From NCBI RefSeq assembly GCF_017656475.1, contig NZ_JACDNT010000004.1:1-64000 (forward strand): 64,000 nucleotides of DNA. Reading direction: 5' to 3'. This document shows positions 1 to 64,000 of this stretch, one piece after another. The position numbers and the translations under genes were made by a program. Positions within the stretch are counted from its first letter, which is position 1; the number at the start of each line of letters is the position of its first letter. Under the pieces are notes generated by a model, which saw nothing but the letters and a program-made list of their open reading frames with translations, ran no database searches and had not been told where the DNA came from. Origin of the DNA: Archaeoglobus sp. GTDB lineage: Archaea; Halobacteriota; Archaeoglobi; Archaeoglobales; Archaeoglobaceae.

Positions 1-47
1 TGAAGATTGAACAAGTTAAAGAAGAGATTGGATTGAGGATTGTGTAA
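1..47 (+). CDS. C-terminal fragment of an unidentified protein (cut by window start)
   Basis: An open frame enters the window and ends KIEQVKEEIGLRIV with a TAA at 45-47. The stop lies 5 bp from the stop of the opposing gene that ends at 53, the usual tail-to-tail spacing here, which is the main reason to believe it. Nothing can be said about function from 14 residues. Confidence 0.4.
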   Translation, partial: KIEQVKEEIGLRIV

Positions 48-52
48 GCACC

Positions 53-806
53 CTAGTCTTTCATAGTTATTTTCCTGCCAAATAAATTGATCATGTTCAC
101 AAAAGACCTTGGGAGGTTATAGGAAAACTTATTCCAAAGTACTTTCACTTCTTCTGATAGCTCTACATTGTAGATCTTACAAAGATCATCAACAGAAGGC
201 GGGAACATGTACATTCTATGAAAATATTCATATTTTCCAATAAATTTTACAAGTTCAACAAATTCACCATTCTCGTTTGCTATACAGAAGTAATACTTCA
301 ACCCATTCTCCGTTGGTAGTATTATTTTTTTACCTTCCTCGATTTCATCTAGGATGGCCTTTGCAATAATATCCATCACATCTGGTGAAACAATATTTTC
401 TCTTGCTAAATCACATACATAATGAATGTTATCAAACGAGATGATATCTGCCTCTTTTACAAGTTCTTTTGGATTAAGATCCAGTAGATAATCTCTTTTT
501 TCAAGATGCTCAGCATTTATGTAGCAATTAATATTATGAATTTTTATTTTACCATCAGTAGGATCGAAGCCAATCGATATTGGTAGCAATTCAGGATTTG
601 ATTTTATTATCGTGTTAAATGCTCCAAATACGTTTAATGTTTTACCTATACCCTTTGGTGCGGGGATTTCGAGGATGTTGACTTCTTTCAGCAATAAGAC
701 AATAGAGCAATAAGACAATAGGAGTTACGTATTTAAGATGGCCCAATATTTTTTCTAATGTCGTATATTTTATCTCCTTTGCTCCGAGGGAGATGTACTC
801 CTCCAT
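53..806 (-). pseudogene. P-loop ATPase, frameshifted by a 16-bp tandem duplication
   Basis: The ATPase frame runs from a TTG-like start near 718 to the stop at 53. It begins just before a Walker A-like APKGIGKT and carries a Walker B-like strand (IISFD). Upstream, an ATG at 806 (or 809) opens a second frame, MEEYISLGAKEIKY..., reading to TPIVLLL and then, in this sequence, to a TAA at 644-642 after about 54 codons. The two frames join perfectly if one copy of the 16-bp tandem repeat at 690-721 is removed, giving a protein of about 245 residues. So the gene is broken by one duplication, or switched if the repeat is unstable. The family is an AAA-like ATPase, not identified further. The flanks are AT-rich and accessory-looking. 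Confidence 0.7.
690..721. repeat. Perfect 16-bp tandem duplication inside the ATPase gene
   Basis: AGCAATAAGACAATAG occurs twice back to back at 690-705 and 706-721. Sixteen bases is 5 codons plus 1, so the extra copy shifts the reading frame of the minus-strand ATPase gene. Both copies are identical, which suggests a recent event. Confidence 0.9.
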
Positions 807-1017
807 CATAGTACACTTTGCTTCATAATTATTTAAATTTAATACCCCTTTTTAACACCTTAGAACTGCCTATGGTTTTGGTGCAAAAACCCAACAAGAG
901 TCAAGCAAAAGAAGTGTGGGTAGTAGTTGGTAGTATGAGCAGGGGCATAGTATGGTAGTATGGTTCTATCAAATTTAAATAGAGTAAAATTCTAAGCTTC
1001 ATTGGAGGTGAGTTAGG

Positions 1018-1392
1018 ATGAAATCGGCGGAGATTAGTAGAAAGATACAAGAGAATATCCCGATTAAATTCGACAAATTCCCTAAACTTAAACATGGAAT
1101 TCCATATGAATTTTATAAATGGGATCGCGACAAGGAAGGGCGGCTTTGTCTATATTATTTCGTAACAGGTGGGGAGAATGTTCACCAAAAAAGAGTTGTT
1201 ATGAATGAACTTGTTGCAGCAATAATGAGATTCTTAGAAACTGGTAGATTTAACAGAGAGGATTTCAGAGAACTATGTCCGGTTACAAGTAGAGATGGAG
1301 ATTGCGGATTTACGGTGATAGGAAGGATTATGGAATACTTATTTGATGCAGAATACGAAGGAAGAGGCAAGGGTTTCAGAAAGAAGTTTTAA
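1018..1392 (+). CDS. Conserved hypothetical protein, 124 aa
   Basis: I do not recognise a family. The protein is charged and soluble, with no membrane segment or signal and no clear metal-binding motif (two isolated Cys near the C-terminus, around DGDCGF). The start is well supported: a TATA-like AATTTAAATAG near 972-982 and a strong ribosome binding site GGAGGTGAG at 1004-1012, six bases before the ATG. Having a leader with Shine-Dalgarno sets it apart from many leaderless neighbours. It stands alone, between the broken ATPase and tRNA-Ile2, in AT-rich DNA that may be accessory. Confidence 0.7.
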   Translation: MKSAEISRKIQENIPIKFDKFPKLKHGIPYEFYKWDRDKEGRLCLYYFVTGGENVHQKRVVMNELVAAIMRFLETGRFNREDFRELCPVTSRDGDCGFTVIGRIMEYLFDAEYEGRGKGFRKKF

Positions 1393-1462
1393 TTACTATA
1401 ATTCGCACTCGCATCATTAAATCGGCTAGAGGAAATCGGCTGGAATACACCTAAAAAAGGAA

Positions 1463-1537
1463 TGGGCCCGGAGGGATTCGAACCCTCGACCGCCCGGTTA
1501 TGAGCCGGGCGCTCTGACCTGGCTAAGCTACGGGCCC
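1463..1537 (-). tRNA. tRNA-Ile2 (CAU anticodon, agmatidine-type)
   Basis: The minus strand folds into a full cloverleaf: acceptor GGGCCCG pairing with CGGGCCC, anticodon stem around loop CTCATAA (anticodon CAT), T arm GAGGGTTCGAATCCCTC and discriminator A at 1463. CCA is not encoded, and a T-rich stretch (TTCCTTTTTT) follows. CAT anticodons belong to initiator Met, elongator Met or Ile2. The GGGCCC acceptor and the C/G-rich anticodon stem match, from memory, the A. fulgidus tRNA-Ile2 that is the substrate of TiaS, whose gene lies 1.6 kb upstream on the same strand. A Met elongator is the alternative. Confidence 0.9.
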
Positions 1538-1538
1538 T

Positions 1539-1564
1539 CTGAATTAATTCAGCTTTGAGTATAT
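1539..1564 (-). promoter_or_regulatory. tRNA-Ile2 promoter with palindromic 5' leader
   Basis: On the minus strand a TATA-like AAATATACT lies about 24 nt upstream of the mature tRNA 5' end. Between them is a perfect 14-bp palindrome, CTGAATTAATTCAG (1539-1552), abutting the acceptor stem. It may fold in the pre-tRNA leader or be chance in AT-rich DNA. Confidence 0.45.
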
Positions 1565-1582
1565 TTGTTTTTTGCTTCGTGA

Positions 1583-3097
1583 CTATGCTATGGCTCCACC
1601 TCTTGCAGCCTTTGCCGCCCTGACATGCTCCGACCCACGCAGAAACAGCAGTATTATTAGCGAGGTCAGGATTGGGAAGATTATCATAGTGTTAAAGACA
1701 AAATGCATGCTGTCAACGAACCCTTTGACCATCTCAACAAGCGGTGCAGGATTGCCGTACTTCGCGTATGCAATGAGAATTCTCATCGTTCCGGGGTCAG
1801 GAATCTGGTTTCCGTATCCGGGAATCCAGTCTTTCATGCGTGTGGTCAGCAACACGCCACCAACAGCGACACCCATTGCCTGAGCGAGCGTATTCATCGA
1901 CCTCAAGGTGCCGTTGGCCATCCCCGCTTTTTCTATCGGCACTGACGAGATTGCTACGTTCAGGGAGGGAGACATCAGCATGCCCATCCCTATACCCATT
2001 GGAGCTATTCTTGCGAAAAATTCCCAGTATTTGATATCGACATCCACTGAAGAAATGTCGATTAGACCAATTGCAAAAAACAGCGGCCCTAAGGACATCA
2101 GATACTTCGGATTCATTCTGTCACTCAGCCTTCCTGCAATCGGAGCAACGAAGGTGTTCATGAGCGGAATGCCAAGAAGCCAGTATCCTGCTTCCTCTGC
2201 AGTGAGAAACTTCAGACCCTGCAGGAAGTACGGGAAAACGAATAAACTCGCCGAAACCCCGAAGAAAAGAATTGATGTAGCAACGACAGAAACCGTGAAG
2301 TTTCTCACTCTGAACAGGCTTAAATCAAGCATGGGATACTTAGTTTTCAACTCCCACAGTGAAAAGGCAAGCAGGTAGGGGAAAGAGACGACGAAACACG
2401 AAATTGTCTTCTCATCCCACCATCCCCAGTCCTGCCCCTCTATGATACCGAGCGTTAAAGAGCCTAGTCCGATTGACAGTAGCAATGCTCCAACCCAGTC
2501 GACCGGAACCCTCTCTTTTCCCCCAAGAGGAGGGAGAGCTAGCCAGGCTGCAGCTATCGCGAAAATTCCGATTGGAATGTTGATGTAGAAGACCCAGTGC
2601 CAGCTCAAGTTGGTTGTGAGCCAGCCCCCAATAATTGGCCCGAGTGTGAAGCTCGACGCCATCAGAATGGCGTTCAAACCCATAACTTCCCCTCTCCTCC
2701 CTGGAGGGAAGAGTTCAGCGGCTATTGCGAGCGTGTTTGCACTGAGAATCGTGCCGCCAACAGCTTGAAGAGCTCTGAATGCAATCATCGATTGCGTATT
2801 CCAGGATTGGCCACAGAGAAAACTGCCGAGAACGAAGATAACCATTCCCAGAATGAAAAATCTGTCTCTCCTCACCATATCTCCTATTCTTCCTGCAATA
2901 ACAAGCAGTACGACCATCGTTAGTGTGTATGCGTTCATTATCCACTGCAGGTCAGACATTTTTGCCCCGAAATCTTCCGCAATCCTCGGAAGAGCAACAT
3001 TCAGAACACTGACATCCAGAAGAACCATGAAAAGGCCAGCGCTCACAGGCAGAAAGGCTATCCATGCTTTCAAAATGCTCTGGTCATCACCGTTCAT
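1583..3097 (-). CDS. MFS drug:H+ antiporter-type transporter (DHA2, 14-TM)
   Basis: A 504-residue polytopic membrane protein of the EmrB/QacA (DHA2) branch of the major facilitator superfamily. The N-terminus has MVLLDVSVLNVALPRIA, typical of DHA2 TM1, then the MFS loop signature GRIGDMVRRD, and the antiporter motif C region LGPIIGGWLTTN near residue 150. Length and hydrophobic pattern fit 14 helices. The family exports hydrophobic compounds or sugars; the substrate here is unknown. It starts 32 bp after the tiaS stop with its own AAGGAG site 5 nt before the ATG, so it is probably the last gene of the taw1-translin-tiaS operon. No TetR- or MarR-type regulator lies beside it, unlike many bacterial efflux pumps. 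Confidence 0.9.
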   Translation of the reverse strand: MNGDDQSILKAWIAFLPVSAGLFMVLLDVSVLNVALPRIAEDFGAKMSDLQWIMNAYTLTMVVLLVIAGRIGDMVRRDRFFILGMVIFVLGSFLCGQSWNTQSMIAFRALQAVGGTILSANTLAIAAELFPPGRRGEVMGLNAILMASSFTLGPIIGGWLTTNLSWHWVFYINIPIGIFAIAAAWLALPPLGGKERVPVDWVGALLLSIGLGSLTLGIIEGQDWGWWDEKTISCFVVSFPYLLAFSLWELKTKYPMLDLSLFRVRNFTVSVVATSILFFGVSASLFVFPYFLQGLKFLTAEEAGYWLLGIPLMNTFVAPIAGRLSDRMNPKYLMSLGPLFFAIGLIDISSVDVDIKYWEFFARIAPMGIGMGMLMSPSLNVAISSVPIEKAGMANGTLRSMNTLAQAMGVAVGGVLLTTRMKDWIPGYGNQIPDPGTMRILIAYAKYGNPAPLVEMVKGFVDSMHFVFNTMIIFPILTSLIILLFLRGSEHVRAAKAARGGAIA

Positions 3098-3129
3098 CGG
3101 AACTCCTTAACACCTGTATTATTAAAAAC

Positions 3130-4392
3130 TTACCTGAAAATGTGTCTCCTTTCAGCGTCCATCCTTATAAGGGGTTTTGAAAGATGTCGCCTTGCAGATG
3201 GGGGAACCTCGTAAAATCCAGGCTCAAGACTTCTTACCACTTTCTCCCGGACTCTTTCCTTCGCTTTGGTTTTGCACTTCCTGCACCTGAATCCCTGATT
3301 CCTTCCAGCAGACTCCATTCTCTTCCCGCAGATTGGGCAGATCGGATTTCTCTCAACGTAGACCTCGGCAACCTCTATAACTCTAAGCTTCTCCAGGTTT
3401 ATCGTATCCTTCTTCATTGAGCCATATACTTCCACAACGTCGCCGGGTTTCAGCATTCTGACGATGTTGCGGAACTGCTTTGTCGGTTCGAAAGCTGCGC
3501 ACTTGATGTTGCCGAACTTGGTCTCAATTTCGAAGAAGACGTGACCGCCCTCAATATCGTAAGGTTCATCCACGACCTTCCCCCTTATGCAGTATGAATG
3601 GTAGTTTTCAATCTTATCCAGACTCTCTGCGTCGATAATGTGCATATCTGTTGCGTGGTTCGTTACGAAAATCATTCTCCTGTCTATTGGCTCCGTTCTG
3701 ACCATTGACATTGCCTTGTGCAAGGCTTCGACATTCTCCCCCCTGAGACCGTAAAGGACGGGGCAGGGGGTGTTGGGGATACAAACAACAGCATCGTTGC
3801 ACCAGTCCACATTGTCGAAAGTCTCTGGATAGAGCTCGAAGTCCATGTCGAAGAAGCTCTCCTCATCGTACTCTCTCTCAGTCCCAAATCTCTCCGGATA
3901 CCTGTAGGCAATCAGCTCAAGCGTGAAGTCGTTTAGCTCTGCTCCAACAGCAGCGAGAGCACCTATAAGTCCTCTCCTCTTTTTGTGTTTCAGGTGAGGG
4001 ATAAAGTACTTTCCGATGATGAAAAGAGCTTCATCGAGCATCACAACATCCTTTATGGCCTTCTCCGCAAACGGTTTCAGCTTAACCGCAAGCTCTTCAT
4101 CAACAAAAACTGCTCCGGGATTCGTGTTGTCATCTTCAAACATTGCATGCTCTATTATAACTTCATTCACAACGTCCACAAGCTCGCCAACGTCATCAAC
4201 ATCAGCAAGAAAACTCACCGCCCCATTTCCCCTCGTTTTGTATGGTATTGTTGGATTCAACCTGATAAGCCTTGGGAAACCTATTACTTTCCCAAGTTCT
4301 CTCTCTATTCTCTCCATTGCAAGGACTGCCAGATATGTCGTGCACATTCCTTTGCTGCTGTCGGTATCGTCAATCCCCACCCAGACTCTCAT
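3130..4392 (-). CDS. tiaS: tRNA(Ile2) 2-agmatinylcytidine synthetase TiaS
   Basis: TiaS uses ATP and agmatine to convert C34 of tRNA-Ile2 into agmatidine, so that a CAU anticodon reads AUA as isoleucine. The 420-residue protein begins MRVWVGIDDTDSSKGMCTT, with the family's GIDDTDS motif (residues 6-12) of the kinase domain. Its C-terminus has an OB-fold-like region and a zinc ribbon CPIC...CRKC (about 352-373). The start codon lies inside the end of the translin gene (23-nt overlap), so translation is probably coupled. The substrate tRNA gene is 1.6 kb downstream on the same strand. The identification is firm; I recall the A. fulgidus enzyme with essentially this N-terminus. Confidence 0.97.
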   Translation of the reverse strand: MRVWVGIDDTDSSKGMCTTYLAVLAMERIERELGKVIGFPRLIRLNPTIPYKTRGNGAVSFLADVDDVGELVDVVNEVIIEHAMFEDDNTNPGAVFVDEELAVKLKPFAEKAIKDVVMLDEALFIIGKYFIPHLKHKKRRGLIGALAAVGAELNDFTLELIAYRYPERFGTEREYDEESFFDMDFELYPETFDNVDWCNDAVVCIPNTPCPVLYGLRGENVEALHKAMSMVRTEPIDRRMIFVTNHATDMHIIDAESLDKIENYHSYCIRGKVVDEPYDIEGGHVFFEIETKFGNIKCAAFEPTKQFRNIVRMLKPGDVVEVYGSMKKDTINLEKLRVIEVAEVYVERNPICPICGKRMESAGRNQGFRCRKCKTKAKERVREKVVRSLEPGFYEVPPSARRHLSKPLIRMDAERRHIFR

Positions 4393-4960
4393 TTAATCTC
4401 GCTACCCTTGCTGCGATATAATCAGATTTCGTTCTTTCTATGCTCATTCTCGCCACATCAAGCTTCTTTCTTAAACCGGGGACGAGCTTTTCGGGAAAGC
4501 TCGTGAATTCCATCAGGTGCTCGTAAATTCTTTCCATTATTTCCAGCATACTCTGAGCAGTTTGAAAATCACCCTCAATGAGCTTTGTAAGCGCGTACCG
4601 CCTCAACTCTCCTACCGCATCTGCAAAGCCGTTTAAAAACGCGGATGGTGTTACATCAAGGTCAATATCGAAGGTGAATTCACCAGTTATTGCGTTTTTG
4701 AATGCAATTGCTTCAACAAGCTCCTGCATGGCCTCGTTGCAGAGGTAAAAGTAAATCTCAGGATATTTGCGGTAACCATTCACCTTTTCCAGGAGTTCAA
4801 CCGCACTTTGAAGCTCTAAGTTTGCTTCCTCAATTTTTCCTGAATGTATCAGGGCAATCGACTTTGTAGAGTGGATTCTCATCTCCCTCAAAATTTTCAG
4901 CAACTCCTCCCTCGCCGATTCAAGCTCCTCAAGCCTTTTCATGCATAACTCAAGCCTCAT
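4370..4960 (-). CDS. Archaeal translin/TRAX-family protein
   Basis: A 196-residue all-helical protein of the translin family, recognised from the family pattern around NEAMQELVEAIAF, DVTPSAFLNGFADAVGELRR and the C-terminal MERIYEHLMEF. Eukaryotic translin and TRAX form the C3PO RNase; the archaeal homologue is structurally known and assembles into a hollow oligomer with RNase activity on RNA. The acidic pairs QELVE and GELRR fall in the region that supplies TRAX catalytic acids. The ATG overlaps the taw1 stop (ATGA) and the 3' end overlaps tiaS by 23 nt, so the gene sits between two tRNA-modification genes. That suggests, but does not show, a role in tRNA processing or turnover. Confidence 0.9.
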   Translation of the reverse strand: MRLELCMKRLEELESAREELLKILREMRIHSTKSIALIHSGKIEEANLELQSAVELLEKVNGYRKYPEIYFYLCNEAMQELVEAIAFKNAITGEFTFDIDLDVTPSAFLNGFADAVGELRRYALTKLIEGDFQTAQSMLEIMERIYEHLMEFTSFPEKLVPGLRKKLDVARMSIERTKSDYIAARVARLNESLGGD

Positions 4961-5850
4961 TTTACCCTCTCCAGCAGCACGACTCTGCTCGGCTCGGATT
5001 CCATTTTCACCTTATAGCCTGTACACTCAGCAAGCTTTCTTGAGAAATCAACGATGTCTGAATGTTCGGGCATGTTCTCCCACTTTAGCCTCAATCTGGA
5101 GTAGCCGAGATACATGTATGCCTTCGCCTCAATAAAGTCTGGCTCTGCCCTCTCTATAAGCTCAGAATATCCTCTGATCGCCTTATCATCCATGTTGTAA
5201 CCCCTAATCAAAGTCAATCTCACCACGCTTCTGCTACTGTTATCTCGCATGACTTCTAAACTCCTCAAAATTTTATCCCAGTTTGACCTTCCGGGTCTGT
5301 TGAGGGTAAGATGACTCTCCTCGTCGAACGCCGTTAAACTGATGTAAAGCTGGGTCGGATTCACCCTCTCCAGCATTTCGGGATTCGTTCCGTTTGTAAC
5401 GAGAAAGGTCGTAAACCCTCTCTTCTTGTACTCCTCAATGAGTTCTGGCAGCATGGGGTAAAGTGTGGGCTCACCTATGAGGCTTATGGCCACCTGATTC
5501 GGCTTGTAAGCTTCCTCAAGCTTCTTTCTGTTGACTCCGGCAGTTCCGTGGAAACCGCTGAGTAAGCGGTGCTGTGCTTTAATGCTCTCTTCAACGATGA
5601 ACTCAGGCTCATCCCACCCTTTGAAACCCTTTAGCAGCTCAAGTGGACGCCAGCAGTAGATGCAGCTCTGATTGCACATCAATGCCGGACTCATCTGAAG
5701 ACAGCGGTGGCTTCTAATCCCGTAGAACTTCTGCTTGTAGCAAACTCCCTCATCCTTCAGCGACTTCTTCAACCATAGACACGTCTTGACCGCTGAATGC
5801 CTTCCCACGATCTGATATCCTTTGAGTTCGCTGAGCAGCTTTTCGTTCAT
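4957..5850 (-). CDS. taw1: Wybutosine synthase Taw1 (TYW1), radical SAM
   Basis: Taw1 condenses pyruvate-derived carbons with m1G37 of tRNA-Phe to form the tricyclic imG-14 base of wybutosine. The radical SAM cluster motif CNQSCIYC gives Cys59, Cys63 and Cys66 and is followed by WRP, typical of the TYW1 family. N-terminal Cys24, Cys37 and Cys50 are spaced as expected for the second [4Fe-4S] cluster. At 297 aa it is the usual archaeal length, without the flavodoxin domain of the yeast enzyme. A TATA-like TTTTAATAA lies about 25 nt before the ATG at 5850, so it is probably leaderless and first in the operon. The partners taw2 and taw3 are not in the window. Confidence 0.95.
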   Translation of the reverse strand: MNEKLLSELKGYQIVGRHSAVKTCLWLKKSLKDEGVCYKQKFYGIRSHRCLQMSPALMCNQSCIYCWRPLELLKGFKGWDEPEFIVEESIKAQHRLLSGFHGTAGVNRKKLEEAYKPNQVAISLIGEPTLYPMLPELIEEYKKRGFTTFLVTNGTNPEMLERVNPTQLYISLTAFDEESHLTLNRPGRSNWDKILRSLEVMRDNSSRSVVRLTLIRGYNMDDKAIRGYSELIERAEPDFIEAKAYMYLGYSRLRLKWENMPEHSDIVDFSRKLAECTGYKVKMESEPSRVVLLERVK

Positions 5851-5980
5851 CGTATAAAGTAAGACGAGTTGTTATTAAAATTTGACTCAGTGGAGGTGTC
5901 TGAACCTTGTGTTAAAAGCCGACTTCAGGTTACTTTGCACTCCAAAACCTTAATATAATCTGTAAAAATTAATCTTTACC

Positions 5981-6727
5981 ATGGAAAGAATTACCCTCGA
6001 AGTCGATGCTCTGAGAATCCCAGTTTTGAAGGGAAAAGACAGAGATATAATGTACATCCATGGCTCAGGATGTGACGCCACGCTCTGGGAAAAGCAGCTT
6101 GAAGAGGTCGGAGGTTATGCAATCGATTTGCCTAACCACGGCCAGAGTTGTGAGGCAGAGATAAGAGATATATCCGATTACGCCTACTTTGTCGCAAAGG
6201 CTGTGAAGAAGCTCGTGGGCAGTGCTGTTATTGTAGGGCACAGCCTTGGAGGGGCGGTGGCGCAGAAGATATACCTAGAGTACCCCAAAGTTGTCAAAGC
6301 CCTCGCACTCGTTGGGACAGGCGCGAGGCTCAGAGTCCTACCAGAGATACTTAAATTGCTGAAAGAGAAGCCTGAGGAGGCTGCAAAAATGGTTTCTAAA
6401 TATGCATTTTCAAATGAATCGCTTGCTGACGAATTTTCAAGAATTTTTGCCGAAAGAGCAAAAGTCCTTCACCTCGACCTCTCTCTGTGCGATAGATTTG
6501 ACCTGCTCGACGACTACAGGAACGGAAAGATAAAGGTTGACGTTCCGACTTTGCTTATTGTCGGCGAAAAGGATGCTTTGACACCGGTGAAGTACTCTGA
6601 GTTTCTCAAAAAACACATCCCGTCTGCAGAGATGGTGGTGATTCCCGAAGCCGGCCACATGGTGATGCTCGAAAAGCCAGATGAGTTCAACAAAGCATTG
6701 AAAAATTTTGTTGAAAGGCTGCAATAG
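5981..6727 (+). CDS. Alpha/beta hydrolase
   Basis: A 248-residue hydrolase fold of the carboxylesterase/lactonase group. The nucleophile elbow is GHSLGG with Ser88; the likely acid is Asp198 (VGEKDALTP) and the base His226 (EAGHMV). The oxyanion region is YIHGSG near residues 25-30. The substrate cannot be read from sequence; carboxyl ester hydrolase, thioesterase or haloperoxidase-like are possible. A TATA-like TTAATATAATC lies at about 5950-5960, 26 nt before the ATG, so the message is probably leaderless. It converges with the methyltransferase pseudogene and has no operon partner. Confidence 0.85.
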   Translation: MERITLEVDALRIPVLKGKDRDIMYIHGSGCDATLWEKQLEEVGGYAIDLPNHGQSCEAEIRDISDYAYFVAKAVKKLVGSAVIVGHSLGGAVAQKIYLEYPKVVKALALVGTGARLRVLPEILKLLKEKPEEAAKMVSKYAFSNESLADEFSRIFAERAKVLHLDLSLCDRFDLLDDYRNGKIKVDVPTLLIVGEKDALTPVKYSEFLKKHIPSAEMVVIPEAGHMVMLEKPDEFNKALKNFVERLQ

Positions 6728-6737
6728 ATTTCTTTTA

Positions 6738-7549
6738 TCATTCTTTCACAGCTACAAGGAATATTCTGTTAAACTTCAGGTTCACCAATCCTCTCTCATC
6801 CGATTGCTGTTCAAATGCTCTCTTTACGATTTCTTTGAATGCTGAAATGTAGTCCTCTATTAGCTCTACATCGTAATAATCCTGGTTCAGAATCCGGCTA
6901 TTGCACCGGAGGAGAATATCCTGAACACCTCCGCAGGGGTGTGTGATGTTGTAACTGTCTCAATTTTCGAAAAAACAACCTTGAAACAGCACTTTTCGAA
7001 GAGGGAGCTATATTCTTTTGCTGTCTCAAGATAGAACCATGGTTCTTTGAAGTGGGCAAATGTTTCCATAGTCCATCTTGTCCCTCTTCACCAATTTGAT
7101 TGCCTCTATAAAATTAGGGCAGTACACTTTTTTCGCAGGCGCCTGGATTCCAATCCTCCCGTTCCTCCTCAGTGATCTGTAACAATTCTTTATTGTCTTC
7201 TCCGGTTCTTTGAACCACTGAAAAGCCGAATTGCAGAAAATGACGTCGAAAGTGTCCTCGTAGTCTATGTCCTCTACACTTTTGATTTCGTAAACTATGT
7301 CAAGTCCTCTACTTTTTACAACGGCCTCTTTTATCATGCCTCTTGATGGGTCTATTCCCACAACCTTCCCGTTCGTTAAACTCCTTATCTTCCTTGTTAA
7401 GTGACCGGTTCCGCATCCCAAGTCCAAAACGTCTTCGTTTCCTCCAATTTTCAGAAGTTTTAGCAGTACTTCAATGCTGATTTTTGTACTGTTGCAATAT
7501 CTTCGTATTCTGCCGCAATTTTTGAGAAGTCTAAGTCTATTTTGCCCAT
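6738..7549 (-). pseudogene. Class I SAM-dependent methyltransferase with three frameshifts
   Basis: Four consecutive fragments on the minus strand add up to one UbiE/trans-aconitate-type methyltransferase of about 265 residues. The N-terminal frame (MGKIDLDFSKIAAEYEDIATVQK) breaks in an A5 run near 7480. The second holds the SAM motif DLGCGTGH and the post-I region VVGIDPSRGM, and breaks near 7067. The third (FAHFKEPWFYLETA) breaks near 6890 at a TT. The last, QDYYDVELIEDYISAF, ends at 6738. The shifts amount to -1, +1 and -1. The ATG at 7549 has a TATA-like TTTATAAA 26 nt upstream. Three single-base lesions suggest decay, but two are in short homopolymers, so assembly error must be excluded. 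Confidence 0.8.
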
Positions 7550-7681
7550 GCTTATCCTTTGCTTAGTACCAATTCTGTTTATAAAATTCCGCAATGATAG
7601 CACATCTTTAACTTCGAAAAACTCGGTTAAAACTTTAACACGAGACATAGGTTTATATTCCCATCAATCCTTCATTAGCTC

Positions 7682-8491
7682 ATGGATTGGTTCTACGAGT
7701 ACTACAACGGATGTGGTCTGGCAATCAAAATTAAAAGAAAGCTGTACGAGACAAAAGGAGTCCAGAAAGTCGAGATTTACGAGACCGAATCATTCAGGAA
7801 GATGCTCGTTATAGATGGGAAAATACAGCTTACCGAGTTTGATGAGGCTTTCTATCACGAAATGCTCGTCCACGTTCCGATGCTTTCTCATAAAAATCCG
7901 AAGAATGTTGCGATTGTTGGCGGGGGTGATGGTGGAGCATTGAGGGAGGTTTTGAAGCACGATGTCAGGAGAGCGGTTTTGGTGGATATAGACAGGAACG
8001 TTATTGAGCTTTGCAGAAAGTTTCTGGGCATTGACAGAGGAGCGTTTGATGATGAAAGGGCTGAAGTAGTCATCATGGACGGGAAGGAGTTCCTGAAAGA
8101 CTGTGAGAGGTTTGATGTAATCATTGTGGACAGCACCGACCCCGTTGGGGTGAGCGACACTCTGTTTGATAGAGAGTTCTTTGAGCTGGCAAGGGAGAAA
8201 TGTGACGTCATCAGCCTTCAATCCCAGTCCCCGCTCATCCAGAAGGAGTATTTCAGAACTCTGCTGTTCAACTCATCCCCATTCGAAAGGAGGGAGGTTT
8301 ACATATCCTGCGTTCCTTCTTACCCGCTCGCTCTCTGGAGCTTCATAATCGGTGGTGATTACGATTTTGAAAGCTTGGACAAAAGATTTGAGAGGATAAA
8401 GGGAAAGACGGCTCACTACAACCCCGAAGTGCACAGAGCTGCCTTTGCTCTTCCAGAGTGGCTTAAAAAGGAGGTGAAAGAGTGTATCTGA
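7682..8491 (+). CDS. speE: Polyamine aminopropyltransferase (spermidine synthase family)
   Basis: It transfers aminopropyl from decarboxylated SAM to a diamine. The 269-residue protein has the family signature GGGDGGALREV (residues 80-90), a cofactor-binding acid in the VDIDRNVIEL strand and the catalytic-region motif DSTDPVG (150-156). In many archaea the acceptor is agmatine rather than putrescine; that cannot be decided here. A TATA box TTTATATT at 7652-7659 puts transcription start at the ATG. The last 10 nt overlap the next gene, which starts with GTG after a full AAAGGAGGTGA site located inside speE, so the two are co-expressed. Confidence 0.95.
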   Translation: MDWFYEYYNGCGLAIKIKRKLYETKGVQKVEIYETESFRKMLVIDGKIQLTEFDEAFYHEMLVHVPMLSHKNPKNVAIVGGGDGGALREVLKHDVRRAVLVDIDRNVIELCRKFLGIDRGAFDDERAEVVIMDGKEFLKDCERFDVIIVDSTDPVGVSDTLFDREFFELAREKCDVISLQSQSPLIQKEYFRTLLFNSSPFERREVYISCVPSYPLALWSFIIGGDYDFESLDKRFERIKGKTAHYNPEVHRAAFALPEWLKKEVKECI

Positions 8492-9600
8492 CAAAGGATG
8501 AAGAGAGGCTGCTGGAAAGTGAGAACGAGACGGTCAGAAAGTGCATGGAAATTCTTGTTGCTGAGGGTGAGGCTAATGAAGCTGAGAGGCTTATTGAGGT
8601 AAAGTCAGCGCACATTTCAGGAGTTAGCTATGACAACATTGGTGACGGAGGCTTGGAGTGGCTTGAGAGCCTTGACGCTGAACTGAAAGTTCCCGCAACG
8701 CTCAATCCCGCGGGAATGGATTTGGAGAGATGGAGAGAGATGGGAATTGATGAAGACTTCTACGAGAAGCAGATGCGCGTTCTGAAAGTCTTCGAAAGGC
8801 TGGGGGTTAGGATGACTCTAACATGCACACCATACTACCTCCTGAAACCGGAATTCGGCGACCATCTCGCATGGGCTGAGAGTTCTGCCATCGTTTACGC
8901 CAACTCAATTATAGGGGCAAGGACGAACAGGGAGAGTGGGCCGTCAGCAATTGCTGCGGCAATAATCGGGAAAATCCCCTACTACGGGATGCACATAAAG
9001 GAGAACAGGGCACCAACGATTGCTGTGAAGATCAAGGGCGATCTGGCTGCTGCAGGATATGAAGCTGGAAAAGTTCTGAGAGATGAGGTTCCCTACTTCA
9101 TTTTCGACAGGAGCGTGACGGAGGAGGAGTTGAAGCTTCTGGGTGCGGCGCTTGCAGCTACCGGGAACACAGTAATGTTCCACGCAGAGGGCATCACTCC
9201 AGAGTGGAAGGACTTTGATGTCCCGGAAGAGAAGATAGAGATTGAGGGCAGAATTGAAGGGGGATGCGAGCCTGACCTTGTGACGGTGGGCTGCCCCCAC
9301 GCCTCGCCGAAAGAGCTTGAGATTATTCTGAGCTTGCTAAAGGGAAGAAAAGTGAAGAGAGAGTTCTGGATCTTCACCGCAAGAGAGGTTGTGAGGAAAA
9401 ATCAGGATTTGGTTAAAAAGCTTGAAGAGCATGGCATTAAGGTTTTCTCCGACACCTGCATGGTCGTTTCTCCTGCAACTTCAAAATTCGAGTGCGTTAT
9501 GGTGAATTCGGGAAAAGCCTTGCATTACCTCCCCAAGAACAGAAAGGTAAACGTTCGGTTTGGCGATTTGAAGAGCTGCGTTGAAACGGCTGTTAGTTAG
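8482..9600 (+). CDS. Aconitase X-type phosphomevalonate dehydratase, large subunit
   Basis: The 372-residue protein is an AcnX-type (DUF521) hydro-lyase. In the archaeal mevalonate pathway this subunit, with a small DUF126 subunit, dehydrates (R)-5-phosphomevalonate to trans-anhydromevalonate phosphate on the way to isoprenoid lipids. Candidate Fe-S cysteines lie in conserved contexts: Cys115 (TCTPYY), Cys271 (VGCPHAS) and Cys326 (SDTCMVV). The stretch SGPSAIAAAIIGKIPYYG is characteristic. The GTG start at 8482 follows AAAGGAGGTGA at 8467-8477. The DUF126 subunit is not in this window, so the complex is encoded at two loci. Assignment to mevalonate rather than proline-type AcnX rests on the archaeal context. 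Confidence 0.88.
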   Translation: MYLTKDEERLLESENETVRKCMEILVAEGEANEAERLIEVKSAHISGVSYDNIGDGGLEWLESLDAELKVPATLNPAGMDLERWREMGIDEDFYEKQMRVLKVFERLGVRMTLTCTPYYLLKPEFGDHLAWAESSAIVYANSIIGARTNRESGPSAIAAAIIGKIPYYGMHIKENRAPTIAVKIKGDLAAAGYEAGKVLRDEVPYFIFDRSVTEEELKLLGAALAATGNTVMFHAEGITPEWKDFDVPEEKIEIEGRIEGGCEPDLVTVGCPHASPKELEIILSLLKGRKVKREFWIFTAREVVRKNQDLVKKLEEHGIKVFSDTCMVVSPATSKFECVMVNSGKALHYLPKNRKVNVRFGDLKSCVETAVS

Positions 9601-10039
9601 ACTTGAGAAAATCGATGAGTTTTTTCTTTACAGCTTCTTCATTTTCTTTGAGTTCTCTCCTCTTCACAAGCATAGTATCGGCAGTTAAAGCACCGTATTT
9701 TATGGCAAATTTTAGGTAAAACTCGGCATACCTCTTCTCGTCGAACCCGCCGTAGCAAATTACCATTTTAATCTTTTTACCATCTGCATATTTTCTGAAA
9801 AAAGCTGTTACCGGAGGGCAGTTCAGAGTCCACTTCGGAAAGCACAGCACAATTTCACTGCCGGAGGGTGGCTGTGTGTCTATTTTCACGCCAAGATAGG
9901 GGATAAATGAGAGGATGAGCCATAAAATGTAGGGAAGCTTGTAACTCTTTATCTCTCGCACCTCTCCATCAAATTCTGACGCCAGAATTTCCGCAATTCT
10001 CCTGCTGTTTCCGGTAAAGGTGTAGTAGTAAATTTCCAC
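9593..10039 (-). CDS. Flavodoxin-like protein
   Basis: A 148-residue flavodoxin fold: EIYYYTFTGNSRRIA at the N-terminus matches the FMN-phosphate loop (T-x-TGNS), and CFPKWTLNCPP and ICYGGFDEKRYAE correspond to the other flavin-binding loops. It probably carries electrons or quinone-reductase activity; the partner is unknown. The open frame extends upstream to 10087, but that part covers the AT box and the start of the divergent gene. I therefore choose the GTG at 10039, about 20 nt downstream of the AT box, which begins right at the flavodoxin fold. Its end overlaps the phosphomevalonate dehydratase gene by 8 nt, tail to tail. Confidence 0.8.
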   Translation of the reverse strand: MEIYYYTFTGNSRRIAEILASEFDGEVREIKSYKLPYILWLILSFIPYLGVKIDTQPPSGSEIVLCFPKWTLNCPPVTAFFRKYADGKKIKMVICYGGFDEKRYAEFYLKFAIKYGALTADTMLVKRRELKENEEAVKKKLIDFLKSN

Positions 10040-10051
10040 GAAATGAGTTGG

Positions 10052-10064
10052 GATAAATATTTTT
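10052..10064. promoter_or_regulatory. AT box shared by two divergent, apparently leaderless genes
   Basis: GATAAATATTTTTAC lies between the flavodoxin start (GTG at 10039, minus) and the 92-aa gene (ATG at 10086, plus). It reads as TATA on either strand and is about 20-27 nt from each start, so one element may serve both directions. Confidence 0.5.
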
Positions 10065-10085
10065 ACTCTTTGCCCTACTTGATAC

Positions 10086-10364
10086 ATGCCGGCCTACGTT
10101 TTCAGCAAGGAGAGCTTCCTCAAGTTTCTGGAGGGGCACCTAGATGAAGATGTCGTCATCGTTGTGTCGAGTGACGTAACGGATTTCAGAAAGGAAGTTA
10201 CGGAATCTCTTGTGGGAGAGAAGGAGTACTGCTTTGCAGAGTTTGCCATTCCTGCGGATATATTCGATGCCGATGAGGAGGAGCTTGATGAGCTCATGAA
10301 GTATGCAATCGTGTTTGTAGAGAAGGAAATGTTAAGCGAATCCGGAAAGAAGGCTATTAGATGA
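10086..10364 (+). CDS. Small acidic hypothetical protein, 92 aa
   Basis: I do not recognise it. The protein is acidic, with a run of Asp/Glu around residues 58-66 (DADEEELDEL), and has one Cys. There is no membrane segment. Its last 4 nt overlap the ATG of the downstream nuclease-like gene (ATGA), so the two are translationally coupled and probably act together. An inhibitor or partner of the nuclease is one possibility, purely by position. The ATG sits 26 nt after an AT box, consistent with a leaderless message. Confidence 0.7.
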   Translation: MPAYVFSKESFLKFLEGHLDEDVVIVVSSDVTDFRKEVTESLVGEKEYCFAEFAIPADIFDADEEELDELMKYAIVFVEKEMLSESGKKAIR

Positions 10365-10750
10365 AGTGGCAGGAATTTGAGGAAGAGGTAAGAAAAATCT
10401 GCGAAGCTCACGGCTTCTCCACCAAGTTCAGGTGCGTGTTTAAAGATGAAGAGGGAAAGTCGGAGATAGATGTGGTCGCTGAGAGATACGGCATCGTGCT
10501 TTGCTTCGATGCAAAGCTTTACTCTGCATCAAGATACAGGGTTTCGCAGCTCAAAAAGGAGGCAGAAAGGCACAGGGAGAGAGTGGAGCGATTTTCAGCA
10601 ATAACGGGAAAAAAGGCTGTTCCGGTAATCGTGAGCTTCATCGACGATCCTCTCCGCTTTCACTCCGGATGCATCATCGTTCCCTATCACGCTCTAAACG
10701 AGTTTCTCGCCAATCTGCACTACTACCTCGCAGAGTTCGGTTTTCTATGA
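10361..10750 (+). CDS. PD-(D/E)XK-type nuclease-like protein, 129 aa
   Basis: The order of acidic residues fits the restriction endonuclease-like fold: an early Glu helix (EFEEEVRKICEAHGF), then SEIDVVAER with the active-site Asp, then a strand ending FDAK (D-x-K). The size resembles archaeal Holliday junction resolvases and RecB-like small nucleases, but it lacks the basic N-terminus of Hjc. It is coupled by a 4-nt overlap to the acidic 92-aa gene upstream, and its 3' end overlaps gatA tail to tail by 6 nt. DNA repair, restriction or RNA cleavage are all open. The fold assignment is from motif spacing only. Confidence 0.65.
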   Translation: MKWQEFEEEVRKICEAHGFSTKFRCVFKDEEGKSEIDVVAERYGIVLCFDAKLYSASRYRVSQLKKEAERHRERVERFSAITGKKAVPVIVSFIDDPLRFHSGCIIVPYHALNEFLANLHYYLAEFGFL

Positions 10751-12112
10751 CTGCAACCTTTCTCCAAGCCACTTCCCTAAGTTGAGCAGCGTGTTTTCCG
10801 AGAAGTAGTTCCCAATCACCTGCAGTCCGACAGGCAACCCCCTCTCAAACCCAATGGGAACGCTCAACGCCGGAAGTCCGGCCAGGTTAATCGGAACTGT
10901 ATTAACGTCAGCCTTGTACATCGTCAGCGGGTCAGCGAGTTCTCCTATTTTGAATGGTAAGGAAGGCATGGTGGGTGAGATGAGAATGTCATACTCCTCG
11001 AAGGCCTTTTTGAAATCCCTGATGACAAGTGTCCTCACTTTCTGAGCCTTCAGATAGTACTTGCCGTAGTAACCTGCAGATAAGGCATAGCTGCCGAGCA
11101 TTATCCTCCTTTTTACCTCATCCCCGAATCCCTCTGCCCTGACCTTTGAAAAGTACCTTCTCCACGAATCGAGCTTCTCTAATGCGTAACCGTACCTCAC
11201 ACCATCATATCTGGCGAGGTTTGACGATGCTTCGCTCATGGCGATGATGTAGTACGCTGCGAGAGCGTACTTGAAAGACGGCATGCTAACTTCTTTGACT
11301 TCATGCTTCTCCTTGATGACTTCAACAGCCTCGCTGAAGCGCTTCATCACATCTTCATTGCCCCCCATCTCCGCAATCACACCGACCTTCAGCTTCCTGT
11401 CCTCAGGAACGAATTTGAACTCCTTTCCGGAGTTTGTTGAATCTCTGCGATCTTTGCCTGCAATGACCTCAAGCAGTAAAGCGAGGTCGTCAATGCTGTC
11501 AGCCATCGGGCCTATCTGCTCTAAGGAATTTGCGTAGGGGATAAGTCCGTACCTCGAAACGAGGCCGTAGGTCGGCTTTAAGCCATAAATACCGCAGAAG
11601 CTCGCGGGACACCTTATACTACCTCCCGTGTCACTTCCCAATGATAAGACTGCCTCGTCTGCCGCTACTACAGCAGCACTTCCCCCGCTACTCCCTCCAG
11701 CAACTCTGTCAAGGTCGTAGGGATTCCTGACAACACCGTAGTAGCTGGTTTCCGTCGTGGTGCCCATTGCAAACTCGTCCATGTTTGCCTTTCCGATAAT
11801 GATCGCACCCTCAGCCTTTAATCTCTCAACTACGTGGGCATCAAAGACCGGCTTGTAGTCGCTGAGCATTTTCGATGCGCATGTCGTGAGAATGCCTTTG
11901 GTGGAGATGTTGTCCTTCACCGCCACCGGAATTCCGGCAAGTCTGCCCTTAAGCTCTCCTCTGTCGTACTTCTCCGCCATTTTCAGTGCATCATCTTTGC
12001 AGACAGTTATGTAGCCGTTAAGCTTGCTCTTCTCAATGCGTTCGAGCATCTCGGAAACGGCATCGTAGCATCCGTGACTCTCAACCTTTTCCTTCCACTC
12101 AGTTATCCTCAC
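10745..12112 (-). CDS. gatA: Asp/Glu-tRNA amidotransferase subunit A
   Basis: GatA releases ammonia from glutamine so that GatB can amidate Asp-tRNA-Asn (and in some organisms Glu-tRNA-Gln). The 455-residue amidase-signature protein shows the catalytic Lys66 (VAVKDN), the GGSSGGS loop with Ser141-Ser142, and the Ser164 nucleophile region (DTGGSIRCPAS). It starts with GTG, overlapping the gatC stop as GTGA. gatC is immediately upstream; gatB is not in the window. Archaea usually make Gln-tRNA with GatDE, so GatCAB here most likely serves Asn-tRNA. Confidence 0.96.
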   Translation of the reverse strand: MRITEWKEKVESHGCYDAVSEMLERIEKSKLNGYITVCKDDALKMAEKYDRGELKGRLAGIPVAVKDNISTKGILTTCASKMLSDYKPVFDAHVVERLKAEGAIIIGKANMDEFAMGTTTETSYYGVVRNPYDLDRVAGGSSGGSAAVVAADEAVLSLGSDTGGSIRCPASFCGIYGLKPTYGLVSRYGLIPYANSLEQIGPMADSIDDLALLLEVIAGKDRRDSTNSGKEFKFVPEDRKLKVGVIAEMGGNEDVMKRFSEAVEVIKEKHEVKEVSMPSFKYALAAYYIIAMSEASSNLARYDGVRYGYALEKLDSWRRYFSKVRAEGFGDEVKRRIMLGSYALSAGYYGKYYLKAQKVRTLVIRDFKKAFEEYDILISPTMPSLPFKIGELADPLTMYKADVNTVPINLAGLPALSVPIGFERGLPVGLQVIGNYFSENTLLNLGKWLGERLQS

Positions 12113-12390
12113 TCAACCACCCTCGGCCCCTTGAAGTAACCCTCTTCCTTATGCTTGGCGTTGCTCAAAGCCTCCTCCTGCGATAAATACTCACCCTCTA
12201 CATCCTCTCTGAAGACGTTTGTGATTGGTAGAACGTGAAATGTTGGCTCAACATCCTCCTCAGCCTCGTCAAGGATGTTGAAGTAATCGATAATCTTTTC
12301 AAACTCCTTTCTGAACTTCTTAGCCTGCTCTTCAGTTATCTCAATTTTGGCCAGCTCTGCCGTGTGGTAAACGTCCTCGATGGATACCAT
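12109..12390 (-). CDS. gatC: Asp/Glu-tRNA amidotransferase subunit C
   Basis: A 93-residue GatC, the small clamp that holds GatA and GatB together. The family pattern is clear: HTAELAKIEITEEQ at the N-terminus, the FRKEFEKIIDYFNILDE helix, and a C-terminal EEGYFKGPRVVE. The ATG at 12390 is preceded by CATTTATTAC about 25 nt upstream, so it is probably leaderless and first of the gatCA pair. Confidence 0.95.
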   Translation of the reverse strand: MVSIEDVYHTAELAKIEITEEQAKKFRKEFEKIIDYFNILDEAEEDVEPTFHVLPITNVFREDVEGEYLSQEEALSNAKHKEEGYFKGPRVVE

Positions 12391-12460
12391 GGGAGCGAGT
12401 TGAGGTTGAGTAATAAATGGTTTTTCAAGTGAAGCAGTGGTGAAAAAACCTCAAAACAAC

Positions 12461-13270
12461 TTAACTTCTTAAAGCCTTTAAAGCAGCTTCCCTCATAACC
12501 TCGACATCTGGCTTAACGCCAGTCCAGATTTCAAATGCCTTGGCACCCTGATGTACGAGCATCTCTATGCCGTAAACAACCCTGCAACCCCTCCTTTTGG
12601 CCTCTAAAATCAGCGGTGTGTTCATTGGGTTGTAGACTGTATCAAAAACCAGCTCCACACCATCCAGCAGTGAAGACGGCACGGGCATCTCAGCCCTGAA
12701 ACCACTCATTCCAAGCGGGGTGGCGTTAACCAGAACGTCAATCTTCCCTTTGAGCTCCTCAACTCTGCTCAGCGGCCAGAAGATGCACTCTCCATACATC
12801 CTCAGCATCTCCACCGCTTCCATACCCTTCGACTCAGTCCTGTTTGCGAGGATTACGGTGGAACCCATCTCCAGCAAAGCCAGTGCTGCAGCCTTCCCTG
12901 CCCCTCCTGCCCCTACAACCAAGGCAATTTTTCCATTCAAATCGTTTCCGGCAAGTGCAGCCTTCACGCCGTGGACGTCGGTGTTGTATCCGACCATCTC
13001 GACTAGGTCGATTGTGTTCACCGTCCTGATCTTCGCAGCCTCTCCTTTAAGCTCCACAAACTCAACAACGTTTTCCTTAAACGGAATGGTAACGTTCAAC
13101 CCCTTAAATCTCAGAGCCTTAGCACCGAAAACAGCATCTCTTAATTTGTCAGGCTTAACTTCAAAAGCCAGGTAAATACCATCTATTCCTGCATCTTTTA
13201 AAGCTGCGTTTTGCATTGCAGGCGAGACGGAATGCTTAACGGGAAACCCGATGAGGCCTAAGTAGAGCAT
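12461..13270 (-). CDS. aroE: Shikimate dehydrogenase
   Basis: AroE reduces 3-dehydroshikimate to shikimate with NADPH. The N-terminal substrate domain has GFPVKHSVSPAMQNAA and the LNVTIPFKENV motif with its catalytic Lys. The nucleotide domain has VVGAGGAGKAAALALL and a NRTESKG loop typical of NADP specificity. The open frame extends to 13288, but the ATG at 13270 (MLYLGLIGFP) begins at the conserved first strand and lies 24 nt after CACTTTATTTAC, so I take it as a leaderless start (269 aa). No other aromatic pathway genes are adjacent. Confidence 0.95.
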   Translation of the reverse strand: MLYLGLIGFPVKHSVSPAMQNAALKDAGIDGIYLAFEVKPDKLRDAVFGAKALRFKGLNVTIPFKENVVEFVELKGEAAKIRTVNTIDLVEMVGYNTDVHGVKAALAGNDLNGKIALVVGAGGAGKAAALALLEMGSTVILANRTESKGMEAVEMLRMYGECIFWPLSRVEELKGKIDVLVNATPLGMSGFRAEMPVPSSLLDGVELVFDTVYNPMNTPLILEAKRRGCRVVYGIEMLVHQGAKAFEIWTGVKPDVEVMREAALKALRS

Positions 13271-13367
13271 AGCGCACGTAGTTGCCAAGTAAATAAAGTG
13301 TTTTCGTGCAGGAATGGGTGGTATTACCGAGCGGTAAGTATTTATCCAAAGCCACGTAGTAAGGACG

Positions 13368-13778
13368 ATGAAGAGTTACGAGGAACTCCTTGAAAGAGCT
13401 TTTGAAAAGCTTGCTGATAAGGAAGTTAGCAGGAGGGAGAGGTTCGAAATACCGAAGGTCAGCATTCAAAGAGAAGGAGCCAGAACGATACTGAAGAATT
13501 TTTCACAGATTGCCAAAACGCTCAACAGGAGTGAGGATCACCTCTACAAGTACATCGTCAAGTCACTCGGTACAGCGGGCTTCATCGACAATGGAAGGCT
13601 TATTCTCCAGGGTAAGTTCACGGAAAGCGAACTGCAGAAGGAGGTTGACGACTATGTAAAGCTTTATGTCCTTTGCAAAGAGTGCAACTCTCCTGATACA
13701 GAGTTCGTGAAGGAAGAGAGAGTGCTCATGCTCCGCTGCCTTGCTTGCGGGGCAAAGCACCCGGTGAGAAACATCTGA
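13368..13778 (+). CDS. eif2b: Translation initiation factor aIF2, beta subunit
   Basis: The beta subunit of the heterotrimeric factor that delivers initiator Met-tRNA to the ribosome. The 136-residue protein has the alpha-beta core (RTILKNFSQIAKTLNR...HLYKYIVKSLGTAG) and the C-terminal zinc-binding domain CKEC...CLAC. A TATA-like AGTATTTATCC at 13336-13346 is about 26 nt before the ATG, so it is probably leaderless. The stop overlaps the next start by one base, in an operon with DUF424 and an RNA methyltransferase. Confidence 0.96.
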   Translation: MKSYEELLERAFEKLADKEVSRRERFEIPKVSIQREGARTILKNFSQIAKTLNRSEDHLYKYIVKSLGTAGFIDNGRLILQGKFTESELQKEVDDYVKLYVLCKECNSPDTEFVKEERVLMLRCLACGAKHPVRNI

Positions 13779-14071
13779 TGTTCAGAATGCGAGTTTACAG
13801 GGTAAAAGGGGAAGTGCTCGTTGCCGTCTGCGACTCAGATATAGTCGGCAGAACCTTCAGAGAGGGAGAGCTTAAACTGGAGGTAAAGGAGAGCTTCTAC
13901 GGAGAGGAGGAAGTCGGAGAGGAGGAAGTAAAGAGGGCTTTGAGAAATGCGACGATTGCAAACATTACTGGTAGCAAGGCCGTCAGTCTTGCCGTGAGGA
14001 TTGGTATTATTGACAAAAACAGGATTCTTTACATTGAAGGATGCCCGCACGCTCAGATGGTAGTAATTTGA
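13778..14071 (+). CDS. DUF424-family protein
   Basis: A small (97 aa) archaeal protein of the DUF424 type: MFRMRVYRVKGEVLVAVCDSDIVGRTFREGELKLEV, then an acidic loop and IANITGSKAVSLAVRIGIID, ending with the CPHAQMVVI element. The function is not established. The family is habitually linked to translation genes, as here, between aIF2-beta and an RNA m5C methyltransferase. The frame is open upstream, but the ATG at 13778 overlaps the aIF2-beta stop (TGATG) and begins at the conserved N-terminus. The 3' end overlaps the next gene by about 30 nt. Confidence 0.85.
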   Translation: MFRMRVYRVKGEVLVAVCDSDIVGRTFREGELKLEVKESFYGEEEVGEEEVKRALRNATIANITGSKAVSLAVRIGIIDKNRILYIEGCPHAQMVVI

Positions 14072-15351
14072 TTCCCACACAGGAGATAGCGGCAAAGGTT
14101 CTGGCGGAGGTCGAGAGAAGCAGAATTTCAGTTAAATCTGCAGTCCAGAAAATTGCCGGGAGATTTGACTACAAGATTAGGGGAAGTGTGCACGCCTACA
14201 GCCTCGAAACTCTCAAAAGGCTGAACGCAATAGATTTTTACCTTAAATCAACACTCAAAAACTTCGATAAGCTTGACCTCTTCACAAAAAACCTGCTCAG
14301 GATTGCAGTTTACGAGATGAAATACAAAGGCGTCCATCCTGCACTGGCAACGGATTCTGCTGTGAGAATTGCGAGGAAGAAGGGAAAAGCACCCCTCGTG
14401 AATGCTGTCCTTAGAAATGTGGAGAAACTCGAAATCTCTCCCGGAAACAGATTAAAAGAAATTTCTCTCAAATACTTTCACCCTGAGTGGTTTGTAAAAT
14501 ATTCCATCGAGCTTCTGGGTGAGGATGATGCGTTAAGGCTGATGGAAGCCAACCTGAAGAACCCTCAGGTTTACGTGAGAGTGAACGAGCTTAAAAGCTC
14601 TATTGAGGCTGTGAGAAGATATCTGGAAGATAACGGAGTCGTGCTTGAGGAAACCTTTCTTGAGGAGGTTTTTCGCGTCAAAAGTTACGATAAACACCCC
14701 GCATCACTTGAGTGGCACTCAAAAGGCAAATACGTCATACAGGATCTCGCTTCATGCTTCGTCTCTAAAGCCCTCAACCCGTCTCCTGGCGAGGTAGTTC
14801 TTGACCTTGCCGCAGCACCGGGAATGAAGACAGCCCACATGGCGATGCTCATGCAGAACGAGGGGAAAATCGTGGCCATTGACAACTCTCCGGAGAGGGT
14901 TAGAAGGATGAAGAGCAAATTGAAGCAGCTTGGCGTTAAAATTGCGGAGGTGAAACTTGGAGACGGATGCAAGTTTGAGTATGATGCTGACAAAGCTCTC
15001 GTAGATGCTCCGTGCTCATCTACGGGCAACTACGCATCCCAGCCAAATGTGAAGTGGACGTTCGACGAGCGAAAGTTCAAATCCACTTTAAAAGTTCAGA
15101 GAAAAATGATTGAGAATGCTTTGAAAAACGCTCAGGAAGTCGTTTACGCAACATGCTCGATAACCTTTGAGGAAAATGAAGGAAACCTGCTGAAAATCGG
15201 AGCTAAAGTCCTGCCCTTGCCTTCGCCTTTCGGCAGGGGGACTAGGGAGTTTAAGGGCATGGAGTTCAGAGACTGGGACAAGGTTGTCAGAAGCTTTCCG
15301 CATCTGCACAATACAGCGGGATTCTTCATCTCAAAACTGACAGATTTGTAA
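14041..15351 (+). CDS. NOL1/NOP2/Sun-family RNA m5C methyltransferase with NusB-like domain
   Basis: The 436-residue protein combines an N-terminal NusB-like RNA-binding domain (about 10-140), as in bacterial RsmB, with a Sun-family Rossmann domain. SAM binding is at DLAAAPGMKTAHMA; the two catalytic cysteines are Cys325 in PCSSTGN and Cys372 in ATCSI, the pair that defines RNA m5C methyltransferases. The target (tRNA or rRNA cytosine) is not determined. The ATG at 14041 overlaps DUF424 by 31 nt; a TTG at 14068 is an alternative start, nearer the end of that gene. The 3' end overlaps cobS by 21 nt, tail to tail. Confidence 0.9.
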   Translation: MPARSDGSNLIPTQEIAAKVLAEVERSRISVKSAVQKIAGRFDYKIRGSVHAYSLETLKRLNAIDFYLKSTLKNFDKLDLFTKNLLRIAVYEMKYKGVHPALATDSAVRIARKKGKAPLVNAVLRNVEKLEISPGNRLKEISLKYFHPEWFVKYSIELLGEDDALRLMEANLKNPQVYVRVNELKSSIEAVRRYLEDNGVVLEETFLEEVFRVKSYDKHPASLEWHSKGKYVIQDLASCFVSKALNPSPGEVVLDLAAAPGMKTAHMAMLMQNEGKIVAIDNSPERVRRMKSKLKQLGVKIAEVKLGDGCKFEYDADKALVDAPCSSTGNYASQPNVKWTFDERKFKSTLKVQRKMIENALKNAQEVVYATCSITFEENEGNLLKIGAKVLPLPSPFGRGTREFKGMEFRDWDKVVRSFPHLHNTAGFFISKLTDL

Positions 15352-16023
15352 AACTGCCAGAGATGCGACAAAAGCTAGACAGTTTGCCGAGCCTATCACG
15401 TCTCCATTTATCCCTCCAAAATGCTTTTCGGAGTATTTCTTCAGAAAGACGACTGCTACAAGTGCAAAAGCCACTGCAACAGCAGACTTAGCACCAATTT
15501 TGTAGCAAACCAGCACTACCGGCAACGCTCCAAACAAAACATCTCTGAAAGAAATCTTCTCCATAAAATACGACGCCATCCCCTCCCAGCTTGGCCTTGA
15601 TGTAAACATCAGAAGTAGCATCGAGTATTTGGCCAATACCTGCGAGAGAAGAATTTCCCAGAGTCCGGATTGCGAGAGTAGGCTGTAGAGCATTACAAAG
15701 TAAATCACCACAACTGCAACACCGCCTGTTCCTGTGTTGAGGTCTTTAATTGCATCCCTCTTTTTGCCTTCAGGAGCAAAAAGCGCGTCTCCAAAATCTG
15801 CCAGCCCGTCAACGTGATTTATCCCCTCAACTGCCAAATAGAGCACAACAGCCAGAAACCTCACATCCATAAAGTCCTTGATTAGATAGGGAATTGAGAC
15901 TACTAAGGAAATCAGAACAGCTGTGTAGGGAAAAAGCCATAGGTTCTTTCTCAGTTCTTCAATATTTCCACCTAAGGGGATTGTTGTGAGAAAGGAAATC
16001 GACGCTCTGATGGCTTCAATCAT
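15331..16023 (-). CDS. cobS: Adenosylcobinamide-GDP ribazoletransferase (cobalamin synthase)
   Basis: CobS joins adenosylcobinamide-GDP to alpha-ribazole in the last steps of B12 synthesis. It is a 230-residue integral membrane protein with several hydrophobic helices and the family's acidic motif [13 protein letters not shown] (about 68-80), followed by [14 protein letters not shown]. The start overlaps the pcm stop by 8 nt; with cobY two genes upstream it forms a cobY-pcm-cobS operon, so the two enzymes of nucleotide-loop assembly are co-transcribed. Confidence 0.95.
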
Positions 16024-16675
16024 ACCTTACACTTTTGAATCCATACTCACCTCTCAGCGGCACAAATCTGACAGACCCCCAATTTCTCTTTTTCACATTG
16101 CCTTCTTCGTCCTTCTCGACGATAACGAGCCACTGTACGGAATTACCGATAGGAATAACCATCTTCCCTCCAGGCTTCAGCTGATCCACAAGCGGCTTGG
16201 GTATGTCGGGGGCTGCTGCGGTTACATAGATTTTATCGTAAGGAGCTTCCTTTTCGTACCCCTTACTCCCGTCTCCAACTATAACCTCTACATTTTCGTA
16301 TCCAAGAGCCTTTAGAATCGTTCTTGCCCTCTCAGCCAGCTCCGGGATGTATTCGATGGAGATCACCTTTCTCTTCTTCCCGACAATTTCCGCCACAACT
16401 GCAGCGTGATATCCGCATCCTGTGCCGACCTCGAGAACTTTGTCTCCTTCCTTTAAATCCAGAAGCTCGCACATTATCGCCACCATGTGCGGCGCGCTTA
16501 TAGTCTGGCCGTAGCCTATGGGGAGTGGAGTATCCACGTAGGCCTCTTCCTTGTACCTTTCTGGGACGAAAAGGTGTCGGGGAACCTTCTTTATTGCCTC
16601 GTAAACTTTCTTGCTTAAATTAAGCTCGTACCTCAACCTTTCTGCAAGCCTTTCCCTTTTCTCATCGTAGTCCAT
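16016..16675 (-). CDS. pcm: Protein-L-isoaspartate O-methyltransferase
   Basis: Pcm methylates L-isoaspartyl residues of damaged proteins to begin their repair, useful at high temperature. The 219 residues include [26 protein letters not shown] (substrate-binding region) and the SAM motif [18 protein letters not shown]. The sequence is full length for the family. The start lies 43 nt inside the 3' end of cobY, an unusually long overlap, and its own end overlaps cobS. Confidence 0.97.
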
Positions 16676-17175
16676 AACCTCTCAGCCCTCTTAACATCGT
16701 CAATTGTGTTTACGTTCACAATACTGTCTTTCTCGATACTATATATCTCTTCTTCCTGCCAACCACTAAAAAGCGGGTCTATAATGTTCACACCCACCGG
16801 CTCATCCTCCATAACCACTGTAAGAGCAGGTTTTACCGTTTTCATATATACCTCAACAATTTCAAAGGCAAGGTCTTTGATGTAAACTATGTCTGCTGAG
16901 GCAACTACAACCGGCTCGTCGATAGAAAGCTCATCGCATGCTTCACTGTAATCCTCGATGTAACCTCTTCCCGCCGACCTGTAAATTTCCACACCCCTCT
17001 CTGCAAGATACTTTTCCGTCTCCGGTGTGTATGGAGATGTTACGCCAATAACGTCAAAGTCCTTGTACTGCAGTAAGGAGTGGTCGACGAGCTTCATTCC
17101 GCAAACCTCAAACAGAGGCTTTTCTCCCCTCCCAAGTCTCGTTCCCTTTCCTCCACACATCAGGAGAGTTAGCAT
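16633..17175 (-). CDS. cobY: Adenosylcobinamide-phosphate guanylyltransferase CobY
   Basis: CobY is the archaeal replacement for CobU: it transfers GMP from GTP to adenosylcobinamide phosphate. The 180 residues carry the nucleotidyltransferase signature [14 protein letters not shown] (8-21), [12 protein letters not shown] for metal binding and DPVG-like [15 protein letters not shown]. Its substrate is passed to CobS two genes downstream. The start ATG at 17175 is 53 bp from the divergent rps3ae start and about 24 nt from the AT box between them. Confidence 0.93.
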
Positions 17176-17192
17176 GAACTATCGTCTCCAAA

Positions 17193-17203
17193 AGTTTTAT
17201 TAA
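17193..17203. promoter_or_regulatory. AT box between divergent cobY and rps3ae
   Basis: TTTTATTAATT is the only TATA-like element in the 52 bp between the two starts. It is about 24 nt from the cobY ATG and 29 nt from the rps3ae ATG, so it may direct transcription both ways. Confidence 0.5.
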
Positions 17204-17227
17204 TTGTCCCCTCGAAAGGCTGAAAGC

Positions 17228-17863
17228 ATGGCGAGAAAGAGAAGAGCTGCAAGAGTTAAGGATAAATGGACGATGAAAAAGTGGTTCACGCTCATTGCTC
17301 CTGAGTACTTTGGAATGGTAGAGCTCGGAGAGACTCCCGCAGATGATGCGAGCAAGGTCATTGGTAGAACGGTTGAAACAACGCTGGCTGAGCTCACAAA
17401 CGACTATTCGAACCAGAACACCTACAAGAAGCTCATCTTCAAGGTTTACAGGGTTGCTGGAGATAACGCTTACACCAAGTTCTGGAGGTTCGAGCTGACG
17501 AGAGAGTACCTCAACAGCCTCACCAGAAGGAGGACGAGCAAGATTGAGGACATTGTTGATGTAACTACTGCCGACGGCTACAAGCTGAGAGTTAAATCTG
17601 TAGTTTTCACGGTCAGAAGATGCAAGACGAGCCAGAAGAGGGCAATAAGGGCCATAATGAGGCAGATTGTGGTCGAGAAGGCAAGCTCGCTTAACTTCGT
17701 CCAGTTCATACAGGAGTGCGTCTTGGGCAAGGTGCCGGCTGAGATTTACAAGAACGCAAAGAAAATCTACCCTATCAGGAGGGTGGAGATAAGGAAAATC
17801 GAACTCCTTGCAGAGCCTGCTGAAACTGAAACTCAGCCTGCTGTTGTTGAAGCAGTTGCTTAA
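17228..17863 (+). CDS. rps3ae: Small ribosomal subunit protein S3Ae (eS1)
   Basis: A 211-residue eS1 protein of the archaeal/eukaryotic 30S platform. The N-terminus [21 protein letters not shown] and the core [31 protein letters not shown] are diagnostic. The frame is open 8 codons upstream, but the ATG at 17228 gives the standard N-terminus and fits the TATA box at 17193-17203. It heads a plus-strand run with L15e, a COG1325-type protein and RNase P p30. Confidence 0.97.
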
Positions 17864-17880
17864 GTTGCGTGGTGGTGAAG

Positions 17881-18465
17881 ATGAAGTCGATGTATGCTTA
17901 CATCAGGGAAGCCTGGAAGAAACCTTACGAGGGCTACGTTGGAGAGCTGATGTGGCACAGATTGCAGAAGTGGAGAAGGGAGCCAGCAGTAGTGAGAATT
18001 CCACGCCCAACGAGGCTTGACAGGGCGAGGGCATTGGGTTATAAGGCCAAAAAGGGAATAATCGTTGTAAGGGTTAGGATAAGGAGAGGCGGAAGGAGAG
18101 CGACAAGACCAAACAAGGGTAGAAAGAGCAAGGGGCTGATGGTTAACAGGAGAACACCGAAGAAGAACCTGCAGTGGATTGCAGAGGAGAGGGCGAACAG
18201 GAAGTATCCGAACATGGAGGTTCTGAACTCCTACTGGGTTGGCGAAGATGGAAGATATAAGTGGTTCGAGGTCATTCTGGTCGACAGAGACCATCCTGCC
18301 ATTAAGACCGACAGCCAGCTTTCGTGGGTGAGCAGGAAGAGAGGAAGGGTTTACCGCGGCTTAACTTCGGCAGGAAGGAAGGCAAGAGGGTTAAGAAGGA
18401 AGGGCAGAGGGGCAGAGAAGGTAAGACCAAGCCTCAGAGCCAACTTCAGGAAGAAGCGCAGATGA
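17881..18465 (+). CDS. rpl15e: Large ribosomal subunit protein L15e
   Basis: A very basic 194-residue L15e, starting [15 protein letters not shown] and containing [29 protein letters not shown] and the C-terminal [18 protein letters not shown]. An in-frame GTG at 17869 is possible, but the ATG at 17881 sits just after a GTGGTGAAG site. It follows rps3ae by 17 nt and its stop overlaps the next start as ATGA. Confidence 0.96.
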
Positions 18466-18899
18466 AAGGAAAGATTGAGTGGATTAGAGTATCTGCAGTC
18501 GTCCACTCAACCGAAGATAGAGAAAAAGTCGGCGAAGCAATTTCAACTCTTTTTCCTTTTGAATTTGAGATTGCTGTAAGCAAGGCCAAAGGCCATTATG
18601 GAAACCCAATGGAGTATCTTGAAGTTGAGCTGACAAAAAGCTCCGAAATAAAGAAATTTTGGGCCTACTTCCTTGAGCTTCTCGGAGAGCAGGTTGATGA
18701 GATTTTGAAAACAATTGACGAAAAAATAGATGACCAGAACGTTCTTCACATAAGAATCGACAAGCAGAAAGCATACCTCGGGGAGGTTGAGCTGACGAGC
18801 GGGGGAGATCCAATTGCTGTTAAGCTAAGACTGGTAACGTTCCCCTCAAAGCGGGAAAAGATAATAGAATTTGCCAAGGAGCTATGTACGACTTCCTGA
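18462..18899 (+). CDS. RNA-binding protein of the COG1325 (exosome-associated) type
   Basis: A 145-residue protein starting [23 protein letters not shown], with a beta-strand-rich region holding [15 protein letters not shown] and [18 protein letters not shown]. It resembles the L5-like RNA-binding proteins encoded beside RNase P p30 and exosome genes in many archaea. The ATG overlaps the L15e stop (ATGA), although the frame is open much further upstream inside L15e. The 3' end overlaps rnp3 by 16 nt. A role in RNA processing is inferred from family and neighbours. Confidence 0.85.
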
Positions 18900-19486
18900 G
18901 GTTTCTCCCAGAAAACCTGTCCGACCTGGGCTTTAAGAGCTACGTTTTCATGCTTGAAAAGCCTGGAGGTTGTGGAATTGTCATAAAAGCAGACTCTCCG
19001 CGAGAGCTTAGAAAGAAGCTACGGAACGTAAAAAGGAGAGCCATTGTTGGTGTTGTTGGGAAGGAAGCGGTTTGCAGGGAAGCCGTGATGAGGAGAAGGG
19101 TTGACGTCATTCTAGACTGGGAAGACAGGGAGCTGGATTATGCAACGCTTAAGCTTGCAGCTGAGAAAGATGTGGCGATTGAGCTTGGACTTTCAAAATT
19201 TCTCAGAACTGAGGGTTATAAAAGAATGCATCTTTTCGAAAAGCTTAGAAAGGAGATTATGGTCATCAAAAAGTTTGACGTCCCATTCATCGTTACAACG
19301 GCTGCAGAAAACCAGTGGGAGCTGAGAACTAGAAAGCAGGTTGAGAACTTCTTTAAATTCTTTGATGCTGAAATATCAAAGGCGAGACACTATGCTGAAA
19401 GGCTGGTGAGAAGGTATTTTGACGATAGGTACATTATGGATGGATTTGAGATTGAATCTTTTTCTAATTCAGTGGATATTAACTGA
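18884..19486 (+). CDS. rnp3: Ribonuclease P protein component 3 (Rpp30)
   Basis: The archaeal Rpp30/p30 subunit, which with Pop5 activates the RNase P RNA to remove 5' leaders from tRNAs. The 200-residue TIM-barrel-like protein shows VDVILDWEDRELDYATLKLAAEKDVAIELGLS and VPFIVTTAAENQWELRTRKQV, standard for the family. It ends the rps3ae-rpl15e-COG1325-rnp3 run, overlapping the preceding gene by 16 nt, and is followed by a short hairpin. Confidence 0.95.
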   Translation: MYDFLRFLPENLSDLGFKSYVFMLEKPGGCGIVIKADSPRELRKKLRNVKRRAIVGVVGKEAVCREAVMRRRVDVILDWEDRELDYATLKLAAEKDVAIELGLSKFLRTEGYKRMHLFEKLRKEIMVIKKFDVPFIVTTAAENQWELRTRKQVENFFKFFDAEISKARHYAERLVRRYFDDRYIMDGFEIESFSNSVDIN

Positions 19487-19490
19487 GGGA

Positions 19491-19511
19491 GGGGATTAAA
19501 GCTCAATCCCC
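19491..19511 (+). other. Perfect 7-bp hairpin after rnp3
   Basis: GGGGATT, loop AAAGCTC, AATCCCC, starting 4 nt after the rnp3 stop. There is no T-run after it on the plus strand, so it is not a typical intrinsic terminator. It may stabilise the 3' end of the ribosomal protein message or protect it from exonucleases. Confidence 0.5.
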
Positions 19512-19552
19512 AATAGAAAACTTGATAAACTCTTGAAGCAGTTTTAATCATA

Positions 19553-21109
19553 ATGCAGCATATTGAATCTGAATTAAAGGGTATTAGGCTTCCCTACAAA
19601 ACAAAATCCCTCTGTCCTGAGTGCCTGAAAATTCTGGAAGCGGAAGTTTACGAAGAAAACGGAAAAGTCATGATCAAAAAGGTTTGCGATGAACACGGAG
19701 AGTTTGTTGACGTTTACTGGGGAGATGCCGAAATGTTCAAGAAAGCCGCAAGATTTGCTGCTGACGGTCATGGAATCTCTAACCCGATTACTCAAAACAC
19801 CACATGCCCCTTCAGCTGCGGGCTGTGCAACAACCACAAGAGCCACACGGCCTTGCTAAACATCGTTTTGACCAATCGCTGTGATTTGGCATGCTGGTAC
19901 TGCTTCTTCTATGCCAAAAGAGCAGGATACGTTTACGAGCCAACTTTGGAGCAGATAAGGGAAATGGTGAGAAAAGCCAAGAATTTGAAACCCATTGGCT
20001 GCAATGCTGTTCAGCTCACAGGTGGTGAGCCTACACTGAGGGACGACCTGATAGACATTATCAGAATGATAAAAGAGGAGGGCTACGACCACATCCAGCT
20101 GAACACGAACGGAATAAGGCTTGCCGAGGACAAGGATTTTGCTCTAAGAGTCAGAGTAGCAGGTGTTAACACCGTTTATCTCTCCTTCGACGGTGTTGAT
20201 GAGAAAACGAATCCCAAAAATCACCACGAAGTTCCGAAAATTCTGGAGAACTGCAGAAGAGCTCAGCTCGGTCTAGTTTTGGTTCCAACGGTGATAAAAG
20301 GTGTGAACGACCACCAGCTTGGAGACATAATACGCTTTGCTGCAGACAACATCGACATTGTCAGAGGCGTGAACTTCCAGCCGGTTAGCTTGGTGGGCAG
20401 CATGCCGAGAAAGGAGAGGGAGCAGTTCCGCATTACAATCCCCGACTGCATAAAGGCTATAGAGGATCAGACCGGAGGGGAGATCAGCAGGGACGACTTT
20501 TACCCAGTTCCGAGTGTTGTGCCCATTTCAAGGTTTGTTGAGGCTTTGACAGGCCAGCCGCAGTATGAACTCACAACACACTTTGCCTGTGGTATGGCAA
20601 CCTACATCTTCAAAGATAACGGCAAGCTCATCCCGATAACGAGGTTCGTTGACGTGGAGGGGCTTTTTGAGTTTTTAACTGAGAAGGCAGAGGAAATTAC
20701 CAAAAGCAGGATGAAGACCATAAGAGCAATTAAGGACATCCTTGACCTCAGAAAGTTTGTTGATTCGTCGAAAGCACCCAAGGGGTTCAACATCGCCAGA
20801 ATTCTTTATGATGTGCTGGTTAAGCATGATTACTCCACTCTTGGTGAGTTTCACCTGAAATCCCTTTTCATCGGAATGATGCACTTCCAGGACTTGTACA
20901 ACTACGACATTGCGAGAGTTGAGAGGTGTGAAATACACTACGGTAGTCCAGATGGTAGAATCATCCCATTCTGCACCTTCAACGTCATTCCGGAAAGATA
21001 CAGAGATGCTATACACGAAAAGTACGGAATCCCCATTGAGGAGTGGGAGAGGAGGACGGGAAGAAAACTTAAGGATGACATAAAGAGGGCAGTGCGGAGA
21101 CCGAGATGA
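19553..21109 (+). CDS. tes: Tetraether lipid synthase (Tes), radical SAM
   Basis: The 518-residue protein is of the MJ0619/Tes type, which couples two archaeol chains through a carbon-carbon bond to make tetraether membrane lipids. The radical SAM motif is Cys110, Cys114, Cys117 (CDLACWYC) followed by LTGGEPTLRDD. Extra N-terminal cysteines that could bind other clusters are Cys21/Cys24 (CPEC), Cys45, Cys85, Cys89 and Cys92 (TCPFSCGLC). The C-terminus (CEIHYGSPDGRIIPFCTFN) carries more cysteines. A TATA-like TGATAAACTC lies about 27 nt before the ATG. nadM overlaps its stop. The identification rests on motif layout and family memory. Confidence 0.85.
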   Translation: MQHIESELKGIRLPYKTKSLCPECLKILEAEVYEENGKVMIKKVCDEHGEFVDVYWGDAEMFKKAARFAADGHGISNPITQNTTCPFSCGLCNNHKSHTALLNIVLTNRCDLACWYCFFYAKRAGYVYEPTLEQIREMVRKAKNLKPIGCNAVQLTGGEPTLRDDLIDIIRMIKEEGYDHIQLNTNGIRLAEDKDFALRVRVAGVNTVYLSFDGVDEKTNPKNHHEVPKILENCRRAQLGLVLVPTVIKGVNDHQLGDIIRFAADNIDIVRGVNFQPVSLVGSMPRKEREQFRITIPDCIKAIEDQTGGEISRDDFYPVPSVVPISRFVEALTGQPQYELTTHFACGMATYIFKDNGKLIPITRFVDVEGLFEFLTEKAEEITKSRMKTIRAIKDILDLRKFVDSSKAPKGFNIARILYDVLVKHDYSTLGEFHLKSLFIGMMHFQDLYNYDIARVERCEIHYGSPDGRIIPFCTFNVIPERYRDAIHEKYGIPIEEWERRTGRKLKDDIKRAVRRPR

Positions 21110-21630
21110 GGGCGTTTTTCGTAGGAAGATTTCAGCCGTACCACCTCGGACACCACGAAGTAGTCAGAAATGTCCTTAAGAAAGTTGATGAGCTTATAAT
21201 AGCTATAGGCAGTGCACAGGAGAGCCACTCACTCGAAAACCCGTTCACAGCAGGAGAGAGAGTTCTGATGATAGACAGGGCTGTTGAGGAGATAAAGAGA
21301 GAAATGAGGATTGACAAGAAGGTTTACATCATTCCCCTCGAAGACATCTACAGAAACAGCCTCTGGGTTGCACATGTTTGCTCCATGGTTCCACCATTCG
21401 ACGTTGTTTACACAAACAATCCCCTCGTTTACCGGCTTTTCAAGGAAGCTGGCTTCAATGTTATGCACACCAAAATGTACAACCGGAACGAGTACCACGG
21501 CACTGAAATCAGGAGGAAGATGCTTGAAGGAGAGGACTGGGAGAAGTATGTTCCCAAGTCTGTAGCGGAGATAATAAAGGAGATAAAGGGGATAGAGAGG
21601 TTGAGGGACATCTCCGGCAGGGACTTCTGA
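21106..21630 (+). CDS. nadM: Nicotinamide-nucleotide adenylyltransferase (archaeal NadM)
   Basis: It makes NAD from NMN and ATP. The 174 residues begin MRAFFVGRFQPYHLGHHEVV with the nucleotidyltransferase HxGH motif at 13-16; the second signature is EYHGTEIRRKML (ISxxxxR-type). It is the usual archaeal length. The ATG overlaps the tes stop (ATGA) and the stop overlaps the ogt start (TGATG), so tes-nadM-ogt are co-translated. Confidence 0.95.
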   Translation: MRAFFVGRFQPYHLGHHEVVRNVLKKVDELIIAIGSAQESHSLENPFTAGERVLMIDRAVEEIKREMRIDKKVYIIPLEDIYRNSLWVAHVCSMVPPFDVVYTNNPLVYRLFKEAGFNVMHTKMYNRNEYHGTEIRRKMLEGEDWEKYVPKSVAEIIKEIKGIERLRDISGRDF

Positions 21631-22082
21631 TGTTCTCGGTCAGGTGGGGGGAACTTTACTTCAATGTTGTTTTTGAGGGAGGGAAGGCTGTTAAATCATA
21701 CTTCTCAACCTCGCCCTCCTTTCCCTTCTCCGACTGCAAGTATTCAAAGCAACTCCAAAGGTATTTTTCGGGAGAAAAGGTTGAAGTCAGAATTCCTTAC
21801 AGGCTTAATGTTAGTGAATTCACCAAACGTGTGCTTGAAGAAGTGAGCAAAATTCCCTACGGTAAAACAAAGACTTATTCGGAGATCGCCAGAATTCTCA
21901 AAACCTCACCCAGAGCAGTAGGACAGGCGGTTAAGAGAAACCCTTTACCCGTCATTATTCCATGCCATAGAGTTGTGGGCAAAAGCTGGATTGGAGGCTA
22001 TACCATACCACATGCCTTAAGCCAAAAAATTGACGGGAAAAGCCTGAAGGAAAAGCTGCTCAGGCTTGAGAGTGTTTTTTGA
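21630..22082 (+). CDS. ogt: Methylated-DNA-protein-cysteine S-methyltransferase
   Basis: A suicide DNA repair protein that takes the methyl group from O6-methylguanine onto its own cysteine. Cys112 lies in the signature IIPCHRVVG; the helix-turn-helix (SKIPYGKTKTYSEIARIL...SPRAVGQAV) holds the DNA. At 150 aa it is full length. Its start overlaps nadM by one base and its end overlaps the MaoC-like gene by 23 nt, tail to tail. Confidence 0.96.
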   Translation: MFSVRWGELYFNVVFEGGKAVKSYFSTSPSFPFSDCKYSKQLQRYFSGEKVEVRIPYRLNVSEFTKRVLEEVSKIPYGKTKTYSEIARILKTSPRAVGQAVKRNPLPVIIPCHRVVGKSWIGGYTIPHALSQKIDGKSLKEKLLRLESVF

Positions 22083-22515
22083 GCACTGCGACCCTTGAGG
22101 TGTACGTAATAACAGTTTCTCCTCTCTGATTCACGCCCTTAATGTCGTACGCAACCACTCCGTAAGGTTTACCCTCTTTTTCCTCCTTTCCGATAACTTC
22201 GAGAACAGCCTTTATGGTATCTCCTATGAAAACGGGTTTGGTAAAGCGCAGCTTATCAATCCCGTAGAACGCAACTATCGTCCTCTCCGTCAGACCCAGC
22301 CTCACGAGAAGTCCCGCAACAACTGACAAAGTCAAAAGGCCGTGAGCAATCCTCTGTCCAAAAATCGTCTTTTTGGCAAATTCTGCATCCGTATGGATTG
22401 GGTTCCAGTCCCCAGTTAAGGCGGCGAACATCACAATGTCTGCTTCAGTTATAGTCCTCGCCGAACTCTCCACCTTCATACCAACTTCAAAGTCCTCAAA
22501 ATACAGGTTCTTCAT
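22060..22515 (-). CDS. MaoC-like (R)-specific enoyl-CoA hydratase
   Basis: A 151-residue single hot-dog domain. The signature FEDFEVGMKVESSARTITEAD is followed by TGDWNPIHTDAEFA with the catalytic Asp and His, and by RIAHGLLTLSVVAGLL. Members hydrate trans-2-enoyl-CoA to (R)-3-hydroxyacyl-CoA or act on mesaconyl-type CoA esters. Fatty acid degradation is a plausible setting for Archaeoglobus, but no acyl-CoA gene is adjacent. It stands alone on the minus strand. Confidence 0.88.
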   Translation of the reverse strand: MKNLYFEDFEVGMKVESSARTITEADIVMFAALTGDWNPIHTDAEFAKKTIFGQRIAHGLLTLSVVAGLLVRLGLTERTIVAFYGIDKLRFTKPVFIGDTIKAVLEVIGKEEKEGKPYGVVAYDIKGVNQRGETVITYTSRVAVLKKHSQA

Positions 22516-22559
22516 GCAGATAATTGGTAAAAAATTATTAAAAATTTTCCTTCAATAAA

Positions 22560-23045
22560 TCAAAACTCAACAAACTTTTCCTTTAGAGTGTTGCACAGCG
22601 GACATCTGTCCGGAGCTTCTCCCTCCATTGCATATCTGCAAACAGGACAGATGTAGATTTTGCCCTTAAAATCTTCTCCACTTTCAATCAGTTTCCTGAA
22701 CAACTCGGCATGAACTTTTTCAGTTTCAAGTGCCCACCTAATGCTGTTCATCGCCCTCTTGTTTCCCTCCTTCTCAGCTTCCTCATAGAACTTAGGGTAC
22801 ATTTCCTCGATCTCGTATGTCTCCCCCTTATAAGCTGTTTCAAGATTTTTCTTAACATCGTTAACATTTTCAAGGACTTTTAGGTGGTTCTTTGCATGAA
22901 CGAATTCTGAAAATGATGCAGCTTCAAAAACTCTTGCGATTCCGTCTAGCCCCTTCCTTCTCGCTATTTCGGCATAAATCTTGTATCTGATCATTGCCTG
23001 ACTTTCTCCGGCGTAAGCATTCCTCAAATTCTCCTCTGTTCCCAT
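22560..23045 (-). CDS. rbr: Rubrerythrin
   Basis: A non-haem iron peroxidase that protects anaerobes from hydrogen peroxide. The four-helix di-iron domain has Glu-rich ligand helices (ENLRNAYAGESQAMIRYKIYAEIA; ETEKVHAELFRKLIE). The C-terminal rubredoxin domain has CPVC (Cys133, Cys136) and CPLC (Cys148, Cys151). The order diiron-rubredoxin is classical. A small HTH gene ends 9 nt upstream on the same strand, so the pair is co-transcribed. Confidence 0.95.
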   Translation of the reverse strand: MGTEENLRNAYAGESQAMIRYKIYAEIARRKGLDGIARVFEAASFSEFVHAKNHLKVLENVNDVKKNLETAYKGETYEIEEMYPKFYEEAEKEGNKRAMNSIRWALETEKVHAELFRKLIESGEDFKGKIYICPVCRYAMEGEAPDRCPLCNTLKEKFVEF

Positions 23046-23054
23046 GGAACCACC

Positions 23055-23237
23055 TCACTCCTTCAGAGCGTAATAACATCTCTTAGGAGAATGCACGAGC
23101 CCCTCGTTCCTCAATTCCTTTATTATCTTGGACACTTCCTTGCTGTCCAGTCCCGTTTCCTTTGCGATATCCCCTGGCCTTACCGGCTTTCCCGCCTTTT
23201 TCATCGCTTCCAGTACAAGCTGTTTGGCATCGCTCAT
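23055..23237 (-). CDS. Small winged-helix DNA-binding protein, 60 aa
   Basis: MSDAKQLVLEAMKKAGKPVR and PGDIAKETGLDSKEVSKIIKELRNEGLVHSPKRCYYALKE form one MarR/TrmB-like winged helix and nothing else. The recognition helix is around SKEVSKIIKELRNEG. The frame is open to 23261, but ATG 23237 is the natural start, preceded by AT-rich DNA. It lies just upstream of rubrerythrin and may regulate it, but carries no obvious sensor other than one Cys near the end. Confidence 0.8.
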   Translation of the reverse strand: MSDAKQLVLEAMKKAGKPVRPGDIAKETGLDSKEVSKIIKELRNEGLVHSPKRCYYALKE

Positions 23238-23321
23238 AAGGTTAAATATTCTTCCTAACACTTAAGGTTTTGGTTCGATATTCGAAAAAAAATTTTGATG
23301 GCTTGAAAAGTAACAACTTAA

Positions 23322-24107
23322 TCAAACCCTAAAAACTATTCCCGCGTACCCCACAACCTGGCTTCTATCTCCAACATCCCCGCTTGTCGAGTAGTCAACA
23401 AGCTCCGCCCTCGCCCCCTTTGCCTTTGAGTAGTACATCGCAACAGCTATGCAGCCGTAACCGCATACACTTGCCTGTAGCTTGTAAATCGTTTCGTAGT
23501 ATCTTTTCACGTCCATTGAGAGGATAGCATCGATGACTATGCTGTCAAGTCTTCTGCACTCTTCATCGGGCAGGTAGTGGTGCATGTCTGAAGAGGCTAT
23601 CACAACAATCCTTCTTCCGGTATCTTCCTCAGCTACGAGAATCTCTTCTACCACTTCTCTCGCGGTCTCCTCATCCTGCATTCCGAGACATATCGGGACG
23701 ATTTTGAAATCGTCGTGCAAGTATTGAAGAAACGGAACCTGAACTTCGAGAGAGTGCTCGTATCTATGGGCTATCTCGTCCGCTGCAACTATTGTTTTAG
23801 GCATTGCATCAACGAATTCCGTATCAACCTCAACCTCACCGAGGGGTGTGAGCCAGGTGTCGGTTGAGACTGCAACAGGTAACCCGTAGCCCGTGTGGTT
23901 TGGCCCAACTATGACGAAGGTCTCTGCATCGGGAAGAACGGAGTGAACTCTACCTGCTGTTCTTCCGGAGTAAACGTAACCGGCGTGTGGAGAGACGCAT
24001 GCTACAACGCTATCATCCTTTGAGGAATAGGTGTACTCTTTAAGCATTGCGAGCAGCGACTCAGGACTTGAAGGGTAAAAACTACCAGCCACTCTGGGAT
24101 GCCTCAT
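23322..24107 (-). CDS. MEMO1-family protein
   Basis: The 261-residue protein has the MEMO core: RHPRVAGSFYP, CVSPHAGYVYSG, VIVGPNHTGYG, and ASSDMHHYLPD near the middle with metal-site histidines. Human MEMO is a copper/iron-binding redox protein, and the fold is related to class III extradiol dioxygenases; the archaeal function is unknown. An in-frame TTG two codons earlier exists, but ATG 24107 lies about 25 nt after AACTTTATAGAG and is likely leaderless. Confidence 0.9.
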   Translation of the reverse strand: MRHPRVAGSFYPSSPESLLAMLKEYTYSSKDDSVVACVSPHAGYVYSGRTAGRVHSVLPDAETFVIVGPNHTGYGLPVAVSTDTWLTPLGEVEVDTEFVDAMPKTIVAADEIAHRYEHSLEVQVPFLQYLHDDFKIVPICLGMQDEETAREVVEEILVAEEDTGRRIVVIASSDMHHYLPDEECRRLDSIVIDAILSMDVKRYYETIYKLQASVCGYGCIAVAMYYSKAKGARAELVDYSTSGDVGDRSQVVGYAGIVFRV

Positions 24108-24182
24108 GACCAAATATTCTCATGAAACTCTATAAAGTTTGCTTTCACAGTTAACTTAAAAAGCACCGAATTAACTTGCAGT

Positions 24183-25433
24183 ATGGGCAAAACAATAGCT
24201 GAAAAAATACTCAGTGAAAAATCAAAAAGTGATGCTTATGCCGGTGACATTGTTGTTGCAGAAATTGACCAGATAGCTCTGCAGGACGGCACTGCCCCTC
24301 TGGCCATAAGGCAGTTGATGGAGCTTGGGGTTGAGATTAAGGCTGCAGACAGAGCGCACTTCTTTGTTGACCACGCCGCCCCCTCGCCAAGAAAAGAGCT
24401 TAGCAACGACCAAAAGTTCATCTACGAATTTGCAAAGAAAATTGGTGCGGACTTCAACCCTCCGGGAGAGGGGATAATCCACCAGATAATGGTGGAACGC
24501 TATGTCAAGCCAGGAGACCTGGCTGTGGGGGCTGACAGCCACACATGCACTTACGGTGGCATTGGGGCGTTCTCAACGGGAATGGGCTCAACAGATGTGG
24601 CGGTTGCCATAGCCCTTGGCAAGAACTGGTTCAGAGTCCCCGAAAGCTTCAGGGTTGAGCTTGACGGTTCTCTGCAAAAAGGAGTTTTTGCCAAAGATGT
24701 CATTCTGAAGCTAATAGGTGACCTTGGCGTTGATGGGGCAACCTACAAAGCATTAGAGTTTCATGGAGAGTGTGCTGGCAGAATGAGCGTGGAAGAGAGG
24801 CTTACAATCTCCAACATGGCTGTCGAGTGCGGTGCGAAGGCCGGAATTTTCGAGAGCGATAAGAACACGAGAAAATTCCTTGCAGAACTTGGCAGGGAAA
24901 GTGACTTCAGAGAGGTTAAGGCCGATGAGGATGCAGAGTATGAGAAGGAGATTTACATGGACGTTTCGTCGCTCGTACCAATGGTGTCTAAGCCTCACAA
25001 CGTTGACAATGTTGCTGAAGTGGAAGAGGTTGAAGGCACAGAAGTTAACCAGGTTTACATCGGGACATGCACCAACGGCAGACTGTCGGATCTTGAGATT
25101 GCCGCAAAAATACTGAAAGGAAGGAAGGCAAAGGAAGGAGTAAGGCTGATCGTTGTTCCTGCAAGCAGGAGAGTTTATCTGCAGGCTCTCGATAAAGGAT
25201 TGATAAGGACTTTTGTTGAAGCTGGTGGAATTGTTCTCAATCCCGGTTGTGGGCCATGTGTGGGAATTCATCAGGGCGTGCTTGCTGACGGTGAGGTTTG
25301 CTTGTCCACACAGAACAGGAACTTTAAAGGCAGGATGGGGAATCCAAACGCAGAAATCTACCTCTCCTCCCCTGCAACCGCTGCTGCAACTGCTGTAAAA
25401 GGTTACATTACAGATCCGAGGGATTTCCTGTGA
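24183..25433 (+). CDS. leuC: 3-isopropylmalate dehydratase-type large subunit
   Basis: Aconitase-superfamily large subunit of the archaeal LeuC/homoaconitase type (416 aa), isomerising isopropylmalate or a homologous tricarboxylate. The [4Fe-4S] ligands are Cys296 (IGTCTNGR), Cys356 and Cys359 (NPGCGPCVG), with DSHTCTYGGIGAFSTGMGSTD for substrate. Leucine versus 2-oxosuberate-type pathways cannot be separated from the large subunit. The small subunit is not adjacent. A TATA-like TTAACTTAAAAAG is about 26 nt before the ATG. The JAMM gene downstream overlaps its stop (GTGA). Confidence 0.9.
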   Translation: MGKTIAEKILSEKSKSDAYAGDIVVAEIDQIALQDGTAPLAIRQLMELGVEIKAADRAHFFVDHAAPSPRKELSNDQKFIYEFAKKIGADFNPPGEGIIHQIMVERYVKPGDLAVGADSHTCTYGGIGAFSTGMGSTDVAVAIALGKNWFRVPESFRVELDGSLQKGVFAKDVILKLIGDLGVDGATYKALEFHGECAGRMSVEERLTISNMAVECGAKAGIFESDKNTRKFLAELGRESDFREVKADEDAEYEKEIYMDVSSLVPMVSKPHNVDNVAEVEEVEGTEVNQVYIGTCTNGRLSDLEIAAKILKGRKAKEGVRLIVVPASRRVYLQALDKGLIRTFVEAGGIVLNPGCGPCVGIHQGVLADGEVCLSTQNRNFKGRMGNPNAEIYLSSPATAAATAVKGYITDPRDFL

Positions 25434-25795
25434 AGATATCAAAAGAATTGCTTAAAACTATACTGGAGGCTGCAAAAAGTGCTCATCCCGAGGAGTTCAT
25501 AGCACTACTCAGTGGGAGCAAGGATGTGATGGACGAGCTCATTTTTCTTCCATTTGTTTCAGGCTCCGTCTCAGCAGTTATCCACCTCGACATGCTGCCG
25601 ATCGGCATGAAAGTTTTCGGAACAGTTCACAGCCATCCATCACCAAGCTGCAGACCTTCAGAGGAAGATATGGCCTTATTCACGCGATTTGGGAGGTATC
25701 ACATCATTGTGTGCTATCCTTACGACGAGAACAGCTGGAAGTGCTACAACAGAAACGGAGAGGAAGTGGAGCTCGAAGTGGTTGAAAAAGATTAA
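25430..25795 (+). CDS. JAMM/MPN+ metalloprotease-like protein
   Basis: A 121-residue MPN+ domain with the full zinc motif: Glu21/Glu22 near the start, HSHP (His67, His69) and the PSEED Asp80. Such enzymes remove ubiquitin-like SAMP modifiers or process sulfur-carrier proteins. It starts with GTG overlapping the leuC stop, so it is coupled to a metabolic gene rather than to ubiquitin-like genes. It is compact and probably catalytically competent. Confidence 0.88.
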   Translation: MKISKELLKTILEAAKSAHPEEFIALLSGSKDVMDELIFLPFVSGSVSAVIHLDMLPIGMKVFGTVHSHPSPSCRPSEEDMALFTRFGRYHIIVCYPYDENSWKCYNRNGEEVELEVVEKD

Positions 25796-25823
25796 TATAT
25801 GATGAGAAATAAAGAGATTTGAA

Positions 25824-27011
25824 ATGCCTCGTACTGTAAAGGATTTGCTCGTTGAAATTAAAGATACAACCGAGCTGATGGTTGATCTTGCATATTCAGC
25901 AATTCTTTACAACAATGAGGACATTGCTGAAGAAGTTCTCGAGCTTGAGGGCAGAGTTCTTGACCTGCTGAAGCAGATCAGAGTCGTTTCAATCCTTGCT
26001 GCAAGGAGAGTGGAGGAGGCTGAGAAAGTTTCATCAATTTTGCAGATTGCCAATGCGGGGCAGAAGATAAGCAGCGCCGCTGCCGATATCTCGTCTCTCG
26101 TTCTCAGAAACATCAAGCTCTCAGATGAAATGGTAAAGCTGATGCTCTATCACTCCGAAGAAACCGTTGTGAAACTCGAGGTTCCGGAAAACTCTGAAAT
26201 ATCCGGAAAAACTCTCGGAGAGGTAAGGCTTCATACGAGAACTGGAATGAGAGTTATCGCCATCAAGCGCGGTTTTAGCTGGATTTTCAATCCTGATAGA
26301 GACACCATGATATACAAAGGGGATTTGCTTTTCGCAAAGGGAGATCCAACAGCCTTGCCGAGATTTTATGAGGTTGTAGCCGGCAAGCAGATACCTCCAC
26401 CTCCAGAACCTCCCGACATAAAAATAGAGGAGCTTGATAGAGCAGTTGATCTGCTCATCGAGATGAAAAACCTCTCAGAGCTTTCAGTTGACCTCGCTTA
26501 CTCCTCCCTGATATACGGAAACGACGAAATAGCCCTTGAAGTTGTCTACCTGGAAGAGATTATTGACAACAACAAGTTCGAGATTGAGAAAAACGTGCTT
26601 AAATGCAGCCGGCACTTCAATGACGAGCAACTCATGCCCCTCATGGCGATTGTGGAGATAGCTTACTGCTCTGAGCTAATAGCAGATGCCGCCAGAGACA
26701 TTGCAGAGGTTCTTCTCGACAAAATGGAGATTCCTCCAATATTCAAGGAGGCGATGAGAGAGACTGATGAGGTGTTGACACTCATAACAGTATCTGAAGA
26801 ATCCCCGCTCAACGGAAGGACTCTCGGAGAGGCGAGAGTTGAGAGCAACACGGGAATGCATGTCATTGCAATCAAAAGAAAGAACGAATGGATAACAAAG
26901 CCAACTGCAAACACGAGAATTTTCAGCGGAGACGTTCTTATTGCAAAAGGAACAAGAGAGGGTGAGAGTGAGCTTTTGAAACTCTGCTCTACCCGTGCAC
27001 CGCTTCCATAA
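25824..27011 (+). CDS. Tandem PhoU-like / RCK_C (TrkA-C) protein
   Basis: The 395-residue protein is an internal duplication: each half has a helical PhoU-like segment (KDTTELMVDLAYSAILYNNEDIAEEV; KNLSELSVDLAYSSLIYGND) followed by an RCK_C domain (SGKTLGEVRLHTRTGMRVIAIKR; NGRTLGEARVESNTGMHVIAIKR). A proline-rich linker (IPPPPEPPD, near residue 190) separates them. RCK_C domains bind nucleotides such as c-di-AMP and regulate potassium channels or antiporters. No transporter is encoded nearby, so the partner is elsewhere. Its 3' end overlaps mfnB by 23 nt, tail to tail. Confidence 0.88.
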   Translation: MPRTVKDLLVEIKDTTELMVDLAYSAILYNNEDIAEEVLELEGRVLDLLKQIRVVSILAARRVEEAEKVSSILQIANAGQKISSAAADISSLVLRNIKLSDEMVKLMLYHSEETVVKLEVPENSEISGKTLGEVRLHTRTGMRVIAIKRGFSWIFNPDRDTMIYKGDLLFAKGDPTALPRFYEVVAGKQIPPPPEPPDIKIEELDRAVDLLIEMKNLSELSVDLAYSSLIYGNDEIALEVVYLEEIIDNNKFEIEKNVLKCSRHFNDEQLMPLMAIVEIAYCSELIADAARDIAEVLLDKMEIPPIFKEAMRETDEVLTLITVSEESPLNGRTLGEARVESNTGMHVIAIKRKNEWITKPTANTRIFSGDVLIAKGTREGESELLKLCSTRAPLP

Positions 27012-27696
27012 GCTTCACTACAAGCTCTCTTTTTATCATCGAACTTCTGTCACCCTCGCAAACTATCGACCTCACGCCAATTATGTCTGGTGAGAGAGCC
27101 TTCAGCATTTCTATGTGGTCCCAGCCTATATTACCAGCGAGCGCAACCATCAGCCCGTTATCTTTTGCCAGGGTTACGAATTTTTTGATGTCGTCAACCT
27201 TCATGTGGTCAAACAGAGATGTGCCATCCTTTATTGCGGTGTCGACCATCACTATGTCAGCTCCTGCCTTTGCGACCACTTCCGGCAAGTCGAGAGGTGA
27301 GACTGAGGATATTCTGTAGTGATCCCCATAGCCTGCAGCCACAACCTTCTTGGATGGATCGTAATCTTTGACTGCTTTAACGACTCCTGACATCATCTCG
27401 TAAGCTTCTTCAGCATTTCTTGCTCCATAAAGACCGACTTTTATGTAGTCAGCCCCCGCAACGGCCGCACCCAGAGCAGCAAGGCTTGCTGTTCCTGGTT
27501 TGAATGGCATGTCACCAGTAGTGGCGCTGATTTCCTTGCCATGCTTTTTGGCTATCTCCGAAATCTCCCTGATTACCCACGGAAAGTTGGCACCGAGAGA
27601 ACCTTCAGCGGGATTCTTTACATCGATGATGTCAGCCCCTCCCTCAATTGCCTCCAGCGCTTCCGCAACACTCATGGGGCTCACAAGTACCTTCAT
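26989..27696 (-). CDS. mfnB: (5-formylfuran-3-yl)methyl phosphate synthase MfnB
   Basis: MfnB condenses two glyceraldehyde-3-phosphates to the furan precursor of methanofuran, the C1 carrier used by methanogens and Archaeoglobus. The 235-residue TIM barrel (former UPF0264) shows IDVKNPAEGSLGANFP with the Schiff-base-type Lys27, KVGLYGARN and VALAGNIGWDH. A TATA-like GGTATATATGCC is about 25 nt upstream of the ATG at 27696, so it is probably leaderless. No other methanofuran genes are adjacent. Confidence 0.93.
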   Translation of the reverse strand: MKVLVSPMSVAEALEAIEGGADIIDVKNPAEGSLGANFPWVIREISEIAKKHGKEISATTGDMPFKPGTASLAALGAAVAGADYIKVGLYGARNAEEAYEMMSGVVKAVKDYDPSKKVVAAGYGDHYRISSVSPLDLPEVVAKAGADIVMVDTAIKDGTSLFDHMKVDDIKKFVTLAKDNGLMVALAGNIGWDHIEMLKALSPDIIGVRSIVCEGDRSSMIKRELVVKLMEAVHG

Positions 27697-27767
27697 AAAA
27701 GGTCGGACTGTAAGGTGGTATATATGCCTTTTGAAAGAGATTTAAACATTCACATCGATGCGGAATC

Positions 27768-28676
27768 ATGAGAGTGACAAGCCCAGAAATCCACGAGGGA
27801 ATTAAAGTTTCAGAGCTGGTAGAGATGCTTGGAAAAACCGCCTTCAACGCTCGAAGGATTGGAGAAGCTGCAAAAATCTGTGAGGAGATGGTAAAAAACG
27901 ACTCATTCGTTTTTCTGACCCTCGCCGGAGCAATGATTCCAGCGGGAATGAGGAAAATAGTTGCCGGAATGATGCAGAACGGCTTTATAAGCAGTCTGGT
28001 GACCACAGGGGCCAACGTCGTTCACGAAATTGTTGAATCTCTTGGCATGGGGCACGAAATCGGTAGCTGCTACGTCGATGACAAGGCACTTGCCGAGGAG
28101 AACGTAAACAGGATATATGATGTGTTTGTATCACAGGAAGCCTTTGAAAAAGTTGAAGAGTTTCTTTCAGGTGTTATTTCGGAGCTTGAAGGTGTTTACG
28201 CAAGCTACGAGTTTTTGTGGGAGGTTGGAAAGAGGATGAATGATGAAAGCTCTTTTCTTAGAATAGCCGCTGAAAAAGAGATTCCGGTATTCTGTCCAAC
28301 CCTTCACGACTCGATAGCAGGCCTTCACGTTATGATTTACCGCAAAAACCTCCAGATTGACTTTTTCAGAGATGTAAGCAGGATAATAGACCTATGCTTC
28401 CAGAAAAGGAAGATGGGAGTGATTGTTGTCGGGGGAGGCGTGCCGAAGAATTTCACCCTTCAGGCGATGCTCCTAGCTGAGGGATTTGACTATGCGGTGC
28501 AGATCACAACCGACTCCCCGCAGTGGGGAGGGCTGAGCGGAGCTACATTGGAAGAGGCAAAGAGCTGGTGCAAGCTGAAACCAGATGCCAAGGCCGTGAC
28601 GATTTACTGCGACGCCACTATAGCTTTTCCACTGCTGTATGCCTATCTCCTCGACAGTTTGAAGGAAAATCAATAG
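27768..28676 (+). CDS. dys: Deoxyhypusine synthase
   Basis: It transfers the aminobutyl group of spermidine to a lysine of aIF5A. The 302 residues include LTLAGAMIPAGMRK, LVTTGANVVHE and the catalytic-region SWCKLKPDAKAVTIYCDA with Lys269 aligned to the essential enzyme lysine. The ATG follows GAGATTTAAACATT by 25 nt, so it is probably leaderless. Spermidine would come from the polyamine route that includes the speE product at 7.7 kb. Confidence 0.94.
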   Translation: MRVTSPEIHEGIKVSELVEMLGKTAFNARRIGEAAKICEEMVKNDSFVFLTLAGAMIPAGMRKIVAGMMQNGFISSLVTTGANVVHEIVESLGMGHEIGSCYVDDKALAEENVNRIYDVFVSQEAFEKVEEFLSGVISELEGVYASYEFLWEVGKRMNDESSFLRIAAEKEIPVFCPTLHDSIAGLHVMIYRKNLQIDFFRDVSRIIDLCFQKRKMGVIVVGGGVPKNFTLQAMLLAEGFDYAVQITTDSPQWGGLSGATLEEAKSWCKLKPDAKAVTIYCDATIAFPLLYAYLLDSLKENQ

Positions 28677-28715
28677 CGGGAAAAGGTTCAATAAATATCC
28701 GAAATTAAGCAGATT

Positions 28716-29267
28716 ATGAAACACAACAAACACAAGTTTAACCCAAAGAATGCCCACATTCTCGATTCTGAGTGGAGAAGGAAGATTTTCCCACCTGAGA
28801 AGGTAATTGATTTCATCGAAAGTCTCAGACCCAAAAAGAATGTGGTCTTCGATATTGGAGCTGGGAGCGGTTATCTGACAATCCCCCTCGCCAGGATTTT
28901 CAAGAAAGTCTATGCAGTGGAGATAAATGAGGAGATGGCAAGGATTCTGAGGAAAAGAGTTGAAGAGGAGGGGTTGCTGAATGTGGGGATAATACTCTCG
29001 GACTCCCCGCCCGATGTAGACTTCAAAATTGACGTTGTGTTGTTTTCCAACGTGCTTCACGAGATGGAAAGTCCTGAGGAGTATCTGGAATGGGCATCAA
29101 GGGCGGATTACGTTGTGGTTGCAGAATGGAAAAAGGAAGAGATGGAGTTCGGCCCACCAGTGGAAGAGAGGTTGAACCTTGAGGAGGTTGAGAAGCTAAG
29201 CAAACTAAAACTTGTAAAAAGCGAAGAGCTAAGATTCCACTATCTGGCAGCTTTCAAAAAGGGTTAA
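28716..29267 (+). CDS. Class I SAM-dependent methyltransferase
   Basis: A 183-residue methyltransferase: HILDSEWRRKIFPPEKVIDFI, then the SAM motif VFDIGAGSGYLTIPLA and the acidic loop VYAVEINEEM. The substrate is unknown. It resembles small archaeal UbiE-like enzymes and needs no other domain. A TATA-like CAATAAATATC lies about 22 nt before the ATG. It converges with the small basic protein gene, leaving 6 bp between stops. Confidence 0.85.
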   Translation: MKHNKHKFNPKNAHILDSEWRRKIFPPEKVIDFIESLRPKKNVVFDIGAGSGYLTIPLARIFKKVYAVEINEEMARILRKRVEEEGLLNVGIILSDSPPDVDFKIDVVLFSNVLHEMESPEEYLEWASRADYVVVAEWKKEEMEFGPPVEERLNLEEVEKLSKLKLVKSEELRFHYLAAFKKG

Positions 29268-29273
29268 TTGTCA

Positions 29274-29459
29274 TTAGCTTCTAACTCCAAGAATCGACTT
29301 CTGCGACCTTCTTATTCGCCTTCTCTTCTTGCCGTCTGATGTATATTTCTGGTTCGGCCCAGGCTTCTTGTAGTCCTGCCATTTAGTAGGTACGAGTCTA
29401 TACTCGTTGCTGTTCCTTTTCTTGATTTTCACCCACGTTACGCTTCCCGTCTTCCCCAT
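29274..29459 (-). CDS. Small basic conserved euryarchaeal protein (DUF5350-like)
   Basis: A 61-residue very basic protein, MGKTGSVTWVKIKKRN at the N-terminus and YKKPGPNQKYTSDGKKRRRIRRSQKS at the C-terminus. It resembles a small family conserved in methanogens, annotated, as I recall, DUF5350. Its composition suggests nucleic acid or ribosome binding. The open frame runs on upstream, but ATG 29459 has a GGGAGAGG site just before it and TTTTTAAATT about 25 nt further upstream. Confidence 0.7.
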   Translation of the reverse strand: MGKTGSVTWVKIKKRNSNEYRLVPTKWQDYKKPGPNQKYTSDGKKRRRIRRSQKSILGVRS

Positions 29460-29481
29460 GCCTCTCCCTAAACCTCCCAAT

Positions 29482-30990
29482 TTAAAAACTTTTACCTGAG
29501 AATCTGAACAAAACACCCAAAACCATAAACGCCGAGCCAATCCAGACGGCGTTTATGAGGGGAACACGGTAGTATTCGAGTGTTATGGTGCCGTTTTCCA
29601 GATCCAGGTCTTTTATTGAGTAGTAGTTGTCCCAAAAAAGTTCTGGAATTATGTCAACCGACGAAACTCTCTGATTGCCAGCAACCTTGTATGCATATAC
29701 TTCTGGTGATATTAGTCCATCAGGAGTTTGGATAAATGCTGTTAGTATATACTTTTCTGCATCCTCACTAATCCTTAAATCGAGTAGGGAGAAGTCTCCT
29801 GTCGAGTTTTGGGTTATTTTTATGGTTTTAACATCCTCAAAGAGCCACACAGAAGTCGCTCCTATGAAAAGCAGAATAACGCCCAGATGAAGCAATGTCG
29901 TGGGCATGGATATCTTCCGTATCTTTAACGCAACGAGAAATGCTATCAAAGCGAAAACGGGCAAAAAGGTGATCAGGTAATACTCCCTCTCAACTGTAAC
30001 GGAAACGCCAGCTACCGTGCCGAGAAAAACCACGACTGCTGCTGATAAAAAGATGACGGGCAGGTTCTGGTTGCAAAGACTCGAAAGAGACAACTGTCTT
30101 ACTTTTGAGATCAAGGGTGTTAGCGAAACCAAAATCGGAATGACGTAGCTGTAATCGCTCGCTTCTCCACCAAAACTGTGTACTGAGCTTATAATACCGC
30201 TTCTAGTGACAAGGGTTGCAAAAAGGACGAGTGAAAAGGTTAGATAGGCAAAGTATTCTCTTCCTCTGGTGAGGTGGAAGTATGCGGTTAGAGTAAGCCA
30301 GGGTAGGAGCGATGCATTTTCAACCGGATCCCAACCCCAGAAACCACCCCATTCAAGAGTTCTGTATGCCCACCAGCCGCCGATTACTATGCCGAGAGTT
30401 AAGAAAAACCAGGCAAGCCTTGCGACTGTTTTTTCACCGTAAGATTTTGCAAGTGTTACAGAAAAGAGCAGGGCAGAGAGAGAGTAGGCAAGGAAAACAA
30501 CTGGAGGGTGAAAGACCATCTCGGTAGTTCTCAGCAGTGGGTTCAGCCCTGCTCCGTTGGGAGGTGCGTAAGGCAGAGCTACAAAAGGATTGGAGAACAG
30601 CAGAATGTTGGCAGTAAGGTATGATGTAAAGAGAGTCATTATTGCAGCCACTTTTGCTTTCTTTTCATCTTTCTTTCCCCAGTTTATGTAGAAAGATGTT
30701 ACCAGCAGATTGAATACAACCCAAAGAAGAAGACTACCCTCTTTTCCAGCCCATGCTGCGCTTATCTTGTAAAGGAGTGGCATTTCAGCATTTGAGTTTG
30801 CATAAACGTACCATATCGAAAATGTGTCGGTGACGAAGTAATTTATGAGCAGTAGCAGACCAGCAAATGCGGATGAAGTTGAAACATAGAGGAAAATTTC
30901 TCCCAACTCTTCTTTTTTCGCAACAAAAAGCGCAAACGCTGAAAAAGAACTCGCCAAAGAAACTGTCAGGAGCGGTAATCCCGGCTCCAA
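29482..30990 (-). CDS. ccmF: Cytochrome c haem lyase CcmF
   Basis: CcmF attaches haem from CcmE to apocytochromes c outside the membrane. The 502-residue, multi-spanning protein has the tryptophan-rich WWD motif WGGFWGWDPVENAS (about 213-226) and conserved His positions such as FHPPVVFLAYS and VHSFGG. The last segment is a periplasmic domain followed by a final helix. It starts with TTG immediately after the ccmE stop, with GGGTGG as ribosome site. CcmABC are not in the window. Confidence 0.93.
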   Translation of the reverse strand: MEPGLPLLTVSLASSFSAFALFVAKKEELGEIFLYVSTSSAFAGLLLLINYFVTDTFSIWYVYANSNAEMPLLYKISAAWAGKEGSLLLWVVFNLLVTSFYINWGKKDEKKAKVAAIMTLFTSYLTANILLFSNPFVALPYAPPNGAGLNPLLRTTEMVFHPPVVFLAYSLSALLFSVTLAKSYGEKTVARLAWFFLTLGIVIGGWWAYRTLEWGGFWGWDPVENASLLPWLTLTAYFHLTRGREYFAYLTFSLVLFATLVTRSGIISSVHSFGGEASDYSYVIPILVSLTPLISKVRQLSLSSLCNQNLPVIFLSAAVVVFLGTVAGVSVTVEREYYLITFLPVFALIAFLVALKIRKISMPTTLLHLGVILLFIGATSVWLFEDVKTIKITQNSTGDFSLLDLRISEDAEKYILTAFIQTPDGLISPEVYAYKVAGNQRVSSVDIIPELFWDNYYSIKDLDLENGTITLEYYRVPLINAVWIGSAFMVLGVLFRFSGKSF

Positions 30991-31320
30991 CTAACCACCC
31001 TTGTATTCTGTATGGCACTTTTGAAGCACTTCTGTAGCCTGCAAAACTTTTCCGTCCCAGTTACCAATGACCACAACCTCTGCATCGTACTGCTGAATAG
31101 AGCCATTGTAAGCAACGGTGATGGTGCTCTTACCGTCTGATAGCTGAAAAGTGTTGCCATTAACTGAAACAATTTTTCCAACAACCTGAACGTTTTCAGC
31201 ACTGCCTTTGCCAACCAATTCAGAAGGTGTTAGATAAGGGGACAGGTTGTGATAGAGAACAATAACCGCTAATGCTGTGAAGGTGATGAGCGCTATGATG
31301 CTGAACTTTTTTTCTACCAT
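30991..31320 (-). CDS. ccmE: Haem chaperone CcmE, CxxxY variant
   Basis: CcmE carries haem covalently to CcmF. The 109-residue protein has an N-terminal membrane anchor (FSIIALITFTALAVIVLYH) and an OB-fold (VVGKIVSVNGNTFQLSDGKSTITVAYNG). The usual haem-binding motif HxxxY is replaced by Cys102-x-x-x-Tyr106 (CHTEY), the variant known from some archaea and sulfate-reducing bacteria. The frame is open to 31386, but ATG 31320 is 26 nt after TTTTTTAATTC and places the anchor correctly. ccmF follows directly. Confidence 0.9.
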   Translation of the reverse strand: MVEKKFSIIALITFTALAVIVLYHNLSPYLTPSELVGKGSAENVQVVGKIVSVNGNTFQLSDGKSTITVAYNGSIQQYDAEVVVIGNWDGKVLQATEVLQKCHTEYKGG

Positions 31321-31396
31321 GTGTGGGAGTGGTAATCTTGAATTAAAAAACATTCGGCCATAAAGCACATAAACAGCAATGCTCAAATTTTCCCAA

Positions 31397-31479
31397 GCGG
31401 GGGTTGCCGAGCGGTCAAAGGCGCTGGATTTAGGGTCCAGTGGCGAAGGCCTTCGAGGGTTCGAATCCCTCCCCCCGCA
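31397..31479 (+). tRNA. tRNA-Leu (UAG anticodon)
   Basis: A class II tRNA: acceptor GCGGGGG pairing with CCCCCGC, discriminator A at 31479, anticodon stem CTGGA-TTTAGGG-TCCAG with anticodon TAG, a long variable arm (TGGCGAAGGCCTTCG) and T arm GAGGGTTCGAATCCCTC. CCA is not encoded. It is transcribed away from ccmE and toward tatA. Confidence 0.95.
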
Positions 31480-31567
31480 TGATTTAGAACTGGCTGGTAA
31501 GAGCGCTGTTTCCTAAATTTTCTAAAGCTGAGCAAAGTTATTAATAGTTCCTTAGCAACTGACTTTA

Positions 31568-31813
31568 ATGCTTGGATGGGGTGAGATAGCCATCATAATA
31601 ATAGGAGCGATAATACTCCTTGGCCCGGAAAAGCTCACGGATTTCGCCAGAGAGCTCGGAAAGCTATATGGGGAGTACAAGAAGGCTATGAGGATGATTG
31701 AGCTTGAGTACATTTACGGAGTAAAACAAATCAGCGACGAAGAGCTGGAAGAAAACCTGAGAGAAAAGCAACAACAACTTATCGACGAGATAAAAAAGTT
31801 AAACTCAGACTAA
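31568..31813 (+). CDS. tatA: Twin-arginine translocase subunit TatA/B family
   Basis: An 81-residue TatA/Hcf106 protein: one N-terminal membrane helix (GEIAIIIIGAIILLGPEKLTDFARELGKLYG) with the family's Gly-Pro hinge, an amphipathic helix, then a charged tail. It exports folded, often cofactor-bearing proteins. A TATA-like GTTATTAATAG is 26 nt before the ATG, so it is probably leaderless. No tatC is adjacent. The 3' end overlaps the ZPR1-like gene by 9 nt, tail to tail. Confidence 0.92.
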   Translation: MLGWGEIAIIIIGAIILLGPEKLTDFARELGKLYGEYKKAMRMIELEYIYGVKQISDEELEENLREKQQQLIDEIKKLNSD

Positions 31814-32386
31814 ATCTTCAAGCTCCTCCTCGCTCATTCCCGTTATGTCTATAATCGTCATTCCTGTTTTTAGTTTCTGAGCCTCCTCTCGTGACATTAT
31901 CTCCTTAAAGGCATCATCCGATACGATAAGACTGTTACCGAGTGGATCTTCGAGAATTAGCGTAAGTTCTTCATCTCCGTCAATCGTGTTCCTAATCCTC
32001 TCAAGAATCCACTCGCATCTCTTCACTTTCTCCTCATCTTCTGAGTTCCACCTCATTGCTGTCCTAACAACACTTTCCACTCTGTCAAGCACGCCTTCAA
32101 GATTGGTGATGAAAGCTTGACTTGCAGGTCCTGGTTCAACAGCCACACCAATCTCAGGAATGCGTATTGTTCCAGATGTCGATCTGATGACCTTCGTGAA
32201 AAGGTTTTCTTTGTTAATTTTTATGATGTATCTGACTGGCTCTTTCTCTCCAACAACAACAGAATCTGCATGCTTGAAACCACACTCGCAGCTAATTGAA
32301 GTCAGGAGAATGTTGCCAAAAAACGGTACGTCATATGTTGATACTATAACCTTCAGCTCCTTTCCACAGCTTGGGCAGGGTATCAT
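31805..32386 (-). CDS. ZPR1-type zinc finger protein
   Basis: A 193-residue single ZPR1 module: zinc finger Cys4/Cys7 and Cys33/Cys35 (CPSC...CECG), followed by the beta-barrel-like domain with SGTIRIPEIGVAVEPGP. Eukaryotic ZPR1 is a tandem of two such modules and acts as a chaperone for translation factor eEF1A; the archaeal single-module role is unproven. The start overlaps the sepF stop (ATGA), so the two are co-translated. Confidence 0.9.
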   Translation of the reverse strand: MIPCPSCGKELKVIVSTYDVPFFGNILLTSISCECGFKHADSVVVGEKEPVRYIIKINKENLFTKVIRSTSGTIRIPEIGVAVEPGPASQAFITNLEGVLDRVESVVRTAMRWNSEDEEKVKRCEWILERIRNTIDGDEELTLILEDPLGNSLIVSDDAFKEIMSREEAQKLKTGMTIIDITGMSEEELEDLV

Positions 32387-32751
32387 CTTGAGGTGCTCCT
32401 GATTTTGTTCCTATCCACCTTTATTCCAGTGGGTGTGATTATAACATAATCCTCGCCCAACCCAACGATGTCTCCCTTTACATCCTCTGCAAGCTGCCTT
32501 AAATCCTTCAGAACCCTGTCGAGAGTGAGCTTATCGTGCTTTATGAAGGCTATGTCCGCAACAACGATGTTCCCGTCGTATATTTCCCTCTTTATTTCGG
32601 GAATTTCATTCAGCCCCGTTACCTCAGCCACCCTGATGTAAGCTCCAGCAGCCTCACTAATCTCAGCCTCATACTCGCTGAGGTCCAGTTCCTCATACTC
32701 ATCTATGTTCAATTTCTCAGATTTGCCGAGAATCTTGTCTATAATCCCCAT
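32383..32751 (-). CDS. sepF: Cell division protein SepF (archaeal)
   Basis: A 122-residue SepF. The N-terminal MGIIDKILG is the amphipathic membrane-targeting helix; the C-terminal domain (IYDGNIVVADIAFIKHDKLTLDRVLKDLRQLAEDVKGDIVGLGEDYVIITPTGIKV) is the SepF fold that dimerises and binds FtsZ. In archaea SepF replaces FtsA/ZipA as FtsZ anchor. No ftsZ is present here. It is translationally coupled to the downstream ZPR1-like gene. Confidence 0.92.
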   Translation of the reverse strand: MGIIDKILGKSEKLNIDEYEELDLSEYEAEISEAAGAYIRVAEVTGLNEIPEIKREIYDGNIVVADIAFIKHDKLTLDRVLKDLRQLAEDVKGDIVGLGEDYVIITPTGIKVDRNKIRSTSR

Positions 32752-32808
32752 GGTTTCACCGAAGCTATTTTTGATTTTAAAGTATTTAAAGATTTTTTGC
32801 CACCAACA

Positions 32809-33744
32809 CTATACTCTAAAAACCCTCTCTCCAGCAAGTCTACGAAGCCTGTCCATAATGCCCTCCTGCTCAAGAATGCCTTCGATGACAATCAAATCAG
32901 GCCTCTTTGATTCCGCCTCCCTCACCGCATTGAAAAGATTTGCCGAATACTCCTCAGGTGTTTTCCCAATCACTATTGTTTCATCCGTAATCTTCGCTCT
33001 CGCAATTAATTCTACTTTCTTTCCATGCTTTTCCATTTCATCCACGAATTCCTTTATTTTTTCCCTCGCCTTCTTGCCAGCAAAAACATATACCGGACAG
33101 AAAAGAGTGTAAGTACCTCTATACGGCTCAACCACGACTTCCACATGCTTCCTTATGCTCTCAACATCTACCACCCCAACTCTCAACACCCTCGCCGGTT
33201 TAACCGTCAAATCAACAATCGTTGACTCAATTCCAACTCTGCACTCTCCCTTAATAACGGCATCTATTCTCTCTCCAAGCTCCTCAACGACATGCTCCCA
33301 CTTCAACAAGCTCGGTCTACCGGAGATGTTTGCTGAAGGAACTACAATTGGTCCTCCCAGCTCTTTCATCAAACTAAGCGGAACTTCATGAGCGGGCATT
33401 CTGACAGCTATCTTACCTTCAGGGGAAAGAATTTGAGGTAGAATACCCTTACTTTTCAAAATAAGTGTGAGCGGGCCGGGAAAATACGCATCCATAAGCT
33501 TCATCGCCCTATCATCCACTTCAGCAATCTTGTTCACGATTTCTTTACTCCAGACGCCAACTATGAAAGGCTTGTCTGGATCTCTTCCCTTAACCTCGTA
33601 GAGTCTTTTCAAAGCTTTTTCATTGGTTGCATCACATCCCATGCCGTAAACAGTCTCAGTCGGGAAAGCGACAATACCACCTCTCCTAAGAATCTCTACA
33701 GCCTTCAGGATTCCCTCCTTAGTTGGCTCAAGGACTTCTACCAT
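32809..33744 (-). CDS. L-threonylcarbamoyladenylate synthase (Sua5/YrdC)
   Basis: It makes threonylcarbamoyl-AMP for the t6A37 modification of ANN-decoding tRNAs. The 311 residues comprise the YrdC domain (KAVEILRRGGIVAFPTETVYGMGCDA, SANISGRPS) and a C-terminal Sua5 domain (about 210-311), the longer archaeal/eukaryotic form. The ATG at 33744 is about 30 nt from an AT-rich box GAAAATTTGA. It is divergent from the RPA gene. The other t6A genes (Kae1/Bud32) are not nearby. Confidence 0.95.
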   Translation of the reverse strand: MVEVLEPTKEGILKAVEILRRGGIVAFPTETVYGMGCDATNEKALKRLYEVKGRDPDKPFIVGVWSKEIVNKIAEVDDRAMKLMDAYFPGPLTLILKSKGILPQILSPEGKIAVRMPAHEVPLSLMKELGGPIVVPSANISGRPSLLKWEHVVEELGERIDAVIKGECRVGIESTIVDLTVKPARVLRVGVVDVESIRKHVEVVVEPYRGTYTLFCPVYVFAGKKAREKIKEFVDEMEKHGKKVELIARAKITDETIVIGKTPEEYSANLFNAVREAESKRPDLIVIEGILEQEGIMDRLRRLAGERVFRV

Positions 33745-33823
33745 TGAAAAAAGGCTGTTTTGCAGGCTATCAAATTTTCGGAAAACCTTTTATCCACCCG
33801 ATTAATGGTTAAATGGTGATTGA

Positions 33824-34762
33824 ATGGAGAGAGTTGAAAAGCTGGCAGAGCAGATTTTTGAAGATTACAAAGATTATGGGGTTGACAGAAAAGAAATCGT
33901 TGAAAAGCTCAGGAAGCTTTTGATAGAGTTCAGAGTTCCGGAAAATGAGGCGCTGAGGACGATCAGAAATTACATCATAAGGGAGTACGGAGCACCTGCT
34001 ACAATAAGACGTGAGAAAATTACCAAGATTGAGGAGATAAAGGAGCCAAATAAGTGGGTTACTGTTAAGGCCAAAGCCATACAGCTATGGGAAAGCAGCA
34101 GCCCCTCAATAGCCCAGGTGGGGCTGATTGGAGATGAGACAGGCTACATCAGATTCCTTGTATGGACTAAAGCCAAGAAGCCGCCTGTTGAGGAGGGAAA
34201 GAGCTACATTTTCCGGAACGTTGTTGTTGATGACTTTGGTGGCGTTCTCAGACTTAACGTTACGAAAATAAGCGAAATTGAAGAGATTGATGAGGACATA
34301 AAGGTAAAACCACCGGAAGACGTGAGCGAAGAGGTGGAGGTTGTTGGTGCTCTTGTCGCCATCCAGCAGAACAGCGGGCTTATACAGCGCTGTGGTGTTG
34401 AGGGTTGTAACAGAGTAATAAAGATGGGAAAGTGTCCTGAGCACGGAAAAACCAAGCCAAATGACGACTTAAGGATTAAGGGTGTACTTGATGACGGCTA
34501 CAGAACTTACGAGGTGATTATAAACGAGGAGGGTGTCAAGGCTCTCACAGACATAGACCTCGAGAAGGCGAAGAAAATAGCGGAGGAAACCTTGGACAGA
34601 AATGCAGTTCTGATTGAGCTCAAAAAGATGCTTCTCGGCAAGTATCTGAGAGTAGTGGGAACAGCAACGCCAAGATACCTCATAGCGAGACACGTTGAGC
34701 TCTTCAGACCTGACATCAGGAAAGAGATTGAGAAGGTTAGAACCCTTTTGGAGGAGGTATAA
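33824..34762 (+). CDS. Replication protein A (OB-fold and zinc finger)
   Basis: A 312-residue archaeal RPA subunit: an N-terminal helical segment, an OB fold (KWVTVKAKAIQLWESSSPSIAQVGLIGDETGYIRFLVWTKA), a second OB-like region split by a zinc finger CGVEGCNRVIKMGKCPEH (about 190-207), and a helical tail. It protects single-stranded DNA. A GGTGATT site precedes the ATG. The stop overlaps the start of the partner gene by one base (TAATG). Confidence 0.92.
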   Translation: MERVEKLAEQIFEDYKDYGVDRKEIVEKLRKLLIEFRVPENEALRTIRNYIIREYGAPATIRREKITKIEEIKEPNKWVTVKAKAIQLWESSSPSIAQVGLIGDETGYIRFLVWTKAKKPPVEEGKSYIFRNVVVDDFGGVLRLNVTKISEIEEIDEDIKVKPPEDVSEEVEVVGALVAIQQNSGLIQRCGVEGCNRVIKMGKCPEHGKTKPNDDLRIKGVLDDGYRTYEVIINEEGVKALTDIDLEKAKKIAEETLDRNAVLIELKKMLLGKYLRVVGTATPRYLIARHVELFRPDIRKEIEKVRTLLEEV

Positions 34763-35454
34763 TGACGACGGTTTTTCTGAAGAGAGAAGTTGCGAGGAGA
34801 GTTTTTGCCAAAGAGTTAGTGAGTTCAACATACACAATACGGGATGAGTCGGAGAAAAGCCCCCTTTACGTCCTAACACCTCTTGGACTGAAATGCAACA
34901 GAGTTTTCATCATAGGTGTCCTGACGGAAAAAGAGGAGAGGGGTGAGGACGGAAACATATACAGAATTCGCGTGATTGACCAGACCGGCTCTTTCATCGG
35001 CTACGTCGGGAAGTATCAGCCAGAAGCTTACGAGGCGCTTGAAGATATTGACACCTTAACCCTTGTCGCTCTCACCGCCAAGGTTAGAGTTTTTGAGGGC
35101 GAGACAGGAAAGTTCGTTACTCTCCGTCCGGAAACCATAAGTATTGCCGACCCTGAATCGAGGGACTACTGGGTGATGGAGACAGCAGTTCAGACGTTAG
35201 AAAGGATTAGAGAGATGGAAAAGGGCGAGAGTGAGACGGCCAAGCTTGCAATGGAGGTTTATAACACAAACCTCGAAGAGTACAAGAGAGTTGTGAAGGA
35301 GGCTGTTGAAAGGGTGATGGAGGACTACGGTGAGTTTGACGTTGAAGAGGAAATGCTGGAAGAAGAGGAAGATGAAGAACTTGAACTTGATGAGGATGAA
35401 GATTTAAGTTTCGAGGAAGAGGAGATCGATCTCACCGAGCTGCTTAAAGACTAA
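34762..35454 (+). CDS. RPA-associated protein (COG3390 type)
   Basis: A 230-residue OB-fold protein, FLKREVARRVFAKELVSST at the start, KEERGEDGNIYRIRVIDQTGSFIGYVGKYQPEA in the core. The last 35 residues are almost all Glu, Asp and Leu, a flexible acidic tail. It belongs to the RPA-associated proteins that form a complex with archaeal RPA, and here follows the RPA gene with a one-base overlap. The acidic tail may bind polymerase or mimic DNA. Confidence 0.88.
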   Translation: MTTVFLKREVARRVFAKELVSSTYTIRDESEKSPLYVLTPLGLKCNRVFIIGVLTEKEERGEDGNIYRIRVIDQTGSFIGYVGKYQPEAYEALEDIDTLTLVALTAKVRVFEGETGKFVTLRPETISIADPESRDYWVMETAVQTLERIREMEKGESETAKLAMEVYNTNLEEYKRVVKEAVERVMEDYGEFDVEEEMLEEEEDEELELDEDEDLSFEEEEIDLTELLKD

Positions 35455-36371
35455 AGATCTCCTGAAACAGCCCTCTCAAAGTCATACTCCGTCAGAATGC
35501 CTTCGACGTGCAGGAGAGAGTTCGCTTCCTCAAAATTTCTTGCTTTCTCTACTATTTTAGCGGCCTGATTAATCTCATACACACTCTCCGCTTTAAAATA
35601 AAATATCAGCGTTGAGAGCGGTGTAACGAGAGCACTTCTCCCCTTTCTGAGCTTCTTCAGCCCCATCTCGCCCTCGAATGCCATCAGCGGAATCATACTT
35701 GCCTCGGTTGTCACATCTCTGATAACTTTTTTCATCTCCCCGTAATCCTTTCTGCTAAGGGAAGAGCAACCAAGAAAACCGCCATTTTTCAGTATGTAAG
35801 ATATATTGAGCAGCAGCTCCTCAATCCTTAGCTCTCCATCGCTCCCGAATCCCGTCACTGCAACAATTCCACCAACTCTTTTGAGTGCAGCAACACAGAT
35901 GGCGTCAGCAAGCGGACTCCTCACTCCAGATTCAAATCCTACGGAGATGGCATCTCCCCCTGCATCAACTCCGACAATGAGTGAAATTCCCTCCCTCTCG
36001 GCGAAATCTCGAATTCCATCAGCAAGAGCACTGACATTTTTTGTCAGGTCTAGGGCAACGACTCTGCCGAGATGCTTTGCTGCTCTTGCAGCATTTGGCG
36101 TTATGCCGTCAGTTGTTCTTGTGTTCTCATCTGCGATTCCAACTGTCTCGTTAATCCTCTGGATGTTAACAAGCTCGTCAAGAGGTCTCGGGCCGGGTTT
36201 TGGGTCTATGATAATTCTGTCCCACACGACACTCCCGTGAACAGTTTCGTATCCGAAATGGGAAAGGAAGTTTGCAACAGGAATAGTGCTTACGATGTCT
36301 CCTCCTCCACCGATTCCGAATGCCAGAGCCTTCTTCGGCTCCAAAGATTTTAGAATTTCAATGATCTCCAT
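35451..36371 (-). CDS. DUF1152 protein
   Basis: A 306-residue archaeal DUF1152 protein. It has a glycine-rich loop (ALAFGIGGGGDIVSTIPVANFL, residues 15-36) and conserved VGVDAGGDAISVGFESGVRSPLAD. The function is not established; the loops suggest nucleotide or phosphosugar binding. The gene lies just downstream of the aIF1A gene on the same strand, separated by one base, so it is likely part of the tyrS-aIF1A-DUF1152 operon. Confidence 0.85.
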   Translation of the reverse strand: MEIIEILKSLEPKKALAFGIGGGGDIVSTIPVANFLSHFGYETVHGSVVWDRIIIDPKPGPRPLDELVNIQRINETVGIADENTRTTDGITPNAARAAKHLGRVVALDLTKNVSALADGIRDFAEREGISLIVGVDAGGDAISVGFESGVRSPLADAICVAALKRVGGIVAVTGFGSDGELRIEELLLNISYILKNGGFLGCSSLSRKDYGEMKKVIRDVTTEASMIPLMAFEGEMGLKKLRKGRSALVTPLSTLIFYFKAESVYEINQAAKIVEKARNFEEANSLLHVEGILTEYDFERAVSGDL

Positions 36372-36372
36372 T

Positions 36373-36666
36373 TCAGAACTTCAAATAGCCCTTTCTTTCC
36401 AGCCATTCAACCTGGGGGTTGGTGTATCTCCATATAATGTCTGCTCTGTCCTTCTGAAACGACCAGGGAACAACGATGACGATGTCTCCCTCCCTGATCC
36501 AGATTTTCTTTCTCATTTTCCCCGGAATCCTTGCAAGCCTCTCTATCCCGTCTTCACATCTCACCTTGATGTGGCCCGCACCGAGCATGGAGGTTACCAC
36601 TCCAAAAAGCTCTCCCTTCTTCCTGTCCGGTAACCTCACCCTAATTACATCATCTTCATTGCTCAG
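36373..36666 (-). CDS. Translation initiation factor aIF1A, possible CTG start
   Basis: The OB fold ([47 protein letters not shown]...) is that of eIF1A. The shortest frame starts with GTG at 36639 ([11 protein letters not shown]). In-frame codons upstream encode S-N-E-D-D-V-I-R-V, which matches the acidic N-terminus typical of aIF1A, and reach a CTG at 36666 that overlaps the tyrS stop as CTGA. AGGGGTG lies 5 nt before that CTG. No ATG or TTG is available. I list the longer form; the 88-aa form is the alternative. Confidence 0.85.
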
Positions 36667-37634
36667 AGAGACACCCCTAACCTTTTTCTTGCATCTTCGA
36701 GAAGCATGTTTAAATATTTTGCCACTGCAATCTTAAGATCCAAGGGGTGAAGCGAACCGGATTTGAAGTCCTCGGCGAGCTTTTCGAAGGACGTGTACTC
36801 AACATCCCCTCCGAACTTCGCATCCCTTTCCACAACAAGCTTGCCAAATCTCGGAAGAATGTGGTATTTCGCTATGTCAATTACGGGGTTGTCTTCTACA
36901 ACTCCCGCCGGACAGTATGCCTTCCTGATTTTCCTCTCTACCTCCTCCGGTGGGTCTCTCACTGAGATGTAATTCCCTTTTGAGCTGCTCATCTTCTGCC
37001 CGTCAAGGCCAACAAGAATTGGTGTGTGGAGACAGACAGGGGAGTTGTAGCCAAGCCTCGGAAGGTTTTCCCTCGCGAGCATGTGTATTTTTCTCTGATC
37101 TATCCCCCCAACGGCAAGGTCAACACCGAGATGAGCGATGTCAAGTGCCTGCATGAGCGGGTATATCATCTGCGAGACCATTGGGTCTTCCTTTCTTCTG
37201 CTCACTTCATCCATACTCCTCCTCGCCCTGTTGAGCGTCGTTATTCTCGCCATCTTCAGCACATCCAAGATGTAGTCTCTGCTAAGCTGGTATTCACTTC
37301 CAAGAACGAACTTTGCCTTGCTTTCATCTAAACCGAGGGCGATAAAGACCTTCTTGTTGTAGCTCGCTATCTCGGCTACCTCCTCAAAGCTGCCCTTCTC
37401 GTTAAGGTAAGCGTGAATGTCGGCAAGGAGAACAATAACCTCGAATCCCGCCTCCTGGAGGTCCATGAGCTTCTGAACAGTCATCATGTGGCCGAGATGT
37501 ATCTCGCCGCTTGGCTCGTAACCCACATACGCCTTTGGCTTCTCTTTGGTTTCCAAAAGCTGTTTGAGTTCCTCCTCAGTCACAACTTCTTCCGCGTTTC
37601 TTGTAATAAGCTTGAGCCTCTCCGTGATGTCCAT
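36663..37634 (-). CDS. tyrS: Tyrosyl-tRNA synthetase
   Basis: A 323-residue archaeal-type class I synthetase: [14 protein letters not shown] with the HIGH-equivalent HLGH (46-49) and KMSSSKGN (214-221). It lacks the S4-like C-terminal domain of bacterial enzymes. An in-frame TTG lies three codons upstream; ATG 37634 ([10 protein letters not shown]) is 28 nt after AATTTAAAAAC and is preferred. The stop overlaps the aIF1A start region. Confidence 0.96.
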
Positions 37635-37774
37635 AATGGGCAAAAACTCAGGCTGTTTTTAAATTTGTTTAAAGTGGCAAAGAAAGAAGTTTTAACTTTG
37701 CTAATTGCTACTAAGAAAAAAGATTGCTAAAACTCGAAAATATATTTATACCTCCTTAAACCTAACTAGAATTA

Positions 37775-38533
37775 ATGCTGGAAAGGATAAAGTCAGGCAT
37801 CATCGGACTCGATGAAATTCTTGGAGGTGGGTTCATCAAGAACACAGTCAATGCGGTCGTAGGTGGCATAGGGTGTGGAAAGACCATTTTCTGCATGAAC
37901 TACATTCTCGAAGGGCTTGAAAACGGTGAAAAGTGCATGTACGCTTCTCCCGACCTTGAGGTCAATGAATTTTTAAGACTTGCTAAATCACTGCAGTGGG
38001 ACTTTTCCAAATACGCTGAAAATGGACAGCTAAATATAATAAAGGTAATGGCACAAGATATCGCTTCGTTAATCAAGATGGTTTTTGAATACGACAGAGT
38101 AGTTATTGACGCCCTATCCCCTCTTGTCGTCGATGTCGAATCTGAGGAGAGAAAGGAGATAAGCTGGTTTCTTAAAAATCTCAAATCTAAGGGGACAGCT
38201 CTGATTACCGTGGAAGAACCTCTTAGACTAAATGCTGACCTCATACTCCTCTTAGCTGACTCTGTTATAAATCTGAGATATACTGGCTACGGAGGTTCCT
38301 TCAGCAGGACGCTAAGGGTTCTCAAACACAGAATGTCCTGGCATGCTGACGGAGTTTACCCCTTCTACATAATCGAGGGTGCGGGAATAGTCATTGATGA
38401 AAGGAGGGGCGATGGGTTCGAAGTGGAGGGGCTTAACCTGCCTGAAAGGGCAATGGAAAAAATCAGAGAGTTGTGTAGAAAAGGCGTCCTTACTGTAGAA
38501 GATTTTGAAAAAATAAAGCGGAGAATATTATGA
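37775..38533 (+). CDS. KaiC-like RecA-superfamily ATPase
   Basis: A 252-residue single KaiC domain. It begins [17 protein letters not shown], has Walker A GGIGCGKT at 30-37 and a Walker B VVIDALSP near 109-116. The C-terminus adds a short helical tail after residue 200. Single-domain KaiC-like ATPases in archaea are usually partners of signalling or motility proteins. A TATA-like AATATATTTATA lies at 37739-37750, about 29 nt before the ATG. The stop overlaps the next ATG (ATGA), forming a three-gene unit. Confidence 0.88.
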
Positions 38534-38859
38534 GAGCAGAGTTGCTCAAAATCATTGAAGCCTTTAGAGCGGACGACTCAGTTCTTTTCGCGGTAGTCTA
38601 CAGTGTAGACGGTACGGTTCTTGCCAGTTATATAAAGAGCAGAGAATGGATCCCAACTCTTGAATGGGCAGAAAAGCAGGTAGAGGTGGTGGCAAGGCAG
38701 GTGCTGGAAGAGAACCTGAACAGCGTTGAGTTCAGATTTGGGAGGGAGGGAATTCTAATAAAGCCAATCTCAAGGTCGATGCTCCTCGTGGTGGGCATTT
38801 CCGATGCTGCCTCGCTTTACAAGGTGAGAATAGATACCGAATCACTGCGATATGATTGA
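38530..38859 (+). CDS. Roadblock/LC7-like domain protein
   Basis: A 109-residue alpha-beta protein whose pattern ([30 protein letters not shown], then [29 protein letters not shown]) fits the roadblock/LC7 or MglB fold. Such proteins bind small GTPases or ATPases and act as regulators. It is coupled to the KaiC-like gene by a 4-nt overlap and to the next gene by 8 nt. The assignment is from strand and turn pattern, without catalytic motifs. Confidence 0.65.
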
Positions 38860-40069
38860 GTTCGCATACAGCCTGAAAAATGATGCCAGAAGGGCGTTTG
38901 ATGAAATAAAGTCAAAAGCCGAAAATCTTGATTTTAAGCCAAATCTCGCAATAGTTTACTTAACTGAGAGTCTCCAGAAGGACGCAAAGGTGTTTAAATT
39001 CAATTTTAACACACTCTGCATCCCGGTTGAGGGATTTATAACTCCAGAGGGAGTTTGGACTCGTGGATGTTTATGCATGTTCGCTGACATCGAATACAGC
39101 TTGAATGTTTTCAAAGGGAATGTAAACGAGGTTGTGGAGCAGTTGAGAAATGCAGAGAAAGGGAAGTTTAATTTGCTGGTTTATCCGCTTTTTTACGTTG
39201 AGAGTCGGTACGCGTTTTTAGGGAAATACCTGAGACTTAAAATTACATCTGATTTAGAAAAAGCCTCTAAAATTTATGAGAATTTGATATATCCCATGAA
39301 CACAATGTTGAGACCGTTTAGAGATGAATCGAAAGAAGCCGTTTCATTAAATTTATTCCCCATTAAGTTTGGTATTGGTAAGCCTCAAATATATGTAAAC
39401 GGAGAAAGGGTTGGTAGGGGTGTGGTCCATCTTTCTTTTGATCGTGAATTTGTGGTAGATTACACTGATTTTCTACCTGAGAGGCAAAAGGACATTGAAC
39501 AGACAAAGGAAATTTTGAAGAAGGAGTTCCAATTCGTCGAGGAAGTTAAAGTGAAAAAAAGTAGACTGGCGATAGGTAATATAGGAGAACTTAGTATCAG
39601 AGAATACTTAAGGAAACACAGAATTAAAATGAGAGAGGACTTGGAGAAAGATATTGAGGAAGAGGAATTTTTAGGTGCTACACCATACGGTCTGCTGTTC
39701 TTTAGCAGAGAAACAGGTGGTGTGGCAGGATTGGGGTTGATGGACTACGATTTGAAGTTTTATCCCTCATTGTTTGACCTTACACTTTTTGAAAACAGAG
39801 CTATATTTTTTGGCGAGAAACTTAGTGGAGGTATATCCAAAATAGCATCTGAGTTAAACAAGAAAAGATTCGATTTCATCTTGTTTGATCAGTATATAAT
39901 GTTAATGTTCGAGGAGAAAATTGTTGACCTATTTAAAAAACGAAAGAAATATGGAATAATTACTTCTTGTCCATCATATACAGGGAATATTGAAAGAAAA
40001 ATTATGACTGAAATTGAAAATAAAATAGCAGTGAATACTTTTCTTTCTACAGTATTGATAAATTTCTGA
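38852..40069 (+). CDS. Uncharacterised 405-aa protein, possibly FIST-like sensor
   Basis: I do not firmly recognise this family. The layout suggests a FIST-like ligand-binding protein: [14 protein letters not shown], then [21 protein letters not shown], and later [19 protein letters not shown]. There are no membrane helices. From about residue 230 it turns lysine/glutamate-rich, and codon use becomes AT-rich. It shares an overlapping operon with the KaiC-like and roadblock-like genes, so a sensory input to the ATPase is a reasonable guess. Its 3' end overlaps the UbiA gene by 23 nt. Confidence 0.55.
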
Positions 40070-40928
40070 AACAAGATAACACTGCAATGGAGAGAATAGA
40101 AAGTAAATGCAGTTTTGTATATATTTTTAATTCAGATATAATATTTTTATCTATTTTCCAATGATGTTTACAGAACCCAGTGATACAGTACAATAAAGGA
40201 ATTAGCATTATAAATAAAAAAACTAAGTTTGACGGGAAAGTTAGTAATGGGGAAATCGCAGCCAAGATTATTGCAACCACGAAGGAAAAAACTGAGAATT
40301 TCAGAAGTGTTCCTGGCGGAAATACAACTGCCAGAGTTCGATAACCCGCTTCAATATCTGCCGATATGTCTTTGATATCCTTTAGAAAGAAGCCTGAGAG
40401 GTATATTGCTGACAATACAAGGGCGAAGCTAATCCCTATCATTGAGACTTTTGAGAAAAATGTCCAGAAAAGAAGAAAGAAAGACATTGTAGTTATCAGG
40501 TAGGTCAGAATTTCTGTTCTGTAATCTTCCTTCAATCTGCGTAAAATTCTACCGATAAAAATTTTATCGGAATAAATCCAAGTGAGCAAAGCAGAGATTA
40601 AGAAGGTTAGTAATGCTATTTCTTTATCCTTTGATCCCCAAAAAACAAGAAGGCTGGATACAACGTAACAGGAAATTACAAAAGCGGTAGCTTCCGTTCT
40701 TTTGTAAATTAAAAATTCTGCTTCCGCTCTTCCAGCTCTGAAGTCGTCCTCTGCATCATTAACATGATTCCACAAATTTATAGCTGTAAAGAAGAACAGA
40801 GCAAACAAGTATGACGCGACAAACGATATTAAATCTCCACTTAAACAAAAACCAAGAAAAGAAACAAGAGGTAAAGGGTACGCTATTGTTGCAGGTTTAC
40901 TACCAATTTTAAAGAGCTTTAAAATCAT
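40047..40928 (-). CDS. UbiA-family prenyltransferase
   Basis: A 293-residue membrane protein with eight or nine hydrophobic helices. The first Asp-rich motif is NLWNHVNDAEDD (N-x3-D-x3-D) and the second KDIKDISADIEAGYRT. Members attach isoprenoid chains to quinones, haem or glycerol phosphate; in Archaeoglobus menaquinone synthesis or the GGGP/archaetidyl route are options. The ATG directly follows the stop of a 22-codon ORF (TAAATG). Base composition is AT-rich compared with the window. Confidence 0.85.
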   Translation of the reverse strand: MILKLFKIGSKPATIAYPLPLVSFLGFCLSGDLISFVASYLFALFFFTAINLWNHVNDAEDDFRAGRAEAEFLIYKRTEATAFVISCYVVSSLLVFWGSKDKEIALLTFLISALLTWIYSDKIFIGRILRRLKEDYRTEILTYLITTMSFFLLFWTFFSKVSMIGISFALVLSAIYLSGFFLKDIKDISADIEAGYRTLAVVFPPGTLLKFSVFSFVVAIILAAISPLLTFPSNLVFLFIMLIPLLYCITGFCKHHWKIDKNIISELKIYTKLHLLSILSIAVLSCFRNLSIL

Positions 40929-40997
40929 TTAAGCCATGAAAATTCTTATCTCCTTGAAAACCTTTTCCGCCTCCTTTCTCTCATCCTTCCTCTCCAT
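40929..40997 (-). CDS. 22-codon ORF preceding the UbiA gene
   Basis: MERKDERKEAEKVFKEIRIF-M-A, a highly charged helical peptide. GAGGTGAT lies 5 nt before its ATG, and its TAA abuts the UbiA ATG, which has no other ribosome site, so UbiA translation probably depends on it. A TATA-like GTTATATATC near 41028-41037 would give a leader of about ten bases. It may be a small protein or a coupling leader peptide. Confidence 0.5.
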   Translation of the reverse strand: MERKDERKEAEKVFKEIRIFMA

Positions 40998-41061
40998 TTT
41001 TATCACCTCAATTAATGACTGTTCTATGTGATATATAACTTTTACTGTTGTATAAGTTAAA

Positions 41062-41085
41062 TTGTAATAACAATTACCATTACAA
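41062..41085. promoter_or_regulatory. Inverted repeat between divergent UbiA and kinase genes
   Basis: TTGTAAT at 41062-41068 and ATTACAA at 41079-41085 form a perfect 7-bp inverted repeat with a 10-bp spacer; GTAA...TTAC nests inside it. It lies about 30 bp upstream of the UbiA-side TATA box. It has the form of an operator for a dimeric regulator; none is identified. Confidence 0.45.
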
Positions 41086-41198
41086 CTGTAACAATAATGG
41101 TTATCAACATGTTGCAAAGGAAAAACAGGAAAGCTCCTGCATAAACCCAACACCCATTCATGACAAAGCTTAAATTTAAGTAAACGACAAAAAATGAT

Positions 41199-43073
41199 GT
41201 GGAAAAATTGGCAATTGAAGCTCTTGAAATGCTCTCTGATGACTTTGAGAATGCACTCCAGAGACTCTGCAATTTCTTAGTAAAGTTTCTTGGGATAAGG
41301 TATTCGGAAATAGAGGTAGATGGGGTTAAAGCTAAAGCGGGAAAGCCGGATGGTAGAGTGACCGAAATAAGAACTGATAAAGCCACCATAAGGTTTTGTG
41401 GTGACGAAGAAGAGATAAAACGCCTTATTCCCACTTTAAACAAAGCGATTGGTAGAATTCTATTTTTACAGGAGGTCAAAGCTTTTCTCGATCAAACACC
41501 TGACATCATACTATCGCTCGACGATGAAGGAACTATAGTAGATCAGAACGAGACCGCACGTAAGGTTTTTGGAGATGTTGTGGGTAGAAAGTTCTTCGAA
41601 ATTTGCAAGGGTGATACTTGCTCAGCTGGTGAAAAATTCTACAGCATGATTGCGATTAAAGGTTTCAGGAGAAACATCGTCGTGGGGAGGGACATAACCG
41701 AAAGAGTTAGGCTTGAAAAGGAGCTTGAAGATAGGGAAAGGAGGTTCAAGGCCCTTGCAGAACTCTCCCCTGCCGGAATTATCGTACACCACCAGGGTGA
41801 GATACTGTTTGTTAACGATGCTCTTTGCAAAATGCATGGTTACACCAAGGAAGAAATCATGAAAAAGAAGGTGTGGGACCTGATTCATCCAGATTACCGT
41901 GAGCTGGCAAGAGTCATGATGCAAAAAAGGCTTGAAGGGGAGAGGCCTGTCTATGAGTTGAAAACATTAAGGAAAGATGGGAGCGAAAGATGGGTGCTTG
42001 TTGCTGGAGGTGCCATAGACTGGAGTGGCAAGAAGTCTGTCATGGCCTTTGCCTTGGACATCACCGAGAAGAAGATGATGGAACAGAAGCTGAAAGAGAG
42101 GGAAGAGCTTTTCAGAAACATATTCAACTCATCCTCAGCGGGACACTACATACTAGTAAATGGGAGGTTTAAGCTTGTTAACCCAACATTTGAGCGGATT
42201 ACTGGCTACTCCGCAGATGAGCTTTATGGCAGGAGAAGTCTTGAGATTGTTGCGGGAGAGGACAGGGAAAAGGTGAGAAAAAGGGCTATTGAGATGCTGA
42301 AGGGCAAAACTACAGAGCCCTACGTTTACAGGATACTCAGGAAAGACGGTAAGGTGCGTTGGGTTTACGAGAGCATCACATCCATAACCTATGAAGGTGA
42401 AAGGGCAGTTCTCGGCAGTGTTGTTGACATCACGGAGCTTGAAGAGGAGAGGAGAAGGCTTGAGGAGCTTACGTCAATGCTTGAGCTTATAAACAAAACG
42501 CTCAGACACGATGTCCTGAATGCCCTGACTTCTGCCACAGCCTTTCTGGAAATCGGTATTGAGGATAACAGTCAGGAATACCTGAACAAGGCCTTAGAAT
42601 CCGTCAATAAAGCAGTGCACGTCGTTCGCAACATGAGAGCTTTTGAGGATGCGGTAAAATCCGGAGAGCTTAAGTGCATGGATGTCAGAGAAGTCGTTAC
42701 AGAGGTCGCTGAATCCTTCGACGGAGTTTCGATTTATGGAGAGGGGAGAGCCCTCGCCGACGAGGGCTTGAGGTCTGTAATAGAGAACATAGTGAACAAC
42801 GCGTTTATTCACAGCGGCACTGACAGAGTGGAGATAAGGATATCGGAAAGCGCGGAATGGTGCGAGATAAGGATTGCAGACTTCGGAATCGGCATCCCTG
42901 ACGAGATTAAAGAAAGGATTTTTGAAGAGGGATTCAAGTGCGGAAAAACTGGTCAGACGGGTTTGGGACTGTTCATTGCCAAGAAAATAGTTGAGAGGTA
43001 CGGAGGAGAGATTTGGGTTGAAGATAACAAACCAAAAGGGTCAGTTTTTGTAATCAGATTTAGGAGATGCTGA
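41199..43073 (+). CDS. PAS-domain sensor histidine kinase
   Basis: A 624-residue soluble kinase. An N-terminal helical region (1-95) is followed by three PAS domains (about 95-175, 180-300, 305-420). The dimerisation helix has LRHDVLN with phospho-acceptor His437; the ATP domain has the N box around Asn533/534, DFGIG (561-565) and TGLGLFIAKKI. No membrane helices are seen, so it senses something in the cytoplasm, perhaps redox via PAS cofactors. It starts with GTG about 25 nt after TTAAATTTAAG. No response regulator is adjacent. Its 3' end overlaps the thioredoxin gene by 33 nt. Confidence 0.92.
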   Translation: MEKLAIEALEMLSDDFENALQRLCNFLVKFLGIRYSEIEVDGVKAKAGKPDGRVTEIRTDKATIRFCGDEEEIKRLIPTLNKAIGRILFLQEVKAFLDQTPDIILSLDDEGTIVDQNETARKVFGDVVGRKFFEICKGDTCSAGEKFYSMIAIKGFRRNIVVGRDITERVRLEKELEDRERRFKALAELSPAGIIVHHQGEILFVNDALCKMHGYTKEEIMKKKVWDLIHPDYRELARVMMQKRLEGERPVYELKTLRKDGSERWVLVAGGAIDWSGKKSVMAFALDITEKKMMEQKLKEREELFRNIFNSSSAGHYILVNGRFKLVNPTFERITGYSADELYGRRSLEIVAGEDREKVRKRAIEMLKGKTTEPYVYRILRKDGKVRWVYESITSITYEGERAVLGSVVDITELEEERRRLEELTSMLELINKTLRHDVLNALTSATAFLEIGIEDNSQEYLNKALESVNKAVHVVRNMRAFEDAVKSGELKCMDVREVVTEVAESFDGVSIYGEGRALADEGLRSVIENIVNNAFIHSGTDRVEIRISESAEWCEIRIADFGIGIPDEIKERIFEEGFKCGKTGQTGLGLFIAKKIVERYGGEIWVEDNKPKGSVFVIRFRRC

Positions 43074-43334
43074 AATTTGCTCAAGTATGGCTTCACGGGC
43101 TGTTTTGTAATCGGCATAGCCCATAAACCCACCGACAACTTCATCACCTTTGGTAATAACCACGGTTGGAACCATCATCACCTCATATTTCTTTGCCAGC
43201 TCCCTGTTTTCATCAACATTGACGACATCGAATTTAACGAGACCGTCAAGCTCCTTCCTCAACTTCTCAACCGTTCTCTCAAAAACCCTGCAGTAAGGGC
43301 AGTAATTGCTTGTAAAAACAATTGCCCTCATCAT
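43041..43334 (-). CDS. Thioredoxin/glutaredoxin-like protein
   Basis: A 97-residue thioredoxin fold: IVFTSNYCPYCRVFERTVEKL with redox Cys12 and Cys15 (CPYC, glutaredoxin-like), then VVNVDENRELAKKYEVMMVPTVVI with the cis-proline. It is the short archaeal type, likely a protein disulfide reductant. The ATG overlaps the infB stop (ATGATGA), making it the last gene of the rpl7ae-infB operon. Confidence 0.92.
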   Translation of the reverse strand: MMRAIVFTSNYCPYCRVFERTVEKLRKELDGLVKFDVVNVDENRELAKKYEVMMVPTVVITKGDEVVGGFMGYADYKTAREAILEQISASPKSDYKN

Positions 43335-45103
43335 TTGCCCCAGAAGGGGTTTTCCTTCCTCTTTATCTCCAGAAACTCAAGGAAAGCTTTTCTTGTTTCT
43401 TCATCGAGCGAGTCTATCAAATCTCTCTCAATAACTTTTGCATGCCTCTCTGGAACATCAACGTACAGCACCTCATCCCCTTCAAGCTGCCTGCCAATGG
43501 TTACATCCTCAATCGCAATGGCAATCTCGTCTCCTGCTGAGGCAATGGCAACGTTCTTTCCCTCCTTCTGCATGGTTCTTACCGCCCCAACCTTTGTGCC
43601 GTCAGGCTTTATTAAGTCCACACCTCTTCTCAACTCTCCAGCCAGAACTCTCACACCTACGATGGCTGGCTTGCTCCTCCTGAATATGAACTCCTTTAGA
43701 AGCTTGATTTTACCCGGCTTGATTAGAGCTTCAACCTTCTGCCTCTCTCTTGCCAGCCTTTCTTCTTCCCTCCACTTGACGAAATCCTCAATTAGAGTGT
43801 AGATAATTTCGTGGGAGAAAATTCTAACTCCGTACTTCTTTGCCTCCTCCTCAACACCCGGAAGAAGTTTCACGTTGAAGGCGAGAACAACCCTGTTAAG
43901 CTCATCCCTGTTTGCAGAAGCATCAACCACATCCCTTTTGTCAACGTCCCCAACTTCAGCCTTCTTTATGGTTATGTTCTCCTGCCTCAGCTCATTTATC
44001 AAAGCCTCAAGGGAACCGAGAGTGTCGGTTTTCAGCACCACACCTTCTTCATCCGTTCTTATCGCAATCTCTTCATATTCCTTTCTGACTCTCTCTTCAA
44101 ACCTCTTGATGTCCTCTTCGCTCTCCACAACCTCGAATTCGCTGCCTGCAAGCACGTTTTCGAGATTGGGAGCGACTATCTTTATACCAGCAGCTGCAGT
44201 AACGCTTTTCACGTTTTGAAACTTGCTCTCCACTCTCATCTCCCTTACAGGTGGTGGCTTGAGTATCGCTTTGACGTTTGTTACGATCACCTCATCCTTT
44301 CCGGCGATTGCTATCCTGTCTCCAACTTTGAGCGTCCCATCGTAAAGGATGGCATCGCAGGTTACTCCAAGCCCGCGCTCCTCCTTGACTTCTAAAACAG
44401 TCCCTCTCCCCCTGCCCTCGATGTGAAGCCTGAGGTTTTTCTCCAGATACCTTTGAGCAAGTCCTACGAGTATTAGTAGGAGTTCAGGGATTCCTTCACC
44501 TTTAAGGGCGGAAATCGGCACCACTGCAACTGTCCTCGTGAAGTCTGTTATCCTGTCAAAGCGCTCTGCCGAGAATCCACGCTGGTAAAGCTCTGCAATC
44601 AGGTTGTAAAGTCTGTTTTCGAGGTTCTGTCTTGCAAAATCCTCCTGCATGGCGTAGCTTTTCATGAAGGGCATGTCCTCGTGACTCTGCCAGCCAGGAA
44701 TCCTATCTATCTTGTTTGCAGCAACAACGAAGGGCGTTTTGAATGTTCTAAGAATTGAGAGGGCCTCTTCAGTTTGAGGCTTGAAACCCTCGTTAATATC
44801 TACGATTAGGATTGCAAGGTCGGCTAAAGCTCCACCTCTCCTTCTGAGATTCGTGAAGGCCTTATGACCGGGAGTATCAATAAAAAGAAGGCCTGGAATC
44901 TTAACATCAACCTTCCATATGTCCTTGCAAATCTGTTTGATTACATCCAATGGAACCTCCGTAGCTCCAATATGCTGCGTTATCCCTCCTGCCTCCTTTG
45001 CCACAACCCTCGACTTTCTGATTCTGTCGAGTAAGGTCGTTTTACCGTGGTCGACATGGCCTAATACGGCGACGATTGGTGTTCTCAGGGCCTTCTTTGT
45101 CAT
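43331..45103 (-). CDS. infB: Translation initiation factor aIF5B/IF-2
   Basis: The GTPase that joins ribosomal subunits at initiation. 590 residues: G1 motif GHVDHGKT (15-22), the switch II region [10 protein letters not shown] and NKIDRIPG, then domains II-IV. There is no intein, although archaeal IF2 genes often carry one. It follows ndk with a 4-nt overlap. Confidence 0.97.
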
Positions 45104-45555
45104 CTCTCTTCGTAAATCCAGGGTTCGTCAGCCTTTTCCCAGCTTACGATCTCATCATTGCTGAAGAACAGCGAAATTTCCCTCTCAGCAGACTGGGGAG
45201 AATCTGAAGCGTGAACTACGTTTCTGCCTACATCTAATCCAAAGTCTCCTCTGATTGTCCCCGGAGCCGCTTCAACAGGGTTTGTTGCTCCAACTAATGT
45301 CCTGACGACCTTGATTGCATTCTTGCCTTCAACAACCATTGCAACCACAGGACCGCTGGTTATGTATTCAACGAGAGCGGAGAAAAAGGGCTTCTCCTTA
45401 TGCTCTGCATAGTGGTTCTCTGCCATTTCTTTTGGAATCCAGAGCATCTTCATTGCCACAATCTTGAGCCCCTTTCTTTCCAGCCTGCTGACAACCTCGC
45501 CAACGAGACCTCTCTGTACCCCGTCAGGTTTTACCATAACGAAGGTCCTTTCCAT
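45100..45555 (-). CDS. ndk: Nucleoside diphosphate kinase
   Basis: It moves the terminal phosphate between nucleoside di- and triphosphates. The 151-residue protein has the catalytic His115 in NVVHASDSP and the N-terminal [23 protein letters not shown] supply for the downstream aIF5B explains the pairing. The ATG lies 4 nt beyond the rpl24e stop with an AGGTGATC site. Confidence 0.97.
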
Positions 45556-45559
45556 GGGA

Positions 45560-45736
45560 TCACCTTGAGTAGTGCTTGGTCCACTTCAGCTTTCTTGCCT
45601 TCCTCTTGAGCTTGAGCATGTTCTTCTCGCACTTTCCAGAGCAGAAGTAAAAGACTCTACCGTCTCTCCTCACGTACATCTTGCCCGTCCCTGGCTCGAT
45701 GTCGTAACCGCAGAACGAACAAACTCTCTTCTCCAT
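45560..45736 (-). CDS. rpl24e: Large ribosomal subunit protein L24e
   Basis: A 58-residue L24e, starting [20 protein letters not shown] and ending with a basic [15 protein letters not shown]. The zinc ligands are Cys6, Cys9, Cys32 and Cys36 (CSFC...CSGKC). It sits between rps28e (ATG 4 nt after its stop) and ndk; short enough to be missed by ORF-length cutoffs. Confidence 0.95.
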
Positions 45737-45740
45737 CCCT

Positions 45741-45956
45741 TCACCTCACAGCAAGCTTCCTTGCCTCTCTCGCCGTCTCTTTTATCATGATGATGTCTCC
45801 AACTTTGACTGGACCAAAGACGTTCCTTGTTATGACTCTGCCCTTGTTTTCTCCAGCAAGCACCCTTACTTTGACCTGTGTAACCTCTCCGTGCATCCCT
45901 GTCCTGCCCACAAGCTCAACAACCTCGGCGGGCTGAATATCCTCCTCGTCAGCCAT
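45741..45956 (-). CDS. rps28e: Small ribosomal subunit protein S28e
   Basis: A 71-residue OB-fold protein with [23 protein letters not shown] and the C-terminal [17 protein letters not shown] that is diagnostic of S28e. It lies 13 nt downstream of rpl7ae and 4 nt upstream of rpl24e. Confidence 0.97.
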
Positions 45957-45969
45957 AATATCACCCTAA

Positions 45970-46329
45970 TTATTTCTGAATGCCTTTTATCTTCTCCACA
46001 AGGTTTCCAAGCTCTTTTCTAAGGTCTCCTTCGTTGATTATCGCTGCAGATGCACACGGCACTTCAATGCCCACTGCCCTTCCAAGGTCATTTTTGCTTT
46101 TAACGTAAATATACGGCACATTCTTCTCCTCACACAGGAGGGGCAGATGAGCGACGATTTCGGGCGGGTCAACATCTTCAGCAATGTAAACGAGCTTTGC
46201 CAACCCCCTCTCTACCGCCTTCGTAGTCTCGTTGGTACCTTTCTTTACTTTCCCACTCTCCCTTACTTTTTCAAGGAGACTCAAAGCCTCATTCTGCATG
46301 TCTTCAGGAACCTCAAATCTCACGTACAT
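45970..46329 (-). CDS. rpl7ae: Ribosomal protein L7Ae
   Basis: A 119-residue kink-turn-binding protein that works in the 50S subunit, box C/D and H/ACA RNPs and archaeal RNase [44 protein letters not shown] is the characteristic core. It is first in the operon; a strong GGAGGTGAT precedes the ATG. AACTTTTAAAACTG, about 75 nt upstream, is a good TATA box, leaving a leader of roughly 50 nt, long for this genome. Confidence 0.97.
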
Positions 46330-46330
46330 G

Positions 46331-46357
46331 TCATCACCTCCTTCACCAGGTCATCAT
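46331..46357 (-). promoter_or_regulatory. rpl7ae leader with two C-box-like motifs
   Basis: The leader carries ATGATGA (46351-46357) and GTGATGA (46331-46337), the latter overlapping the ribosome binding site. ACCT and AGGT between them can pair around an 8-nt loop. C-box motifs form part of the kink-turns bound by L7Ae, so autoregulation is possible. I could not draw a canonical kink-turn. Confidence 0.35.
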
Positions 46358-46465
46358 TCATCGGCTCTTTCGTTAATCACTCCGCAGTTTTAAAAGTTTT
46401 GGTGACATTGGTGTAATGATGGTTATCACAAGTTTTAAATGGATTAAAACGTAATTTATCATAAC

Positions 46466-47056
46466 ATGAGTAAATATGGCCGAAAATCTACCGAGGGTAA
46501 GCTAAGCCTCGACATGCTTATTGGGCTTTCCATGTTCTTAGTTACGTTCATCTTTGTTGCTCAGTTTCTTCCCGGAGTTTTTGCTGATGTAAGGTATGAA
46601 ATTTCCCTTGGAAGTCAAGCCTACCGTATTGCCACACTGCTTGTGGAGGATAGCGGCTACCCGGCAGATTGGGATAGCAAAGTCTATCCAAGCAATTGTG
46701 ACAGTTACGAATTTAGAATCGGCTTGGCAAATTTCGATTACACAAAGGGTACAGAGGAGAACCATCTCAATACATCTAAAATTCTAAAAGTGGATGAATT
46801 GATGGGTTACCCGATTTGCAGGGAGAAGATCGAGGATTATCTGGGTTTGAATGTCGGAAATCAAAGCTATCACTTCAATTTTAGCTTAAAGCAGCTAAAT
46901 GGATCCGTTTTGGTTTCCGGAGGCGGAGAAGTTCCGGAAATGGGTCAGGTGATGAAATTTGAAAGACTTGTTTATGTGGACAACTGTACAGCAATTCCAT
47001 GTGATACAGTAGCGGGAAGGTGCGTTTGCAGGTTAGAGGTGGTAGTATGGACTTAA
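46466..47056 (+). CDS. Type IV pilin-like protein 1 of the surface operon
   Basis: A 196-residue protein. The N-terminus STEG (8-11) followed by KLSLDMLIGLSMFLVTFIFVAQF has the form of a class III (type IV pilin) signal: cleavage after Gly11, with the hydrophobic helix kept in the mature protein. The rest is extracellular-looking, with several Cys and possible N-glycosylation sites (NTSK, NQSY, NFSL, NGSV). Related short pilin-like families occur in haloarchaeal clusters. A TATA-like AGTTTTAAATGG lies about 30 nt before the ATG. It is the first of six overlapping genes. Confidence 0.8.
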   Translation: MSKYGRKSTEGKLSLDMLIGLSMFLVTFIFVAQFLPGVFADVRYEISLGSQAYRIATLLVEDSGYPADWDSKVYPSNCDSYEFRIGLANFDYTKGTEENHLNTSKILKVDELMGYPICREKIEDYLGLNVGNQSYHFNFSLKQLNGSVLVSGGGEVPEMGQVMKFERLVYVDNCTAIPCDTVAGRCVCRLEVVVWT

Positions 47057-47538
47057 AGGGTCAGACTTTCACTCTTGAAGGTGTCGCAGCATCTCTTCTC
47101 ATCCTTCTCGCCGTTTACACTATGTTTCAAAGCACAGTGGTAATCGCACCTTCTTGGAGTGATTTTGCTAACGTTCAGCTTAAACAGATTGGATACGACA
47201 TATTGAAAATTTTAGACAACCCAAATGGGGGTAATTCCTCATTAGCAGGCATGATTGAAAACTGCTCATCAGGATACAAAGCACCAGAGGAGTTCAACAC
47301 AAATTTAAGCAAAATACTTGAAAACTTAAATACCTTTGGTAGAGTCGACCTTATTTGGACTAATGGGAGCAAAATTGAGCAGATAACCCTCAACGGCTTT
47401 AACAGAACACCTACGCCTGATGCCGTGAGGGTTAGCAGGTTTGTTGTTGTTCCAAATCTCCACAACTCGGAGTGTTTCGGTTTAACCACACCAGAAACAA
47501 AGGTGGTGGAGGTGAGGTTAACCCTATGGAGAACCTGA
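47047..47538 (+). CDS. Type IV pilin-like protein 2
   Basis: 163 residues, starting MDLKG and then QTFTLEGVAASLLILLAVYTMFQ: cleavage after Gly5 would leave an N-terminal Gln and a Glu at mature +6, close to the pilin pattern. The body is about 130 residues with several NxS/T sites (NGGNSS, NCSS, NLS, NGS, NRT). The frame is open upstream, but ATG 47047 follows GAGGTGG and gives a complete signal. It overlaps gene 1 by 10 nt. Confidence 0.78.
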   Translation: MDLKGQTFTLEGVAASLLILLAVYTMFQSTVVIAPSWSDFANVQLKQIGYDILKILDNPNGGNSSLAGMIENCSSGYKAPEEFNTNLSKILENLNTFGRVDLIWTNGSKIEQITLNGFNRTPTPDAVRVSRFVVVPNLHNSECFGLTTPETKVVEVRLTLWRT

Positions 47539-47849
47539 AAGGAGACGAAAGGGGCCAGATGATTCTTCTATTTGCATTCGTAGTCGTAATTGTCATTCTT
47601 ACTTTATCATATGTTTATGCACAGAATATTATCGCAGGTGTTGAAAGCTCAAGAGCGATGCTCGCCTTTCCTAAGGAGGAGATTAGGAATCTGCAATTTA
47701 TACAGCAGAATTATAAGGATAACCTAAGCGAGGTTAACCTTCAAATCCAAACCTTGTGTGCGAAGAACGGCTGGGTTTGTTATATTGGTTTGAATAAGAT
47801 AGAATTTAAGAGTGTGGAGGTGGATTATTGTGAAGGAGATGAGTGTTGA
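47526..47849 (+). CDS. Type IV pilin-like protein 3
   Basis: 107 residues. MENLKGDERG precedes QMILLFAFVVVIVILTLSYVYA, a class III-type signal with cleavage after Gly10. The mature part is short and ends with three Cys (LCAKNGWVC, YCEGDEC). GGTGGAGGTGAGG lies about 8 nt before the ATG at 47526, so the upstream open frame is not used. It overlaps gene 2 by 13 nt. Confidence 0.75.
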   Translation: MENLKGDERGQMILLFAFVVVIVILTLSYVYAQNIIAGVESSRAMLAFPKEEIRNLQFIQQNYKDNLSEVNLQIQTLCAKNGWVCYIGLNKIEFKSVEVDYCEGDEC

Positions 47850-50634
47850 CAAAAAAGGAGTCTCACTCCTTTTGGAATACCTCTTCCTTGCTGCAATTTT
47901 AAGCGTATTCGTTGTTGTACTTGGGTTATCCATTCATGACGTTCTTACCGAAGCTCAGGTTCTGAGAGTTGCTGAAAACCAGTTTGCCGATGTTGCTTCA
48001 CAGATATCTGCCTACTACACCGACTATATTCTCCTCAGACCGCCCTCGGGTTACATTAAAACAAAGATATCTCTCCTTCCGGAAGTAGGAGATTATGAAT
48101 ACAAGGTTAGATTTGAAGAGAGAGGTGACAGAATTTTTATCTCACTAGAAAGCGTTACTGGTGATATCAAAGCTCAGAGTGGGCTGGGGTTGGATAAATT
48201 CGTCCTACCAGAAGGCGGGAAGCTTGAGATAAAAACGTCAGGAGAGGTCTTAAGTGCCGAGGCCGAAGGTGAAGAGAAGCCAGAAATTACATATACTAGG
48301 GAAGAAGCCTGCCCCTTTGAATTAAAACCGAGGCTGGACTTTATACCATCAAGTGTTGAAAAGGGTGGTGAGACTCAGCTTGTGGTTTTCTTTGAAAATT
48401 CAAATGAAATCACAGAACCGGTATCATGGAATGTGACCTTTTGGAATGGCACTGTTATTGAAGGGAGTGGAAAGTCTGAAATTATTGAGTTAAACATAAG
48501 TGACATTACCGGATGCCAAAATATTGGTGGATACGACTATGAGTGCAGGGCTGAGATTTTTGCGTGGATAGAGGAAAAAGAGACCTGTAATGCCAGCTCT
48601 GCTGAGTCCCTTCTCGTTTCTGAAAAACCGATACAGTCAAATCCATACATCACCTACAATAAGTGGGTTGAGCCAAAAACGGTCTCACCTGGCGAGACCT
48701 TCGAAGTTCACTTAAAGCTTGAGGGAAGGGGTTTTGTCAATCAGGCAATAAATCTCTCAGCCGTGCACGTGGTTGATGTGTCAGGGAGCATGGACTGGGA
48801 CGCAATTTACAAGGAATTTAACCAAACTATTGTTCCCAATGTTGTTAGAAGGGTTGTGAATACAACAGATTTCTCTACAAACCCCGGAAATCTGGAGATT
48901 TATGCTTACACTACTGATAAGCTGTCGGATTGGTATTATGATTTGAGCTGTTTTAGCTCCTGTGATAGCTGCTCACCCCCACCATGGAACGGAAAGGGAA
49001 TAGATAGCTCTTTCGTCAAACTCTACGTTAACGGCGCTGAGGTAGGGACAGATTACACTGATGGAGAAAAGGTTGGAAAGCAGTATGTCAATACAAACGC
49101 TAAGGGAAGCTACACCATAGAAGTTACTGCAAGAGCACCTGAGCAGATTAATCTAACCATACTCGTGAAGTTTAATGGCAGTATCATTCTAAATGAAAAT
49201 ATAAGCTATTCAAACTACCAGGAGTTCAGCTTCGAACTTCCCGCAGATGTTGACTTCAGTTATCTAAAAATTTCGAATTTTCAGGGAAGTATGCCTTACT
49301 GGTATATTGATAGAAATTGTTGGTGGAGTTGGTTGTCAGGTTGGACTTGTGACTACGATTGCACCTACAAGGACAATCACAACGATCCAAATGTACTTCT
49401 GAATGTCTGGGTGGTTGAACCATCAGGCAACAAAGAGTTTGCCCGTGATATTGATAGAGATTACTCGTATGACATAAAATACAGATATGAGAACAACAAC
49501 CCTCCAGAAGGTACTTTCAAAATCATTGTAGTTCCGACATCCAAGGAGTCAGAAACTTTCAAAGCGACGGTTTATTTAAAGAGAATAGAGGCGGCCCAGC
49601 TTGCTGCAATTCAGTTCAACAACATGCTCGGCGATGGTGACTTTGTAGGTTTGACCAAGTTCTCAGACGACGCCAGCAGAGTGGAGGTGAACTCTTCCCC
49701 TCTAAAATACATGACGAAAGACAAGGATCACGTAAATGACCTTATCAGATCCCTTGCACCAAACGGAGCTACGGACCATGCAGACGCGCTTTACTATGGA
49801 GTAAAAGTATTCCCAATCTGGAATGAGCCTGGAAACAACTGCACAGATTGCATTAACAATACCCGCCCGCTGATGATTCTGCTTACTGACGGAGAAACGA
49901 CCGAGTGTGACGTAAAGAACTACTTTGGATGTGATTTGTGTGATGGTAGCTGTGATGGCAGTGATTGGTGCCAGAGTGGAGCCAATCAGGCTCTATGCGT
50001 TGCGAACTACATCAAGAATAACCTTGAAATCAATGGATTTGAAATTCCAATCTGCACGATAGGTTTTGGTACCTCCCTAACGAGTAATGGTCAGGAATTG
50101 CTCAAAGATATAGCCTCCCCCCGCCCAGACAACAATGAGCCATGTTACTTCTTCGCCACAACAAGCGAGGAACTCTTGGAAGCGTATAAGACGATATTCA
50201 ACATCTTTCAGATTGCTGCTAAGAACATATCCATTAACGAGTCGCTCAATGTAACCCTCTCAGGCCCCTTTGAGTTCGTAAGTGCAACTGCCACATCCAG
50301 TAAGGGCAACCCCGTTGACCTTCAGGTTGACAAACTTCCTTCTTCGACCGTGATAAAGCTCAATATGGCATCTATACAGAAAGATGAGACAATTGAGCTG
50401 ACTGTGAGGTTGAAGGTAAAAGAGGATGCGCAGGAGGGAACATACGACATCAACAACGAAGGTTTTGACATCTCCTATATAGACTTCACTCCACTCAACT
50501 ACCTCGGTCAGGAGACAACAACATGTCCAGCAGGCTCAACTTGGACGAACGGAAAGTGCAGAATGGAGATTGTGTCTGATAAGGATAAGCTGGTTGTTAC
50601 AACAGGTGAGGGTGGTGAGATTACACTTGGATAG
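47830..50634 (+). CDS. Large surface protein with pilin-like N-terminus and VWA domain
   Basis: 934 residues. DKKG (7-10) precedes VSLLLEYLFLAAILSVFVVVL, a class III signal with Glu at mature +6. The middle is beta-rich. A von Willebrand A domain starts at Asp316 (DVSGSMD, the MIDAS D-x-S-x-S) with Thr648 (GATDHAD) and Asp687 (LLTDGETTE) completing the metal site. A long insert between MIDAS parts (about 325-600) is Cys- and aromatic-rich. Many NxS/T sites suggest glycosylation. A C-terminal beta domain follows. The GTG at 47830 follows GTGGAGGTGGA and is chosen over the longer frame. It is likely a tip adhesin or anchor of a pilus-like structure. Confidence 0.85.
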   Translation: MKEMSVDKKGVSLLLEYLFLAAILSVFVVVLGLSIHDVLTEAQVLRVAENQFADVASQISAYYTDYILLRPPSGYIKTKISLLPEVGDYEYKVRFEERGDRIFISLESVTGDIKAQSGLGLDKFVLPEGGKLEIKTSGEVLSAEAEGEEKPEITYTREEACPFELKPRLDFIPSSVEKGGETQLVVFFENSNEITEPVSWNVTFWNGTVIEGSGKSEIIELNISDITGCQNIGGYDYECRAEIFAWIEEKETCNASSAESLLVSEKPIQSNPYITYNKWVEPKTVSPGETFEVHLKLEGRGFVNQAINLSAVHVVDVSGSMDWDAIYKEFNQTIVPNVVRRVVNTTDFSTNPGNLEIYAYTTDKLSDWYYDLSCFSSCDSCSPPPWNGKGIDSSFVKLYVNGAEVGTDYTDGEKVGKQYVNTNAKGSYTIEVTARAPEQINLTILVKFNGSIILNENISYSNYQEFSFELPADVDFSYLKISNFQGSMPYWYIDRNCWWSWLSGWTCDYDCTYKDNHNDPNVLLNVWVVEPSGNKEFARDIDRDYSYDIKYRYENNNPPEGTFKIIVVPTSKESETFKATVYLKRIEAAQLAAIQFNNMLGDGDFVGLTKFSDDASRVEVNSSPLKYMTKDKDHVNDLIRSLAPNGATDHADALYYGVKVFPIWNEPGNNCTDCINNTRPLMILLTDGETTECDVKNYFGCDLCDGSCDGSDWCQSGANQALCVANYIKNNLEINGFEIPICTIGFGTSLTSNGQELLKDIASPRPDNNEPCYFFATTSEELLEAYKTIFNIFQIAAKNISINESLNVTLSGPFEFVSATATSSKGNPVDLQVDKLPSSTVIKLNMASIQKDETIELTVRLKVKEDAQEGTYDINNEGFDISYIDFTPLNYLGQETTTCPAGSTWTNGKCRMEIVSDKDKLVVTTGEGGEITLG

Positions 50635-51403
50635 CAAGGCTGTTTCAGAAGTAGTGGGGGCTTTACTGACTGTCGTGATAATAGTCACAGCAGCCGGGCT
50701 AATATACACCATTTCTCATCCTTTTATATCGAGCAGTATTGACAATGTGAACTACAGAAATGCTATAAAAAACATGGCTGAAATTAAGGAGATTATCCAA
50801 CGAATGAAGTATGGTAGTGAACTATCTACTTTTAAAACAATACAACTGAATGGAGGCAGTATTTCCAATTCGAAATACTTTACACTAAGAGTTTTTACTT
50901 CAACCCTTCCACCGGGGCTTCAAGGAAATCCCCATCCCAATGTAAACGCATTTATTCATGCTTCTCATGATATGGAGATAGAATGGAAAGTCCACACACT
51001 TAGCATCGAAACCACTGGAAGAGAATTGGTTTTTGAATCAGGAATATTCCTTAAAGAATACGGAACCGTCAACCCTTTCTCCGTCTCAGAACCTGATTTA
51101 ATTGTAACAAACGACACACTCTATCTCTCTATTTACGATTTTCACGGAAACTTCTCCGCTGGAGGTTCTAAGATTACTGTTAATTTCAAGCATGATTTTA
51201 CAACCATTTTCAGCAACATAACGTCAATCGAAATAGAATCTGATTTCTGCCAGATATGGAAAAAATCCATAGAGGAAGCTTTAAACGCATTAAGCAATCC
51301 TCCTGTAGATCTTGTAGATAACGATTGCAGCGACAAATTAATTAGAATTGAAAAGACCAACGGCAATTTAAACCTGATTGTAACGAGAGTTGATGTGTCA
51401 TGA
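50627..51403 (+). CDS. Type IV pilin-like protein 5
   Basis: 258 residues if started at the TTG (50627) that follows GGTGGTGAG; a GTG at 50615 is the alternative. DSKA precedes VSEVVGALLTVVIIVTAAGLIYTI, the pattern of archaeal pilins that are cut just before a VSxVxG segment. The remainder (NYRNAIKNMAEIKEIIQRMKYGSE...) resembles large archaeal pilin-like proteins with a beta-rich C-terminus. It overlaps the VWA gene by 8 nt and gene 6 by 4 nt. Confidence 0.75.
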   Translation: MDSKAVSEVVGALLTVVIIVTAAGLIYTISHPFISSSIDNVNYRNAIKNMAEIKEIIQRMKYGSELSTFKTIQLNGGSISNSKYFTLRVFTSTLPPGLQGNPHPNVNAFIHASHDMEIEWKVHTLSIETTGRELVFESGIFLKEYGTVNPFSVSEPDLIVTNDTLYLSIYDFHGNFSAGGSKITVNFKHDFTTIFSNITSIEIESDFCQIWKKSIEEALNALSNPPVDLVDNDCSDKLIRIEKTNGNLNLIVTRVDVS

Positions 51404-52332
51404 GGGAAAACGGAGTTTCCGAAGTTTTGGGCTACATGTATATTTTTGGAATCGTTATGGCAGTGCTTGCCATCGTTTTCGTTCAGGTTAACACCATGGT
51501 TGAGGATATGAAAAGAAGTGTGATGTCCCAGAGCCTCGAACAGAGCTTTAAAAGAATTCAGTACATTATTCATTCAGTTTCATTTGGTGAAGTACCATCT
51601 CAGGCAGTTGAGATCGAAATGCAGGGAGGTACGCTATGGGTTGATAGAACTAACCCGGAGTTTATTTTGGCGTTTGTTAACTACACCGAGGCCAACCCTA
51701 ATGATTTGGAATGTGGAGATATCCCCAACTCAATTGCTGGGTGCATAAACCTCTCAACTGGAGATATTTATATTTCACCGAGTTGTCCGGCTTCAAATTA
51801 CAATTTTTCCGCATGCCTGCTAAACAAAACAGTCGGAAAACTGGTTTTTAGCTACAAAGACTGGTTGCTCACTATTGAAGCAGGAAGTATTTTTTCCAAG
51901 TACTCCTCACAGGACTATTCTAAGCTCCTCTACGAGCCGAGAATTCTATACAACACCACACTGACTCAGGGAACTACATTCCTCGTTATGAACATTCCAG
52001 TTGTTGAAGGTAATTTGTCTCTTGCAGGCACGGGCAGATTCAGGTTTTTTGTTAACGAGGGGGGCAGCATTTTCAGTCGCATTTATGTTCCTGGAGTAAG
52101 ATATAACTTCAGCGATGTATACCTTATAATCAGAGATACCCAGAATGGTTATGCCTGGTGCAAATTCTTTGAAAATAGTGAGGGTTACTTCAACGTTACA
52201 CTTGACTCCTCGAAAACTCAACATTCAAGCTGCTACTACTCTGAGAATCCTACAGTTACAGTAGAAAACGAAATCTTTTCTCAAAGAATGTCGGAAATAA
52301 TTGTAATTTTCAGGGAAGTTGTTTTTTCATAA
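51400..52332 (+). CDS. Type IV pilin-like protein 6
   Basis: 310 residues. MRENG precedes VSEVLGYMYIFGIVMAVLAIVFVQ, again a class III-like signal, cleavage after Gly5. The mature part has the same MSQSLEQSFKRIQYIIHSVSFGEVPSQ stalk helix as gene 5, then a beta-rich domain with paired Cys and NxS/T sites. It starts by ATGA overlap with gene 5 and ends the operon, overlapping tfe by 6 nt, tail to tail. Confidence 0.75.
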   Translation: MRENGVSEVLGYMYIFGIVMAVLAIVFVQVNTMVEDMKRSVMSQSLEQSFKRIQYIIHSVSFGEVPSQAVEIEMQGGTLWVDRTNPEFILAFVNYTEANPNDLECGDIPNSIAGCINLSTGDIYISPSCPASNYNFSACLLNKTVGKLVFSYKDWLLTIEAGSIFSKYSSQDYSKLLYEPRILYNTTLTQGTTFLVMNIPVVEGNLSLAGTGRFRFFVNEGGSIFSRIYVPGVRYNFSDVYLIIRDTQNGYAWCKFFENSEGYFNVTLDSSKTQHSSCYYSENPTVTVENEIFSQRMSEIIVIFREVVFS

Positions 52333-52845
52333 ACTCTTCAAAATCTCCTCTATCTTCCTAACCTCCTCCTCAATTTTCTCAACAGCTTTGCTGCAATCTA
52401 GGTAGTCAAGCATCGCCCCGCAGCGTGGGCATTCAAAGTTGAACTCCATCGCGTCGTTGTAGGACACCTTTATACACATGTTGGGGCAGATGTAGTAAAT
52501 CGTGCTTGTCTCGGCTTCAATTTTCTCTCTCAGCTTCTTCGCCGTTTTTTCAAGCTCCCGTTTTAACACCTCCACCGCTTTATTGTAGTTTATCCGCCAG
52601 TAGTATTCCATCCACCCCGTCTCGTCATCTCTCCTCCTGACGTAATCCGCCAGTCCTATTTCGTAGAGTGCAAAAAGAGCCTTTCTAATTTCGTTGATCT
52701 CTATCCCCAGCTCGAGGGAAAGCTGATCATCTGTGAATTCACCCTCGATGCCAAGCGAAAAGAGAATCAAACCGACCTCACCGGCAACCCTTCCGACAAG
52801 CTCGTTCAGCAGTTCCTCTACACCAGTTGTGGTCTCAGCTTTCAC
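52327..52845 (-). CDS. tfe: Transcription initiation factor TFE
   Basis: The archaeal homologue of TFIIE-alpha: it helps open promoter DNA on RNA polymerase. The 172 residues have an N-terminal winged helix (LILFSLGIEGEFTDDQLSLELGIEINEIRKALFALYEIGLADY) and a C-terminal zinc ribbon with CPNMC and CPRC. It starts with GTG. A TTAAAAAAGG box is about 27 nt upstream. Confidence 0.95.
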   Translation of the reverse strand: MKAETTTGVEELLNELVGRVAGEVGLILFSLGIEGEFTDDQLSLELGIEINEIRKALFALYEIGLADYVRRRDDETGWMEYYWRINYNKAVEVLKRELEKTAKKLREKIEAETSTIYYICPNMCIKVSYNDAMEFNFECPRCGAMLDYLDCSKAVEKIEEEVRKIEEILKSL

Positions 52846-52925
52846 AAATGTATTTAATGGTCACAAACCTTTTTTAATTTTTTGGTCGTGATAAAATGTT
52901 GCAAGCTGTATTTACATCAAAAAAA

Positions 52926-53894
52926 TTAGAGTTCGGCAAAAGCCTTTTCGAGAGGGGGCACAACCTGCTTCTTCCTGCTCATCACTCCGTCAAGCCAAAC
53001 GCTCTTGCCCTCAAGCTTCTTGCCAAAAGCCTTCTCTACAACCTCCGGATAGTCCGTCACTACAAGCAACTCTGTGCCCTCCTTCATTATGTCCGTGAGC
53101 ATCAGGAATATTCCTGCGTAGCCTCCTTCTTCTTTCATTTTCTTCATCGTCTCGTATATCTCGTCAATTCTGCTCTCTATCAGCGAGAGGTCGACAAGCT
53201 CAATCTGTCCCACTCCCACCTTCTTGCCGGACATGTCAAAGTCCTTGTAGTCTCTCTTGATGATTTCCATCGCCGACAAGTCGTCAACCGCTGAAAGCTT
53301 AGACTTGATCTCCACACCAAACTTCGTCAAATCATCAACACCCGCAATCTTGGCAAGCTCTTCCGCAACCTCCTTGTCGAGATCAGTTGTGGTAGCTGAC
53401 TTGAAAATCACCGTATCGCTGAGGATGGATGACAGCAGAATCCCCGCGATCTCCCTCGTAATCTCAACACCGGTTTTGTCGAAGAGAAGCTTCAGAACGG
53501 TAGCGGTGCAGCCAACAGGCAGGTTTACGAAGAGGATTGGTTGTGGAGTGGTTACATCACCAATCTTGTGGTGGTCAACTATCGCCACAACTTCAGCCTT
53601 GTCTATGCCTTCTACAGTTTGCGCCTTCTCGCTGTGGTCAACGAGAGCAACCTTCTTCCCCTCACCGTTTGTCATAATCTCAGGAACCTCAAAGCCGAAC
53701 TTCTCAAGGACGTACTTTGTCTCCGGGTTGACATCTCCCTGAATCACAGGTTTAGCTTCCGCCTCAACTTTCATCATCTTGCTTATATTCCCACCTTCCT
53801 TCCACTTGTTCCAGAGGTAGGCGAAGGCAATCGCAGAACAGACGCTGTCCGTATCAGGATTCTTATGCCCAACAACATAAACCACGTGCTCCAT
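52926..53894 (-). CDS. ppaC: Manganese-dependent inorganic pyrophosphatase
   Basis: A family II (DHH) pyrophosphatase that pulls biosynthetic reactions forward by removing PPi. The 322 residues contain the metal ligands His10, Asp14 and Asp16 (GHKNPDTDS), IVDHHKIGD (DHH) and the C-terminal DHHA2 region SRKKQVVPPL with SRKK. The open frame runs on to 53942, but ATG 53894 is the conserved start and is 26 nt after AAATGTTATTACC. Confidence 0.96.
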   Translation of the reverse strand: MEHVVYVVGHKNPDTDSVCSAIAFAYLWNKWKEGGNISKMMKVEAEAKPVIQGDVNPETKYVLEKFGFEVPEIMTNGEGKKVALVDHSEKAQTVEGIDKAEVVAIVDHHKIGDVTTPQPILFVNLPVGCTATVLKLLFDKTGVEITREIAGILLSSILSDTVIFKSATTTDLDKEVAEELAKIAGVDDLTKFGVEIKSKLSAVDDLSAMEIIKRDYKDFDMSGKKVGVGQIELVDLSLIESRIDEIYETMKKMKEEGGYAGIFLMLTDIMKEGTELLVVTDYPEVVEKAFGKKLEGKSVWLDGVMSRKKQVVPPLEKAFAEL

Positions 53895-54099
53895 AAATAA
53901 TTGATTTTGTGGTAGGTAATAACATTTTCGAAATTTTTTCAACTACATTGTCCGCTCCTCTAACTCTTTTTTTCCCCGATCTATCATCCTATCCAGCCCG
54001 ACGTGAGTTCAGCAGACGTTTCGAATAATTCTTAATACTTAATTACAAAAATTTAAAATAACGCAGATGTCTTTCGAAAAATTGCTAGGGGGTGACGAA

Positions 54100-56052
54100 A
54101 TGAGCGAACCAACAAGAGAGCTGCTCTGGGGTGTTGAAGAATTCCAAGTGACGCTTCACTACATTGCCTTCATTGTTGCAGGAGTCATTTTCCTCGTCGG
54201 TATCTACAGAGTTTACAGAATAATCAGACAGGGCAGGAGAGATGAGAACAGGCTGGATAATCTTCCGAAAAGGGTAATGTGGGTAATAAAAGACGGCTTG
54301 CTTCTCCTTAGGCTATTCGCAAGAGAGACCAAAATGGGACTTATGCACTTCTTGCTGCTGTGGGGAATAATCGTGCTCACCATCGGAACCGGCATTTTAA
54401 CTCTGGCCGACCACACGACGTCCGAGTTTTTCAAAGGGACTTTCTATCTCATACACGAGTTTCTGATGGACATCGCAGGAATTGCATTCATTGCCGGGCT
54501 AGTTATTGCAGCAATTAACCGATACGTTCTCAAACCAACAAGATTTCAGAAAACATGGCTTTTTGCAAGGGATGATTCCGCCGTACTGCTCGGACTGCTG
54601 GTTGTCGGACTGTTAGGATTTTCTGCTGAGGCTTTAAGGCTTGCAGCAGGTTATCCAGCCTATACAGCGATTTTTGGGGGGCTTCTGGCCCAAATGCTTC
54701 CGTTTGACATCAGCTACTACCGTGCAGCTTGGGTTGCACACTCTCTCCTAGCACTCGCTCTAATAGCTGCAGTACCTTACACTAAGCTTCTGCACGCAAT
54801 TACCGCTCCTCTGAACATTCTCACGAGAACAGAGAGAGTTTCAGCGAGGGAAATTGACGACGAGGAGTATATAGGGGCTATCACGGCAAAAGACCTCCAG
54901 TGGAGAGATCTGCTTTCAAGCTTTGCCTGCATGCGTTGTGGTAGATGTCAGGACAACTGCCCGGCCTTTAACTCAGGCACCACGCTTTCTCCGATGTACT
55001 TAATGCAGAATTTGAGGAAAGAGCTAACGACAAGCAAAAATGTTGATGAAGTCAACCTCATCGGCGCGGTGCTCGACGACGAGGCTGTATGGGCTTGCAC
55101 AACATGCAGGGCATGCATGGAGATGTGCCCTGTCTACATAGAGCAGATGGAGATCATCGGAGAGCTTAGGAGGGGATTGGTAGAGAGCGCTGAAACTCCA
55201 CCTGACATAAGAGATTTCCTGACCAATATACAGAAGCAGAAGAATCCGTGGGGGGAGGCAAAGTTCAAGAGAGACCAGTGGGTGAAGAAGAGTGAAGTTG
55301 AGGTGCCAACAGTCAAGAAAAATCCGGAGTTTGAGTGGCTGTGGTTCGTAGGGTGTGGTCATAGCTTTGACAACAGAAACCAGCAGGTTGCAGTAAAGCT
55401 TGCAAGGCTTCTGGCAGACATTGGAGTTAACTACGCCATCCTTGGAAGAGAGGAGGGGTGCTGCGGTAACGACGTAAGGAGAGTAGGCGAGGAAGGACTT
55501 TTCCAGTTGCTCAGGGAGGAGAACTACTCCACTTTCCAGAAGTACGGAGTTGAGAAGCTCTTTGCGACCTCGCCACACTGCTACAACACATTCAAGAACG
55601 AGTATGATGGCATAGAAGTGAAGTACATCCTTGAAGTCCTTTATGACGCGATAAAGACCGGGAAGCTTCAGTTAAGGAATAGAGTCGACAAGAAAGTTAC
55701 CTTCCACGACCCGTGCTACCTTGGGAGATATAACGGGATGTACGAGCTTCCGAGAGAAATTCTGAAAGCAATTCCTGGCGTTGAGCTGGTGGAGATGCCA
55801 AGAAACAGAAACAGGAGCTTCTGCTGCGGAGGCGGGGGAGGCAACTTGGTCAGAGAATATCCTGGCGAAAACAGGCCGAACAACATAAGGGCTGCTGAAG
55901 CCGCAGAGACTGGGGCAGAGGTGCTTGCCGTTGCATGTCCTTTCTGCATGATAATGCTTGAGGACGGCGTTAAGGCTGTAGGGGCGGACAAGTCAATGGC
56001 AGTAATGGATGTTATAGAGCTGGTTTATCAGTCGGTCTATGGTGAGGAGTAG
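54100..56052 (+). CDS. HdrD-like iron-sulfur protein fused to a cytochrome b-type membrane domain
   Basis: 650 residues. The N-terminal half has about five membrane helices resembling NarI/HdrE haem b subunits. Two [4Fe-4S] motifs follow: Cys277-280-283-287 (CMRCGRCQDNC) and Cys333-336-339-343 (CTTCRACMEMC). Two CCG domains follow (REEGCCGND; RSFCCGGGGG with ACPFC). This architecture is that of menaquinone-linked oxidoreductases such as DsrK/HdrD relatives or ETF:menaquinone reductase. It may feed electrons from fatty acid oxidation to menaquinone. ATG 54100 has an AGGGGGTGAC site; an in-frame ATG at 54067 is the alternative. Confidence 0.88.
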   Translation: MSEPTRELLWGVEEFQVTLHYIAFIVAGVIFLVGIYRVYRIIRQGRRDENRLDNLPKRVMWVIKDGLLLLRLFARETKMGLMHFLLLWGIIVLTIGTGILTLADHTTSEFFKGTFYLIHEFLMDIAGIAFIAGLVIAAINRYVLKPTRFQKTWLFARDDSAVLLGLLVVGLLGFSAEALRLAAGYPAYTAIFGGLLAQMLPFDISYYRAAWVAHSLLALALIAAVPYTKLLHAITAPLNILTRTERVSAREIDDEEYIGAITAKDLQWRDLLSSFACMRCGRCQDNCPAFNSGTTLSPMYLMQNLRKELTTSKNVDEVNLIGAVLDDEAVWACTTCRACMEMCPVYIEQMEIIGELRRGLVESAETPPDIRDFLTNIQKQKNPWGEAKFKRDQWVKKSEVEVPTVKKNPEFEWLWFVGCGHSFDNRNQQVAVKLARLLADIGVNYAILGREEGCCGNDVRRVGEEGLFQLLREENYSTFQKYGVEKLFATSPHCYNTFKNEYDGIEVKYILEVLYDAIKTGKLQLRNRVDKKVTFHDPCYLGRYNGMYELPREILKAIPGVELVEMPRNRNRSFCCGGGGGNLVREYPGENRPNNIRAAEAAETGAEVLAVACPFCMIMLEDGVKAVGADKSMAVMDVIELVYQSVYGEE

Positions 56053-56120
56053 CTTATTGTTATCATAATTTTTATGAGATTCATCAATAAATTTATTAAG
56101 TTGTGAGTTAATATTGACTA

Positions 56121-57302
56121 ATGATTGGCAAAATCGAGGCTGTGGTTTTGTACATGATTTCGGAAGGTGTTGGCAGTATTGAAGAGCTGAAGGCAATCTT
56201 ACCAATCTCGGAAAAAGAGATCGATGACATTGTTGCCACTCTAGAGCGTGAAGGTTATTTGGAGAATGCAAATGGGCTTAAGCTCACCAAGAAGGGTTTT
56301 GAGGTTTTGATGCAGGAAGAAGTTGCCAACACGGTTAGCGAGGTAAGGAAATCCATAGAGAAACTAGCTCCAGACGGAGAATTTGATGAAGAGGCAGTAG
56401 AGGAGGCAGTAGGGGAGATTGAAAGATTAGTCTCGGATGAAGAGATAGTGGGAAAGGTTGGGGAGGCAAAGCTCTTTCTGCAAAACCTTGCTATGGTGGA
56501 GGAGCGTAATGCCGAACGTGAGAAAGGAGAACTGGGCAAGACCGAAATTGTCATCCTGTACCTGATATCGGAAGGAGTTAACCATTCCCTCGACATCAAA
56601 ACATTGCTGCCCGTCTCAAGCAAAGAACTTGACACCGTTCTGGAAGAGCTTCAAAAAGAAGGGTACATTGAGAACTCGGATGGGTTAAGGCTCACGAAAA
56701 AGGGTTTCGACGTCTTAATCGAAAACTCCAAGGAAGTTGAGGAGTACGTGGAGGAGTATCTCCGAAGAAAGGTAAAGAAAGTTAATGAGGTAAAGAGGCT
56801 GATAGAAAAACTCTCCTCTGGAGAGGTGGAGGTCAGAAGCGGAATAAGGTATTATCTCTCCCCTGAGGAGGAAATTCTGTCTCAGTGCAGGGACAGTCTG
56901 ACTGGATATGAGTTCTACGCAACTAACGCGAGGATTTTGAAGTATAAGGCAACAACTAAGGGGGAGGATTTTGCAGAACTGCCATACTCTGAGGTTGACG
57001 GAATTGCTCTCTCAACCAGAAGAGATGTCAGGCTGCTTGTTGGGGGAGGAGCAATAATCGCCCTGGGACTTGTCGTAGGATTTTGGGCATTCCCCCTCAT
57101 CGGTATTGGCGCTCTCGGCCTCTACTTTTACAGAACCAGTGTTTTCTACGAGTTTGTTGGAAGCGGAGTTGAGAACAGAAAAATTGCCAGAAAGTGGAGG
57201 ATACTGGATACAGAGTCGAGGGAAGTTCAGGAGTTTGTTAGGTGTGTTAGGGAAGAAATCACAAAAAGGAAGCTGAAGAGAAACCAATATAATTCAACTT
57301 AG
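56121..57302 (+). CDS. Duplicated winged-helix protein with membrane-anchored PH-like domain
   Basis: 393 residues, family not recognised. Residues 1-75 (KIEAVVLYMISEGVGSIEELKAILPISEKEIDDIV...KLTKKGFEVL) are repeated at about 137-210 (KTEIVILYLISEGVNHSLDIKTLLPVSSKELDTVL...RLTKKGFDVL), two winged-helix-like modules. A third part has a bacterial-PH-like strand set (EEEILSQCRDSLTGYEFYATNARILKYK) and two helices near 305-345 (LLVGGGAIIALGLVVGFWAFPLIGIGALGLYF). It may bind DNA near the membrane. A TATA-like AATTTATTAAG is about 28 nt before the ATG. Confidence 0.65.
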   Translation: MIGKIEAVVLYMISEGVGSIEELKAILPISEKEIDDIVATLEREGYLENANGLKLTKKGFEVLMQEEVANTVSEVRKSIEKLAPDGEFDEEAVEEAVGEIERLVSDEEIVGKVGEAKLFLQNLAMVEERNAEREKGELGKTEIVILYLISEGVNHSLDIKTLLPVSSKELDTVLEELQKEGYIENSDGLRLTKKGFDVLIENSKEVEEYVEEYLRRKVKKVNEVKRLIEKLSSGEVEVRSGIRYYLSPEEEILSQCRDSLTGYEFYATNARILKYKATTKGEDFAELPYSEVDGIALSTRRDVRLLVGGGAIIALGLVVGFWAFPLIGIGALGLYFYRTSVFYEFVGSGVENRKIARKWRILDTESREVQEFVRCVREEITKRKLKRNQYNST

Positions 57303-57314
57303 AATCTTTCCTTC

Positions 57315-58787
57315 ATGAGAAAGACCATTCCAATCATCGCTGTAGTCATAATTGCCGCTTTGATGAGGCTTTACAATTTATCCCTTCCTCCGCTTTTCTT
57401 TGATGAGAGTATTCATGCAACCATCCTGAAATCCCTTTTTAACGGAAACTACAAGTACGACCCGGCATATCATGGGCCTCTCCTTTACTACCTGCTTTAC
57501 GTTCCCGTTCAAACTCTTGGAGAGAGTGAGTTTTCCCTTCGCATCCTTCCCGCTTTAACGGGAATTGTGGTTTCACTAACACCTTTCCTCTACAGAAGGT
57601 TTATTGGGGATGATGCGGCTGTTATTGCAGCAATTCTTGTAGCCATCTCGGCCATAATCGTAAACTACTCAAGGTTCTGCAGGGCGGACATATTCCAACT
57701 TCTCTTCACCGCCCTGTTCGCTTACTTTATTTTCAGATATCTCGAAAAGGAAAAGAGCCTGACAGATCTCAGAGTGGACAAAGACACTCTCTTTTTAGCG
57801 GCAGCATTCGTCTTCATGGCCCTCTTTGCGACCCTTAAGGAGACTTTCTACCCTATCGCTGCGATATTTGCCCTGTATTTCATATTCGACATCAAAAAGT
57901 TCAGAGTCTCTGATTTGGCCATCTCGCTTGCAGTATTCTTACTGGTTTATTTTGCCTTTTACACCAACTTGTTCACCTACACCACTCCTCTCACGAATTT
58001 TTCAGAGTTTCCGGCGGTGAAGGCAGTAAGCTACTGGAAGTACCAGCATGAAATTGCAAGAATCGCCGGGCCCTGGTATTACTACCTCGAATTAATCCTC
58101 CTCTACGACTTACCGGCCTTTTTGCTGGCCATTTTTGCAGTGTACACCATAATTACACAGAGAAAAGAATTTGAAGCCTTTGCTGCCTACTGGTTCCTTA
58201 GCTCTCTGATTTTCTTCTCCTACATGCAGGAAAAAGTTCCGTGGCTCAACGTCCACATCCTCTTCCCCATGTATCTTCTGGCGGGAATCGGGATAAGCAG
58301 GCTTGCTTCCAGAATCGACAGACAGAAGTTGAAGTGTGTTGTGGTGATTTGCATTCTCTTCTCGGCTTACGGTTCTGTCCACGTTAACCACATCAACCCG
58401 GTGAACCCCGCAGAACCCGCACTCTACTTACCCACCCAGTACGATGTTAGGGAGTTTGCAGAGAAAACGAAGAACGAGACTGTTTATGTCTTCACAAGCA
58501 TTGGCGAGTACTGGCCTCTCGCGTGGTATCTCAAAGACCACAAAGCTTACTTTATATCTGCCAGCGTTGAAGGAAGGATGTTTGAAGAAGGAGACTATAT
58601 TATTGTCAATACTACAAACGACATGAGGCTCGATAAAACCAACTTGGAGTTCGTAGAGACGATGGTTGTTAGATGCTGGACATTCTGGACACAGCCCGAC
58701 ATCTCGAGAGTTCCGGAATTTCTGGTGTTTAGAGGGCCGCTTACAGACGTTTCGTGCATGAACTTCAGTGTTTACAGGACAAAGTGA
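57315..58787 (+). CDS. Agl23-like (TIGR03663-type) membrane glycosyltransferase
   Basis: A 490-residue GT-C-type membrane protein, with about ten helices. The first loop has LPPLFFDESIHATIL with a catalytic acidic pair (Asp-Glu) and YHGPLLYYLLYVP, the hallmark HGPLLYY of this archaeal family. Such proteins move sugars from dolichyl phosphate for S-layer or pilin glycosylation. Pilin-like proteins with many NxS/T sites lie 5 kb upstream. TATA-like AATATAATT inside the preceding gene is 25 nt before the ATG. Confidence 0.85.
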   Translation: MRKTIPIIAVVIIAALMRLYNLSLPPLFFDESIHATILKSLFNGNYKYDPAYHGPLLYYLLYVPVQTLGESEFSLRILPALTGIVVSLTPFLYRRFIGDDAAVIAAILVAISAIIVNYSRFCRADIFQLLFTALFAYFIFRYLEKEKSLTDLRVDKDTLFLAAAFVFMALFATLKETFYPIAAIFALYFIFDIKKFRVSDLAISLAVFLLVYFAFYTNLFTYTTPLTNFSEFPAVKAVSYWKYQHEIARIAGPWYYYLELILLYDLPAFLLAIFAVYTIITQRKEFEAFAAYWFLSSLIFFSYMQEKVPWLNVHILFPMYLLAGIGISRLASRIDRQKLKCVVVICILFSAYGSVHVNHINPVNPAEPALYLPTQYDVREFAEKTKNETVYVFTSIGEYWPLAWYLKDHKAYFISASVEGRMFEEGDYIIVNTTNDMRLDKTNLEFVETMVVRCWTFWTQPDISRVPEFLVFRGPLTDVSCMNFSVYRTK

Positions 58788-58839
58788 AGCTGGCAAAGCT
58801 TTTAAAACACCCCTTTCAACAAAGTTCGTGAAGCTCTCG

Positions 58840-59097
58840 ATGGATGAATTTGAAGAATGGCTCAGGGAAAGAGGCTACGATTTGATGATGGGTGAACAGA
58901 ACTTCAGGATTTACCTTGATTTAGGCTTCTCAGCGTTACTGTTCTACAACAGCAATCTCCTCTTCAGCTTCATTCTTGACAGGATTGGTGTAAAGACCGC
59001 TGATGAGCGAGTGCCGGACAGATTGAGGTTTGAGATTGCAAAAAGGCTGAAGAGAATTGAAGCAACCAAGGACAGAATTGAAATAGAGCTAATCTGA
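58840..59097 (+). CDS. Small hypothetical protein, 85 aa
   Basis: [21 protein letters not shown] followed by a hydrophobic stretch ([20 protein letters not shown]) and a basic helical tail. I do not recognise a family. TTTTAAAA at 58799-58806 would start transcription near 58828, where an in-frame GTG lies; the ATG at 58840 is 12 nt further on. The longer open frame from 58768 covers the promoter and is rejected. It overlaps trm56 by 9 nt, tail to tail. Confidence 0.6.
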
Positions 59098-59595
59098 AAC
59101 AACCTTCTTACTCCTCTCGCTCGGAATCACCCTGATTTTTGCGTCTTCAAAACTTATATCAAAGACCTTCCCAAGAACTCTGTCGAGGAAAACCGCCAGA
59201 GCAGCAACCTCGCTGTGTGGTTGGGTGCCTATTGAAATGTTCAGGTCGCACATCTCGTACACTTCTGGCGGAACCTTCTCTGCCCCAACAATCACAAGAA
59301 CTCTGTCAGCTTTCTTTATCCTCTCCACCTTTTGAGGTAAGGGTATGCCGTACATCGTTAGGTGAACTTTCAATCCTTCAAATGTCCTAAGAAGCTTTTT
59401 CCAGTTTACCGCCTCGATGAAAAAATCCCCACCCCACCTCTCAACGACATCCCGTACACTTTCAAAGACCGATTTGTCCTCAACGTCGAAATATATCCCC
59501 TTCGCCCCGAAGGCCCTTGCAGTCAGGGCGACATGTGTTGAAATGCGCTTATCCCTTTCCGGCCTGTGTCCGAGCCTTAGAACATAGACCTCCAT
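59089..59595 (-). CDS. trm56: tRNA (cytidine(56)-2'-O)-methyltransferase (aTrm56)
   Basis: A SPOUT-knot enzyme that methylates the ribose of C56 in the T loop of archaeal tRNAs. 168 residues: [33 protein letters not shown], the substrate and cofactor region [34 protein letters not shown]. The open frame continues to 59643, but ATG 59595 is the family start. It overlaps korB by 19 nt, so it is the last gene of the NAD kinase-kor operon. Confidence 0.94.
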
Positions 59596-60314
59596 ACAGC
59601 ATCCTCGTAGGTTTCCTTCTCCTCGGCATAAAAAATACCGCATGCCCTGACATCCTCACACTTCCGCATGGCCTCATGAACGCTCTCAGCCTTTTCAACC
59701 CAGAAAACCTCTTTGCGGAGATCCCAGAAGTTGTTGAAGCTCACACATGGCTGCAAAACCTCCACAAAAGAAAAGCCCCTGTGCTTCATCGCTCGGTAAA
59801 AAACCTCAGCCATTTTCTTCTGTTCTCCGGCAAAGACCCTCGCCACAAAGGTAGCTCCGCTTGCAAGCATTAGCTGGCATGCGTTTATCGGGTACTCTGG
59901 ATTTCCGTAAGGTGTTGATCTACTCTTTCTGCCTTTTGGAGAGGTAGCGGTAACCTGCCCTGTTGTAAGCCCAAAAACGCCGTTGTTGTGCAGGATTATT
60001 GCGATATCTGTGTTTCTTCTCGCTGCATGAACAAGGTGCTCAACACCCTCATTCAGGCCATCACCGTCTCCAGAAAATCCTACAACAATGAGGTTTGGAT
60101 TTGCGAGCTTTAAACCAGTCAAGAATGGTGGAACTCTACCGTGAATGACGTGAAAACTCGGGAGATTGAGGTAGTCGGAGATTTTTCCGTGGCAGCCTAT
60201 GCCGGATGACACAGCAACATCGTACCCCTCCTCGATTACCCTCCTACTGGCTTTTTCAAAGGCTTTCAGAATTGCAAAGTTCCCACACCCAGGACACCAG
60301 CTTATTCTGCCCAT
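59577..60314 (-). CDS. 2-oxoacid:ferredoxin oxidoreductase, beta subunit
   Basis: The TPP-binding subunit (245 aa): WCPGCGN with Cys7 and Cys10, GIGCHG with Cys40, and the TPP motif [10 protein letters not shown] conserved extra Cys is in LQPCVSFNN. It oxidises a 2-oxoacid to acyl-CoA and reduces ferredoxin, together with the fused alpha/gamma subunit encoded just upstream (13-nt overlap). Substrate (2-oxoglutarate is most common for this layout) is not certain. Confidence 0.93.
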
Positions 60315-61900
60315 CTCTCAATCTCCCTCCTTATTTCTTCAGGTGTGAACGGCCTACCATCCCACCTGAGAATCCTTTTTACTTCAAGACCTTCAGCCTC
60401 AAGCAGTTTCGCGAGAAGTCCTGCGTAGTTGCATTCCACACAGAACATCTCTCCACTGATTTTTGGTAAGAAGAGAGGTCTCATAAACCTGACTGCGGCA
60501 ACACTGAATCCCAGTTCTTCCGCAACTTCCTTCACAGCCCCAAAATTGCTGCCCCATGTCACAATCCAGTCTTTCCCGTTCTTCATCTCCACAAAAGGCT
60601 CAAGGTTTTCAACAACCTTTGCTATTTCTTTCTCTTTCCTCATCCTTTTCGCATACATCTTGGTGGCAATTTCAGCATCATCGGTCGCAAAGCCGTACTC
60701 GTCGTGCTCGTTGCTGTTTGCCTTGACCAAAGCTGGGGGCGAAGCGTATGGAGAGATGCCACTCTCAGTTATTTTATACCTCTCGAAAACCTCGCTGCAC
60801 TTCTCCCTGAAAATCTCCACCTCTTTCTTCACCACGCCTCCAAGCTTTGCTGTGGTATAACTCTCTGTCATGTGCTTCTCAGTCAGAAGTATCGCGGGAG
60901 TCTGGAACTCCCAGGCAAGGTTCAGAAGATCTCCGGCAAGTTTGTAAGAGTCCTCAATCGTTAAAGGAGAGGCAACTATGAGTGGAAACTCTCCATGAGC
61001 AGGGTTGAGGGCAAAGTAAAGGTCCTGCTGCGCTGTGAATGTGGCCATTCCAGTAGAAGGCCCGCTCCTCTGGGCAAGGATTATCAAAACAGGTATCTCA
61101 GCCATTCCAGCAAGACTTATGCTTTCGCTCATTAAGGCGAATCCACCACCACTCGTACCAACTGCAGCCCTCTCACCACCAAAAGCGCTTCCTATGACCA
61201 TCATAATTGCGGCAATCTCGTTCTCTGGCTGCAGGGCAATGCATCTACTATCCGCAGCAAGAATGTGGAGTATTGGTGAGGCAGGAGTCATGGGGTAGGC
61301 ATAGTAAAACTTCAACCCTGCATTCAGCATACCCTCGGCAATCGCCTTTGCCCCTGAAACAAGCTCTTTTCTTTCACCAACCCGTTGCATCTGGCCTATG
61401 GAAACGTTGAGATCCTCGTAAACGGCTTTAACAGCTTCAATATTTCGTTCGCCCCTCTCACCAAAGCTCTCTCGAATTACTTTCTCCAGCACTTCAATAT
61501 CAACCCCAAACAATTTACAAAAGACAGAGATAGCAGCAATGTTTCTGGAAACGTCGGGCAGGTTCAACTTCTTTACCGTTTCACTGATTGGAAACTCAAC
61601 TTTCCTATCATGATCAAGGCTGAAAGATGAATCGCAGATCAACAAACCCCTCAACCTATCAACATGTCTTTCAAAAACGTAATCCTGCAGACATATCAGG
61701 GCATCGTAGTAGTAAGCGTGAGAGTCGATCTCCCTCTCTGAAGCTCTCACAACGCTCGCATTATACCCTCCCCTTATTCTTGACTGATATTCCTGATAGA
61801 CGAAAACACTGTAGCCGAGTTCGCTGAAGATTTTTCCGAGAATTACTCCACCACCTCTGACTCCATCTCCTGCCGCACCGGCGATGCAAACGTTCATCAT
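60302..61900 (-). CDS. 2-oxoacid:ferredoxin oxidoreductase, fused gamma-alpha subunit
   Basis: 532 residues, gamma domain first (CIAGAAGDGVRGGGVILGKI...YQSRIRGGYNASVVRAS, about 1-180), then alpha (AEGMLNAGLKFYYAYPMTPASPILHIL...PENEIAAIMMVIGSAFGGERAAVGTSGGGFALM). This fused order is typical of archaeal and some bacterial KorA. No separate ferredoxin-like delta subunit is present. The starting ATG (61900) is 7 nt after the stop of the NAD kinase-like gene, with AGGGGT before it. Confidence 0.92.
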   Translation of the reverse strand: MMNVCIAGAAGDGVRGGGVILGKIFSELGYSVFVYQEYQSRIRGGYNASVVRASEREIDSHAYYYDALICLQDYVFERHVDRLRGLLICDSSFSLDHDRKVEFPISETVKKLNLPDVSRNIAAISVFCKLFGVDIEVLEKVIRESFGERGERNIEAVKAVYEDLNVSIGQMQRVGERKELVSGAKAIAEGMLNAGLKFYYAYPMTPASPILHILAADSRCIALQPENEIAAIMMVIGSAFGGERAAVGTSGGGFALMSESISLAGMAEIPVLIILAQRSGPSTGMATFTAQQDLYFALNPAHGEFPLIVASPLTIEDSYKLAGDLLNLAWEFQTPAILLTEKHMTESYTTAKLGGVVKKEVEIFREKCSEVFERYKITESGISPYASPPALVKANSNEHDEYGFATDDAEIATKMYAKRMRKEKEIAKVVENLEPFVEMKNGKDWIVTWGSNFGAVKEVAEELGFSVAAVRFMRPLFLPKISGEMFCVECNYAGLLAKLLEAEGLEVKRILRWDGRPFTPEEIRREIERWAE

Positions 61901-61907
61901 CTCTTTC

Positions 61908-62807
61908 TTACCCCTGCCCATTAAAAGGTTTCATTACCTTCACCACATCGTCCTCTATCCTAACCTCCACTTCACCAACACCCAGCGGGTTGCCATCGCA
62001 GGAAACTACTTCTTCAGCGCTTATCTTTACAGTTTCATCATCAAAACTGATGGTGGTGGTTACAATTGGTTCTATTCTTCTCAAATCATCCTTCGTGTAC
62101 GTTGAAACAACTATGCCTTCGCTGATGCAGGCGACAACTCCTTTAAAGCCGAGAAACGCTGATAGGGAAGTACCTCCCGCTATTCCCTTACCGAGGAACC
62201 TCATATCTGTCATGCCCACAAATATATTGCCAAAAACACCCTCAACAACCTTATCTCCAACCTCCACCTTAGCCCTGAACTTTCTTGGCCTGGCTATGAC
62301 TTTTTCACCTTTCATAAAGCTGCGTGCATCCACCTGAACCTTTTTGCCTTCAACAGTGGAGAGTATTGTCGAACCGACAACGACGTCATTGAACGCAACC
62401 CTTTCATCCTCCTTAAATTTCACAACCAATCCTCTCATTTCAACCTCCCTGAGCTTCTCGAAGTCTGCCGGACAGAGAGCTGGACTTACGTTAGTTGTTC
62501 CGATGCCTATGCAGAGTAAGGGTGTTTTTGGTCTTGCAGAAGCTGCATCGCTTACCGTCCCATCCCCCCCAAACACTGCAATAACGTCCACATTCCCGTC
62601 AAGCATTCGCACCAGATTTAAGGTGTCAAGCCTCGTATCTGTCTCCTCCAGATGGATGACCTCCGCCTCAATTCCAAGCATTTTCGCTATCCTGCTCGTC
62701 GTAACGAAGTCCCCATCAAGCTTTTTCAGAACCTCAGTTACTTTGGCCTTCTTTGAATCATCAAAGCCTCCGCCAGCGTGAGGATTCAAGACAACTCCAA
62801 CCTTCAC
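61908..62807 (-). CDS. ATP-NAD kinase-like protein (COG3199 type)
   Basis: 299 residues with the NAD/DAG kinase fold: LNPHAGGGF near the N-terminus and FGGDGTVSD (80-84 GGDGT). It is longer than classical NAD kinase and belongs to the COG3199-type branch, whose members are annotated as ATP-NAD kinases. The open frame starts at a TTG (62822), but GTG 62807 is exactly 24 nt from the TATA box and gives the standard N-terminus. It heads an operon with the oxidoreductase pair and trm56. Confidence 0.85.
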   Translation of the reverse strand: MKVGVVLNPHAGGGFDDSKKAKVTEVLKKLDGDFVTTSRIAKMLGIEAEVIHLEETDTRLDTLNLVRMLDGNVDVIAVFGGDGTVSDAASARPKTPLLCIGIGTTNVSPALCPADFEKLREVEMRGLVVKFKEDERVAFNDVVVGSTILSTVEGKKVQVDARSFMKGEKVIARPRKFRAKVEVGDKVVEGVFGNIFVGMTDMRFLGKGIAGGTSLSAFLGFKGVVACISEGIVVSTYTKDDLRRIEPIVTTTISFDDETVKISAEEVVSCDGNPLGVGEVEVRIEDDVVKVMKPFNGQG

Positions 62808-62825
62808 AGAAAAAGTAGCCAAGAA

Positions 62826-62836
62826 CCTTTAAAAGT
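62826..62836. promoter_or_regulatory. Symmetric TATA box serving two divergent genes
   Basis: CCTTTAAAAG, centred at 62831, lies exactly 24 nt from the GTG at 62807 (minus) and 24 nt from the ATG at 62855 (plus). No other TATA-like element fits in this 47-bp gap. Confidence 0.65.
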
Positions 62837-62854
62837 CTCCCCCATACTAGCTTC

Positions 62855-63703
62855 ATGCGCATAGCCTTTACAAAGATGCACGGCAACGGAAACGACTTCA
62901 TTTTGATTGATGAGTTCAACGGAGTGGTTGTCAGGGAAGAAGATAAGCCGAGGTTCGTCAGGGCAGTATGCCACAGGAACTTCGGCGTCGGGGCTGATGG
63001 TGCACTCTTCGTCCAGCCTTCAGATAAAGCGGACGTCAGGTTCAGGTACTTCAACAGCGACGGCAGCGAGGCTGAGATGTGCGGAAACGGTATCAGGTGT
63101 TTCTCCCGCTACGTGGTGGAGGAAGGTTACGCGGGGGAGAGGCTGAAGGTGGAAACGCTCGCAGGGATTCTTGAGCTTGAGGTTACGCGGAATGACGATG
63201 GATGGTGGGTTAAGGTTGACATTGGGAAGCCTAAGTTCAAAAAGGAGGAGATTCCCGCAACAGCTGACGTTTGGGGGTATGAGTTCGAGCATGAAGGCAA
63301 AAAATTAAGAGTTTATGCTGCCAACACCGGAGTTCCACACGTCGTTGCATTTGTTGACGACCTCGACTTCGACATAATCCCTATGGCGAGAAAAATTAGG
63401 TATGCAGAGATATTCCCGGAGGGAACTAACGTAAACTTCGCAAAGGTTGAAGGAGGGAACATTATCAGAATCAGAACGTACGAGCGGGGCGTTGAAGATG
63501 AAACGCTCAGCTGCGGGACGGGCAGCGTGGCTGTTGCCGCAATAGCCAACAAGCTCGGCCTTGTTGGAAATACGGTAAATGTGGTGACGAAGGGCGGTTT
63601 GCTTAAAATCGATTTGACTGAGGGCACAGCATACATGACGGGCGGTGCAAACAGAGTTTTCGACGGGATTTTAAGGCTCAACGAACTGAAGTATGAGGTT
63701 TGA
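62855..63703 (+). CDS. dapF: Diaminopimelate epimerase
   Basis: It epimerises LL- to meso-diaminopimelate for lysine synthesis. The 282 residues include AFTKMHGNGNDFILID, EMCGNGIRC with Cys76 and SCGTGSVAVAA with Cys220, the catalytic pair. The ATG is 24 nt from the symmetric TATA box, so the message is probably leaderless. The next gene starts inside its 3' end. Confidence 0.97.
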   Translation: MRIAFTKMHGNGNDFILIDEFNGVVVREEDKPRFVRAVCHRNFGVGADGALFVQPSDKADVRFRYFNSDGSEAEMCGNGIRCFSRYVVEEGYAGERLKVETLAGILELEVTRNDDGWWVKVDIGKPKFKKEEIPATADVWGYEFEHEGKKLRVYAANTGVPHVVAFVDDLDFDIIPMARKIRYAEIFPEGTNVNFAKVEGGNIIRIRTYERGVEDETLSCGTGSVAVAAIANKLGLVGNTVNVVTKGGLLKIDLTEGTAYMTGGANRVFDGILRLNELKYEV

Positions 63704-64000
63704 AAACCGCCTCGTTTTATCCGCGATGGCCGGAATAAACAACGCGGATTTTTGCAGAAGGCAGAGGGCAGCATTGGTAATACTCGGAGGATTTAATGCT
63801 GACAGAAAAGCTATTGAAGCTGCCAAGAAGGCTGTCAGGAGGGGGAGAAAGGAGTTCCTCTTTGGAATAGACGAGATAGAGAATGAGATAAGAAAGCTTG
63901 GGAAAAGGAATTTTGCTGTAAACGTCAGGTCATCATCTCTTGAAGGGTATCTGGAGGCTGCAGAACTCGTGGAAAGCTACGATGGCATTCTTGAAGTAAA
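63693..64000 (+). CDS. TIM-barrel protein, N-terminal part (cut by window end)
   Basis: About 103 codons are visible. MRFENRLVLSAMAGINNADF, then a segment with Arg-rich helices and FAVNVRSSSLEGYLEAAELVESYDGILEV, resemble dihydrouridine synthase-like TIM barrels of methanogens and Archaeoglobus. The ATG overlaps the end of dapF by 11 nt. Function is not established; the remainder is outside the window. Confidence 0.6.
   Translation, partial: MRFENRLVLSAMAGINNADFCRRQRAALVILGGFNADRKAIEAAKKAVRRGRKEFLFGIDEIENEIRKLGKRNFAVNVRSSSLEGYLEAAELVESYDGILEV

Follow-up and report, generated by a model that had tools for sequence, protein, structure and literature searches.

A probably decaying orphan P-loop gene with two lesions beside a tRNA-Met gene of Archaeoglobus sp.

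At the start of a 64,000-nucleotide stretch of the genome of Archaeoglobus sp. (hereafter the window, i.e., the whole of the DNA analysed), a minus-strand reading frame containing a P-loop begins at a short tandem repeat. This raises the question of whether the repeat has broken the gene, switches it on and off, or simply lies at its start. The original prediction was that of an ATPase gene "disrupted, or switched" by a perfect 16-bp tandem duplication. The upstream part of the gene and its surroundings comprise the following features:

690..721, no strand: perfect tandem duplication of AGCAATAAGACAATAG, which shifts the frame by one
722..809, minus strand: N-terminal frame MMEEYISLGAKEIKYTTLEKILGHLKYVT, starting at ATG 809 or ATG 806, with the top codon-position score of the six frames, though mildly so
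56..718, minus strand: middle part of the gene, one open frame (P0001) with the P-loop APKGIGKT, running on in frame into positions 55-597 of another contig of the same draft genome (C65:55-597)
830..837, minus strand: TTTAAATA, an archaeal TATA-box-like sequence

The analysis of the window confirmed that AGCAATAAGACAATAG is present exactly twice, head to tail, at positions 690-705 and 706-721. On the minus strand, the frame opened by ATG 809 (or ATG 806) continues until the stop codon at 642-644; the P-loop frame extends without interruption from TTG 718 to a stop at 53-55. Since 16 equals 1 modulo 3, the removal of one unit joins the ATG-initiated frame to the P-loop frame, exactly as had been proposed. 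The window contains two perfect tandem repeats with a unit of 10-40 bp, the 690-721 array included, and 20 simulated sequences with the same dinucleotide make-up yielded one altogether and none with a unit of at least 15 bp. The AGCAATAAGACAATAG unit is itself a loose 8-bp repeat (period 8, 82% matches), and this internal periodicity may perhaps have favoured slippage. Another perfect tandem repeat, with a 15-bp unit, lies in frame within a coding frame at 13900-13929; it was considered as a second fresh duplication and rejected, its length being equal in all seven of the seven genus relatives compared, which indicates that it is old.

As for the start of the gene, the 29-codon upstream piece has a codon-position score of 0.97, which is the best of the six frames and exceeds that of all 38 off-frame pieces of the gene body; the same score was equalled or passed in 920 of 10,000 shuffles and another frame of the piece scores 0.50, and we take it as only mild support for the joined frame. 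TTTAAATA, to which we assign a presumed promoter role on the basis of the archaeal TATA consensus, begins 28 nt before ATG 809, a distance fitting a leaderless archaeal message. The disruption by the 16-bp duplication of a frame starting at ATG 809 is, as originally suggested, the best reading, and the joined frame starting at ATG 809/806 would represent the former working gene. It is unlikely that the true start lies instead in the downstream frame, at TTG 718 or TTG 694, with the duplication at or ahead of the start and the insertion sequence described below as the sole truncating lesion. Both TTGs are in frame, TTG 694 would begin the protein directly before the P-loop strand VNILEI, and no orthologue contradicts such a start, no convincing one having been found; however, inspection by eye disclosed no start signal or ribosome-binding-like sequence ahead of either TTG, whereas the upstream ATG frame enters the same repeat and has the TATA-like box at a suitable distance.

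The other end of the P-loop frame lies close to the end of its contig. This contig, C4, whose first base is position 1 of the window, belongs to a draft genome of 2.04 Mb in 92 contigs, and bases 1-55 of the window recur at seven other contig ends (50-55 bp at 100% match). Complete copies of the corresponding insertion sequence (IS) on contigs C36 and C15 have the same terminus, TAGGGTGCTTACAC, and encode a DDE transposase (PF01609, matched at 9.2e-11 and 3.7e-21, respectively); a target duplication of 10 bp flanks the C36 copy, and none is seen at the C15 copy. Judging by the C36 copy, the IS is about 1.2-1.3 kb long. Two further features can thus be placed at the left end of the window:

1..55, minus strand: end of a multi-copy DDE-transposase IS, with the terminus TAGGGTGCTTACAC at 42-55 in the minus-strand reading
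56..68, no strand: 13-bp target-site duplication of the IS, found also on C65 immediately outside the other end of the IS

Because the IS terminus covers positions 1-55, the stop codon at 53-55 belongs to the IS and not to the gene. The claim that both halves of the gene are otherwise intact did not hold, in that the IS insertion removes the last ~178 codons and supplies the apparent stop. The annotation of the 221-aa open reading frame (ORF) is thereby corrected to the central portion of a longer gene that has been broken. More generally, the contigs of this draft genome break at the ends of one IS group, and target duplications permit some of them to be joined, e.g., C4 with C65 (13 bp) and possibly C41 with C31 (8 bp).

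The join between C4 and C65 emerged from the comparison of 11 left-end and 12 right-end IS flanks (132 pairs), from which one right-end match with two mismatches, on C19, was excluded. The window flank GTCTTTCATAGTT is identical to the C65 flank over 13 bp, the top of the 132 pairings; next come a 10-bp pair formed by the complete C36 copy and an 8-bp pair, with all the remaining ones at 4 bp or less; C4 and C65 therefore carry the identical short direct repeats that define a target duplication at the two IS ends. When one copy of the target site is kept, the P-loop frame passes from the window into C65 and extends for ~178 codons before a stop, beyond which C65 harbors cbiM and then further cobalt-transport-like genes (named by eye). 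From the tRNA-Met gene rightward, the window is matched at 95% identity by a sister genome, G003, whose cbiM lies ~150 bp from that tRNA gene. The 13-bp target match and the order of tRNA-Met and cbiM in G003 are two independent grounds for placing C65 next to the start of the window; the IS is spanned by no contig of the draft, and the adjacency is supported by flank match and G003 order. On this basis, the gene would have had about 424 codons before both lesions.

The fragmented state of the draft genome might suggest that the second repeat copy is absent from the organism and was introduced by the assembly, given that the genome is in 92 contigs and that contig ends share 50-55 bp at the IS. 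The 32-bp array is, however, shorter than the contig-end overlap of ~55 bp, so that single k-mers should span it, and we regard such an artefact as very improbable.

The IS also bears on the idea of a reversible switch, in which the two-copy repeat would expand and contract by slippage, turning the protein on and off. A perfect 16-bp tandem repeat in a coding frame, with a unit that is not a multiple of three, is what such a switch would use, and in this respect the locus resembles phase-variable genes with tandem repeats (bacterial phase variation; review PMC11868660). It differs from such genes in that the repeat has two copies only, no allelic variation was seen (neither a homologue nor a second allele shows any), and the gene is truncated by an IS. 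Because the IS has removed the last part of the gene, the loss of one repeat unit would not mend it: the truncation persists at any copy number, no copy-number state gives an intact gene, and contraction would yield at best a protein of ~246 residues truncated at its C-terminus. Of the two parts of the original prediction, disruption is the best reading and switching is without support, and we consider a switch highly unlikely.

What the gene encoded can be judged from its motifs. P0001 contains APKGIGKT, situated towards the N-terminal end of the joined frame, which matches [AG]x4GK[ST] and which we take to be a Walker A motif (P-loop); the chance of such a motif in ~420 random residues is, by our own rough estimate, ~1%. 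IISFDNIH is a possible Walker B motif of the joined-frame protein. By motif alone, the product is probably an ATPase. Pfam, NCBIfam, PHROGs, and PADLOC gave no significant match, to a known ATPase family or any other, and PDB sequences gave no match to the P-loop protein; an AlphaFold model computed from the single sequence without an alignment had a pLDDT of 40 and was unusable. No convincing homologue was retrieved from 60 relatives, 392 genomes of the phylum, and a scan of GTDB contigs, nor from viral contigs and plasmid or phage collections. At E <= 0.1, 28 of the 392 phylum genomes (the own one included) matched the P-loop ORF. These matches were considered as possible relatives and taken for chance, the P-loop not being covered in any frame that was read, on the basis of 17 hit frames from 16 loci plus two alignments, hits without a locus being excluded; the frames recognisable by eye were proteins of other kinds, such as aminotransferases, reverse-transcriptase-like proteins, and a histidine kinase. 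One match outside this set, in G028 (query 7-45, E 0.06), does span the P-loop residues, in a 51-aa frame with a stop. With respect to the collections searched, the P-loop gene thus appears to be an orphan.

The gene is embedded in an AT-rich insert of ~2 kb (window 56-1457 plus C65 55-736), with tRNA-Met on one side and cbiM on the other, which has no counterpart in G003, where a spacer of ~150 bp is found. The GC content of the insert is 0.35 in the window part and 0.31 in the C65 part, against 0.46 in window 1540-64000. Besides the broken P-loop gene, the insert contains a divergent 124-aa gene, and a tRNA gene borders it:

1018..1392, plus strand: second insert gene, 124 aa, of an unnamed family, with GGAGGTGA ahead of its ATG
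1463..1537, minus strand: tRNA-Met (CAT), the conserved border of the insert

The 124-aa protein has matches at E <= 0.01 in 8 of 294 genomes, the own one included, those in G029 and G269 being weak. In G030, which belongs to another genus, a 125-aa homologue (64% identical) lies ~1.3 kb from tRNA-Met, with Mrr-like endonuclease and TrmB-like winged-helix genes as neighbours; in G093, a ~36% homologue directly adjoins an ORF resembling an archaeal ATPase (by eye). G001 harbors, beside tRNA-Met, a degraded stretch 87% identical to window 1233-1700. The region downstream of tRNA-Met is variable within the genus, with the insert here, cbiM in G003, and, in G001, broken genes and an IS110-like transposase (by eye) together with what remains of the 124-aa gene. 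Integration of the att type at tRNA-Met was considered and is unsupported: a copy of the tRNA 3' end was sought at the far border of the insert, where C65:1-820 gave just chance matches of 7-10 bp, and no integrase was seen among the ORFs of the insert. That small inserts targeting tRNA-Met of these archaea carry, besides the 124-aa protein, the ~424-residue protein as a member of an ATPase family not seen before, with a repeat-bearing start that can be switched, is a very improbable reading.

The explanation that we favour, and hold to be probable, is that of a recently acquired orphan gene pseudogenised by two independent, ordinary events, i.e., the 16-bp duplication and the IS insertion. 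The gene (~424 codons, with a P-loop) would have been gained together with the 124-aa gene in the ~2-kb AT-rich insert; the tandem duplication near its start would then account for a frameshift just before the P-loop, and the insertion of the IS, with its 13-bp target duplication, for the loss of the last ~178 codons. Both lesions can be read directly from the DNA, as can the continuity of the frame on either side of each and the absence of the insert from G003; each lesion would be expected to kill the gene. The suggestion that the duplication is recent is plausible, given the perfect repeat and the lack of any further stop in ~420 codons, and it may be extended to the IS, whose 13-bp target duplication is also perfect.

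The locus shares with known prokaryotic pseudogenes formed by short tandem duplication or IS insertion a frame-shifting short unit, an IS target duplication, and frames that are otherwise open; it differs from them in that both lesions fall within one orphan gene, and nothing else about it is unusual. P-loop ATPases also occur on archaeal mobile elements, with which the locus has in common an N-terminally placed Walker A motif and an AT-rich insert by a tRNA gene; unlike in those, none of the families searched gave a sequence match, no att repeat was found at the locus, and no integrase was seen among the ORFs of the insert. Through this finding, C4 and C65 of the draft genome are linked; with no wider consequence beyond this link and the annotation, the locus would illustrate how an orphan gene, carried in on a small insert, decays soon after its arrival.

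Follow-up and report, generated by a model that had tools for sequence, protein, structure and literature searches.

The window analysed here, a stretch of 64,000 nucleotides from an Archaeoglobus sp. genome, carries at positions 46466-52332 of the plus strand six pilin-like genes, each overlapping its neighbour by 4-20 nt. An earlier, sequence-only reading of this DNA had described six overlapping plus-strand reading frames at these positions, and all six are confirmed. The genes, with a slash placed before residue +1 of the class III signal, are the following.

46466..47056, + strand: P1, 196 aa, DUF7287 pilin-like subunit in operon slot 1; PF23958, E 1.7e-10, above the cut-off; N-terminus EG/KLSLDMLIGLSMFLVTF, with Lys at +1
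47047..47538, + strand: P2, 163 aa, DUF7288 pilin-like subunit; LKG/QTFTLEGVAASLLILLAV; PF23959, E 1.8e-14
47526..47849, + strand: P3, 107 aa, DUF7261-like pilin subunit; ERG/QMILLFAFVVVIVILTLSYV; PF23922, E 2.5e-4, below the cut-off
47830..50634, + strand: P4, 934 aa, DUF7266 pilin with a grafted Ig-VWA-Ig cargo; KKG/VSLLLEYLFLAAILSVFVV; VWA_2, E 3.5e-8, above the cut-off
50627..51403, + strand: P5, 258 aa, DUF7289 pilin; SKA/VSEVVGALLTVVIIVTAAG; PF23960, E 2.2e-10
51400..52332, + strand: P6, 310 aa, DUF7289 pilin; ENG/VSEVLGYMYIFGIVMAVLAI; PF23960, E 2.4e-11

Four of the six proteins (P1, P2, P5 and P6) reach the Pfam cut-offs for the archaeal families DUF7287, DUF7288, DUF7289 and DUF7289, respectively. 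P5 also exceeds the NCBIfam cut-off of TIGR02537 (archaellin/type IV pilin N-terminus), and the NCBIfam search of the operon's proteins added nothing beyond this N-terminal pilin domain. Measured against the nearest relative, dN/dS lies between 0.06 and 0.19 for all six, which are therefore real genes under purifying selection. There is good support for reading the locus as a pilin set whose DUF7266 subunit bears a cargo.

Each protein begins with a short charged segment and a Gly or Ala, followed by a single hydrophobic N-terminal helix. Class III signals were scored with our own motif scan rather than the published FlaFind program; P2 through P6 carry the standard motif (KGQT, RGQM, KGVS, KAVS and NGVS), while P1 reads EGKL, with a Lys at +1 that a strict motif would reject. 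The orthologues of P1 mostly share this Lys and otherwise have Gln or Arg at +1, and motif-like starts predominate among orthologues. The proposed type IV pilin layout is thus found in all six, with P1 as the deviating member. A second proposal, that all mature parts are rich in N-glycosylation sites, survives in part. Sequon density is 0.9-3.1 per 100 aa in the six proteins against 0.32 in the window's other genes; when each protein is compared with its own shuffled composition, P1, P4 and P6 are enriched and P2 is borderline, but P3 (one site) and P5 (three sites) show no enrichment. Uniform sequon richness as a defining feature was therefore an overstatement.

P4 is the outstanding member of the set, and its architecture can be laid out from an AlphaFold2 model (15 sequences, pLDDT 76, pTM 0.59, with a low-confidence N-terminal helix) and from its homologues.

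47863..48036, + strand: P4 residues 12-69, long N-terminal pilin helix (58 residues); AlphaFold2, block pLDDT about 51-69
48049..48237, + strand: P4 residues 74-136, small beta head, forming the DUF7266 pilin module together with the helix; AlphaFold2
48322..48621, + strand: P4 residues 165-264, Ig/PKD-like domain; AlphaFold2, block pLDDT about 77-92
48775..48789, + strand: MIDAS motif DxSxS, P4 D316-S320; sequence and homologue alignment
48796..49545, + strand: P4 residues 323-572, beta-rich insert, placed in the loop that follows the first VWA strand; AlphaFold2 and homologues
49546..50205, + strand: P4 residues 573-792, rest of the VWA domain, with MIDAS residues T648 (49771-49773) and D687 (49888-49890)
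50206..50631, + strand: P4 residues 793-934, C-terminal beta domain; AlphaFold2

In the model, the VWA domain is assembled from residues 309-322 and about 573-792, with the beta insert directly following the first MIDAS strand. The Ig/PKD-like domain has weak profile matches to collagenase PKD domains in the PDB, and the linker that joins it to the beta head is poorly predicted. The MIDAS is complete (D316, S318, S320, T648 and D687). Across 21 homologues with 23-87% identity to P4, no substitution occurs at S318, S320, T648 or D687, and conservation of D316 is 90% or more, homologue L067 lacking this first Asp. The sequence-only reading had named Asp316, Thr648 and Asp687 as MIDAS residues, and these assignments prove exact. 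Its description of a large insert rich in Cys and aromatic residues holds within the genus Archaeoglobus, where P4 itself contains 22 Cys, but not as a general feature: elsewhere the insert is variable or nearly absent, and the P4 homologues of several other genera have 0-8 Cys. We dropped the Cys-rich insert as a hallmark of the system because other genera lack those cysteines.

How does a 934-residue VWA protein fit into a set of small pilins? Searched alone against the Pfam model for DUF7266 (PF23928), P4 remains below threshold (E 0.14, 12.3 bits versus a cut-off of 27.6). The proteins that occupy slot 4 in short form match PF23928 in 16 of 17 cases tested, and a profile of the P4 N-terminus aligns with these short DUF7266 pilins over about 140-150 residues (hhalign probability 99.6%, E 9.3e-25). 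The set's DUF7266 pilin is P4: its first ~150 residues are the pilin itself, and an Ig-VWA-Ig module has been added C-terminally. Structure prediction, suggested earlier as a check and run on P4 and P6, returned a long helix and a beta head for both proteins (P6: helix 3-62, pLDDT 80); the P6 model, however, matched no PDB structure, solved pilins included, at E<=0.001 in a Foldseek search.

The six-gene order with a VWA protein in slot 4 recurs across the Archaeoglobales, where P3 orthologues occupy the same slot and 47 of the 57 genomes have P2 (DUF7288). The P4 profile, used at E<=1e-40, finds the fused protein in 35 of these 57 genomes, although three of the 35 are represented solely by C-terminal fragments from short contigs. 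None of the 337 other genomes of the phylum sample has it, and two of these match the VWA part alone. A scan of a contig collection for the VWA-type operon, using one peptide pattern, likewise returned only Archaeoglobi. Within the sample, the VWA-fused form of slot 4 is confined to the Archaeoglobales. The five-pilin core, on the other hand, is widespread in the Halobacteriota, often adjoining an ATPase and platform of the PilB/TadC type; DUF7287 is present in 264 of the 394 genomes sampled from the phylum, and outside the genomes with the VWA form, slot 4 is nearly always a bare pilin of about 130-210 aa. The comparison drawn earlier with short pilin-like families of haloarchaea is supported. 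What had been read as a pilin-like operon built around a VWA protein is indeed a pilin-type operon with a VWA/MIDAS protein, and can now be refined to a phylum-wide five-pilin set bearing a grafted cargo.

The operon's six genes include no PilA-type major pilin by Pfam, and the window contains no assembly ATPase, membrane platform or prepilin peptidase, as had been observed before. Searches of the home genome place such components only on other contigs.

Contig C12: PilB-type ATPase and TadC pair
Contig C3, end: TadC
Contig C16, start: partial ATPase
Contig C32: archaellum set
Contig C2: single prepilin peptidase
Contig C45: stand-alone PilA-type pilin, 125 aa

These locations agree with the proposal that the operon supplies structural subunits to machinery encoded elsewhere. 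While operon and ATPase/TadC are unlinked in the home genome, both adjoin the VWA-type operon in L063, L080 and L113, and in haloarchaea TadC lies directly upstream of DUF7287. In an ATPase tree, the home C12 ATPase and its A. fulgidus-like counterpart group with the L080 ATPase that neighbours a VWA operon (100/99). All ATPases adjoining VWA-type operons form one clade (99/98), those beside short-type operons falling into others. We do not claim an exclusive pairing of VWA operons with this clade, since two genomes with short-type operons only (G024 and G057) also own ATPases belonging to it.

Based on these analyses, we consider it probable that the operon encodes a type IV minor-pilin tip complex displaying a metal-dependent adhesin, and propose the following model. 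Each subunit would be made with a class III signal and cleaved by the genome's single prepilin peptidase, its N-terminal helix then holding it in the complex. For assembly, the subunits would rely on an unlinked gene pair for a PilB-type ATPase and a TadC platform, most likely the one on C12, and the complex probably sits on a filament of PilA-type major pilin. The bulky C-terminal Ig-VWA-Ig cargo of P4 would find its most suitable place at the distal end of the pilus. In that position the MIDAS may bind a divalent metal and act jointly with the neighbouring beta insert in binding a ligand, whether on a mineral, on another cell or in a biofilm matrix; P4 would work like Streptococcus sanguinis PilB or Caulobacter CpaL/TadG. 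A pilus tip adhering via the P4 MIDAS is, we infer, the most economical reading of the locus. For what archaeal pili carry at their tips, the operon is a specific and testable candidate: the type species of the genus has been sequenced, and changing single P4 residues should uncouple adhesion from the assembly of pili.

The pilus-related Foldseek matches of the P4 model are bacterial tip adhesins, namely SpaC, the GBS104 tip pilin and the PilB minor pilin (E 8e-10 to 4e-6). In a profile search of solved structures, S. sanguinis PilB (7b7p) ranks fifth (E 2.6e-9). Inter-alpha-inhibitor and integrins are also among the matches of these searches, and the similarity of the P4 VWA domain is therefore partly generic. 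P4 resembles bacterial adhesive pilus tips without clear sequence kinship. Like P4, PilB is a modular pilin with a MIDAS-bearing VWA domain grafted C-terminally (PMC8179133; PDB 7b7p and 7ba2), and the Foldseek match between the two (E 4e-7) probably runs through the VWA region; PilB, however, has a bacterial pilin module and about half the size of P4. It has been described as a bimodular adhesive pilin whose tip placement was modelled and whose adhesion was demonstrated (PMC8179133), whereas the function of P4 is proposed here. Because the MIDAS of PilB, the one measured close analogue, binds Mg2+/Mn2+ but not Ca2+ (PMC8179133), we considered a calcium dependence of P4 and did not adopt it. 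In type IVa pili, PilY1 is similarly a VWA adhesin displayed by a complex of several minor pilins. P4 has its VWA domain joined covalently to a pilin, whereas PilY1 is not a pilin and stands as a protein of its own; the VWA genes with Sec-type starts that neighbour operons in L093 and L127 resemble this separate form.

In plan, P4 is also like CpaL, the TadG orthologue of Caulobacter, in which an N-terminal pilin module is followed by one MIDAS VWA domain split by a beta-rich insert (PMC12607857). Tad machinery and the archaeal PilB/TadC type are relatives. For CpaL, a position at the tip of the pilus, together with further minor pilins, has been predicted (PMC12607857), the same placing that we propose for P4. 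The two differ in that P4 has an extra Ig-like domain before the VWA domain and a beta domain after it, a pilin module of the archaeal DUF7266 type, and a setting of six pilin genes instead of TadE/F/G. Kinship of P4 with TadG was considered and is not claimed, because no Tad/TadG Pfam model was matched by the operon's proteins at E<1 and the pilin module is archaeal DUF7266; the shared pilin and insert-split VWA would represent a likeness of plan rather than proof of kinship.

This likeness also raises the alternative that P4 at the pilus tip serves mainly to sense force or surface contact through its VWA domain and insert and to signal, adhesion being secondary. CpaL, with the same domain plan, has been proposed as the mechanosensor of the Tad pilus, and force sensing by the VWA domain of PilY1 has been connected with a disulfide (PMC12607857). 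The Archaeoglobus insert is Cys-rich, P4 containing 22 Cys. Homologues in several genera have 0 or 1 Cys, however, and the operon's genes include no signalling partner, and we consider a sensory role unlikely.

Class III signals could also build a membrane-anchored surface assembly rather than a pilus, akin to the Sulfolobus bindosome, an assembly of substrate-binding proteins. The lack of a PilA-type major pilin in the operon, the unlinked machinery of the home genome and the P6 fold without a pilin match would all suit such a complex. We nevertheless find it improbable: the same pilin set adjoins ATPase and TadC in many relatives, the home genome has a PilA-type pilin elsewhere, and the cargo of P4 is a VWA domain, not a solute-binding fold.

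Among described archaeal systems, the euryarchaeal clade-2 type IV pili with the PilB4-type set resemble the one considered here in having a PilB/TadC pair with its own pilin set, according to the passages on these pili in Makarova et al. (2016, PMC4858521). Those passages call the roles of this pilin set unclear, note that a pilin set can be common to several such ATPases, and contain no description of a VWA-fused subunit or of cargo variation; the 972-aa ATPase upstream of TadC and DUF7287 in L114 fits the enlarged haloarchaeal PilB4 ATPase that they describe. A literature search, mainly of open-access main texts, surfaced no paper using the DUF names of these pilins and none on an archaeal VWA-fused pilin. 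Makarova et al. also mention a hypothesis in which VWA proteins of the TadG type tether pili to the membrane, and they locate minor pilins of a related system close to the pilus base (PMC4858521). The operon might accordingly encode a complex that primes assembly and holds the filament base, its VWA domain gripping the envelope or S-layer. More recent Tad and type IV pilus work places such complexes at the tip instead (including PMC8179133 and PMC12607857). A C-terminal cargo this large, its MIDAS conserved, is also better suited to outward display, and we judge the basal reading highly improbable. Least plausible of all is a secretion pseudopilus, in which the pilins would form a short piston exporting proteins with P4 as cargo receptor: type II secretion systems do have minor-pilin sets of similar size, but the operon includes no genes for secreted cargo and, to our knowledge, Archaeoglobi lack the outer membrane that these systems usually serve.

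If the operon encodes a minor-pilin tip complex, is its cargo fixed? Where slot 4 is bare, other slots bear the cargo or genes next to the operon encode it. This contrast of bare and cargo-bearing slots across the phylum shows how new functions may join an archaeal filament, and would let five families of unknown function share one role. Myxococcus Tad tips bear exchangeable minor-pilin complexes. We speculate, at roughly even chances, that the five-pilin set serves as a general platform at pilus tips, its cargo being exchangeable, and that interchangeable archaeal tips evolved in parallel to bacterial Tad tips. In L121, slot 3 combines DUF7261 (5.9e-7) and VWA (6.5e-11) in one protein. In L093 and L127, a gene of its own next to a short-type operon encodes a VWA/PKD protein whose start is Sec-like. 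Finally, a region of ~380 residues in the slot 3 proteins of L056, L057 and L059, in this reading a cargo other than VWA, has a relative in the slot 2 protein of L125 (4e-28).

The intact VWA-type operons that we compared, in which the slot-4 (DUF7266) pilin is fused to a VWA cargo, each contain two DUF7289 genes (L063, L065-L076, L078-L085, L087-L089 and the operon of the window), and a single DUF7289 gene is found in most short-type operons, with their bare slot-4 pilin, outside a few genera. One distant member of the phylum carries the VWA domain on the slot-3 (DUF7261) pilin (L121:6537-8813) rather than on slot 4. Two stand-alone proteins with VWA and PKD/Ig domains and a Sec-like signal sequence, at L093:4837-8130 and L127:9856-12357, are each encoded next to a short-type pilin operon.

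Other slots are enlarged as well. Proteins of four loci share a 380-residue region that has no name in Pfam; it resides on slot 3 in three genomes and on slot 2 in one. Extra regions expand the slot-2 (DUF7288) proteins of three further loci to 434-865 aa:

L056:3213-5576, slot 3 with the 380-residue region
L057:7083-9470, slot 3 with the 380-residue region
L059:6743-9466, slot 3 with the 380-residue region
L125:11975-13837, slot 2 with the 380-residue region
L148:6840-9437, enlarged slot 2
L128:10364-11668, enlarged slot 2
L129:12399-13721, enlarged slot 2

The home genome itself encodes another large modular pilin-like protein of 712 aa (contig C25, L185:421-2559), with the N-terminus MDSKAVSPLIGFVLLLAIIMG and with Big_1 and PKD domains, from a gene separate from the six-gene operon. 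Two assembly-machinery genes of this genome lie at contig ends and may represent the halves of one broken locus:

L186:2-751, contig C16, truncated assembly ATPase
L013:6845-8800, contig C3, membrane platform TadC

Convergent to the operon is one further gene:

52327-52845 of the window, minus strand, product with a winged-helix and zinc-ribbon appearance

Inspected by eye only, this product resembles the alpha subunit of archaeal TFE.
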